In this document: piece by piece, positions 1 through 40,545 of the stretch | How positions within the stretch are numbered: the first letter of the stretch is position 1 | Layout: each line of letters opens with the position of its first letter | NCBI GenBank assembly: GCA_003557965.1 | Contig: PWND01000115.1 | Location: forward strand, 1 to 40,545 | Source: Bacteroidales bacterium | Lineage (GTDB): Bacteria; Bacteroidota; Bacteroidia; Bacteroidales; UBA7960 | DNA: 40,545 nt | Direction of reading: 5' to 3' | The notes under the pieces: model-generated | What the model saw: only the letters and a program-made list of their open reading frames with translations | Told to the model about the DNA's origin: nothing | Databases searched by the model: none | Position numbers and translations under genes: made by a program

Positions 1-555
1 CAGGCCATTGACGACAGGGCTGTTATTCCTGTTTCTGTAAACCTACAATCTATACTTCGCCTTAATGTTGTATCCGGCGGTAGTATTGAGTTTAACTTTA
101 ACACCCTTGATGATTACGAAAATGGGATTAACTCTGGTGGTACAAACGCAGGATATCAAACCAAGTTTAATGTTGCTTCATCTGTTGACTGGAACGTCTT
201 TATGTATGCTGAAGATGCTACATTACAAGGAACTGATGAAATAGGCGGTGCAAATACTATGACTATAGACAACATTGGTTATCACCTGGATTATGATGGT
301 GATGGTCTTGAGGATGATTATGATGGCAACTTTGATGAAGGCAACCCAACAGCATTAACAGCTGATGAAAACGAATTGTTAGTGGGTTATGATGAAGACC
401 CTATTGCAGGCGACATTAACAGAAATGCTTTTGTTATAAACTGGAGGTGTGGAACACGTGAAGGGAACATGCTGGATGAAACAATTCTGGAGCAAGGCCT
501 GGCAGCAGATCGCTATGCAACTAATGTGTTTTTATTGCTTCAACCTGCTGAGTAA
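1..555 (+). CDS. Secreted surface protein, 3' part (5' end outside window)
   Basis: The reading frame is open from base 1 and ends at TAA 553-555, giving at least 184 residues; the first in-frame ATG (202) is internal, because protein-like sequence with the family motif lies before it. The visible part has an SGG motif, an F-x-x-N and Y-x-x-G stretch, a T-K-F strand, a W-N-V-x-x-x-A-x-D-x-x-L-x-G stretch, an Asp/Gly-rich middle (DYDGDG) and a hydrophobic last strand (NVFLLL). The same order of motifs occurs in the next gene, so the two look like members of one secreted beta-sandwich family. No catalytic motif is visible. The position upstream of an outer-membrane beta-barrel-like gene suggests an exported structural subunit; that role is inference. 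The signal peptide, if any, is outside the window. Confidence 0.75.
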   Translation, partial: QAIDDRAVIPVSVNLQSILRLNVVSGGSIEFNFNTLDDYENGINSGGTNAGYQTKFNVASSVDWNVFMYAEDATLQGTDEIGGANTMTIDNIGYHLDYDGDGLEDDYDGNFDEGNPTALTADENELLVGYDEDPIAGDINRNAFVINWRCGTREGNMLDETILEQGLAADRYATNVFLLLQPAE

Positions 556-594
556 GAACAACACGAAAATTCAATAATTTGGAAAAGGCTTTAC

Positions 595-630
595 TTCCCG
601 GATGTTACCATCCGGGAATATTTTATTTAT
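595..630 (+). terminator. Strong hairpin between the first two genes of the surface operon
   Basis: A perfect 10-bp stem (TTCCCGGATG, 595-604, with CATCCGGGAA, 609-618) has a 4-nt loop (TTAC) and is followed by a T-rich stretch (TATTTTATTT). The T-run is interrupted, so it may terminate only part of the transcripts or protect the 3' end of the upstream mRNA. I see no clear TAnnTTTG box between it and the next ATG at 662, so downstream genes probably depend on read-through. Confidence 0.6.
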
Positions 631-661
631 CTTCTTTATTCGTTTAAAAGAACGCAATTAG

Positions 662-1228
662 ATGCCTCAAATTAAAAAGAAGTTAATAATACCAATATGC
701 TTATTGTTTTGCATATTAACAGAAGTGCATGCCCAAAGAACAAGAGCCCCTTTCACTCAAAATATTAACAGAGACAGTAATAAAGAAGAGGAAAGTGTTA
801 ATATCAGGTTAGAAAGTGGAGGAAATGTTCCTTTTCATATTAATTCTTTTAGAAAATATGTTGAAGGTGATGAGTTACATGCCTGGACAAGGTTTGCTTT
901 GTTGATTGAGAATCTTGACCCTGCAGATACCTGGAGATTAGAAGTTTTGGCAAGTGACAGTGAGTTAGCAGGAGACTATGGAAGAGAGCTTGATTTACAT
1001 TATATTTCAATTTCAGCAAACCATTTTAACGTTGACTCAGAAGATTTGGATTACTTTCCAGTAAATGAATTGTCAGACATCCCGCAAACTTTAGTGACGG
1101 GTTCAGGAGATGGGTTATTTGTGATAACAATAAACTATAGTATAGGAAAGGATCCTGGCAACAGGCTACTTGGTGAATATCCGGATTATTATTTTGTAAA
1201 TTTATATTTTGACCTTAAACAAGACTAA
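662..1228 (+). CDS. Secreted protein, same family as the upstream gene
   Basis: This 188-residue protein starts with a clear signal peptide (KKK, then a hydrophobic run, cleavage likely after VHAQ near residue 25). The mature part repeats the motif order of the upstream gene: SGG, F-x-x-N, Y-x-x-G, T-R-F, W-R-L-E-V-x-A-x-D-x-x-L-x-G, then a C-terminal beta-rich stretch ending YYFVNLYFDL. It has no cysteine after the signal peptide and no lipobox, so it should be periplasmic or exported. The next gene starts 21 bases after its stop, which indicates co-transcription. It could be a minor subunit or adaptor of a surface fibre, or a periplasmic partner of the barrel protein. I do not recognise a named family. 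Confidence 0.7.
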   Translation: MPQIKKKLIIPICLLFCILTEVHAQRTRAPFTQNINRDSNKEEESVNIRLESGGNVPFHINSFRKYVEGDELHAWTRFALLIENLDPADTWRLEVLASDSELAGDYGRELDLHYISISANHFNVDSEDLDYFPVNELSDIPQTLVTGSGDGLFVITINYSIGKDPGNRLLGEYPDYYFVNLYFDLKQD

Positions 1229-1249
1229 ACGAAACTCAGTTTATTGCAC

Positions 1250-4200
1250 ATGAAGCAATTACATACATATAGCATACTGCTGATTTTTTTGCTTACATGT
1301 TTAACAGAATCATATTCTCAATTCAATAATAACAACTTTAATCGCTCTAATTCTTATATTACTGCGGAATTCAAAAATGAAAACATAATAATAAAGCCTG
1401 AAACAACTTTTTTTAATGTGTTGTTTATTGAAAATAAGGGCGAACAAAGAGAAGAAGTTTTTATTGATATAAATGTTCCTGTTGGATGGTCTGTAATTGC
1501 ATTAGAAGACAGGTCATACCATATTAACCCCGGAGATACTCTTTTGCTGCCTATCAGGGCAGCTCCTGCAAGAGGTGTTGAAGGTAACATAGGCTATTCT
1601 TTGATTGCCGCTGTTAATAATCGCGATGGTGATACATACACTAATGCTTATTGTTTTGTTCAAATTGAAAGGCAATCCGACTTGCAGTTCAGGGCAATCA
1701 CCAGGATGGGCTACTTTGACCAGCAAACAGGAGAAAGCGAGCTTTCATTCAGGTTAATTAACCGTGGCAATATTAGTGAATTGGTTTATTTAAGTTTTCA
1801 ATCAACTGAAAACGTTGCCATTGTAAATGAAAGAGACAACATCTACAGCATGGATGTAATGCTAAGTGCTCGCAGCGATACTACAATTACACTACCTGTT
1901 AAAGTTGTTGAAGACCATAATTTACACAACGGGAGCTTATTCAGGATTGACCTGAAAGGCCATACAATTGACAGGGAATTCGGCACATCTTTTTGGTTTA
2001 ATCATACAGTAAGCCAGTATAAATATAATATCCCTGAATCTGAAAAAATTCTTATAGCTGAAATAGCTGCACAAAATTTATTTAGTGATCAAAATACAAT
2101 ATTTTCAGGGGGAGTAAGAGGGGTCTTATTGCTTCCGGAAAGCCGTGATTTCAAGTATCGATTTTACAGGCATGGTGGTGCCCCCTCAAGTGATTTTCTC
2201 AGATACAGCAGGGCAAGAGTCTCTTACAACTCTCCTTTTATGGGCATTACGGTTGGTGACATCTCCGCATACAACCTGAAGTATGGTGGAGGTAAAGGAA
2301 CAGAAATTGTTTACAGAATGCCCGGTGCATTCCAGGTGTCGGCAATGGCAAACCGCAACACCTTCAGGCCAATTACAAACTATGGGATTAGTATTAACGA
2401 ACGTTTATCTTCTGTAAGGTTGGGTACAGAGCTTGCTTATACAGAAAACGAAATATTGAATAATTATGCTTATCTCGGCACCCTTAGAGGATCTGCAAGG
2501 CTCGGCAGAAACCATTATATAAAAACAACTGCTGGAATTAGCAGTGTTCATTATATGCATAATGAAAGTACTAATTTAGGTTATGGTTTGTTGTTTGATT
2601 ACAGTGGTAGAATTGGAAATGCAAGAATTAGAATCAGAGAGCATTTGGGAACGCCGGAATATTATGGCAGATACTCCGGAAGGCATAACCTCACAACAAC
2701 AGTTTTATATCCTTTTGAAAGTGGCTTGCAGCTATATTTTAGTGGATTTGACCAAAGATACAGGCCTTTGGTTGAAACTCATGAAGGCATTACATCTGAC
2801 AGGTTCCTGGATAACAGATCGGCAAATTTAATACTTAGAAAATTTCTTGACCAGGGATTTCTCATATATGGCGGCCCTGTTTACCAGGGAAAATCTACTA
2901 ACAGTTTCTTCCTGTTTGATGGTGAAAACCCTTTTACCACACATTCTGCCAAATTCACACTTGGCACAAGGCTAAATGAAGGAGGCCTGAGCTTTAACCC
3001 TGCTGTAACTATGGGATATACTTTTATTACTGACCACTCAATCCCCGAACCCGGAACTCTCAGGCATGATATTAGAAACAGTGATGGAAAATTCTTCAAT
3101 AGCCTTTTTACTTTGAATTTAAGAAGTTCGTGGTGGGGAGCATTTATTAACTATTATTACGGGCCATATACTGTTAACCAGGAAATCTCTCAATTCTACT
3201 ACGACATTTCTGCTCACTCTGTTAGGCTTATGCCGTATCTTGAGAGATTTATTTATAAAGATATTGTTTTCCTTTCTTCTAAGCTGAGTTTTACTTATGA
3301 TTTTGCTTTCAAAACAAGCAGAATTAACCTTATGAACCAACTTGATGTTTATTTTGAACACGACTTCAAATTTTCTTTATTGAATACCTATGGTTATCAA
3401 CTCACTACTGATTTAGTTACCGACCAGAAATACACATACTCTCACCTCTATTTTGAAGCAAGGCTTACAAAAGAATTCAACTTCAACCAACCTCGCATTA
3501 GATATTACGACCTGAAAATCAGTCTTTTTAAAGATTTAAATGGAAATCTTATCAGGGACCCTAACGAGCCCGGTGTCAGAGATATTCTTGTAAGTATAAA
3601 AAGTATTGATCCTCATAAATATAAAGATTATGATGTTGATTATCCTCCTCCTGATAAATTAGTTTCCATGAGCTTATTATCAGGCATGGACGGAACTGTT
3701 ACATACGAAAACTTGCCAATGGGCATTTACAAAATAGAGCTGACAAATGTTGGAAGAGACCAGGATAAGTACTTCCCTGATGAAAGTTCTTTTATTGTGC
3801 ATGTTACCCGGGATAAAACAGTTTACGTTCCATACCTTGAAAGAAACAAAATCTTTGGAAGGGTAATTATGAATCGTAGCAGGTTATCAACCCTGGGCAG
3901 GATCGAGCTTGGAAACATAAAAGTGACTGCTGTTGATAGCAAAGGTAGAGAAACCGCCACTCTTACTGATTCAAGGGGGCATTTTGAAATGTATGTACCA
4001 AGTATTGATTATTACGTTGTTTCGATAAGAGATATTTTTAGTGATCACTTTAACCTTAGACAAAACCATTTTAGGGCAAATCTAAACGGTTTTAAACAAT
4101 TTGAAGTTAACTTTGTATTCGATGAAATCCGAAGGCATGTTGAATTTACTCCTACTCCTTCAGATATTGAGGCTGAAATCAGAAGAGTAGGACGAACTAA

Positions 4201-4804
4201 CCTGTCGGGGATAGTTAGAGATGCCTCAACCTTAAGGCCATTAAGAGCTCAAATTGAAGTAGTTGACAATAAAACCGGCAACAGCATTACTCAAACAATT
4301 TCCGACAGGGCAAATGGAAGATATAGTGCCAGCTTTGTAACAGGAGAAGATTACATGCTCATTGCCAATGTAAGTGGATACTGGATGCACTCCGAAAGGT
4401 TAAGCCTTGACCAGTTTCTGACTATTCAAGATATTGAAGTTGATATTTTGATGGAAAGCATTGCTGTAGGATCAAGGTTCCAGCTAAATAACCTGCACTT
4501 TGCTCCCGAAAGCGCTGAAATACCAACGGAGGCATTCCCGGAGCTTGACAGGCTGATTAAGCAGCTTAAAGACAATCCTAATGTGAGAATCAGAATAGAA
4601 GGACACTCTGATGCAGTTGAAACTCTGGAAGACAGAACATTGTCTCTTAGCAGGGCTGACGCTGTGATGAGGTATATGGTACAAAACGGTTTCGGAAATA
4701 TTGAGTACACAGGACGGGAAGATTCTCAGCCAGTGGCTCCAAATGATACAGAAGAAAACAGAAGAAGAAACAGGAGAGTTGAAATTATTATTGTTGACAG
4801 GTAA
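1250..4804 (+). CDS. Large outer-membrane protein: Ig-like domains, barrel-like region, SdrD-B-like domain, OmpA C-terminus
   Basis: I chose the ATG at 1250 (1184 residues); an upstream in-frame TTG at 1244 is also possible. Order of parts: signal peptide (1-24, ending YSQ); two Ig-like segments (about 25-250) resembling NEW3-type domains; a long region of alternating aromatic and polar strands (about 270-750) that looks like an outer-membrane beta-barrel; an SdrD-B-like domain starting with F-K-D-L-N-G-N-x-I-R-D-P-N-E-P-G (about 757); two carboxypeptidase-regulatory-like beta domains (about 870-1050); and an OmpA-type peptidoglycan-binding domain (about 1075 to the end) with EGHSD, SLSRAD and NRRVEI. 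It would sit in the outer membrane and grip peptidoglycan. With two secreted subunit-like genes upstream, an usher or anchor role is plausible but unproven; a T9SS-independent adhesin scaffold is an alternative. Confidence 0.75.
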   Translation: MKQLHTYSILLIFLLTCLTESYSQFNNNNFNRSNSYITAEFKNENIIIKPETTFFNVLFIENKGEQREEVFIDINVPVGWSVIALEDRSYHINPGDTLLLPIRAAPARGVEGNIGYSLIAAVNNRDGDTYTNAYCFVQIERQSDLQFRAITRMGYFDQQTGESELSFRLINRGNISELVYLSFQSTENVAIVNERDNIYSMDVMLSARSDTTITLPVKVVEDHNLHNGSLFRIDLKGHTIDREFGTSFWFNHTVSQYKYNIPESEKILIAEIAAQNLFSDQNTIFSGGVRGVLLLPESRDFKYRFYRHGGAPSSDFLRYSRARVSYNSPFMGITVGDISAYNLKYGGGKGTEIVYRMPGAFQVSAMANRNTFRPITNYGISINERLSSVRLGTELAYTENEILNNYAYLGTLRGSARLGRNHYIKTTAGISSVHYMHNESTNLGYGLLFDYSGRIGNARIRIREHLGTPEYYGRYSGRHNLTTTVLYPFESGLQLYFSGFDQRYRPLVETHEGITSDRFLDNRSANLILRKFLDQGFLIYGGPVYQGKSTNSFFLFDGENPFTTHSAKFTLGTRLNEGGLSFNPAVTMGYTFITDHSIPEPGTLRHDIRNSDGKFFNSLFTLNLRSSWWGAFINYYYGPYTVNQEISQFYYDISAHSVRLMPYLERFIYKDIVFLSSKLSFTYDFAFKTSRINLMNQLDVYFEHDFKFSLLNTYGYQLTTDLVTDQKYTYSHLYFEARLTKEFNFNQPRIRYYDLKISLFKDLNGNLIRDPNEPGVRDILVSIKSIDPHKYKDYDVDYPPPDKLVSMSLLSGMDGTVTYENLPMGIYKIELTNVGRDQDKYFPDESSFIVHVTRDKTVYVPYLERNKIFGRVIMNRSRLSTLGRIELGNIKVTAVDSKGRETATLTDSRGHFEMYVPSIDYYVVSIRDIFSDHFNLRQNHFRANLNGFKQFEVNFVFDEIRRHVEFTPTPSDIEAEIRRVGRTNLSGIVRDASTLRPLRAQIEVVDNKTGNSITQTISDRANGRYSASFVTGEDYMLIANVSGYWMHSERLSLDQFLTIQDIEVDILMESIAVGSRFQLNNLHFAPESAEIPTEAFPELDRLIKQLKDNPNVRIRIEGHSDAVETLEDRTLSLSRADAVMRYMVQNGFGNIEYTGREDSQPVAPNDTEENRRRNRRVEIIIVDR

Positions 4805-4821
4805 CTTAATATATACTAATT

Positions 4822-5199
4822 ATGAAATTACCGGCTTTTTTAATACTCGTATTGCTTTTCGTTATTTCTGCTTGCGATAAAGAAGAAGAAGAATTTTACT
4901 TTGAGCTTGATGATCTTTTAGAAACACATTGGGGAATACCACATGTTATTGAGCCGGGACAAGAAGATATTGATTTAGCAGCACCCACGATATTTTACCC
5001 TGATGGCTATGTTAATATTGGCCCTGACAGAACGGATTTCTGGAGGATTAAAGACTCCAGAAGTATCTTTTTGGATGAAGCCGGAGAAGATTGGTTTTTT
5101 ATAAACCTAAGTCCTGACACTATGTATGTTGAAAAAACAAAATATCCTCAAGGTATATTTTTAGGAAAATACATTTATCATCCGATGGAATATAACTAA
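4822..5199 (+). CDS. Small lipoprotein, last gene of the surface operon
   Basis: This 125-residue protein has a lipoprotein signal (hydrophobic run ending ISAC, Cys at residue 18) followed by DKEEEE; acidic residues right after the lipid-bearing Cys are common in surface-exposed lipoproteins of this phylum. The rest is short and beta-rich with aromatic residues (WGIPHV, FWRIKD, DWFFINL), reminiscent of small lipocalin-like lipoproteins, though I cannot assign a family. It starts 17 bases after the large outer-membrane gene and is almost certainly co-transcribed. It could be an accessory lipoprotein of that complex. Confidence 0.7.
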   Translation: MKLPAFLILVLLFVISACDKEEEEFYFELDDLLETHWGIPHVIEPGQEDIDLAAPTIFYPDGYVNIGPDRTDFWRIKDSRSIFLDEAGEDWFFINLSPDTMYVEKTKYPQGIFLGKYIYHPMEYN

Positions 5200-5274
5200 G
5201 CGTTGAAAAACATATACACTGAAAATTTATAATTATAAAAACGAAAAAAATCTTTTTTGTAAAGAAAAAGTGAT

Positions 5275-5282
5275 TATATTTG
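5275..5282 (+). promoter_or_regulatory. Bacteroidota -7 box for the tRNA genes
   Basis: TATATTTG matches the TAnnTTTG consensus and lies 17 bases before the tRNA-Gly 5' end. A TTTG (5256-5259) lies 15 bases upstream, slightly closer than the usual 17-23 for a -33 box. The spacing to the tRNA fits transcription starting just upstream of it. Confidence 0.65.
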
Positions 5283-5299
5283 CAACCTCAAAAGCAAAA

Positions 5300-5372
<73 letters not shown>

Positions 5373-5376
5373 CAGC

Positions 5377-5402
5377 AACCTCTGAGAAAGAGGTTTTTTT
5401 TT
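5377..5402 (+). terminator. Intrinsic terminator between the two tRNA genes
   Basis: Stem AACCTCT (5377-5383) pairs with AGAGGTT (5389-5395) around loop GAGAA and runs into nine consecutive T's. It sits immediately after tRNA-Gly and only 12 bases before tRNA-Leu, so it may end most transcripts after tRNA-Gly or act as a processing site. Confidence 0.75.
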
Positions 5403-5414
5403 ACCACTCAAGTT

Positions 5415-5499
5415 GCCCGGGTGGTGGAATTGGTAGACACGCAGGACTTAAAATCCTGTGGCCATTGCGGCCGTGCCGGTTCGATCCCGGCCCCGGGTA
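5415..5499 (+). tRNA. tRNA-Leu (UAA)
   Basis: This is an 85-nt class II tRNA with a long variable arm. The acceptor GCCCGGG (5415-5421) pairs with CCCGGGT (5492-5498, one G-U), with discriminator A5499. Stem CAGGA/TCCTG encloses loop CTTAAAA, so the anticodon is TAA (5449-5451). The T-arm has GGTTCGATCCC. CCA is not encoded. I see no separate promoter in the short gap after the terminator. Confidence 0.95.
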
Positions 5500-5529
5500 C
5501 TTTTCTTTCAAGCATTACAAGCCACCAAT

Positions 5530-6165
5530 ATGAAACTATTTTCAAAAAAGAAAAAAACTGCAAAATGCCCCTACTGTGGGTATATTTTTAAAGAAGCACC
5601 CCGGGTAAAAATTAAATGCCCGGAGTGTCAAAATCGTATATACATCCAAAAAGGAAAGAATAAAACTGAGCTTTATACAGAAAAAGATCATGAGGAGCTT
5701 ATTATTCTTCACTATTTAGAATCTATTGGATATTCTAAAAAACAATATCAAAAGTTTAAATCTGACTTTGAAAATAAGTCAAGGGAAAGCACTGATCACA
5801 AAGATGCTTTATGGGCGTTATATGGCTATTTATTAAAGGAAAGTGCTAAGAAAGACGACTATAATGCCATGAGCATAATATATAGCCTTATGGCAACTAT
5901 GCAGTTAGACACTCCCGCTGAATACCTGAAGCTTAGAAAATTAAGCGGAGAAATGGAGCTTTTATCATTTAAAACGGACTCAAAGTTTGACCTTGAGGTT
6001 GAAATACTTACCACAAAAAATTCATGTGATTATTGTAAAAAGTTCAGTAAAAGGCGATACACCCTGGAAAAAGCTCTTGAAGAACTACCATTACCACTCC
6101 TTGAATGTGACCAAGGGGCTGAATGTAGGTGCTGTTATGGGATAAACTCAAAAGAAAAAGTCTAA
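5530..6165 (+). CDS. Zinc-ribbon protein of unknown function
   Basis: Start chosen at ATG 5530 (211 residues), because the frame upstream runs through tRNA-Leu. The N-terminus is basic (FSKKKKTAK) and carries a four-Cys knuckle (CPYCGY near residue 13 and CPEC near 31) like rubredoxin-type zinc ribbons. The middle is alpha-helical. The C-terminus has a second Cys group (CDYC, then ECDQGAECRCCY), suggesting another metal site. No enzyme motif is recognised. It begins 30 bases after the tRNA, so it may be transcribed by read-through. It overlaps the convergent DUF6599 gene by 4 bases. Confidence 0.75.
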   Translation: MKLFSKKKKTAKCPYCGYIFKEAPRVKIKCPECQNRIYIQKGKNKTELYTEKDHEELIILHYLESIGYSKKQYQKFKSDFENKSRESTDHKDALWALYGYLLKESAKKDDYNAMSIIYSLMATMQLDTPAEYLKLRKLSGEMELLSFKTDSKFDLEVEILTTKNSCDYCKKFSKRRYTLEKALEELPLPLLECDQGAECRCCYGINSKEKV

Positions 6166-6998
6166 TTAATACTTAATTTTATCCTGCTACCTGTTATTTC
6201 TGTTAACAAATTCAAGCCTCGATGATCTTTAGCAGAAAATGTGTTATTTGTTAGTATTTTAAAATCGCTGAAACGATTTGAACTCTCCATAAAAGACATT
6301 ACACTATTAAATGCTTCTTTCGAATCATTAGTTGATTCATATTCGAAAGTAATAATTTTATAATCATCGTATTCAAGCATTACAGCTTGATTAACATTAA
6401 ACACATCCTGAAACCCCAAAGAGTAAATATTGTTTAATGCCAAAGGCCCAAGAATATAAGTAAAGTGCTGTGTTGGTTTTTCATAATATAATTCCTTAAA
6501 TAATGATGGAGGGGTTCCATAGCTATCAATGCCTTCAATTATGTTTGCCATTAATATAAAGTAATCCATCCTCATCCCCTTTTCTGCAAAATCAACTCCT
6601 GAAATAGTAATATAATAATTGCTTTTCCAAATACTCATAAACTTATTCTCAAAAATAATCCACGGTGAAGGCTCTATTTTCAAAAAGGTATTTCCTTTGT
6701 TCATGCTAAACGCCCCGAAAGCAGCGCTGTCGCTGTCCATTCTGTAAACTTCCACATAAAGCCGGCCTTTTTCAGGGTGAATATAATCCACCGCTGCCAC
6801 ATCACTAAATCCAAACTCCATATATAAATCTGCAGCACCATTAATCAAAAAAAACAAATCATCTCCTTCGTAAAATAAAACATCATTTGCTTCCCAGCCT
6901 TCCTGCCATCCGGCTGAAGGCAAAATATCTTTTGAAGACTGCGACATTAATTGGAATCCAATTAAGAAACATGTTAAACTAAAAGCTACTTTTTTCAT
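6162..6998 (-). CDS. DUF6599-type secreted protein
   Basis: This 278-residue protein has a signal peptide (MKKVAFS, hydrophobic, ending LMSQ). The mature part opens with GW-x-x-x-W and an F-F-L-I-N-G-A-A-D-L-Y-x-x-F-G-F stretch, which I recognise as the hallmark of the DUF6599 family; these proteins have no established function. In other genomes I recall such genes next to DUF362 genes, and a DUF362 gene lies upstream here, separated by the nuclease gene. The stop (TAG, 6164-6162) overlaps the stop of the convergent zinc-ribbon gene. Confidence 0.65.
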   Translation of the reverse strand: MKKVAFSLTCFLIGFQLMSQSSKDILPSAGWQEGWEANDVLFYEGDDLFFLINGAADLYMEFGFSDVAAVDYIHPEKGRLYVEVYRMDSDSAAFGAFSMNKGNTFLKIEPSPWIIFENKFMSIWKSNYYITISGVDFAEKGMRMDYFILMANIIEGIDSYGTPPSLFKELYYEKPTQHFTYILGPLALNNIYSLGFQDVFNVNQAVMLEYDDYKIITFEYESTNDSKEAFNSVMSFMESSNRFSDFKILTNNTFSAKDHRGLNLLTEITGSRIKLSIN

Positions 6999-7036
6999 CT
7001 GTTAAAGTTTTTGTTATTAATATACAACGTTCCTAG

Positions 7037-7073
7037 TATAGTCATCTTGTCATTTATGGCGAGATTGACTATA
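7037..7073 (-). repeat. Imperfect inverted repeat at the 3' end of the nuclease gene
   Basis: TATAGTCA (7037-7044) and TGACTATA (7066-7073) form a perfect 8-bp outer stem, with further partial pairing inside (CTTGTC against GGCGAG). It overlaps the stop codon of the minus-strand nuclease gene. There is no long U-tract, so it may be a weak terminator, an mRNA-stabilising hairpin or the remnant of a mobile-element end. Confidence 0.4.
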
Positions 7074-8118
7074 TCATATTTCCACCGGATTTTTTAATTT
7101 TGTTTTCCAGTTCATTTTCAATTTCTTCAATAGATGGTAATTTTGTTTTAAAACTTTCAGGGATAGCGTCAGTTAAGCGGTATTCACTAATTCCCATTGG
7201 TTTATTTATATCTCTGAGTGCGTATTCAACTTCAATTTTATCTTTACTCTTGCATAAAAGAATTCCTATTGATGGATTGTCGTCAGTTTTCCTAAGTTGG
7301 CTATCAATTGCTGACAAATAGAAGTTTAACTTTCCAGCGTATTCAGGTTTGAATTTTCCTGATTTTAATTCAATAATTACATAACAGCGTAGATCAACAT
7401 GATAGAATAGCATGTCTATGAAGTAGTCGTTTTCGCTAACTTCTATCTTAAACTGTCTGCCAAGAAAAGCAAATCCTTTACCGAGTTCAAGTAAAAATTT
7501 TGTGATATGTTTTGTTATCTCGTCTTCAATTGCTTTTTCAAGAGCACCATCTTCTAATCTCAGAAAATCAAAGTTATAAGGATCTTTTAAAGTTTGTTCA
7601 GCTAATTTTGATTGATGTGCTGGAAGCGTGTGTTTAAAATTGTGTGCAGCCTTGCCAATTTTTCCGAAAAGGTTTTTCTTAATTTGCAGTTCAAGAGTGT
7701 CTCTATCCCATCCATTTTCTACTGTTTTTAAAATATAAAATTCGGCTTCATCAAGGTCCTTTGTTTTGGATATTATCACTCGATTGTGACTCCATGGAAT
7801 TTGTGCCACAGTCTGTGGCACAAATTGATATTTCTGAGAATAGAGCTTATACCATTGACTCATGGCGTATAAATTCCTGCGAGAAAAGCCTTTGATTTGA
7901 GGAAATTCATGCTTTAGCTCAATAGCAGCCTTTTCGATAAAACTACTCCCCCAATTTGCTTTTTCTTGCTTTTGAGCAATTGATTTCCCTATATCCCAAT
8001 ACAATTCGATTAACTGTGAATTGATTGAAAAGGCAACCCTTCTCTGTGCTTCATGAATTTTGGATTTTATCTCAATTATCCAATTCCCAAATTCCGTTAT
8101 GTTTACTTCTTGGCTCAT
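7069..8118 (-). CDS. YhcG-type (DUF1016) PDDEXK nuclease
   Basis: This 349-residue protein matches YhcG in length and layout. The N-terminal half is the DUF1016 helical domain (QLIELYWDIGKSI, FSRRNLYAMSQWY, ILKTVENGWDRDTLE). The C-terminal half is a PDDEXK nuclease core: the YFIDMLFYH strand supplies the Asp, I-I-E-L-K supplies the E-x-K pair, followed by GKLNFYLSAID. Family members are linked to restriction-modification and defence loci or recombination; their in vivo substrates are poorly known. No restriction or toxin partner is adjacent. It sits between DUF6599 and DUF362 genes that usually neighbour each other, which suggests insertion. The track start is kept (ATG, MSQEVN). Confidence 0.85.
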   Translation of the reverse strand: MSQEVNITEFGNWIIEIKSKIHEAQRRVAFSINSQLIELYWDIGKSIAQKQEKANWGSSFIEKAAIELKHEFPQIKGFSRRNLYAMSQWYKLYSQKYQFVPQTVAQIPWSHNRVIISKTKDLDEAEFYILKTVENGWDRDTLELQIKKNLFGKIGKAAHNFKHTLPAHQSKLAEQTLKDPYNFDFLRLEDGALEKAIEDEITKHITKFLLELGKGFAFLGRQFKIEVSENDYFIDMLFYHVDLRCYVIIELKSGKFKPEYAGKLNFYLSAIDSQLRKTDDNPSIGILLCKSKDKIEVEYALRDINKPMGISEYRLTDAIPESFKTKLPSIEEIENELENKIKKSGGNMI

Positions 8119-8193
8119 AAAGCGAATATAATCATATTGGTCTATTCTATCATTTTTTAAATTGGAGGCAACAATTAATCATATTATCCAAAG

Positions 8194-9098
8194 CTACTTG
8201 GGTATTTCAACAATATTAATTCTATCTAAGTCTTTATAGCCTAAACCTGCTTCATAACCTTTTTTAATCGTAAGAACATCTTCCGCGAAAAACCCAACCT
8301 GTATTGCACAATATTTATCAACAGCCACAGGGTCTGTGCCCGCTACAACTTTCATCGGGCTTACTATTTCTCCCGGTCCTCCCGGGCCATTTGTTGTTAT
8401 TACATGCGACACATCTGAAATAATTAAATCGGGTTTTCTTAGCAGGTTTAAATCTACAATGCTTTGTGCGAGAAAGTGAGGGTCGTTTCTTTCAGGGCCC
8501 TCCAAATGAAACTTCACATTTGAAGCGCGTGTATTTATGCCATCATGTTTTTCATAGCGTTTGTTAAAACAGTTAAGCTATGATGCTTTGCAATTGGAAT
8601 ATTAATAAAAACATCAACATTAAAAAACTCTTTCACTACTTCAAGCTCCCAGCTTATTGCTTTAGCTCCTTTTACATCTTTTACTACTTGAAAGTTCTCA
8701 TCATCAAATTCTGATGGGAAATGATTTGCCTCTATTGTCCTGGTTTTATTTATCACCTCTTTATATTCATCATAAAGCCCGCTTCTTTGCCAATATTCAG
8801 GAATTATATGCTGTAGAAAAACAACATCTGTGGCTCCGGCATCAAAAATCATTAATAATGCTGCTATTACAACATCCGGGTCAACATAGGCCCCTTTTTC
8901 CCTGAAACCTGAATTAACAAGTATGCCAACAGTATTTCCCGGTTGCACAAACCTTTCCATGCCTCCAAGAGTTTCAACTGCAATTTTTGTGTTTTCAAAA
9001 ACACTGTCACCTTTTACAGCAACAATATCAGGCGCTCGCCCTTTTGTCGCAATGCTTGAAATCAATGCAAGCAAAATAACTACAAATAACTTATTCAA
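8194..9098 (-). pseudogene. DUF362 protein gene with a one-base frameshift
   Basis: Two consecutive minus-strand frames (9098-8535 and 8517-8194) together form one DUF362 protein with a signal peptide (NKLFVVILLALISSIATKG). The first frame ends LTNAMKNMMA-stop. Adding one G to ATGATGGCATAA near 8539-8541 restores MMGINTRASNVKFHLEG and joins the frames. This may be a real mutation or a base-call error in a G run. DUF362 proteins often resemble iron-sulphur or ferredoxin-linked enzymes of unknown role. The start is TTG at 9098-9096, overlapping the TGA stop of the upstream gene, which points to translational coupling; I see no ATG alternative nearby. Confidence 0.75.
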
Positions 9099-10234
9099 TC
9101 TTTTAACTCCTTTTCCGTTAATGAGTAATTGATGTCTCTTTCTTTTTGATAATTAATTATAAAATTATAACAATCCTGATTTTTTCCAACAAGTTCCAAT
9201 GGTGAAACTCCTTTATTGCTATATTTATTTTTTAAAATCATATCAGCGCAAGCCGTTGCAACAAAGCCGGTAGTTCTGGCCATAGACGAAAGCCCTGTTA
9301 CGGCATCAAATTCATCATAAAGCTCATAAATAATTTCGGTTTTCTTATTATCCTTATAACCATTAATTACAATTCTCATTACTGTAAATTCATGTTCTTC
9401 CGGACCCAGCTTCCAGTTGTTAATTAAAATTTTACTGGTAAAATCAATCGGCCTTATAGCTGTATTATTAATTGTTAAAGGGTTTTTATCAAAGAAGCCC
9501 GCCTTTGCTAATGCCTTAACGAGAGAAATATGCCCGGGGTGCCTTAAAGTTTTTTCCTTCATAGATGGAATATTTTTCATTGTAGTTAGTAAAGACCTTA
9601 GCCCATCAGTAAAAAAAGCTTCTAAAGTGCCAACCTTGTCAAAATCCATCATTTCAACTTCACTCATTGCAGGCTTGGTAAGTATTTTGCCATTTTCTTT
9701 ATATCTTGCCGGGCGGGTATATTCTTCAATTACATCAACAGGAGAAAAAGGTGCTTTATAATAAAACGGATACGTCTTTGCTTTAGGCAAACCACCAACA
9801 ACATATTCGAACGATTCAATTTTCATTATTTCATTGTAGTAACCGGCAATAAGATTAGGAATACCCGGGGCAACGCCACAATCAGTGATGGCTATAACCC
9901 CATTTTCAGCAGCCAAATCATTTAAATCAAGAAAATTTTCCGGCATAAATGAAATATCAACAACATTTTTACCCGTTTCTATTATCTTTTTTAATGTATC
10001 ATAACCCATAAAGCCGGGAACAGCTGATATTACAAGGTCACAATCATTAATAAGCCCGCTTATTGACTCATCATTTTCAATATTTGCTTTTACAGTTTTT
10101 ATGGGAAACTTCTCAGATATTTTACTCAAAGAGCTGCCGCTTACATCAACAGCAGTAACTCTATATCCTTTACAAAGGTCTGCAATAATAGCTTTGCCTA
10201 CCATCCCCGCCCCAAGAACCAGAATTTTTTTCAT
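9095..10234 (-). CDS. Saccharopine dehydrogenase-like oxidoreductase
   Basis: This 379-residue protein opens with a Rossmann GxGxxG motif (LGAGMVGKAI) that binds NAD(P). It then shows the family's second-domain signature (ITDCGVAPGIPNLIAGYY) and a C-terminal part with G-L-S-S-M-A-R-T-T-G-F. It belongs to the saccharopine dehydrogenase/lysine-6-dehydrogenase group, which acts on lysine-derived secondary amines or oxidises lysine. The exact substrate cannot be read from sequence. Its stop overlaps the TTG start of the DUF362 gene, and the GT4 gene begins 9 bases upstream on the same strand, so these form one minus-strand operon. Confidence 0.8.
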   Translation of the reverse strand: MKKILVLGAGMVGKAIIADLCKGYRVTAVDVSGSSLSKISEKFPIKTVKANIENDESISGLINDCDLVISAVPGFMGYDTLKKIIETGKNVVDISFMPENFLDLNDLAAENGVIAITDCGVAPGIPNLIAGYYNEIMKIESFEYVVGGLPKAKTYPFYYKAPFSPVDVIEEYTRPARYKENGKILTKPAMSEVEMMDFDKVGTLEAFFTDGLRSLLTTMKNIPSMKEKTLRHPGHISLVKALAKAGFFDKNPLTINNTAIRPIDFTSKILINNWKLGPEEHEFTVMRIVINGYKDNKKTEIIYELYDEFDAVTGLSSMARTTGFVATACADMILKNKYSNKGVSPLELVGKNQDCYNFIINYQKERDINYSLTEKELKD

Positions 10235-10243
10235 GCTATATAA

Positions 10244-11404
10244 TTATTTGTTTTTCTTTGTTATCAATGTATTATAAATATTTTCCAAATCAACCTGTTT
10301 TTTGTTTATATCAAGATTTCTCTTAGCATAATCTTTTGCTGCAATCCCGATTTTTTTTCTAAGCTCAGGGTTTTCTGCAAGTAAAAGAATTTTTCCTGTA
10401 AGTGCATCAACATCCCACTCCTTAACTAAATAACCATTTTCTCCATCTGTTATTATCTCAGGGATGCCGGCATGATAAGTACTAACAACAGCCAGGCCTG
10501 AACTCATTGCCTCAAGCATAGTTCCCGGGATACCCTCCATATTTCCTTTTGAATCAGTAATACTTGGATGAACAAAAAAATCAGCATGCGACAGCATTTT
10601 AAGATGTCGCTCACTTCCATACTGGTATGGTGCATGCCATACAACTTGTTTTTCTAAACCCAGTTCTTTTATGCTTTTGTTTATTTTACTATAATTTCCA
10701 TATTTCCCTGTAAAATGTAATTTCAGAGGCAACTTGCTTTTATGTGCGCTTTTTTTAAATGCTTTAAGTAAAAACATGTGCCCTTTTTTGGGCTCAAGAC
10801 TACTTAAAAGGTATATATTTATCTCCTCATTACTACTGTAATCCCTGTCAATATCAAAAACCTTTGTGTCAAGGCCATGATAATGAATTTTTATTTTTTC
10901 ACCATGGCAACCTAAGGAAATAAGTGCCTTTTTCATACTGTGACTCATGGCAAGAATTATATCACTGTGAGCAAAAACCTTCTTCTGTAATTGCTTTTTG
11001 CCAATGCCAAAATTACTTTTTGGAAAACTTGAATAATCCCAACCATAAAAAGACACTACCTTAGGAACAGTTGAATTTTTTAAAACTTTGTAAAACATCA
11101 TCGCATCTGTTCCATAATGAAAATGTAATAATGATGGCTTTTCTGCCTCAATATGCTCTAAAACAAATTTTATTTGAGAGTTTGTTATATGTTTTAAAAA
11201 CTTGTACAATAAGTTATTTATCTTTAATCGTAAGCCTTTTGATTTTTCAATACTAAATATCTTATTAAAGCTAAATGACTTATGCGAAATTATTTCGCGA
11301 CATAAAACCTGCGGCTCAAATTCTTTATGATTTACAACCTGGTTGCCTATAAATGTTGCAGTGTAATGTAAATAACGGCCTGTTATATGAAATACTTTTC
11401 GCAT
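10244..11404 (-). CDS. GT4-type glycosyltransferase
   Basis: This 386-residue protein has the two-Rossmann layout of family 4 glycosyltransferases. The acceptor-side half has F-H-Y-G-T-D-A-M-M-F. The donor-side half has LSSLEPKKGH and EGIPGTMLEAMSSGLAVVS, then H-A-G-I-P-E-I-I-x-x-G-x-N-G-Y-L-V, the E-x7-E-type nucleotide-sugar site. It probably transfers a sugar from a nucleotide sugar during glycolipid or polysaccharide synthesis; donor and acceptor are unknown. It is the first gene of the minus-strand run down to the DUF6599 gene. Confidence 0.85.
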   Translation of the reverse strand: MRKVFHITGRYLHYTATFIGNQVVNHKEFEPQVLCREIISHKSFSFNKIFSIEKSKGLRLKINNLLYKFLKHITNSQIKFVLEHIEAEKPSLLHFHYGTDAMMFYKVLKNSTVPKVVSFYGWDYSSFPKSNFGIGKKQLQKKVFAHSDIILAMSHSMKKALISLGCHGEKIKIHYHGLDTKVFDIDRDYSSNEEINIYLLSSLEPKKGHMFLLKAFKKSAHKSKLPLKLHFTGKYGNYSKINKSIKELGLEKQVVWHAPYQYGSERHLKMLSHADFFVHPSITDSKGNMEGIPGTMLEAMSSGLAVVSTYHAGIPEIITDGENGYLVKEWDVDALTGKILLLAENPELRKKIGIAAKDYAKRNLDINKKQVDLENIYNTLITKKNK

Positions 11405-11498
11405 AATTTTTGCAAAATTTGATTAAATTGCCTGTTGTTATATATTTTTAATAAAATATAAACCTGGTTTTAACTTCACTACAATAATAAATTCAATA

Positions 11499-11506
11499 CA
11501 AAGTTA
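11499..11506 (-). promoter_or_regulatory. Possible -7 box for the GT4 operon
   Basis: On the minus strand the sequence reads TAACTTTG (TAnnTTTG), 95 bases before the GT4 start codon. I see no clear -33 TTG at normal spacing. The AT-rich gap to 11636 is a divergent promoter region and holds no further gene. Confidence 0.45.
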
Positions 11507-11610
11507 TTGATTCAAAACCATTTATTTTTATAACTATTAATTTTATTTAGAAACATTAATAAAAAAAACTAAAAAACATTTGATATTTATTATTGTTTAA
11601 TTAATTGAAA

Positions 11611-11618
11611 TAACTTTG
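11611..11618 (+). promoter_or_regulatory. -7 box for the His-rich protein and TonB receptor genes
   Basis: TAACTTTG matches TAnnTTTG and is followed by GCACACC; the ATG is 18 bases downstream. A TTG at 11593-11595 is 15 bases upstream, a little short for a -33 box. Confidence 0.6.
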
Positions 11619-11635
11619 CACACCTTTAAATCTAT

Positions 11636-12010
11636 ATGACAAAGAAAATTTTTTTATATAAGTTATTCTTTATTGCATTAATTCCTGCGGTATTATTTCT
11701 GTTTTATAATCAGAAAACAAATACTCACTATCACATATTAGATAATGGGCAGGTTATTGAACACTCACATCCATATAAAAACTCTGCAACACCTGGCAGT
11801 CCTTATCAAGAACACGAACACTCAAGCTCAGAGTTGATATTTCTATCCCTTTTATCAGAAATTACCGGAGCATTTATATTATTAGCAATACTAATTTCAG
11901 CACTAAACAAAAAGCTTGTATTTTATATCTCGCAAGTACAAGATATATATGTAAAATCTGTTTACCTTCTTACTGACAAAAAAAGAGGCCCACCTGTAAC
12001 AGCTTTCTAA
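11636..12010 (+). CDS. Small His-rich membrane protein
   Basis: This 124-residue protein has two hydrophobic segments (about 9-24 and 66-86) flanking a short loop rich in histidine: HYHILDNGQVIEHSHPYK, then EHEHSS. The C-terminal tail is basic. The His pairs suggest binding of a divalent metal such as zinc. It precedes a ZnuD-like TonB receptor by 109 bases, in line with a metal-related role, perhaps sensing or delivering zinc at the inner membrane or in the periplasm. I recall similar small His-rich proteins next to metal receptors in this phylum, but I know no assigned name. Confidence 0.7.
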   Translation: MTKKIFLYKLFFIALIPAVLFLFYNQKTNTHYHILDNGQVIEHSHPYKNSATPGSPYQEHEHSSSELIFLSLLSEITGAFILLAILISALNKKLVFYISQVQDIYVKSVYLLTDKKRGPPVTAF

Positions 12011-12119
12011 CATTTTTACAACAAACAAATTCATTATCATATTAAGCATTGGTAGTTGCAATACTTGAATTTATTGAAACAAGTGCCGGCTTAATAAATA
12101 CCAAAATAATATCTTAAAT

Positions 12120-14363
12120 ATGAAAAACTATCTTTTTTTAATAATTACTCTATTAATAATAAACCTCAATTTATATTCGGAGTCATCTGACATGAGCCAG
12201 AGGCCACCAACTGATGCAAACATCTTTGGACATATTATAGATGCATCCACAGGCGAACATATTCCATTTATAACATTAAAGATTGAAGGGACACGTATTG
12301 CCGCCATAACTGATTATACCGGCCACTATTTTATTGCTAATATTCCGGAAGGAGAGCATACTTTGGTGGTTCAGGGTATGGGTTATGAAACGACGTATAA
12401 AACATTTGAAATAAAAGCCAGGCAAAGCCTGGAAGTTGATGTAGAAGTAATTCCCAGGGCTATAGATTTGAGTGAGATTGTAATTACGTCATCACCAACT
12501 CAAAGTGGTTTCAGGTACCAGCCAAACCAGGCTTTTTTTGGAGAAAATCTTCAGAAGCGTGGTGAAGCATCTTTTGGCGAAATGCTTAAACTTGAGCCGG
12601 GCTTAGCAATGCGTTCATTAGGGTCTATTACAAGCAGGCCTGTAATTCGCGGGCTTGATGGTGACCGCATTCTTGTTTTAGAAAACGGCGAACGCATGGG
12701 GGATGTTTCTGAAACCGCAGCAGATCATTCGATTTCACTTGACCCTTTAGCAGCAAGCCGTCTTGAGGTTGTCAGAGGACCGGCAAGCTTACTTTACGGT
12801 TCCAGTGCCCTTGGAGGTGTGGTTAATATTATGACCACCGATATCCCTGATGACTGGGAAAAAGGTTTTAGTGGTGTAGTTTCAGGACAGGGTGCTACAG
12901 TAAATTCTATGGGAGCCGGATTTGGACGGGCAACCTATGGCGCTGACAGCTGGGCAACAACAGCCAGAATGTCGTACAGAAAAGCCGGAAATATTAATAC
13001 CCCTGAAGGTGTTTTGGGCGGAACTTCCATGGAAAGTTATGATGGCGCATTTGGAGTTGGTTTTGGCCTTGACAATACCACTGGTGGAATTTCAGTTTCT
13101 CTTGCCGACCAAAATTATGAACTGCCTGAAGCACTTGATGATGACAACGAGAGAGTTGAAATTAGAATGCAGAGGATTGCACTTCAAGGCCGGGTTCAAA
13201 ATACTTATAATGGCTTTTTTGATAAATCTTTAATTCGCTTTAATGCTACCCAGCTAAATCAGCAGGAGTTGGAACTTGAATTTGAAGATGGCGCATGGGA
13301 CGAAGATATTGAGTTTGACTATGACAAAAAATCAATCAGCGCTTCCTTTATTGCCCAGCATAAGCCAATTGGAGTTTTCGACAGGGGGGCTTTTGGAATC
13401 AGTATTTTTGGCCATAATATGAATGTTTGTGGTGATGAAGCTTTCACTCCCGGTGAAAACAGGATTAATGCCGCATTATATACATACCAGGAAGTGCCGC
13501 TTAGTGGTATGATTCGCTTGCAGGCCGGGTTAAGGGTTGAATACCAATCAACAGAGGCTCTGCCAAATCAATTATTCCCTGATATTGACTCCAGCAGTGA
13601 CGACCTCAATTTTGCCGGTTCATTCGGATTAAATATAAGGCCGGATGAAAAATGGGAAATAGGAGGCCAATTCGCAAGAGCACACAGAACACCATCTGTT
13701 ACAGAGTTATATGCCAATGGTGTGCACATTGGAGCAGGAGTATTTGAAATCGGGAGCAGTGATTTAAAAAGTGAAATAGGACATGGTGGTGATTTATTTG
13801 CAAACTATCGCTCAGGCATGATTGAGTTTGAATTAGCAGGCTTTATTAATTATTACCGTAATTTTATTTTATTTCAAAGTATTGGAGAAATAGATGAAGA
13901 CTCCGGTTATGAAAAGTATAAATATATGCAGGATGAGGCAAGAATGAGAGGGGGCGAATTAACTGTTAATTTAATGCCGGTTGACAGGTTTGTAATCGGG
14001 ATGGGTATAGATTATGTTCAGGGACATAGAAACGGTGATGTTAAAGACCACCTACCGTTCATCCCACCATTAAGGTTCAGGGGCAATACAGAATATGATT
14101 TTGGGAATTTTTGGATTGGCGCAAATATATTAGTTGCTGCACAACAAGATAAAGTTGCACCAAATGAAAGCGTTACTGATGGTTATACTTTATTTGGAGC
14201 ACAGGCAGGATACAGGCTTAATTTTGCCGGTCAACAAGTCATTATTCTGCGTGGCGAAAACCTGCTTGACGTTGCATACCGGGATCATCTTTCAAGGGTT
14301 CAAAATAGAAATTATCCTATGCCGGGCAGAAATATAAACCTGGCATACAGGTGGTATTTCTAA
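12120..14363 (+). CDS. TonB-dependent receptor, ZnuD-like
   Basis: This 747-residue outer-membrane receptor has a signal peptide (1-20), a carboxypeptidase-regulatory-like domain (about 33-115, IFGHIIDASTGEHIPF) and a plug (about 135-240). The plug contains the R-P-V-I-R-G-L-D-G-x-R-I-L-V-L-E-N-G and DHSISLDPLAASRLEVVRGPASLLYG stretches. That wording, with the DHS and EVVRGPA..YG..A.GGVVN pattern, is typical of ZnuD-type zinc receptors. A barrel follows, ending in Phe after Trp-Tyr. The upstream His-rich protein supports zinc or another divalent metal; iron chelates remain possible. Transport would need TonB-ExbB-ExbD, which are not in the window. Confidence 0.85.
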   Translation: MKNYLFLIITLLIINLNLYSESSDMSQRPPTDANIFGHIIDASTGEHIPFITLKIEGTRIAAITDYTGHYFIANIPEGEHTLVVQGMGYETTYKTFEIKARQSLEVDVEVIPRAIDLSEIVITSSPTQSGFRYQPNQAFFGENLQKRGEASFGEMLKLEPGLAMRSLGSITSRPVIRGLDGDRILVLENGERMGDVSETAADHSISLDPLAASRLEVVRGPASLLYGSSALGGVVNIMTTDIPDDWEKGFSGVVSGQGATVNSMGAGFGRATYGADSWATTARMSYRKAGNINTPEGVLGGTSMESYDGAFGVGFGLDNTTGGISVSLADQNYELPEALDDDNERVEIRMQRIALQGRVQNTYNGFFDKSLIRFNATQLNQQELELEFEDGAWDEDIEFDYDKKSISASFIAQHKPIGVFDRGAFGISIFGHNMNVCGDEAFTPGENRINAALYTYQEVPLSGMIRLQAGLRVEYQSTEALPNQLFPDIDSSSDDLNFAGSFGLNIRPDEKWEIGGQFARAHRTPSVTELYANGVHIGAGVFEIGSSDLKSEIGHGGDLFANYRSGMIEFELAGFINYYRNFILFQSIGEIDEDSGYEKYKYMQDEARMRGGELTVNLMPVDRFVIGMGIDYVQGHRNGDVKDHLPFIPPLRFRGNTEYDFGNFWIGANILVAAQQDKVAPNESVTDGYTLFGAQAGYRLNFAGQQVIILRGENLLDVAYRDHLSRVQNRNYPMPGRNINLAYRWYF

Positions 14364-14381
14364 AAAACCAATAAACATTTA

Positions 14382-14389
14382 TATCTTTG
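14382..14389 (+). promoter_or_regulatory. -7 box directly ahead of the hairpin upstream of polA
   Basis: TATCTTTG matches TAnnTTTG and ends one base before the left arm of the hairpin at 14391. Transcription would begin around 14394-14397. Confidence 0.5.
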
Positions 14390-14390
14390 T

Positions 14391-14464
14391 AATCATTGAG
14401 GTTGTCTTAGTTGCTGCATAATGCTTATTGTTAAGCTTTCTCAACAGCCTCAATGATTTTTTTG
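14391..14464 (+). ncRNA. Candidate small RNA or polA leader attenuator
   Basis: The left arm AATCATTGAGG (14391-14401) pairs perfectly with CCTCAATGATT (14448-14458), extended by TTG/CAA across a 2-base bulge, and is followed by a run of seven T's to 14463. The 46-base interior contains TTGCTGC and a further GC-bearing segment. With the -7 box immediately upstream, the unit would give an RNA of about 65-70 nt ending at its own terminator. It lies 26 bases before the polA ATG, so it could also be an attenuator in the polA leader. It could equally be the terminator for the TonB receptor gene. Confidence 0.45.
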
Positions 14465-14489
14465 TAAAGTTTAATCAAATATTCTATAA

Positions 14490-17294
14490 ATGGAAAACCA
14501 GAAAAAGATTTTTCTGCTTGATGCAATGGCTTTAATATACCGTGCATACTATGCTTTTAGCCGTAACCCCAGGGTAAACTCAAAAGGAACCAACACCTCC
14601 GCCGCTTTTGGGTTTATGAACTCATTGCTGGAGGTAATCAAAAAAGAAAAGCCTACTCACATGGCTGTGGCTTTTGACACTCTTGCACCTACACAAAGAC
14701 ACTCTGACTATATACACTACAAAAGCAACAGGGAAGAAACACCGGAAGACATTGTAAATATGCTTGATATTATTAAAGAGCTTATAAAAGGTCTTAATAT
14801 TTCCGTTTTGGAAGCTGATGGATACGAAGCTGATGATATAATTGGAACATTAGCAAAAAAAGCAGAAAAAAAGGGTTATAAAGTTTTTATGATGACCTCT
14901 GATAAAGACTTTGGCCAGCTTGTATCAGAAAACATATTTATGTATAAGCCTGCACAAAGAGGAAACGACATTGAAGTATGGGGTGTTAAAGAAGTATGCA
15001 AAAGATTTGAAATAAATCAACCGGAGCAACTAAAAGACATTTTAGGCCTATGGGGCGACTCATCAGATAATATACCTGGTGTGCCCGGTATTGGCGAAAA
15101 AAAGGCAAAAAAACTTATAGCAGAGTTTAACTCTGTTGAGAACTTATTGGAAAACATAGAGCAGGTTAAAGAAAAACGAAGCAGGGAGAGCCTGAAAAAA
15201 TACGCTGAACAGGCAACTTTATCAAAAAATCTGGCTACTATTATTCTTGATGTACCTATCGAATTTGAAGAGGAAAAATTAAAAATTGGCAAGCCCGACA
15301 AAGAAAAGCTTATGCCAATTCTGGAAGAGCTGGAGTTTAGAACCTTAGCCAAAAGATTATTTGAACAAAAACAACAATTGCCGGCTGAAAACGATAAAGA
15401 TAAAAAGTTAAAGCCGGGACAAATGGACCTTTTCTCCGGTAGTGAAGCTTTTGCCAATCCATATGACCTTGCTGTAGAAAAACTAAATAGTTTACTCAGT
15501 GAAAAATCATACCATAAGGTTAAATCAAAAGAGAAAATTATAGAGCTTGCAAAAAAACTTGAAAAAGCTGATTCTTTTTGCTTTGATACTGAAACAACCA
15601 GCCTTAGCTGTATAGACGCCGAACTGGTTGGAATTGCTTTTGCTGTCTCTCCTGGTGAAGCATGGTATGTGCCATTTCCGGAAAACAAAGAGCAGGCAAA
15701 AGAAATATTATATGAATTTAAAGATGTTTTTGAAAACAATAATATTGAAAAAGTCGGGCAAAACCTGAAGTTCGACATCAATATTCTGAGAAACTATGGT
15801 GTTGATGTTAAAGGCAAACTTTTTGACACAATGATTGCTCATTACTTGCTACAGCCTGATATGCGACATAATATGGAGTTGCTTGCTGAAACTTATCTTG
15901 ATTACACTGTTGTAAGCATAGAAGACCTTATTGGCAAAAAAGGGGCCTCGCAAAAAAGTATGCGCACCGTGCCTGAAGACCTTGCTACTGCATATGCTTG
16001 CGAAGATGCTGATATCACACTACAACTTAAAAGCCACTTTGAACCTTTACTGAAAAAACAAAAGCTTACTAAGCTTTTTGAAGAAGTTGAGTTGCCACTG
16101 GTGTTTGTTTTGGCAGAAATGGAATACTCTGGTGTAAATATTGACACCAGCGCTTTAAAAGATTTTTCACAAATACTGGATAAAGAAATAAAAGAAACAG
16201 AAAAGGAAATTTATTCAATTGCCGGTAAAGAATTCAATATTGCTTCTCCAAAGCAACTCGGTGAAGTATTATTTGATGACCTAAAAATAGTTTCAAAGCC
16301 AAAAAAAACAAAAACAAAGCAATATAGCACAGGGGAAGAAATTCTGGTAAAACTTGTTGACAAGCATCCCATAGTTGAAAAAATATTAACTTACAGAAGC
16401 TTAACCAAGCTAAAATCAACATACGTAGATGCTTTACCAAAGCTGTTAAACGAAAAAACGGGAAAGTTGCATGCTTCTTTTAATCAAACTATTGTTGCAA
16501 CCGGAAGGTTATCATCCAATAATCCCAATCTTCAAAATATTCCTATAAGGACAGAAAGAGGCAGGGAAATAAGAAAAGCTTTTGTTCCGGGAAAATCTGG
16601 CAATATTCTTATGGCGGCAGATTATTCACAAATTGAGCTGAGAATTATTGCATCACTGAGCAAGGATAGTTCGATGATAGAAGACTTTAATAAAGGCCTT
16701 GACATTCATGCTGCAACTGCTTCAAGGGTATGGGAAGTCAATATTGATGATGTTACTAAAGAAATGAGAAGGCGGGCAAAAACTGTAAACTTTGGAATAG
16801 TTTATGGAATTTCTGCTTTCGGATTGTCTGAAAGAATTAACATCCCAAGAGGCGAAGCTGCAGAAATAATTGAACAATACTTTAAGAAATATCCGGGAAT
16901 AAAAGAATATATGAGTGATACAATACAGTTTGCCAAAGATAATGGCTATGTGGAAACAATGAAGGGTAGAAGAAGATATGTCCCGGATATTAACAGTGCT
17001 AATGCCATTGTTAGAGGTTATGCTGAAAGAAATGCAATAAATGCACCTATACAGGGAACAGCTGCTGATATGATTAAGCTTGCAATGGTAAGCATTTACA
17101 ATGAGATGAAAGAAAAGAATTTAAAATCCAAAATGATTATGCAAGTTCATGATGAATTGGTTTTTGATACTCAAAAAGATGAGCTTGACATACTGATTCC
17201 CCTGGTTGAAAAGCGCATGAAAGATGCTATACCATTGGAAGTACCTGTTATTATTGATATAAATACAGGAAATAATTGGCTGGAAGCACACTAA
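14490..17294 (+). CDS. polA: DNA polymerase I
   Basis: This 934-residue protein has the full three-domain layout: 5'-3' exonuclease (1-300, DAMALIYRAYYAF and GWS/D-rich helix-hairpin-helix IPGVPGIGEKKAKKL), 3'-5' proofreading exonuclease (about 345-530, FDTETTSL near residue 365, KVGQNLKFDI, YACEDADIT) and polymerase (about 560-934). Polymerase motifs A (DYSQIELR, about 710), B (RRRAKTVNFGIVYG, about 760) and C (QVHDELV, about 885) are intact. The proofreading site keeps its acidic residues, unlike in some relatives. It fills gaps and replaces RNA primers in replication and repair. Start ATG 14490 (MENQKK) is well placed. Confidence 0.97.
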   Translation: MENQKKIFLLDAMALIYRAYYAFSRNPRVNSKGTNTSAAFGFMNSLLEVIKKEKPTHMAVAFDTLAPTQRHSDYIHYKSNREETPEDIVNMLDIIKELIKGLNISVLEADGYEADDIIGTLAKKAEKKGYKVFMMTSDKDFGQLVSENIFMYKPAQRGNDIEVWGVKEVCKRFEINQPEQLKDILGLWGDSSDNIPGVPGIGEKKAKKLIAEFNSVENLLENIEQVKEKRSRESLKKYAEQATLSKNLATIILDVPIEFEEEKLKIGKPDKEKLMPILEELEFRTLAKRLFEQKQQLPAENDKDKKLKPGQMDLFSGSEAFANPYDLAVEKLNSLLSEKSYHKVKSKEKIIELAKKLEKADSFCFDTETTSLSCIDAELVGIAFAVSPGEAWYVPFPENKEQAKEILYEFKDVFENNNIEKVGQNLKFDINILRNYGVDVKGKLFDTMIAHYLLQPDMRHNMELLAETYLDYTVVSIEDLIGKKGASQKSMRTVPEDLATAYACEDADITLQLKSHFEPLLKKQKLTKLFEEVELPLVFVLAEMEYSGVNIDTSALKDFSQILDKEIKETEKEIYSIAGKEFNIASPKQLGEVLFDDLKIVSKPKKTKTKQYSTGEEILVKLVDKHPIVEKILTYRSLTKLKSTYVDALPKLLNEKTGKLHASFNQTIVATGRLSSNNPNLQNIPIRTERGREIRKAFVPGKSGNILMAADYSQIELRIIASLSKDSSMIEDFNKGLDIHAATASRVWEVNIDDVTKEMRRRAKTVNFGIVYGISAFGLSERINIPRGEAAEIIEQYFKKYPGIKEYMSDTIQFAKDNGYVETMKGRRRYVPDINSANAIVRGYAERNAINAPIQGTAADMIKLAMVSIYNEMKEKNLKSKMIMQVHDELVFDTQKDELDILIPLVEKRMKDAIPLEVPVIIDINTGNNWLEAH

Positions 17295-17415
17295 GTTTAC
17301 CACATAATCCTGTATAAGAATAAAGTGTTGAAATAATCCGGATAGCTTAATGATGTTAACTCTTTTGCCATCCTCAGTATTACATCGTTTATTTTTATTT
17401 CCCCTCATTTTTTTG

Positions 17416-17423
17416 TATTTTTG
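17416..17423 (+). promoter_or_regulatory. Possible -7 box upstream of the KamA-like gene
   Basis: TATTTTTG matches TAnnTTTG and lies 160 bases before the ATG of the KamA-like gene. A small hairpin (TAATGC/GCATTA, about 17439-17455) and a terminator-like hairpin follow. The region is T-rich, so a chance match is possible. Confidence 0.35.
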
Positions 17424-17469
17424 TATTTTATTGACTATTAATGCTTTATGCATTATTGAAAATATTTTT

Positions 17470-17504
17470 AAAGCCCGTTTAATATTTATTAACAGGCTTT
17501 TTTT
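17470..17504 (+). terminator. Terminator-like hairpin between polA and the KamA-like gene
   Basis: AAAGCC...GGCTTT close an imperfect stem (AAAGCCCGTTTAATA against TATTAACAGGCTTT) followed by TTTTTT to 17504. It could end polA transcription 170 bases past its stop, or act as an attenuator in the leader of the downstream gene. The rest of the 288-base gap is AT-rich and has no gene. Confidence 0.6.
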
Positions 17505-17582
17505 AACAAAATTCTTATATTAGAAGTTATAAATAAGTGTACTTTTTAAGTATAATTAAATTGAACTAAAAAAAATAACAAA

Positions 17583-19760
17583 ATGGTTAACATAAAAGAA
17601 GAGCTTAAAGTAAATAAAACAGAAGAATTATTAAATGTCCTTTTAAAAGAGAACCCAAAAATCAATAATATTCTGCAAGAAGCGAATAACACAGAAGAGA
17701 TACATGCCAAGATTAAAGAGCTAATAGATGATTACTTCAAAAGCAATCCCAAAACTAAAAGTTTTTACCTTGAAGAAGATTGTGGCCGTGAAGCAATGGA
17801 AAGACTAACATGGCAGGATTATGCAGCAATAAGAATCATGGATTATATTGATAATGCGGGCAAGGCTTATAAAGATTTAAACCTTCGTGGGAAAGAAATA
17901 AGCAGCAATCCTTTTAAAATGCTTTGGGAAGCCGTAAAAAACGGGCGTAACGATTTGAGTGAAGATTTTTACCTTGATATGATTTACTTATTCAGGCAGT
18001 TTGATGGCAAAATAACTCAGAAAATCCCCACTGATGAAGTAATTAAGAAATGGATGAACAAATATCCGGCAGGTACTGACTCAGCAGTAATGGAGGTGAG
18101 AAAGAAAAACAAGCAAAGAATTATTTCCTTATTTAAGAAGAAAATTGAGTCAGGAGAAATAAAGAAATCTGGTTTTAGCTTTCCTGATGGCGCTACTGAT
18201 GACGAGAAGCTTGAGCTTTTAAATTCCTGGTGGGATAATTATAAATTTCACCTGGCTTTTGCAGTAAGGACTCCTGATTTATTGAATGAAATGCTAAACA
18301 ATTCACTCGATAAGGAAACAATGGATATCTTATACAAGGCTGAAGAGAAAGGCATTCCATTTTTTGTAAATCCTTACTATTTATCACTGCTAAATGTAGA
18401 AACTCCGGAATCATTAAAAGGAGCAGACCTTGCAATAAGGTATTATGTTTTATATTCACAAGAGTTGGTTGATGAGTTTGGCGATATTGTAGCCTGGGAA
18501 AAAGAAGATGTTGTTGAGCCCGGGAAGCCGAATGCTGCAGGATGGATTTTACCTACTAAGCATAATATCCACAGGCGTTATCCTGAAGTGGCAATAATGA
18601 TTCCTGATACAATGGGGCGGGCTTGTGGAGGCCTGTGTGCAAGTTGCCAGAGAATGTACGACTTTCAAAGTGGCAACCTTAACTTTAACCTTGATGAGCT
18701 TAAGCCGGATGAATCATGGAATGACAAGCTCGATAAAATAATGAACTACTGGGAAAAGGATTCACAGTTGAGAGATATTCTTATTACCGGCGGAGATGCG
18801 CTTATGAGTGCAGATAAAACTTTGAAAAATATTTTTGAGGCTGTTTATAAAATGGCTGTTAACAAGAAAGAATCAAACAAAAACCGCAAAGACGGCGAAA
18901 AATATGCTGAGCTGCTGCGGGTTAGGCTTGGAACAAGGTTGCCGATATATTTACCACAAAGGATTACACCTGAGCTTACTGATATTCTTAAAGAGTTTAA
19001 AACAAAAGCTTCAAAGGTTGGAGTTAAACAGTTTGTAATTCAAACACACTTTCAGTCGCCAATGGAAATAACGCCTGAAGCCGAACGTGGTGTTAAAAGA
19101 TTAATTAGTGCAGGGTGTACTATTACAAACCAACTTGTTTATACTTCTCCTGCTTCAAGGAGAGGACATACGGCACAACTCAGAAAAGCCTTAAATGACA
19201 TTGGCGTTCTTACATATTATACTTTTTCTGTAAAAGGGTATATGGAAAACAGCAATAAGTTTGCTACAAACGCCAGGGCTGTTCAAGAGCAACTGGAGGA
19301 AAAAATACTGGGTGCTATTCCGCAAAAGCATTATAACGAAATTAAAAAATTCCCCATAGAAGCGGAAAAGCTTATTGAAAACATAAGAGAACTTAGAAAG
19401 GAAGCAAATATCCCGTTTTTGGCAACCGACCGAAACGTGCTTAATCTTCCCGGGGTTGGTAAAAGCATGACTTACAGGGTAATTGGCATAACTTCAGATG
19501 GCAGAAGAATACTGGAATTTGACCATGACCACACAAGGAAACACAGCCCAATTATTGACAAAATCGGCAGGTTTGTTATTATTGAGTCAAAGTCAATTTC
19601 TGAATACCTTAAACAAGTAGATGAAATGGGAGAAAATCCTGAAGAATACAATTCAATTTGGGGATACTCTATTGGTGAAACGGAACCAAGACATCCAATT
19701 TACGAGTATCCAGAATATGGCTTTGAAATAACTGATAAATATACAAACTTGTCAGTTTAG
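17583..19760 (+). CDS. Long KamA-family radical SAM protein
   Basis: This 725-residue protein has a lysine-2,3-aminomutase-like core in its second half. The [4Fe-4S]-SAM cluster motif C-x3-C-x2-C (CGGLCASC, about 348-355) is followed by GGDALMSAD, GTRLPIYLPQRIT, a THFQSPMEIT stretch and a LPGVGKS motif near residue 625 that fits the PLP lysine of KamA. Typical KamA is about 416 residues, so the extra N-terminal 300 or so residues are notable. The core may make beta-lysine or act on another amino acid; substrate is uncertain. Start ATG 17583 (MVNIKEEL) gives an in-frame helical N-terminus; no strong Shine-Dalgarno is visible. Confidence 0.85.
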   Translation: MVNIKEELKVNKTEELLNVLLKENPKINNILQEANNTEEIHAKIKELIDDYFKSNPKTKSFYLEEDCGREAMERLTWQDYAAIRIMDYIDNAGKAYKDLNLRGKEISSNPFKMLWEAVKNGRNDLSEDFYLDMIYLFRQFDGKITQKIPTDEVIKKWMNKYPAGTDSAVMEVRKKNKQRIISLFKKKIESGEIKKSGFSFPDGATDDEKLELLNSWWDNYKFHLAFAVRTPDLLNEMLNNSLDKETMDILYKAEEKGIPFFVNPYYLSLLNVETPESLKGADLAIRYYVLYSQELVDEFGDIVAWEKEDVVEPGKPNAAGWILPTKHNIHRRYPEVAIMIPDTMGRACGGLCASCQRMYDFQSGNLNFNLDELKPDESWNDKLDKIMNYWEKDSQLRDILITGGDALMSADKTLKNIFEAVYKMAVNKKESNKNRKDGEKYAELLRVRLGTRLPIYLPQRITPELTDILKEFKTKASKVGVKQFVIQTHFQSPMEITPEAERGVKRLISAGCTITNQLVYTSPASRRGHTAQLRKALNDIGVLTYYTFSVKGYMENSNKFATNARAVQEQLEEKILGAIPQKHYNEIKKFPIEAEKLIENIRELRKEANIPFLATDRNVLNLPGVGKSMTYRVIGITSDGRRILEFDHDHTRKHSPIIDKIGRFVIIESKSISEYLKQVDEMGENPEEYNSIWGYSIGETEPRHPIYEYPEYGFEITDKYTNLSV

Positions 19761-19779
19761 AATAGAATAACATACTTTG

Positions 19780-20721
19780 TCAGAAACTGTATGATAACCC
19801 AACACTAAACAGCTGCTTAAACTGAGTGCGAGGGCCGAATTTGTCAAATTCGCCATCATCGTTTGTATCTATTCCAATTTTAACATTTTCATCATATATC
19901 AGGTGAGTTGCAAAGTTTATTGTAATATACTGCGTTACTTTGATAACTGTGAGAGTTTCCCAGTTTACGTCAAGGTTTTGAGGCTTATCAAGATAATTTG
20001 AAAACAAGTCAAGCTTTGTCTGAAAAGTTATGTCATCCGTTACTTTCCAGCGATAAGCGAATCTGACATATCCACCAAATTCTCTTTTTGTTGTTTCTCC
20101 CGGTTCAACACCGAAAGCACCTTCTTCTGATAGTCTTTTGTCGTTTACAATTGTTATTTTCCCTGTTACAGGAGCAAAAAACAAGCTTAAGTTTCCACTC
20201 GCTTTATAATCAAGTCCGGCTGCACCTAACAAGTATGCAGGAGCAAGAAAATCAGAGATTTTTACAGAATCATTAGGGTAGTTATAACCCGGTGTCATTT
20301 GAGTACGAAAATTAACTAATCCGGAATAATGCCAATTATCAAAAGCCTTATATCCTAATTTCGACATAAAATCAATCCTGTCGTTAGTTTTTATTACACT
20401 TTCCTCTCCTTGCCTGACCATTCCATAGCCCACATCAAGAGTATTTTCCCATGACAATGACTCTTTACTATAAGTAAGAAACAAATTTGAAAGTGTATTT
20501 CCTGATAATGAGTTTTGCCCACCAGCTGCCCAATTTGTTAGAGAAACTTGCGAGAAACCCAATGAAAACACACCCCCTGTATTCCAGCCCTCTTCAACTT
20601 CTTCTTCTGTTATTTCCATTAAATCCGTTTCTACTTCTGTTACCTGGGCTTTTAGGCTTTTCCCTGTCAGCATTAACACAAAACCTCCCAGCAATAAAAT
20701 AGTATATAAATTTAGTTTCAT
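19780..20721 (-). CDS. DUF3078-type outer-membrane protein
   Basis: The ATG at 20721 (MKLNLYT, 313 residues) is preferred over an upstream in-frame codon at 20772, because a normal signal peptide (ending SLKAQ) starts there. The mature part has an acidic stretch (EITEEEVEEGW), then W-N-T-G-G and F-S-L-G-F-S-Q-V-S-L-T-N-W-A-A-G-G, the DUF3078 signature, and alternating aromatic strands to a final SYSF. The family is a small outer-membrane beta-barrel common in Bacteroidota; its function is unknown. Its stop lies 20 bases from the convergent KamA-like stop. Confidence 0.85.
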   Translation of the reverse strand: MKLNLYTILLLGGFVLMLTGKSLKAQVTEVETDLMEITEEEVEEGWNTGGVFSLGFSQVSLTNWAAGGQNSLSGNTLSNLFLTYSKESLSWENTLDVGYGMVRQGEESVIKTNDRIDFMSKLGYKAFDNWHYSGLVNFRTQMTPGYNYPNDSVKISDFLAPAYLLGAAGLDYKASGNLSLFFAPVTGKITIVNDKRLSEEGAFGVEPGETTKREFGGYVRFAYRWKVTDDITFQTKLDLFSNYLDKPQNLDVNWETLTVIKVTQYITINFATHLIYDENVKIGIDTNDDGEFDKFGPRTQFKQLFSVGLSYSF

Positions 20722-20851
20722 AATAGTATTTTTTTTAAAACCGATTTGAATGATTACAAATAAAAATAACAAGCAATAATAACAAATGTTTATTAACCCT
20801 TTTAATAGCAGCTATTAAAAAACCTTGCAAAAAGAGTTATTTTTTGCTAAA

Positions 20852-22369
20852 TTATTCCTTTCTCTTCGCTTTAAATATTTTTGAAATAATGTTTTTTGTA
20901 TCTGTTGTAAATGATTTGTCGCTAATTACAACAAAAAATATAAAAACAAATAGCAATATTGCATGGATAAAATATCTCAAAAACGGGTTTGCAATATCCA
21001 GGAAAACACTAATAAAGTACACTAATAAGGCTAACCCTATCATTAGGGTAATTTTTTTCCAGGGATACGGAATGAAAAAATATTTTTGTCCAAACAACAG
21101 GCAGGCAACTGTCATTGAAAAATAACACGCAAGCTGTGCCCATGCTGAGCCAAAGTAACCATATATAGGAATTAACCATAAGTTTAAGCTTACAGTTATA
21201 ATTGCACCTATTATGGTAAAAATTGCGCCAAAATGTGTTTGTCCTGTAATTTTATACCATATACTAACATTAAAATATATTCCCAAGAACATTTTTGCCA
21301 TCAGCAAAATAGGGACAACACCCAATCCTTCACGGTATTCTTTACCAATAAAGTGCTGGACTATATCCATATATAGCATTATCCCCAAAAAAATAAACAA
21401 ACATGCAAAAACAAAATATTTCATCACAATTGCATACAATTGAGGAGCTTCCTTTTTTTCTGAGTGTGAAAAGAAAAATGGTTCAGCGGCAAAACGAAAA
21501 GCCTGGATAAATATGGCCATAATTACTGCAATCTTAAAACAGGCCCCATAAATACCTACATGCGACATTGCAATGTCTTCAGGCAAGATATATTTCAGCA
21601 TCAGCTTGTCAAGAGCTTCATTTGCCACCCCGGCAATTCCTGCAACCAGTAGTGGCAGTGCATAAATTAGCATTCTCCTTAACAAAGCTGCAGAAACAAG
21701 AATTTTTGTTTTGAAAATTTCGGGCAACAATAATGCAAGTGTTATTATACTTGCAATTAAATTTGATATAAAAACATAACCAACTCCAATATCCGGGCTA
21801 TAAACTACTGAAACTAACTTTATTACACTTTCGCTGCTATTGTTTATAAGCCACGGACACAGCAGTAAAAAAAACAGGTTAAGCCCAATATTTACTCCAA
21901 TATTAATTAACTTAATTGTTGCAAACCTCATCGGTCTGTTTTCTGCCCGGAGCTTAGCAAAAGGGATGGCTGCAATTGCATCAAAGCCTATTATTATTCC
22001 AAACCATATAACATACTCCGAATGTTGCGGATATCTTAAAAGGGCTGCCAGGTCATTGCTGAATATCATTACTAAAGCAATGAAAACAATTGAGCTTGTA
22101 AACACTGACACTACTGTTGTACCAAACACAGTGTTTCTTTTATCCTTTTCTGTTTGATAAAAGCGAAACAATGCCGTTTCCATACCATAAGTTAGAATAA
22201 CAATGAGAAAGGCAACATAAGAGTACATCTCAACCACAACACCATACTGGCTTGTTAAAAATATGCGGGTATAAAGCGGAATCAGAAGGTAGTTTAACAA
22301 CCTTCCAACAATGCTACTTAAGCCATAAATGGCAGTTTGTCCGGCAAGTTGAGATATATGTGACGACAT
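20852..22369 (-). CDS. Polysaccharide flippase (MOP superfamily, Wzx-like)
   Basis: This 505-residue protein has about 14 hydrophobic segments and the N-terminal layout of lipid-linked oligosaccharide flippases (AGQTAIYGLSSIVGRLLNYLLIPLYTR). It should move undecaprenyl-linked sugar units across the inner membrane for O-antigen, capsule or exopolysaccharide assembly. It stands apart from other sugar genes here, although a GT4 and a nucleotide-sugar epimerase lie elsewhere in the window. The upstream region to 22569 is a divergent promoter zone with no further gene. Confidence 0.85.
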   Translation of the reverse strand: MSSHISQLAGQTAIYGLSSIVGRLLNYLLIPLYTRIFLTSQYGVVVEMYSYVAFLIVILTYGMETALFRFYQTEKDKRNTVFGTTVVSVFTSSIVFIALVMIFSNDLAALLRYPQHSEYVIWFGIIIGFDAIAAIPFAKLRAENRPMRFATIKLINIGVNIGLNLFFLLLCPWLINNSSESVIKLVSVVYSPDIGVGYVFISNLIASIITLALLLPEIFKTKILVSAALLRRMLIYALPLLVAGIAGVANEALDKLMLKYILPEDIAMSHVGIYGACFKIAVIMAIFIQAFRFAAEPFFFSHSEKKEAPQLYAIVMKYFVFACLFIFLGIMLYMDIVQHFIGKEYREGLGVVPILLMAKMFLGIYFNVSIWYKITGQTHFGAIFTIIGAIITVSLNLWLIPIYGYFGSAWAQLACYFSMTVACLLFGQKYFFIPYPWKKITLMIGLALLVYFISVFLDIANPFLRYFIHAILLFVFIFFVVISDKSFTTDTKNIISKIFKAKRKE

Positions 22370-22511
22370 TTATAATAAAAATAAATATATTGCAAATTTG
22401 CGAAAATTATTTCTGTTATCAGTAATAAAAAAATAATATCACTTTATAAATCTGCTTTTCTTTATTTTTAAAAAAGTTCAGGCAAAATTATTATTATCAA
22501 TAAGTGCTTAC

Positions 22512-22544
22512 TTGGTATTAAATAAAATTCATTGTTTACCTTTG
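22512..22544 (+). promoter_or_regulatory. Promoter of gpmI
   Basis: TTG (22512-22514) and TACCTTTG (22537-22544) are 22 bases apart, inside the 17-23 range for Bacteroidota -33/-7 boxes. The ATG follows 25 bases later. Confidence 0.7.
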
Positions 22545-22569
22545 CACACGAAGAAAAAAAAATATATAT

Positions 22570-24090
22570 ATGTCAAACAGAAAATGTCTTTTGGTAATAT
22601 TGGATGGATGGGGAATTGGCAACAAAGATAAGGCTGATATTATTCATAATGCTAACCTGCCATTTACAAGCAACCTTAACAAAACCGCAGCTACTGCACA
22701 ATTATTAACATCCGGCGAAGATGTTGGCCTTCCTGCCGGGCAAATGGGTAATTCTGAAGTAGGACACCTCAACATTGGTGCCGGCAGAATAGTTTACCAG
22801 GACCTTGTAAAAATAAGCCAGGCAATTGAAGATGGCTCTTTTTTTGAAAATGAAGTAATTAATGAGGCATTCAATTATGCAAAAGCCAAATCAAAAAAAA
22901 TACACCTTCTTGGCCTGGTTTCTAATGGTGGAGTACATTCCGCCATGGATCATCTTTTTGGTATTTGCGATGCCGCTAAAAATCATGGCTTTGATGATCT
23001 TTTTATTCACGCTTTTACTGACGGACGTGATACTGACCCAAGAAGTGGAGCAGGATTTATAAAAGAACTTGAGCAACACCTTAAAACCTCAAAAGGAAAA
23101 ATTGCATCGGTTTGTGGAAGATACTATGCTATGGACAGGGATAAGCGCTGGGAAAGAATTAAGCAGGCTTATGATATGCTTGTTGATGGGAAAGGTGAAA
23201 CATTTTTTAGTGCTGAACAAGCTATCCTTGACAGCTATGAAAATAAAACTACTGATGAGTTTATTAAACCTAAAGTCATTACAGATGAAAATAAAAAGCC
23301 GTTAGCTACCATTGATAAAGACGATGTAGTGATTTGCTTTAATTTTCGTACCGACAGGTTGCGTGAAATAACCAGCGTGCTTACCCAGAAAAACATGCCG
23401 GATTTTAACATGAAAACTCTTCCGTTGTATTATGTTACAATGACAAAGTATGATGAGTCTTTTAATAATGTAAGGGTGGTTTTTGAGAAAGATGACCTGA
23501 AAAATACTTTAGGAGAAATACTTGCATTAAATAATAAAACACAGCTTAGAATTGCGGAGACCGAAAAATATCCTCATGTTACTTTTTTCTTTAGCGGTGG
23601 GCGCGAAGAAATATTTAAAAATGAAAAAAGGATAATGATTCCTTCTCCAAAAGTGGCAACCTATGACATGCAGCCGTCAATGAGCGCACCGGAAGTAAAA
23701 GACAGTGTTGTTAAAGAGATTCAAAAAAGAATTCATGATTTTATTTGCCTGAATTTTGCTAATGCCGATATGGTAGGCCACACCGGTGTTTATGAAGCTA
23801 TTAAAGAAGCTGTTGAAACAGTTGACAATTGCTTGCAGGAAGTAGTAAAAACTGCTGTAAATAACGATTATACAGTAATAATCACCTCAGATCATGGCAA
23901 CGCTGAAAATGCCGTTAATGCTGATGGAACACCAAATACTGCACACTCAACAAACCCGGTACCATGCTGGTTGATAGATGAAAATAATAAATCAATGAAT
24001 AATGGAAGGCTGTCGGATCTGGCACCAACAATCCTGAAAATCATGGGAATTAATGCACCTGAAGAAATGACAGGAAAAGCTTTGGTTTAA
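22570..24090 (+). CDS. gpmI: 2,3-bisphosphoglycerate-independent phosphoglycerate mutase
   Basis: This 506-residue protein has the alkaline-phosphatase-superfamily fold of iPGM and interconverts 3-phosphoglycerate and 2-phosphoglycerate in glycolysis and gluconeogenesis. Visible motifs: ILDGWG (metal Asp 12), GQMGNSEVGHLNIGAGR with the catalytic Ser 62, SNGGVHS, TDGRDTDP, the ANADMVGHTG and TSDHGNAEN metal-ligand stretches, and HSTNPVP near the C-terminus. Length is normal. It has its own promoter and is convergent with the small T9SS cargo gene. A cyclic-2,3-diphosphoglycerate-synthetase-like gene, working on a related metabolite, follows downstream. Confidence 0.97.
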   Translation: MSNRKCLLVILDGWGIGNKDKADIIHNANLPFTSNLNKTAATAQLLTSGEDVGLPAGQMGNSEVGHLNIGAGRIVYQDLVKISQAIEDGSFFENEVINEAFNYAKAKSKKIHLLGLVSNGGVHSAMDHLFGICDAAKNHGFDDLFIHAFTDGRDTDPRSGAGFIKELEQHLKTSKGKIASVCGRYYAMDRDKRWERIKQAYDMLVDGKGETFFSAEQAILDSYENKTTDEFIKPKVITDENKKPLATIDKDDVVICFNFRTDRLREITSVLTQKNMPDFNMKTLPLYYVTMTKYDESFNNVRVVFEKDDLKNTLGEILALNNKTQLRIAETEKYPHVTFFFSGGREEIFKNEKRIMIPSPKVATYDMQPSMSAPEVKDSVVKEIQKRIHDFICLNFANADMVGHTGVYEAIKEAVETVDNCLQEVVKTAVNNDYTVIITSDHGNAENAVNADGTPNTAHSTNPVPCWLIDENNKSMNNGRLSDLAPTILKIMGINAPEEMTGKALV

Positions 24091-24123
24091 CAAAAAAGGC
24101 TGATCTGTTTTTTATTTTTGACG

Positions 24124-24603
24124 TTACCTTTTTATAATCTTAAAAGTTTTAATTTTTCTGTTGCCATCAAGCACCTTCAAAAAATAAGTTGATGGAGGCA
24201 GATTTGTCATATCAATAGACGTAATAGCACCTTCAACTTTATCATTAGTAATAACGCGTCCGTTAAAGTCAATTAGCTGGTAACTCAGGTTTTCGCTATT
24301 ATAACTTTCGACTTTCAATGAAAGATTTCCTGTTGTGGGATTTGGATAAGCCTGGCAAAAAACGGTAATATCTTCGGCTTCATCTATCCCAACTATTACA
24401 AATATTTCATAAGGTTGCTGAACACCTTCTGTAATAATACCATCCTGACTTTCCATTGTTGTATATGAAATCTGGCCAACGGAGTAGCTAACGGTTCCGC
24501 CATCGCCGGAACCCTCTCCACCGGAGGTAGTAATAACTTCCTGCGCTGAAATACTTAAAGCGGATACAAATAAAAAAACAGGAATAACAAACAAGGTTTT
24601 CAT
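24124..24603 (-). CDS. Short T9SS cargo protein with type A sorting domain
   Basis: This 159-residue protein has a signal peptide (MKTLFVIPVFLFVSALSISAQ), a short Gly/Ser-rich segment (TTSGGEGSGDGGTVSYSVGQ, then EGVQQPYEI) and a T9SS type A C-terminal sorting domain: A-Y-P-N-P-T-T-G-N-L-S-L, LIDFNGRVI, LPPSTYFLKV and a basic KTFKIIKR end. Only about 60 residues lie between the signal and the sorting domain, so the cargo itself is very small. It should be exported through the outer membrane by T9SS and attached to the surface or released. T9SS genes themselves are not in the window. Confidence 0.85.
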   Translation of the reverse strand: MKTLFVIPVFLFVSALSISAQEVITTSGGEGSGDGGTVSYSVGQISYTTMESQDGIITEGVQQPYEIFVIVGIDEAEDITVFCQAYPNPTTGNLSLKVESYNSENLSYQLIDFNGRVITNDKVEGAITSIDMTNLPPSTYFLKVLDGNRKIKTFKIIKR

Positions 24604-24609
24604 CGTTGT

Positions 24610-24615
24610 CCTCCT
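24610..24615 (-). promoter_or_regulatory. Strong Shine-Dalgarno of the T9SS cargo gene
   Basis: The minus strand reads AAAAGGAGGACAACGATG; AGGAGG is 6 bases before the ATG. Most genes in this window lack such a site, as is usual for Bacteroidota, so it stands out and fixes the start. Confidence 0.7.
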
Positions 24616-24807
24616 TTTATAAAAAATTGTCTATTAAACACTTGGTTTCATTTTTAACATTATAAAGGTACGCTATTTATTAATATGTATTAAAAATAAT
24701 AAAATATTTTTTGTTGAAAATTTCAAATAAGTCAGCCCCATATTAGCTTATAGAAGCTTGTAACCTTTTTTAAATGAAAAACTTAGGATTTTTTGCAAAT
24801 TTAAAAC

Positions 24808-24837
24808 TTGTTATAATGGTTTAAAGAATTATTTTTG
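24808..24837 (+). promoter_or_regulatory. Promoter of the cDPG-synthetase-like gene
   Basis: TTG (24808-24810), a 19-base spacer and TATTTTTG (24830-24837) form an ideal Bacteroidota promoter, 61 bases before the ATG at 24899. The rest of the 295-base gap (24604-24898) is AT-rich and has no other feature I can support. Confidence 0.75.
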
Positions 24838-24898
24838 TGCAAAATTTTAAAATAATCAAACTAAAATAATTAACTAACATATTTAAATTTAAGAAGTT

Positions 24899-26260
24899 AT
24901 GAGTAAAAATAAGAAAAATGTAATTATTATCGGTGCTGCCGGTAGAGATTTTCACAACTTTAATACTTATTACAGAAAAAATGACAACTACAATGTAGTA
25001 GCGTTTACTGCGGCTCAAATTCCTGATATTGACGGGCGCAAGTATCCTGCAGAGCTTGACGGAGAATTATATCCAGATGGGATTCCTATTTATTCACAGG
25101 ATGAGTTGCCAAAACTGATTAAGGAGCTTGATGTTGACGTTTGTGCATTTTCTTACAGCGATGTTTCTTACCAGGAGGTAATGGCAATTGGTTCAATAGT
25201 AAATGCGGCCGGTGCAGATTTTATTCTAATAGGCCCTAAAGAAACGATGCTGAAAAGCACTAAGCCTGTAATAGCTGTTGGAGCTGTTCGCACGGGATGT
25301 GGCAAAAGCCAGACTTCAAGAAGAGTGATTGAAGTGCTTATGGAAATGGGGCTTAAAGTAGTAGCTGTCCGTCATCCAATGCCTTATGGCGATTTGGTAG
25401 CTCAGAAAGTACAGAGGTTTGCTGAGCTTGATGATCTTAAAAAGCACAAATGTACTATTGAAGAAATGGAAGAATATGAACCACACGTTATCCGTGGAAA
25501 TGTTATCTATTCCGGTGTTGATTATGAAGCAATTCTTCGCGAAGCTGAAAAAGAAGCTGATATAATTCTTTGGGATGGCGGAAACAATGATTTCCCATTC
25601 TTCAAGCCTGATCTTATGATTACAGTAGTTGACCCACACAGGCCCGGGCACGAACTTAACTATTATCCCGGCGAAACTACTTTACGAATAGCTGATGTTG
25701 TTGTTATTAATAAAATTGACAGTGCATCACCTGAAGGAATTCAGGAACTACGTGAGAATATTGCAAAGGTAGCTCCTGATGCAAGAGTGGTTGACGCCGC
25801 CTCCCCTCTTACAGTTGATAAGCCTGAACTTATTAAAGGCAAAAAGGTATTAGTTGTTGAAGATGGCCCAACTCTTACTCACGGACACATGAAAATTGGA
25901 GCCGGAACAGTAGCCGCACAAAAATATGGCGCAGGCGAATTTGTTGACCCAAGGCCTTATGTTGTGGGGAAACTGGCAGATACATTTAAAACTTATCCTG
26001 AAATTGGTACTTTACTGCCGGCAATGGGCTATGGCGACCAGCAAATTGCTGACCTTGAAGCTACGATAAATAAAGTTGAGTGCGATACAGTAGTAATTGC
26101 CACTCCTATTGATTTGTCGAGAATTGTAAAAATTCAGAAACCAACTGCAAAAGTTGATTATGAACTTCAGGAAATTGGTTCACCTAACCTTTGTGAACTG
26201 GTACGTGATTTCCTTGAGTCTCAAAACATCAGCAAAAACAACAAGTGCAGTTGTTGTTAA
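24899..26260 (+). CDS. Cyclic 2,3-diphosphoglycerate synthetase-like GTPase-fold protein
   Basis: This 453-residue protein resembles the cDPG synthetase family of methanogens in length and layout. The N-terminal Rossmann-like part is IIIGAAGRDFHNFNTYYR and a conserved YPAELDGELYPDGIPIYS stretch. A P-loop variant GAVRTGCGKSQTSRR (about 126-140) is followed by a D-G-G-N-N-D-F-P-F-F motif, then VVINKIDSAS, the NKxD specificity motif of the GTPase-like fold. In methanogens the enzyme makes cyclic 2,3-diphosphoglycerate from 2,3-DPG with ATP; bacterial homologues have no established function. The C-terminus is Cys-rich (CSCC). It has its own promoter and a strong terminator, and gpmI lies upstream. 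Confidence 0.75.
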   Translation: MSKNKKNVIIIGAAGRDFHNFNTYYRKNDNYNVVAFTAAQIPDIDGRKYPAELDGELYPDGIPIYSQDELPKLIKELDVDVCAFSYSDVSYQEVMAIGSIVNAAGADFILIGPKETMLKSTKPVIAVGAVRTGCGKSQTSRRVIEVLMEMGLKVVAVRHPMPYGDLVAQKVQRFAELDDLKKHKCTIEEMEEYEPHVIRGNVIYSGVDYEAILREAEKEADIILWDGGNNDFPFFKPDLMITVVDPHRPGHELNYYPGETTLRIADVVVINKIDSASPEGIQELRENIAKVAPDARVVDAASPLTVDKPELIKGKKVLVVEDGPTLTHGHMKIGAGTVAAQKYGAGEFVDPRPYVVGKLADTFKTYPEIGTLLPAMGYGDQQIADLEATINKVECDTVVIATPIDLSRIVKIQKPTAKVDYELQEIGSPNLCELVRDFLESQNISKNNKCSCC

Positions 26261-26266
26261 TAAATT

Positions 26267-26292
26267 AAAGGGGCTTTAGCCCCTTTTTTTTT
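26267..26292 (+). terminator. Intrinsic terminator after the cDPG-synthetase-like gene
   Basis: A perfect 8-bp stem AAAGGGGC (26267-26274) with GCCCCTTT (26279-26286), loop TTTA, runs into T's up to 26292. It separates this gene from pyrB. Confidence 0.9.
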
Positions 26293-26302
26293 GTCTAATA
26301 TT

Positions 26303-26310
26303 TATATTTG
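26303..26310 (+). promoter_or_regulatory. -7 box of pyrBI
   Basis: TATATTTG matches TAnnTTTG and lies 25 bases before the pyrB ATG, just past the upstream terminator. No -33 TTG at normal spacing is visible. Confidence 0.6.
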
Positions 26311-26335
26311 CTTAACAATTACAAAACAAACATCA

Positions 26336-27244
26336 ATGAAAAACAAAAGCCTTGTTTCTATTAATGACTACAGCAAAGAAGAACAGCTTAAAATTCTTGA
26401 AATTGCAAAAGGATTCGAAAAAAATCCTGTTCAGGATATTTTAAAAGACCATGTAATAGCTTCTTTGTTTTTTGAGCCATCTACTCGTACGCGCTTAAGT
26501 TTTGAAAGTGCAGTAAGCAGGCTTGGCGGAAAAATAATAGGATTTTCCGAAGCCTCAAACACCAGCGTTAAAAAAGGTGAATCTCTTAGAGATACCATTT
26601 TAACTATCGCTAATTATTCAGATCTTATAATCATGCGCAATCCTATTGAGGGAAGTGCACGCTTTGCATCTGAAATATCTCCAGTGCCAATAATTAATGC
26701 AGGAGACGGAGCTAACCAACACCCAACTCAAACATTGCTTGATTTGTATAGCATTATCAAAACCCAGGGGACTCTCGACAACTTACATGTTGCATTCGTA
26801 GGTGACTTAAAGTATGGCAGAACTGTACACTCTCTGGTTATTGCCTTATGTAACTACAATACTACTTTTCACCTTGTTTCTCCCTTAGAGCTAAAACTGC
26901 CAAGTTCTGTAAAAATGTACATCAAAGAAAGAAAGTTAGCATACCACCAATATACTGAACTGGAAGATGCTATTCCAAGTGCTGATGTACTGTATATGAC
27001 CAGGATTCAAAAAGAAAGATTTAGTGATCCTTTAGAATTTGAAAGAATCAAAAACTCGTACATCCTTAGCAATAATATGCTTGATAACACTAAAGAAAAC
27101 ATAAAAGTTTTGCATCCGCTTCCAAGGGTAAATGAAATAAATATTAATGTTGACACAAACCCAAAAGCATATTATTTTGAACAGGCTCTTAACGGAGTAT
27201 TTGTACGTCAGGCTCTGATGGCCTCAATATTAGGATTAAGCTAA
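26336..27244 (+). CDS. pyrB: Aspartate carbamoyltransferase catalytic chain
   Basis: The ATG at 26336 (302 residues, MKNKSLVS) is chosen; an in-frame upstream codon at 26291 would lie in the terminator. It joins carbamoyl phosphate and aspartate in the second step of pyrimidine synthesis. Visible motifs are FFEPSTRTR (carbamoyl-phosphate site, 46-53), DGANQHPTQTLLD and HPLPRVNEI near the C-terminus. The regulatory chain gene pyrI follows 31 bases downstream, so the two make the dodecameric, allosteric enzyme. No anti-terminator leader is visible. Confidence 0.97.
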   Translation: MKNKSLVSINDYSKEEQLKILEIAKGFEKNPVQDILKDHVIASLFFEPSTRTRLSFESAVSRLGGKIIGFSEASNTSVKKGESLRDTILTIANYSDLIIMRNPIEGSARFASEISPVPIINAGDGANQHPTQTLLDLYSIIKTQGTLDNLHVAFVGDLKYGRTVHSLVIALCNYNTTFHLVSPLELKLPSSVKMYIKERKLAYHQYTELEDAIPSADVLYMTRIQKERFSDPLEFERIKNSYILSNNMLDNTKENIKVLHPLPRVNEININVDTNPKAYYFEQALNGVFVRQALMASILGLS

Positions 27245-27275
27245 TTTTTTCGTTTTTTTAAAAAACTAAAAAACA

Positions 27276-27737
27276 ATGAATGAATCAATAAAACAATTAA
27301 AAGTTTCTGCCATAGAAAATGGCACCGTAATAGATCACATACCTGCTCTGGCCGTATTCCAGGTTATCAGAATATTAAAGCTTGACAAGTTTGACAACAT
27401 GGTATTATTTGGAACAAACCTTGAAAGCAAAAAATATGGCAAAAAAGGCATTATTAAAGTAAGTAATAAGTTTTTTGCTGATGAAGACCTAAACAAAATC
27501 TCCCTGGCAGCGCCGCACGCTACTATAATAGAGATACATGATTATAAAGTAACATCAAAAAAAGTAGTTGAAACTCCCGAGCAAATAAAGGGTATTGTAA
27601 AATGTTTTAACCCTAACTGTGTTACAAATCATGAACATGTGTCAGCAAGGTTTGATGTTCTTGATAAAGAAGATATCAGGTTAAAGTGTCATTACTGTGA
27701 AAAAATTACGGTAAAAAATAATATGGAATTTAAATAA
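27276..27737 (+). CDS. pyrI: Aspartate carbamoyltransferase regulatory chain
   Basis: This 153-residue protein has the nucleotide-binding N-terminal domain (L-K-V-S-A-I-E-N-G-T-V-I-D-H-I-P-A) and a C-terminal zinc domain with Cys 110, 115, 138 and 141 (C-x4-C and C-x2-C). It binds CTP or ATP and transmits feedback to PyrB, and its zinc domain contacts the catalytic chain. It is co-transcribed with pyrB. Its stop is one base from the convergent gpsA stop. Confidence 0.96.
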   Translation: MNESIKQLKVSAIENGTVIDHIPALAVFQVIRILKLDKFDNMVLFGTNLESKKYGKKGIIKVSNKFFADEDLNKISLAAPHATIIEIHDYKVTSKKVVETPEQIKGIVKCFNPNCVTNHEHVSARFDVLDKEDIRLKCHYCEKITVKNNMEFK

Positions 27738-27738
27738 A

Positions 27739-28734
27739 TCAGCTTAGCTTCTTTGCTAATGATTTAATTTCTTTTTCAGGCGGGCTGTTATCATACAAGA
27801 TACTATAAACAGCATCAACAATAGGCATTTTTACATGATATTTGTTGTTGATTTCTTTTATACATTTGGCAGCATAATACCCTTCTGCAACCATTTTCAT
27901 CTCCATTTGTGTGGCTTTCACGCTATAACCTTTGCCAATCATTGCACCAAACATTCTGTTACGGCTATATTGGCTGTATGCTGTAACCAACAAATCGCCA
28001 AGATAAACGGAGTTGTTAATATCTCTTTCAAATGGATGAACTTTATTGAGAAAGATACGTATTTCCTTAATTGCACTACTTATCAAAACAGCCTGGAAGT
28101 TATCGCCATAGCCCAGGCTGTGACAAATCCCACTTGCTAAAGCCATAATGTTTTTTAATACCGGGGCATATTCTGTTCCGTAAATATCAGAAGATATTGT
28201 AGTGTAAATAAATCTGCCGGAAATTAATTCCGAAACCTCCTTCGCAATTACATTGTTTACTGATGATATAGTCAGGTATGTTAAACGCTCCCTGGCAACT
28301 TCTTCAGCATGGCTTGGGCCGCTTATTACAGCATAATTATTATATGGAACATTGAAATTTTTATTAAAATACTCGGTTATTACCGTATTATATTCCGGAA
28401 TTATACCTTTAATAGCACTAATAATAATTTTATCTTCTAAGTCTGCTGAATTGAGGTGTTTTATGGTATTATGCAAGTATGCCGAAGGCACACAGAAAAT
28501 AATGTAGTTGCTGTTTTCAATTGCTCTTTCAGGATTATTAAACAACTCTAATTTTGACATATTGAAATTTACAGAACTTAAATAAAATGGGTTATGCCCA
28601 TATTCTTTTAAGTTTTTAATAATTTCTGGTTCGCGTATATACCAGTTTACTTTATTAATATTGTTGAGCAAAATTTTTACTATTGCACTTGCCCAACTTC
28701 CTGAACCAATAACAGCTACTTTAGAGTTTTGCAT
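27739..28734 (-). CDS. gpsA: Glycerol-3-phosphate dehydrogenase [NAD(P)+]
   Basis: This 331-residue protein reduces dihydroxyacetone phosphate to sn-glycerol 3-phosphate for phospholipid synthesis. Visible: Rossmann GSGSWASAIVKIL near the N-terminus, IISAIKGI, ISGPSHAEEVA (the conserved GPS-x-A-E-E motif), and PVLKNIMALASGICHSLGYGDN with the catalytic Lys. Length matches the family. It has its own -7 box and rsmI lies upstream on the same strand. Confidence 0.95.
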   Translation of the reverse strand: MQNSKVAVIGSGSWASAIVKILLNNINKVNWYIREPEIIKNLKEYGHNPFYLSSVNFNMSKLELFNNPERAIENSNYIIFCVPSAYLHNTIKHLNSADLEDKIIISAIKGIIPEYNTVITEYFNKNFNVPYNNYAVISGPSHAEEVARERLTYLTISSVNNVIAKEVSELISGRFIYTTISSDIYGTEYAPVLKNIMALASGICHSLGYGDNFQAVLISSAIKEIRIFLNKVHPFERDINNSVYLGDLLVTAYSQYSRNRMFGAMIGKGYSVKATQMEMKMVAEGYYAAKCIKEINNKYHVKMPIVDAVYSILYDNSPPEKEIKSLAKKLS

Positions 28735-28756
28735 ATTCTGTATTCTCTTAAAATTA

Positions 28757-28764
28757 CAAAAATA
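28757..28764 (-). promoter_or_regulatory. -7 box of gpsA
   Basis: On the minus strand this reads TATTTTTG (TAnnTTTG), 22 bases before the gpsA ATG. No -33 box at normal spacing is clear. Confidence 0.5.
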
Positions 28765-28813
28765 AATAAAAATGACACTATTATACAGCCATAGCTTTCA
28801 CATTGAAAGCAAA

Positions 28814-29482
28814 TTACCTCCCTTCAACCACTATCACAATTTCACCTTTTGGTGGCTTAGAAATATAATGCTGTAATACGCCTTCAATATCTCCGCGAAT
28901 ATTCTCCTCATAAACCTTTGTAAGTTCCCGGCTGACAGACACTTTCCTGCTGCTTCCAAACGCTGTTGCAAAATCCTTTAATGTTTTTATAAGCCTGTGC
29001 GGAGATTCGTAAAATACCATAGTGCGGCTTTCTTCTTTCAAAAATTCAAGGCGGGTTTTTCTTCCTTTTTTTACCGGCAAAAAACCCTCAAAACAAAACT
29101 TATCAACAGGTATGCCGCTGTTAATCAATGCCGGCAAAAAAGCAGATGCTCCGGGGAGGCTTTCAATGCTGATGTTGTTTTTTATACATTCACGCACAAT
29201 AAGAAATCCGGGATCTGAAACCCCGGGCATTCCTGCATCACTCACAAGGCCAACTTTCATGCCGAAATTTATTTTATTCACCAGCAAATCGAGTACTTTG
29301 TGTTCATTATGCTGATGGTATGAAGTCATTTTTACCTTAATATCATAATGCGATAATAAAATGCCTGTTTTTCTTGTATCCTCAGCCAGCAATAAATCAA
29401 GGCTTTTTAATACATTCACTGCCCGATATGTAATGTCTTCAAGATTCCCAATGGGAGTTGGAATAATATAAAGTTTTGACAT
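28814..29482 (-). CDS. rsmI: 16S rRNA (cytidine-1402-2'-O)-methyltransferase
   Basis: This 222-residue SAM-dependent methyltransferase acts on 16S rRNA C1402 in the ribosomal P site. It has the TPIGNLEDITYRA N-terminus, the LLAEDTRKTGILLSHY stretch, the GLVSDAGMPGVSDPG motif and PPKGEIVIVVEG near the end. It starts 7 bases after the stop of the acidic-protein gene, so the two are co-transcribed. The reported protein is a little shorter than some homologues but ends in the normal place. Confidence 0.95.
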   Translation of the reverse strand: MSKLYIIPTPIGNLEDITYRAVNVLKSLDLLLAEDTRKTGILLSHYDIKVKMTSYHQHNEHKVLDLLVNKINFGMKVGLVSDAGMPGVSDPGFLIVRECIKNNISIESLPGASAFLPALINSGIPVDKFCFEGFLPVKKGRKTRLEFLKEESRTMVFYESPHRLIKTLKDFATAFGSSRKVSVSRELTKVYEENIRGDIEGVLQHYISKPPKGEIVIVVEGR

Positions 29483-29489
29483 GGCTTGA

Positions 29490-30401
29490 TTAGTTGCTCA
29501 TATACCTGCGTTGTACCAGGCTTGCAAATTTCTCAATTGTGGTAGCTGAACGTTGACCGTCCCATGAAAATGCTGTTGTGAGTTCATTTATATATTCAAA
29601 TGCTTCATTTATATTTCCAAAGTTATTTAACTTATCAACAGCCTCATTATATGCTTGAATATTTCCATTAAATAATTCATTAATAAACAAAAACTTCTCA
29701 TTAACACCTATTGCATCTTTAATGTTGGCAATGGACTTCTGTTGCATTTTTGCCCCGATGCTGTGATCTTCCTTTTCTCCGGAAATCTTATCGTGTAGTG
29801 AACTTTCTAAAGAAACAAGCTTTTCTCCTAATGCCTGATCACCATTTTCAAACTTATCAGCTATTCTTTTTGTTCTGTTTTCTTCTGCCGGCCCTGAATT
29901 TGCAGGTTCGTCCGCAGGTTGTTTTTCCTTATAACTGCCAGAATCAACAACACTGTGCTCTTTCTCTGCAGGTGCAGAATCCTCACTTGCTGTTTCAGGC
30001 TCCTTAACTTCACTTTCCTTTATTTTCAAATCTTTCTCATGATTCTGTTTCTCGCTGTATTCTGTTTCAGCTTTTTGGGTTTCTACAGGTTTATGCCCTG
30101 GCTCCTCCCCAGGCTCCTCACTTTCTGTAATCTCTTTTGGAGCAGCTTCTTTCTTTTTCTCATAAACTCCAATTCTTGATGGTTCTTCTTTCAGCCCTTC
30201 TGTAGTGCCTTGCTCTTCTGAAAGATTTGTTTCAAGATCTTTCCTCATCTGCGCATAAACATCATATAAGCTACGCATATCTTGCATTATTACGTCCAAC
30301 TCAAGCAAACTTGCTTTTTCGTCTTTTTTGAGAAAGTCATTGTGCTCAACAATTTTTTCAAGTAATACAATTACCTTATCCTTCAAATCGGTATAGTCCA
30401 T
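29490..30401 (-). CDS. Acidic protein with conserved ends, function unknown
   Basis: This 303-residue protein has three parts. The N-terminus (about 1-65) is helical and coiled-coil-like (LKDKVIVLLEKIVEHNDFL). The middle (about 66-200) is highly charged and Glu/Lys/Pro-rich, of low complexity and probably disordered. The C-terminus (about 215-303) looks folded (NEKFLFINELFNGNIQAYNEAVDKLNNF, then F-S-W-D and ASLVQRRY). I recall a similar C-terminal region in Bacteroidota proteins of unknown function. There is no signal peptide, so it is cytoplasmic. It heads the rsmI transcription unit, divergent from tdk. Confidence 0.75.
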   Translation of the reverse strand: MDYTDLKDKVIVLLEKIVEHNDFLKKDEKASLLELDVIMQDMRSLYDVYAQMRKDLETNLSEEQGTTEGLKEEPSRIGVYEKKKEAAPKEITESEEPGEEPGHKPVETQKAETEYSEKQNHEKDLKIKESEVKEPETASEDSAPAEKEHSVVDSGSYKEKQPADEPANSGPAEENRTKRIADKFENGDQALGEKLVSLESSLHDKISGEKEDHSIGAKMQQKSIANIKDAIGVNEKFLFINELFNGNIQAYNEAVDKLNNFGNINEAFEYINELTTAFSWDGQRSATTIEKFASLVQRRYMSN

Positions 30402-30512
30402 ATTGTGCTAAAATTTAATATTATCAATTTATCACGAACAAAACATTAATTTATTGCTGCAATAAGTTGAAATCTTTTATCATAAAAATGAAAACTTAAG
30501 AGTTATCTTTTA

Positions 30513-30520
30513 TAAATTTG
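30513..30520 (+). promoter_or_regulatory. Possible -7 box of tdk
   Basis: TAAATTTG matches TAnnTTTG, 47 bases before the tdk ATG at 30567. The upstream region is shared with the divergent acidic-protein gene. Confidence 0.45.
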
Positions 30521-30566
30521 TTTGAATTATTTTGTAAAGTTAAAAATAAAAGATAAACCATTAATT

Positions 30567-31127
30567 ATGTTTCTTGAAAAAGACATAAACAATATAGGAA
30601 GGGGCTGGATTGAGGTAATTTGTGGCAGTATGTTTTCAGGGAAAACGGAAGAATTAATCAGGAGGTTAAAAAGAGCAAAGATTGCAAAACAGCGTGTTGA
30701 GATTTTTAAACCTGCTATTGATACAAGGTATGATGAAGAAAAGGTAGTATCACATGATGAAAATGAGATTATTTCTACTCCAGTGCCATCTTCTTCTAAC
30801 ATATTGTTAATGACCAATGATGTTGATGTTGTTGGGGTTGATGAGGCACAGTTTTTTGATTCAGAACTTCCACACGTGTGTAATGAGTTAGCTAATCAAG
30901 GTATTAGAGTTATTGTAGCGGGATTAGATATGGACTTTAAGGGAAAGCCTTTTGGCCCTATACCAGCTCTGCTGTCTATGGCAGAATATATTACAAAAGT
31001 ACACGCTATTTGTGTTAAATGTGGCGGGTTAGCTAATTTTTCAAACAGAAAAATTGCAAGCGACAAGCTTGTTGTATTAGGCGAAACAGAATCTTACGAA
31101 CCACTTTGCAGAAGTTGCTATTTTTGA
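30567..31127 (+). CDS. tdk: Thymidine kinase
   Basis: The ATG at 30567 (MFLEKDINN, 186 residues) is chosen because related bacterial enzymes start here; an in-frame codon at 30522 would sit next to the promoter. It phosphorylates thymidine in the salvage pathway. Motifs are the P-loop [10 protein letters not shown] (20-29), V-D-E-A-Q-F-F, the lasso-like C-V-K-C-G-G and a C-terminal C-R-S-C that completes the structural zinc site. Overlap with the neighbouring DUF2378-like gene is absent (41-base gap). Confidence 0.96.
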
Positions 31128-31168
31128 TTAGGAGAATATAATCAGCATATAAACCAAATACAAAAAAT

Positions 31169-31726
31169 ATGAAAATAAAAGGAATTGCTGTAAAAACAAC
31201 TCCGGATTTTGTGAGGACAAAACATGGGGACAACTATAACAAGTGGCTAAACTCATTGCCGGAAGAATCAAGGAATATTATTTTAAGTGGAGTATATGCA
31301 ACTAACTGGTATCCTTTAACGGAGGCTGTTATTATTCCTACGCAAAAAGTTGGTGACATTTTCTACGAAGGCGACCATGTTGAAGCAGCTAAAGATCTCG
31401 GGCGTTTCAGCTCGGAAGTTGCATTAAAAGGTATTTATAAACTTTTTATTAAGGTAAGTAGCCCCCATTTTGTTTTAAGCAGGGCAAGCAGCATTTTTAG
31501 TGCTTATTATGACCCTTCAGAAATTGACGTGCTCGAAAAAAAAGATAAAAAAGCGGTTCTGAGATTTTCCGGATTTGATGAAAAAGACAAACTTATTATT
31601 TACAGAATATCCGGATGGATAGAAAAAACTCTTGATATTACGCTAAAAAAAGCAATTAACATTGATGTCAGCAGCAAGGTGGTAGATTCAAAATGTATTT
31701 TTAACATGACAATATTGTGGGAGTAA
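31169..31726 (+). CDS. DUF2378-like protein
   Basis: This 185-residue soluble protein resembles the DUF2378 family first described in Myxococcus: an N-terminal MKIKGIAVKTTPDFVRTKHG, a KLFIKVSSPHFVLSRASSIFSAYY stretch, AVLRFSGF, and a GW-x-x-x-x-L end. The family may relate to heme-NO-binding/V4R-type sensor folds, but I know no tested function. It lies between tdk and dnaG on the same strand and is probably co-transcribed. No cysteine-based metal site is visible. Confidence 0.5.
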   Translation: MKIKGIAVKTTPDFVRTKHGDNYNKWLNSLPEESRNIILSGVYATNWYPLTEAVIIPTQKVGDIFYEGDHVEAAKDLGRFSSEVALKGIYKLFIKVSSPHFVLSRASSIFSAYYDPSEIDVLEKKDKKAVLRFSGFDEKDKLIIYRISGWIEKTLDITLKKAINIDVSSKVVDSKCIFNMTILWE

Positions 31727-31770
31727 TAAAACATTTTCAAAATCGTTAAGCTAAAAAACTTTTTAAAGAC

Positions 31771-33720
31771 TTGATTACAAAAGAAACCATAAATCTTATT
31801 TTTGATTCTGCAAAAATTGAAGAGGTGGTTGGGGAGTTTGTGAATCTTAAAAAAAGAGGAGCAAACTTTACCGGCCTATGCCCTTTCCATGATGAAAAAA
31901 CTCCGTCATTCTCTGTTTCTGCATCGAAAGGTATTTATAAATGCTTTGGATGTGGGAAAGGCGGGAATGCTGTTAATTTTTTAATGGAGCATGAAAACTA
32001 TTCTTATCCTGAAGCACTAAAATACCTTGCAAAAAAATACAACATTGAAGTTGAAGAAACTGAGCCGGACCCTGAAGAACAACAAAGCATAGATGAAAAA
32101 GAGGCTTTATTTAACATTACTGCATTTGCACAAAAATATTTTAACGAGGTTTTACTTGACTCGGAGGAAGGAAAGGCAATAGGCCTTTCTTACTTTAAAG
32201 AAAGAGGATATACAGTTGATATTTTGAAAAAATTTGGACTGGGTTATTGCCTGAATAAATGGGATGACTTTTCAAGGCATGCTATGAAAAACGGATATGA
32301 CAAGGAACTGCTTATAGAATCAAGCCTTTCCAAGTCGAAAGACGGAAGCACTTATGATACATTCCGTGGCAGGGTAATATTTCCAATTCATAACCTCAGC
32401 GGAAGGGTATTAGGCTTTGGGGCACGTATTATCAAATCAGAAAAAAACAAACCAAAATATCTTAACACTGCAGAATCAAATATTTACCAGAAAAGCAAAG
32501 CGTTATATGGCTTATACTTTGCAAAATCTGCAATTGTAAAAGAAGACAACTGCTTCCTGGTTGAAGGATATACTGATGTAATATCATTACATCAGGCAGG
32601 AATTGAAAATGTGATATCATCATCAGGCACTTCACTTACTATTGAACAGATAAGGTTAATAAGGCGCTATACTAACAACATAACGTTATTGTTTGACTCT
32701 GATGCAGCCGGTGTTAAAGCAGCATTTAGGAGTATTGACATGGTGCTTGAAGAAGGGCTGAATGTTAAGATTATACTTTTCCCGGAAGAAGAAGACCCTG
32801 ACTCCTATGCGCAAAAACACAGGCCTGCTGAAACTAAAAACTTTTTACAGAAAAATGCCGTTGACTTTATTACTTTTAAAGCAAGGCTTTTATATGACGA
32901 AACAAAAGATGACCCAATAAAAAAAGCGAGCCTGATTAAGGAAATTGCTAATACTATTTCTCTTATCCCTGACCCGATTATAAGAACTTTATACGTGCAA
33001 AAGTGTGCCGGCCTTGTTAGTATAGAAGAGAAAATTCTCTTCATGGAAATTAACAAGCTGAGAAGAAAAAAAAGCAAGGATAAAGCAATTACGGAAATAA
33101 AAGAAGAGCAGGAAAGCGAACTTGAAGAAATTTTAAGCGAAAAACAATTAAAACCTGTAGAATCATCAGATTACCAGGAAAAAGAATTGCTTAGAGCCCT
33201 TATACAATACGGCAATGAAGAAATCTCATTTGTTGTAAAAGATGAAAACGACAAAGATGTTGAGAAAATAGTTAAAGTAATGGATTTTTTAATTGATGAA
33301 ATTTTGATTGACGAAATTGAATTTGAAAATAAAAGCTGTCAGAGTGTCTTTGAAGAAATTGTAGATTTAAGAGAAAAAAATGCCTTTGACTTTGAACAGC
33401 ACTTTTTGCATCATACAAACGAGGAGAAAAAGAAATTTGCAATAGATATTACAACTACTCCATATACAGTAAGTGACAACTGGGAAAAAGTTCATTCCAT
33501 TTTTATACTAAGAGAAAAAGACAATATTAAACAAAACGTAGAAAGAATTTTATATTCTTTCAAGCTAAAAAAACTTGAAAAAATTTTGGCAGACAATCAG
33601 GAAACTCTAAAAAACACCTCGGACATTGAGGAAACAATGAACTGTGTTGCCAAAGACAACAAGTTAAAAAAAATAAGGACACTTATTGCAAAGAAATTAT
33701 CACGCGTAGTAACTAAATAA
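31771..33720 (+). CDS. dnaG: DNA primase
   Basis: This 649-residue primase makes RNA primers for replication. The start is TTG at 31771; the next residues (ITKETINLIFDSAKIEEVV) match the usual second-residue-onward N-terminus of Bacteroidota DnaG, so the TTG is preferred and no ATG is nearby. Motifs: CHC2 zinc finger (CPFH then CFGCG), the FRGRVIFPI RNA-polymerase-like segment, and the Toprim core (LVEGYTDVISL, then LLFDSDAAGVKAA). A C-terminal helicase-binding-like helical region follows. It ends 14 bases before the patatin-like gene. Confidence 0.96.
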   Translation: MITKETINLIFDSAKIEEVVGEFVNLKKRGANFTGLCPFHDEKTPSFSVSASKGIYKCFGCGKGGNAVNFLMEHENYSYPEALKYLAKKYNIEVEETEPDPEEQQSIDEKEALFNITAFAQKYFNEVLLDSEEGKAIGLSYFKERGYTVDILKKFGLGYCLNKWDDFSRHAMKNGYDKELLIESSLSKSKDGSTYDTFRGRVIFPIHNLSGRVLGFGARIIKSEKNKPKYLNTAESNIYQKSKALYGLYFAKSAIVKEDNCFLVEGYTDVISLHQAGIENVISSSGTSLTIEQIRLIRRYTNNITLLFDSDAAGVKAAFRSIDMVLEEGLNVKIILFPEEEDPDSYAQKHRPAETKNFLQKNAVDFITFKARLLYDETKDDPIKKASLIKEIANTISLIPDPIIRTLYVQKCAGLVSIEEKILFMEINKLRRKKSKDKAITEIKEEQESELEEILSEKQLKPVESSDYQEKELLRALIQYGNEEISFVVKDENDKDVEKIVKVMDFLIDEILIDEIEFENKSCQSVFEEIVDLREKNAFDFEQHFLHHTNEEKKKFAIDITTTPYTVSDNWEKVHSIFILREKDNIKQNVERILYSFKLKKLEKILADNQETLKNTSDIEETMNCVAKDNKLKKIRTLIAKKLSRVVTK

Positions 33721-33734
33721 AAGGATTAAAAAAC

Positions 33735-34505
33735 ATGAGTAAAAAGAAGTATAAAGTTGGCTTGGTTTTAAGTGGTGGTGGCACGAGAGGTTTTGCTCAC
33801 CTTGGAGTTATTCAGGCTCTGCATGAAAATAACATTTATCCCGAAATTATTTCAGGGGTGAGTGCCGGGGCTATTGTAGGAGCTCTTTACGCCGACGGAA
33901 AACAGCCGGAAGAAATTCTTAAGTTGCTGGCCGGGAAAAAACTGCATTACTATTTAAAACTTTTTGTGCCAAGGCAGGGTTTGGTAAAAATGTCAGGATT
34001 TGTAAAAACATTAAGGAAAACATTATCAGTAAAAACTTTTGAAGAACTTAAAAAGCCATTGTTAGTATATGCTGTAAATATTAATAAAGGCAAATATGTG
34101 TGTTTTGACAAAGGTGATATTGTTGATGCCGTTACTGCATCTTCTTCTATCCCGGTTGTATTTCCACCGGTAAAAATAAATAATGAATATTACCTTGATG
34201 GTGGAATCATAAATAACTTTCCGGTAATGCCACTAATTGGCATTTGTGAAAAAATAATTGGCGTAAATTTAAACCCTATTGGTGAAACTGATGAAATTAA
34301 AAACATCAGACAAATTGCCGAGCGGGCATTTCATATATCTTTGAAAAGCCACACTATAGGATTAAAAGAAAAATGTGATTTGTATATTGAACCATCAAAC
34401 CTTGAAAAATTTAGTTTACTAAATCTAAACAAAGCAAATAAAGCTTTTGATGTTGGATATGAGGAAACAATAAAATCTCTTGAGAAAAAAAACTTTAAAT
34501 TATAA
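33735..34505 (+). CDS. Patatin-like phospholipase (RssA-like)
   Basis: This 256-residue hydrolase has the patatin layout: oxyanion-hole GGGTRGFAHLG (14-24), nucleophile GVSAG (Ser 43) and the catalytic Asp in Y-L-D-G-G-I (about residue 155) of the Ser-Asp dyad. It has no signal peptide. It likely acts on lipids or lipid-like esters in the cytoplasm or on the inner membrane; substrate unknown. A possible Shine-Dalgarno (AAAGGA) precedes the ATG. It is probably co-transcribed with dnaG. Confidence 0.85.
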   Translation: MSKKKYKVGLVLSGGGTRGFAHLGVIQALHENNIYPEIISGVSAGAIVGALYADGKQPEEILKLLAGKKLHYYLKLFVPRQGLVKMSGFVKTLRKTLSVKTFEELKKPLLVYAVNINKGKYVCFDKGDIVDAVTASSSIPVVFPPVKINNEYYLDGGIINNFPVMPLIGICEKIIGVNLNPIGETDEIKNIRQIAERAFHISLKSHTIGLKEKCDLYIEPSNLEKFSLLNLNKANKAFDVGYEETIKSLEKKNFKL

Positions 34506-34542
34506 TAGCTGCCTTAAGTTTGTCTAATAAGTATACAGTGAA

Positions 34543-35523
34543 CTAATACTCCCGGTTAAGCAAATCTTTGGCAAGCATTCTTAGAGGGGTTTTTGATTCA
34601 CTCTTCACACTTATTTTGCCCAGGTATAAGAGAGCTTTATCAAAATAGTAGTTTATTTTTTCAACCGAAAGTTTGTCAATGTTTAAGTTGTTATAAATGT
34701 TTTTTACAGAGCTTATTTTTTCTTTATTATTATTTGTTTTGTTTGAATATAAATCCAGTAGGCTTTTTTTCTGATTTTCGTTAGCTATTTCTAATGCTTT
34801 AATATATAGCCATGTTTTTTTGTTAGCAATAATATCACCGCCTGTTTTTTTTCCAAATAATTCTTCATTTGCATATACATCAAGCCTGTCATCTTGTATT
34901 TGAAAAGCTAAGCCTATCATTTCGCCAAATTTATACAAGTTAAACAGGTCTTCTTCATTGGCTTTTTGTGAAATCAGTCCGCCAATTTTAAGGCAGTTGG
35001 CAGGCAAAACAGCCGTTTTGAGCCTGATCATATTAAGATAATCGCTTTCGCTAACGTCATTTTTCTCTTCAAAATCAAGGTCGTATTGCTGTCCTTCGCA
35101 AACTTCTATTATAGTGTTGTTAAAAACCGTAAGAACCTCTTTAAGGCATTCTGCGGGAACCTTCATCATATAACTGTAAGCTACAGCCAGCATTGCATCT
35201 CCTGAAAGAATTGCTGCATTTGTTCCCCATTTTTTAAATACACTAGGTTGTCCTCGCCTGATAGGCGCCTCATCCATAATATCATCATGCATTAAAGTAA
35301 AATTGTGCAAAAGCTCAAGGCCTATTGCTGCATTTACAGCGTTCTCAATATTTCCTGAAAAAAGATCACAGCCAAGCAGTGTCATCTGCGGACGAATCCT
35401 TTTGCCTCCGTTTTTTAAACAATAATCAACAGGTTCATAAAGGCTGCGAGGTTCTTTTATTAACTTAACTGATTTGATTTTCTCTGTAATCAGATCAAGT
35501 ATTTTACTGGTATTATTGTTCAT
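34543..35523 (-). CDS. Polyprenyl (isoprenyl) diphosphate synthase
   Basis: This 326-residue trans-prenyltransferase has the two Asp-rich motifs DDIMD (80-84) and DDRLD (211-215), GGKRIRP and K-T-A near 169-171. It condenses isopentenyl diphosphate with allylic diphosphates, giving farnesyl, geranylgeranyl or longer chains for quinones or carotenoids. Chain length cannot be fixed from sequence; residues before DDIMD include Phe and Leu. It is on the same strand as the epimerase gene, 26 bases downstream of its stop. Confidence 0.9.
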   Translation of the reverse strand: MNNNTSKILDLITEKIKSVKLIKEPRSLYEPVDYCLKNGGKRIRPQMTLLGCDLFSGNIENAVNAAIGLELLHNFTLMHDDIMDEAPIRRGQPSVFKKWGTNAAILSGDAMLAVAYSYMMKVPAECLKEVLTVFNNTIIEVCEGQQYDLDFEEKNDVSESDYLNMIRLKTAVLPANCLKIGGLISQKANEEDLFNLYKFGEMIGLAFQIQDDRLDVYANEELFGKKTGGDIIANKKTWLYIKALEIANENQKKSLLDLYSNKTNNNKEKISSVKNIYNNLNIDKLSVEKINYYFDKALLYLGKISVKSESKTPLRMLAKDLLNREY

Positions 35524-35549
35524 AAAATAAATATTAATTACAAGAACTT

Positions 35550-36497
35550 TTATGGCAAGATAAATTCAGGGCGTTCTATTACTTTCTTAATACCGGTTTT
35601 AAGTGATGTTATTTTTCTGTTTAGCAGCTTGTTCATTTTTGTTGTATCAGGATAGCGGCGATGCATATCTCCTTCAATAAGTGGTGGCTTAAAAGCAATC
35701 TTTGATTTACTCCCTGTTATTTCAATAACAATTTTTGCAAGGTCAATAATTGGTACTTCAATATCAGACCCTATATTTAGAACATCATTTACATATTCAT
35801 TTTTATACAATGCAGCAACACATGCATCAATATTGTCATCTATATAGCAAAATGTTCTGGTTTGATTGCCATCTCCATATATTGGAATATCTTCATTTAG
35901 CAGTGCATGGCTAATAAATTTAGACATAACAAAGTCTGTACTTTGCTTTGGCCCGTACGTATTAAAAAACCTGAATATTGTAAAATCCAATCCAAATTCT
36001 TTTTTATATGATCGCAGGTATGCCTCTCCAACGTTTTTCACCACAGCATAAGGAATCCTTGAATTTAAGGGAGTAGTTTCTTCGTTTTGAGGTAAATCAA
36101 CCGGCTCACCATAGACTTCGGAAGATGAAGCAAAAAACACCCTTTTTACGCCTGAGTTTTTACATAGGTCAAATATATGCTCTATCCCATATAAATCTTT
36201 TAATACTTTTATGGGGTTTGCTTGCGTGGCATTAACACCAACAAAAGCAGCGTAATGAAAAACATAATCAAACTTGTTTGCAAGCATTACTTCAGCAATA
36301 TCCCTGTAATCATTAACATCACACTTAATAAAACTCCAGTTGTCTTTTGGTTTTTGAGGCAACTTTTCAAGGCTGCCGCTTAATAAATTATCTACAATTA
36401 CTACATAGTTATCAGGGTTTTCAATAAGTTTTTCAGCTAAGCAACTTCCAATAAAGCCCGCTCCCCCGGTAATTAATATTTTCGTCCTTTTTTTCAT
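35550..36497 (-). CDS. NAD-dependent nucleotide-sugar epimerase/dehydratase
   Basis: The ATG at 36497 (315 residues, MKKRTKILI) is preferred over a TTG six bases upstream. This is an extended short-chain dehydrogenase with TGGAGFIGS (NAD site), ASSSEVYGEP (Ser), the Y-x3-K pair (YAVVK) and FRFFNTYGP. It resembles UDP-glucose 4-epimerase, UDP-glucuronate decarboxylase and dTDP-glucose 4,6-dehydratase; the exact substrate is open. It supplies a nucleotide sugar for envelope polysaccharide, in line with the flippase and GT4 in this window. Confidence 0.88.
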   Translation of the reverse strand: MKKRTKILITGGAGFIGSCLAEKLIENPDNYVVIVDNLLSGSLEKLPQKPKDNWSFIKCDVNDYRDIAEVMLANKFDYVFHYAAFVGVNATQANPIKVLKDLYGIEHIFDLCKNSGVKRVFFASSSEVYGEPVDLPQNEETTPLNSRIPYAVVKNVGEAYLRSYKKEFGLDFTIFRFFNTYGPKQSTDFVMSKFISHALLNEDIPIYGDGNQTRTFCYIDDNIDACVAALYKNEYVNDVLNIGSDIEVPIIDLAKIVIEITGSKSKIAFKPPLIEGDMHRRYPDTTKMNKLLNRKITSLKTGIKKVIERPEFILP

Positions 36498-36844
36498 CTG
36501 CAATAGAGTGTTTTTAATAAAAGAAATTAATACCTATTCCTTTTATAGTATTAGAATTTCACCACAAAGTTATAATAATTCTATAAAAATTTTGGGATTA
36601 TGGGTATTCTTGCCGCTATAAAGTGTTTTTATTAATAATTGAAGTAGTTTCTTTCTTTTTACTTATTGTCAATGTATTACTTTTGTAACAATAAAAAATA
36701 TCTTAGCTGAAATAACAGCATACGTTTTATAAAGCAAACAAAAAATAATGTTTGTTGTTTTTGTTATACAACAGCTTATACAAATTAAAGCTTTTGTAAT
36801 TGTTACTTAAATAGAGCATCATTAAATTTTAAAAACCTGTAATA
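36498..36844. other. Divergent intergenic region with a possible -7 box
   Basis: This AT-rich gap separates the epimerase and phosphatase genes. It contains TACTTTTG (36678-36685), a TAnnTTTG match 160 bases before the phosphatase ATG, but no -33 box at normal spacing. I see no gene, tRNA or terminator-like hairpin in it. Confidence 0.45.
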
Positions 36845-38260
36845 ATGAAATTAAAACATAAATTTTTATTTGCATTAATTGCCATTACAATTTTTTCATC
36901 ATGTAGTGGCAATAAAAGTGAAAGAAATAGCTTGCCAAAACCCAAAAATATTATTGTTTTTATTGGAGATGGCATGGGATATAATCATATTCTTGCAGCA
37001 AATTATTTCGAGCATGGCATGGCTAATGCACAAGCATATGAGCAGCAGGATTGGGTTAGCTTAGCCATGGCTACATATAGTTCTGTAATTAGTATTTCAA
37101 ATGGAGATACAGTATTTTCAGGCGGGTATAACCCAAGAGAAGCATGGGAAAACCCTGCTTATATTATCAAAGATTATACTGACAGCGGAGCTGGTGCTAC
37201 AGCAATTTCAACAGGGGAAAAAACCTTTAATAACTCAATAGGAATTGGTGTTTGGGGTGACACCCTTGTGCACATTAGCTCAATAGCAAAAAACAAAGGA
37301 AAAAGCATTGGTGTTGTTGCCAATGTGCCATTCAGCCACGCCACACCGGCAGGATTTTTAGCACACAACTCAAACCGAAGCAATTACGAAGAAATAACAA
37401 AGTATCTTTTATTTGAAACAAAGGCAGATTTAATTATTGGCACAGGCAATCCCGGATATAATTGCAATGCAGAAGTCTCAGAAGGCGACCCAAAATTTGT
37501 AGGAGGGCCAAAACTTTGGGAAAAACTTATGGAGAACCAAAGCAGAATAGAATTCACGATAAATGACAAAACCTATGCTGTAAAAGATGCCACAGGCAAC
37601 GGGAAACCCGACCCATGGCATTTATTACAATCCTATGAAGAGTTTTTATCTTTGAGTAAAAACCCGCCTTCCGGAAGGATACTCGGGGTGCCAAAAATAT
37701 ACAGCACTTTGCAGTCGGAAAGAGATATAAGTGACGATGAAATACTTCCCTACTCTACTCCCCTTAATACTAACATACCTACTCTTGAAGAGATGGCCAA
37801 GGGAGCAATTAGCTTTTTGTCTCAAAATGAAAATGGATTTTTTATTATGATTGAAGGTGGGGCTATTGACTGGGCCAGTCATAGTAACAATTCTGCCAGG
37901 GTTATTGAAGAGCAAATTGATTTTAACAACTCTGTTGCTGCAGCTGTTGAATGGGTTGAGAAATATAGCAACTGGGATGAAACACTTATTATTGTTACCA
38001 GCGATCATGAATGCGGATATCTCACAGGGCCTTCTCATCCGGAGGTATTAAATTCTCCTGTAAAGAATAATGGAAAGGGAAATCTGCCATCTATGAAATG
38101 GAATTACGACAGCCATACTAATCAATTGGTTCCCTTTTATGCTAAAGGAGCAGGTGCTGAACTTTTTTACATATTTGCAGATGAAAATGACCCAATAAGA
38201 GGCCCTTTCATTCAAAACTCTGAAATTGCACAACTTATATATCTACTTTGGAAGCAATAA
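36845..38260 (+). CDS. Alkaline phosphatase, lipoprotein
   Basis: This 471-residue protein has a lipoprotein signal (hydrophobic run ending FSSC, Cys 20) and the alkaline phosphatase core. IGDGMGYNH (Asp 42) and TDSGAGATAISTGEKT, with nucleophile Ser 114 after Asp 113, are followed by V-V-A-N-V-P-F-S-H-A-T-P-A (metal ligands) and TSDHECGYLTG. It would hydrolyse phosphomonoesters and scavenge phosphate at the periplasm or outer membrane. No PhoB-like site can be called from sequence. It is monocistronic, ending 101 bases from the convergent helicase gene. Confidence 0.92.
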   Translation: MKLKHKFLFALIAITIFSSCSGNKSERNSLPKPKNIIVFIGDGMGYNHILAANYFEHGMANAQAYEQQDWVSLAMATYSSVISISNGDTVFSGGYNPREAWENPAYIIKDYTDSGAGATAISTGEKTFNNSIGIGVWGDTLVHISSIAKNKGKSIGVVANVPFSHATPAGFLAHNSNRSNYEEITKYLLFETKADLIIGTGNPGYNCNAEVSEGDPKFVGGPKLWEKLMENQSRIEFTINDKTYAVKDATGNGKPDPWHLLQSYEEFLSLSKNPPSGRILGVPKIYSTLQSERDISDDEILPYSTPLNTNIPTLEEMAKGAISFLSQNENGFFIMIEGGAIDWASHSNNSARVIEEQIDFNNSVAAAVEWVEKYSNWDETLIIVTSDHECGYLTGPSHPEVLNSPVKNNGKGNLPSMKWNYDSHTNQLVPFYAKGAGAELFYIFADENDPIRGPFIQNSEIAQLIYLLWKQ

Positions 38261-38361
38261 GAAACCTGTCTCTTCTTTTCTAAAGCTGGTAAAGCTGCTC
38301 TTTTAGTAAGATATAAAAAAGTCTTTCCGGCTTCGGAATTACTCTGTCTGGCACTTTATAT

Positions 38362-39993
38362 TTACTGCCTTGATTCTCTTTGGTTGAATGAAATACCTTT
38401 GTGGGAAGAGCCATTTAGTTCTTTAATAATGCTATTTGCCAGCTTTTTCTCAACTTCAACAGCAAAAGCACGTTTAAAAATCTCTATTTGCCCTATTTCT
38501 GAATTACGTGCACCAGGTGCACCAACGCATAGCTTAATGATTTCAAGCTTTGTTATATTTTTACCCTTACCAACGTTGAACAATATCCTTGACATATTTT
38601 TCCCGCTTCCTTTTCCATTTCTTTTCCTGTTTTCAGGCTTTGAGCGCTCTCTTCTTTTTGAAGGCTTTTCAGAAACATTTAAATCAGGAGCATTTTTATA
38701 ATAATCCAAAATACGGTTAAACTCCAATGAAACAAATCTTTCTATGATTTCTTCTTTTGAAAGATCTTTCAATAAATCATTTGCCTCTGCCATATAATCA
38801 TGTAACTGGTTGTGGCCAACCGGTGAATTTTTCAATTTGTCAATTAACTTCACTAATTGTCTCTCACAAATCTCCTTTTTGCCGGGTATAAGCTTGTTTT
38901 CAAACTTTTTATTAATTACTCTTTCCAGTTGGAAAATCTTGTTTTTTTCTCTCTGGCTTATGATAGAAACGGCTACCCCCTCTTTTCCGGCTCTGCCTGT
39001 TCTTCCGGTGCGATGAGTATAAACTTCAGGGTCATCAGGCAAGTTGAAGTTAATCACATGTGTGAGGTTGTTTACATCAAGGCCTCTTGCCGCAACATCT
39101 GTAGCAACAAGTATCCTGATGTTTTTTTCTCTGAATTTCTGCATAACATAATCTCTCTGAGCCTGGGAAAGGTCTCCGTGTAATGCTTCTGAATTATATC
39201 CATCACCCATAAGTTTTGAAGCCACATCTTTAGTTTCAATACGTGTACGGCAAAAAACTATACCATATATTTCCGGATAATAGTCAACAACTCTTTTCAG
39301 GGCATTATACCTGTCTCTTGACTGCACTGTGTGATAAATGTGAGAAAGGTTTTCTGCTACCGAGTTTTTTTTGCCGATAGTAATTTCCAAAGGCGATTGC
39401 ATATAATTTTTTGTAATTGACAATATTCCGGGAGCCATCGTAGCTGAAAAAAGAAGTGTGTTTTTGTTAACCGGGGTATGTTCAAGTATAGCGTCAACAT
39501 CTTCACGAAATCCCATTTTTAGCATTTCATCAGCTTCATCCAATACAAGCGTGGATACTTTTGACAGGTCAATTTTCTTTCTTCTGATTATATCATAAAT
39601 ACGACCTGGTGTTGCTACAATAACATTAGCTCCGTTTTTCAAGGCAGATATTTGTTTGTCAATTGCTGCACCACCATAAACTGCAGCTATTTTTATGCCG
39701 TCAATATATCTGCTAAAAGACTCCATATCGCGGGCTATTTGCAAACAAAGTTCTCGTGTTGGGCTTAATACCAGGATTTGCGGATAAGCTGCTTTCGTGT
39801 CAATTTGTTCAAGAGAAGGCAAGCCAAATGCAGCAGTTTTACCTGTTCCTGTTTGAGCCAGCCCGATAATATCTTGTTTTTTTTCTAATAATGCCGGAAT
39901 TACTTTTTCCTGTATAGGAGTTGCGTTTTCAAATCCAAGGCTTTTAATGCCTTTCATAATTTCAGGAGAAAGCCCCATTTCTTTAAATAACAT
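38362..39993 (-). CDS. DEAD-box RNA helicase with DbpA-type RNA-binding domain
   Basis: This 543-residue helicase has the conserved set: Q motif (ATPIQEKVIP), Walker A AQTGTGKT (46-53), PTRELCLQI, TPGRI, LDEADEM, SATMAPG, HGDLSQAQRD, ARGLDV and HRTGRTGRAG. The C-terminal tail is Lys/Arg-rich (KRRERSKPENRKRNG) and ends with a DbpA-type RNA-binding domain (about 460-535, RILFNVGKGKNI, then IGQIEIFKRAFAVEV). It unwinds RNA duplexes in ribosome assembly or cold-stress mRNA turnover. The long leader supports cold or stress regulation like that of deaD/csdA genes. Confidence 0.93.
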   Translation of the reverse strand: MLFKEMGLSPEIMKGIKSLGFENATPIQEKVIPALLEKKQDIIGLAQTGTGKTAAFGLPSLEQIDTKAAYPQILVLSPTRELCLQIARDMESFSRYIDGIKIAAVYGGAAIDKQISALKNGANVIVATPGRIYDIIRRKKIDLSKVSTLVLDEADEMLKMGFREDVDAILEHTPVNKNTLLFSATMAPGILSITKNYMQSPLEITIGKKNSVAENLSHIYHTVQSRDRYNALKRVVDYYPEIYGIVFCRTRIETKDVASKLMGDGYNSEALHGDLSQAQRDYVMQKFREKNIRILVATDVAARGLDVNNLTHVINFNLPDDPEVYTHRTGRTGRAGKEGVAVSIISQREKNKIFQLERVINKKFENKLIPGKKEICERQLVKLIDKLKNSPVGHNQLHDYMAEANDLLKDLSKEEIIERFVSLEFNRILDYYKNAPDLNVSEKPSKRRERSKPENRKRNGKGSGKNMSRILFNVGKGKNITKLEIIKLCVGAPGARNSEIGQIEIFKRAFAVEVEKKLANSIIKELNGSSHKGISFNQRESRQ

Positions 39994-40201
39994 TTTTAAT
40001 AGTTTTAAGGCCTCTCTGAATCATTGTTTTTGTTGATATCAGGTCAACCTGTTTATAAATATTTCAACAGAACGTTTGACTGCTCTTTTGTTGTACAAAC
40101 AATTCTTTGGAGCAGTTGAAGTGTGATGCAACCAATAAAAAAACAGGCTTATTTGTTCTTAATGGAGGGATCTTTCAAACAATTCTCTTAAAAAACCGGC
40201 G
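39994..40201 (-). promoter_or_regulatory. Long, structured 5' leader of the DEAD-box helicase gene
   Basis: About 200 bases separate the -7 box at 40202 from the start codon. The leader holds inverted repeats: GTTGA/TCAAC (about 40038-40055) and ACTGCTC/GAGCAGT (about 40078-40118) with an internal TTGT/ACAA pair. Long leaders are common in cold-shock helicase mRNAs; a regulatory role here is inference. Confidence 0.45.
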
Positions 40202-40209
40202 CAAAAGTA
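40202..40209 (-). promoter_or_regulatory. Possible -7 box of the DEAD-box helicase gene
   Basis: On the minus strand the sequence reads TACTTTTG (TAnnTTTG), 209 bases before the ATG. A -33 TTG at normal spacing is not visible. Confidence 0.45.
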
Positions 40210-40301
40210 ATCATTATTATTTAATAAGTGCAGAAAAATCTTAAATAATCACTATTGTCCTCATTAAAAACCCATGTATGCCCTGTCATTTCGAATGTTT
40301 A

Positions 40302-40318
40302 GGCCCGGGTTTTGGGCC
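40302..40318. repeat. GC-rich short inverted repeat
   Basis: GGCCC (40302-40306) and GGGCC (40314-40318) face each other across a 7-base spacer just after a TGTCATTTCGAATG sequence. The GC-rich patch differs from its AT-rich surroundings and may be part of a dispersed intergenic repeat. Confidence 0.4.
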
Positions 40319-40411
40319 GTCGATGTGGAATTACAATTAGTGTTTTTCTTGTTTAGCCAATGCTGTTGATAACCTGATTTTTTCTGTTTTTGTTAAATCA
40401 AATGGTTTTGG

Positions 40412-40504
40412 GACAGGTCAAGCCCTGTTATGCGACATTTACAATGCGTGTCCACTTGGAATGTAGTTCAAGCCGGGGGTAAGTCGGACAGGGCTTGACC
40501 TGTC
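40412..40504. repeat. 17-bp perfect inverted repeat, intergenic element
   Basis: GACAGGTCAAGCCCTGT (40412-40428) and ACAGGGCTTGACCTGTC (40488-40504) are exact inverted copies separated by 59 bases. The interior is more GC-rich than its surroundings and I see no coding frame in it. It could be a MITE/REP-like intergenic repeat, a long RNA hairpin or a recombination site. No transposase gene is in the window. Confidence 0.6.
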
Positions 40505-40545
40505 TTTAAAAAACAGCTTTTACACCATGAACAAAGCATTTTGAA

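Follow-up and report, generated by a model that had tools for sequence, protein, structure and literature searches.

Position 1 of the window, the whole stretch of 40,545 nt analysed here, coincides with the edge of contig C5 in a draft Bacteroidota genome, so that the gene lying there, A, appears without its start codon and signal peptide. It is followed by an RNA hairpin, by a second small secreted protein gene, B, that is complete within the window, by a gene for a large outer-membrane protein, C, and by a small predicted lipoprotein gene, D. The features of this putative operon, with the evidence on which each assignment rests, are:

1–555, + strand: gene A (A2), TLP-1-family filament subunit, mature part from Q1; predicted major subunit (sequence, model, profiles)
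1–54, + strand: N-terminal arm of A, QAIDDRAVIPVSVNLQSI, with alternating hydrophobic positions, nearly invariant in A and absent from B (model, alignments)
595–618, + strand: intergenic RNA hairpin between A and B, a 10-bp perfect stem with a 4-nt loop, then a T-rich tail (folding)
662–1228, + strand: gene B, secreted, homologous to A and lacking the A arm; predicted terminal (tip or initiating) subunit (sequence, profiles, tree)
1250–4804, + strand: gene C, usher-like outer-membrane protein with an OmpA anchor, 1,184 amino acids (aa) from the ATG at 1250 (domains, model)
4822–5199, + strand: gene D, small predicted lipoprotein with a signal ending in ISAC (sequence)

Directly downstream of the operon are tRNA-Gly(GCC) and tRNA-Leu(TAA) genes (5300–5500, + strand). 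Further along, on the − strand, lie a DUF1016/YhcG PDDEXK nuclease-like gene (7069–8118) and a single DUF362 gene that reads as two open frames of 107 and 187 aa (8194–9098), likely owing to a frameshift or stop.

A conserved gene order in Bacteroidota

A search of 147 genomes, comprising the source genome and its relatives, found A in 33 and B in 25. A scan of GTDB genomes yielded 80 loci, some of them on the same contigs and nearly all from Bacteroidota, including Bacteroidales, Flavobacteriales, Salinivirgaceae, Paludibacter, Crocinitomix and others. The order A, B, C is conserved: in a locus set with most duplicates removed, B comes next after A in 80 of 84 loci and C next after B in 75 of 76, counts that come from draft, partly related metagenome-assembled genomes and do not represent independent events. 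In close relatives of the window D follows, and it is kept downstream of C in 26 loci, duplicates included.

Several further observations concern copy number. The source genome has a second A copy, with 77% protein identity, that ends contig C230 (L095 1–507); the first 33 nt of contig C5 are identical in both copies, and their first 72 codons differ at 24 synonymous and 8 non-synonymous codons. The two copies may be either tandem genes or strain alleles. Several A-like genes stand in tandem at two GTDB loci (L160 and L084). Among the GTDB loci, a contig stops within 300 bp of gene A in 9 cases, where about 3.2 would be expected (both sides together); this excess may point to strain variation or to repeats at A. 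In some of the same genomes there is also a second, paralogous operon type (L085–L092), in which A, hereafter A5, is longer and C is often shorter, at about 975–990 aa in most; in several of these operons a chaperone-like gene lies directly after C.

A and B are products of an ancient duplication

The first-pass annotation had proposed, from an alignment by eye, that A and B share one motif framework. Every motif is present in both sequences, at the place given for it: SGG; F-x-x-N (FNFN in A, FHIN in B); Y-x-x-G (YENG, YVEG); T-[KR]-F (TKF, TRF); the W-x-[VL]-x3-A-x-D-x2-L-x-G stretch (WNVFMYAEDATLQG in A, WRLEVLASDSELAG in B); and a hydrophobic last strand (YATNVFLLLQ, YYFVNLYFDLK). The D of the A-x-D motif is not family-wide.

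Pairwise BLASTP of A against B gives 20% identity with a non-significant E of 0.39, yet it aligns most of the same motifs; the by-eye claim therefore required more sequences. When the family alignments were compared with hhalign, A and B matched over 164 columns (probability 99.4, E = 1.8e-21), with a score of 138 against a maximum of 18.3 in 100 column-shuffled versions of the B alignment, so that the profile–profile check put forward with the motifs came out clearly positive. As a control, another secreted family from the same locus aligned only in or around the signal peptide; because such a signal-peptide match reached E = 0.0004 with a probability of 36, the E-value of a single comparison was not taken as sufficient, and shuffles were used. 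HMM cross-matches between A and B also occur in nearly every one of the 80 loci, typically at 1e-4 to 1e-12 for the A profile against B proteins and 1e-6 to 1e-18 for the B profile against A proteins. Convergence or chance motifs, a reading for which the BLASTP value of this one pair could be cited, are thus very improbable in view of the profile comparison, the shuffles and the cross-matches, and we conclude from the profiles that A and B are homologous through duplication.

A phylogeny built from 38 A and 38 B proteins resolves the two into pure clades (SH-aLRT 100), with about 2.1 changes per site on the branch between them, and the split is common to Bacteroidales and Flavobacteriales genomes. 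Separate A and B clades across Bacteroidota indicate that the duplication took place before the operon spread within the phylum. The tandem duplication that had been suggested is thus upheld as far as homology is concerned, whereas a recent, local origin in the source genome is ruled out by the tree.

A belongs to the TLP-1 filament family

Gene A matches no Pfam or NCBIfam family. Searched against PDB sequences, the A profile matches only chains of 9IKJ and 9IKK, weakly (E = 0.07 and 0.03); these entries were deposited as TLP-1 and TLP-2 and are titled TLP-1a and TLP-1b. The TLP-1 filaments reportedly come from water of the Tsinghua Lotus Pond and were solved by cryo-EM in the CryoSeek study. 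The link is carried by the paralogous operon type, which is the closest to TLP-1a and TLP-1b: the A5 profile matches both at full length (E = 6.5e-45 and 5e-44, the former spanning 213 of 239 positions), and A is joined to the A5 subfamily by hhalign (E = 1.4e-14, probability 98.3) and also by phmmer (E down to 9e-9).

The predicted structure leads to the same family. An AlphaFold2 model of A (pLDDT 88.4, pTM 0.83) was compared by Foldseek with 350,542 chains, and the sole two matches below 0.001 were TLP-1b (E = 4.2e-6) and TLP-1a (E = 1.4e-5), with TM-scores of 0.56–0.59 by query; lower in the list, without significance, stand the chaperone–usher pilins PapG (pilin domain), FimG, EcpA and CsuE, as well as TasA. 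The N-terminal arm of A lines up with the start of the solved TLP-1 chain. From the sequence bridge and the modelled fold, we assign A to the TLP-1 filament subunit family. Whereas A5 matches the solved chains at full length, the A of the window is shorter by about 50 residues and, at 16% identity, has diverged. The gene context described here comprises B, C, the chaperone-like gene and the hairpin.

Family membership bears on whether A and B are filament subunits at all or instead employ this beta-sandwich as proteins of the cell surface or matrix. In the source organism the system is known from genes alone, and A itself, unlike the distant A5 subfamily, matches TLP-1 sequences weakly (E = 0.03), both of which leave room for a surface or matrix role; we nevertheless regard such a role as quite unlikely, given the fold matches of A, the bridge through the intermediate A5 subfamily and the conserved donor-strand-like arm.

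An N-terminal arm distinguishes A from B

The distance from the signal-peptide cleavage site to the GG is 25 residues in 62 of 80 A proteins and 11 or 12 residues in 44 of 74 B proteins. In A this stretch carries the consensus Q-A-V-x-D-R-x-V-I-P-V-A-V-x-L-N, with a near-invariant hydrophobic residue at every second position, and is unstructured in the model of the monomer. The arm motif is found in 81 of 84 A proteins and 0 of 75 B proteins. The B of the window has a longer N-terminal stretch, with 28 residues before the GG, that is polar and lacks the arm motif. Otherwise B comprises one small domain and shows no obvious additional binding domain; it has no Pfam or NCBIfam match, and its profile finds no match in the PDB.

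Chaperone–usher pili are built by donor-strand assembly at an usher, 24-stranded in FimD, in which the incoming subunit fills the groove of the one before it with its own N-terminal strand (PMC12122975, PMC9452303). By analogy, the arm of A resembles a donor strand, and A subunits may undergo strand exchange. A subunit such as B, with the sandwich and without the strand, would fit only at the end that needs to donate nothing; if each arm slots into the subunit in front of it, the chain most likely starts with B, which would place B at the tip.

The same filament could instead carry B as a base, anchor, terminator (like FimI or PapH) or accessory subunit. B consists of one small domain without an evident binding module, and the terminators of known pili are also pilin homologues (PMC12122975). 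A base subunit, however, must donate a strand to the subunit ahead, for which no B has the arm, and an anchor is already provided by the OmpA domain of C. We therefore think it unlikely that B sits elsewhere than at the tip and treat B as probably the arm-less terminal subunit, on the strength of its sequence and the pilus analogy.

A conserved hairpin follows gene A

For each locus, the 80 nt after the stop codon were folded and compared with dinucleotide-preserving shuffles, counting z below −2. Such values follow A in 70 of 79 loci (median −4.8), as against 6 of 71 for B and 6 of 62 for C; the comparison of A with B carries the caveat that the stretch folded after B is mostly coding, since B–C gaps are short (median 14 nt, versus 85 nt for A–B). 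The position of the hairpin is kept, mostly 10–50 nt after the A stop, and its stem sequence varies between loci.

As a terminator or 3′ stabilizer, a structure after A would be expected to raise A far above B and C. A functional intercistronic stem-loop affects fimbrial expression in the CS6 fimbrial operon (PMC8923064). The hairpin thus provides an independent line that supports a major and a minor subunit. The pairing of a major with a minor subunit, also raised in the first-pass annotation, gains indirect support from three sides: the donor-strand-like arm in A alone, the conserved hairpin right after its gene, and the link of A in fold and sequence to a solved filament subunit.

Gene C encodes an usher-like outer-membrane protein

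C is composed of the following predicted domains:

1358–2023, + strand: two N-terminal Ig-like (NEW3/FixG_C-like) domains, about residues 37–258 (domains of relatives, model)
2051–3535, + strand: transmembrane beta-barrel of about 26 strands, about residues 268–762 (model)
3527–4405, + strand: C-terminal beta-sandwich domains, SdrD_B-like at residues 760–832 and CarboxypepD_reg at 985–1052 (domains, model)
4499–4774, + strand: OmpA peptidoglycan-binding domain, residues 1084–1175 (domain match)

The domain matches of C itself are OmpA (2.8e-14), CarboxypepD_reg and an SdrD_B-like region, and its relatives show NEW3/FixG_C Ig-like domains. The structural model (pLDDT 84.6, pTM 0.55) has two Ig domains, a barrel of about 26 strands, beta-sandwiches and the OmpA domain. 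Among outer-membrane proteins in the PDB, FimD ushers match this model first (E = 1.2e-10), followed by LptD (1.2e-7), PapC (2.2e-7) and BtuB (5e-7); the other hits of higher or equal rank are unrelated strings of Ig domains. The match to FimD is loose, with a TM-score of at most 0.36 and an r.m.s.d. of about 14–24 Å, and barrels resemble one another; no FimD-like plug was identified in the model. The C of the window does not match the Usher family (PF00577), nor, with matches accepted up to E = 1, does that family figure among the 25 Pfam families found most often in 30 C relatives. Given these low TM-scores and the lack of an Usher-family sequence match, we call C usher-like and not a member of the family; its role as an usher is suggested by the model. 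The N-terminal Ig domains were also considered as a fused copy of the chaperone, a relationship that is unsupported (hhalign probability at most 24.5).

Were C instead a structural OmpA-type porin, A and B could still be filament subunits, exported and polymerized by type IX secretion or a type V fimbrial route. The sequence signal of C lies mainly in OmpA and carboxypeptidase-regulatory domains, which are common to the type IX protein PorE, and its similarity to FimD is structural only. Against this, the type IX C-terminal sorting domain is not among the Pfam matches of the A or B families, and the signal peptides of the A family end in a type I site preceding Q, with no lipobox cysteine. C is moreover the constant downstream partner of B, and in distant relatives C proteins of about 975–1,000 aa, one of them without any NCBIfam match, still stand beside A and B. 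With these observations weighed, a porin served by another export route appears unlikely, and we retain the usher-like reading of C.

A candidate chaperone and candidate regulators

A gene for a secreted two-Ig protein of about 269 aa is present in 52 of the 66 loci whose flanks are long enough to show it; in most cases it is oriented divergently from A or comes immediately after C. It has no Pfam or NCBIfam name above the cut-off; the matches are to Ig-type families, with PapD_N found below the Pfam cut-off in 4 of 18 members and FaeE at E = 0.25. Its sequence suggests a chaperone role. In the source genome this gene lies on contig C230, together with a MORN-repeat gene, a TPR–SpoIIE phosphatase gene and the second A copy at the contig edge. 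There it is split by one premature TAA (L095 2847–3647) and is intact in relatives; the TAA may be either a sequencing error or a sign of a decayed gene.

The upstream gene of 657–664 aa was considered as a filament part and ruled out, as it lies close to A but encodes a TPR–SpoIIE phosphatase and is therefore a likely regulator. A gene for a SiaC-family regulatory phosphoprotein occurs near the cluster in 19 loci, duplicates included (for example, L061 13446–13907). Its presence near the clusters of some relatives suggests control by a phosphatase and partner switching.

A proposed assembly pathway

On balance, we favour the view that A, B and C (1–4804), with the chaperone-like and regulator genes found close by in relatives and at the end of another contig in the source genome, form a chaperone–usher-like filament system in which A is the major subunit and B the tip. 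A would enter the periplasm with its beta-sandwich incomplete and its N-terminal arm free, and the two-Ig chaperone-like protein would hold A and B there. C would be the platform in the outer membrane, taking up subunits through its periplasmic Ig and beta-sandwich domains, secreting them through its barrel and holding on to peptidoglycan by its OmpA domain. As each new A arrives, its arm would fill the groove of the subunit before it, so that a TLP-1-type filament results, and B, with an acceptor domain and no arm, would sit at one end only, as the first subunit and hence the tip. The hairpin after gene A would ensure that much more A than B and C is made.

Comparison with known filament systems

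The operon looks like a previously unannotated chaperone–usher-type machine for surface filaments. The parallels with type 1, P and archaic Csu pili would be a two-Ig chaperone, a barrel platform with an N-terminal domain and C-terminal beta-sandwiches, a major pilin with an N-terminal donor strand and an arm-less end subunit, and ushers are the top outer-membrane structural matches of C. The differences are as follows: no match of C to the Usher family was found and the match of the chaperone to PapD is below the cut-off; the barrel of C has about 26 strands, not 24, and C carries an OmpA anchor; the system of the window lacks a two-domain adhesin; and nearly all of the loci found are from Bacteroidota.

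Type V fimbriae (FimA, Mfa1) of Bacteroidia are surface filaments of the same phylum, for which donor-strand assembly is thought likely. To our knowledge, their subunits are lipoproteins and they have no usher, whereas A and B have ordinary signal peptides; the fimbrillin (FimA/Mfa1) Pfam families have no match in the A or B families. TasA fibres of Bacillus are also donor-strand beta-sandwich filaments, and TasA is present in the fold list of A, but at an E of only 0.09, and TasA has no outer-membrane platform.

Implications

TLP-1 filaments were solved directly from pond water, so that their producers and their mode of assembly are natural questions. The locus links the TLP-1 family with a specific operon that is widespread in Bacteroidota and puts forward candidate genes for the tip, the chaperone and the platform, each of which can be tested individually. 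Whether the operon is the assembly machine of the TLP-1 family, a separately evolved or extremely diverged chaperone–usher-like pathway of Bacteroidota with an usher-like barrel, its own peptidoglycan anchor and subunit dosage set through a hairpin, we judge to be evenly poised. If true, it would extend chaperone–usher-type assembly in a phylum known above all for its type V fimbriae and its type IX secretion.
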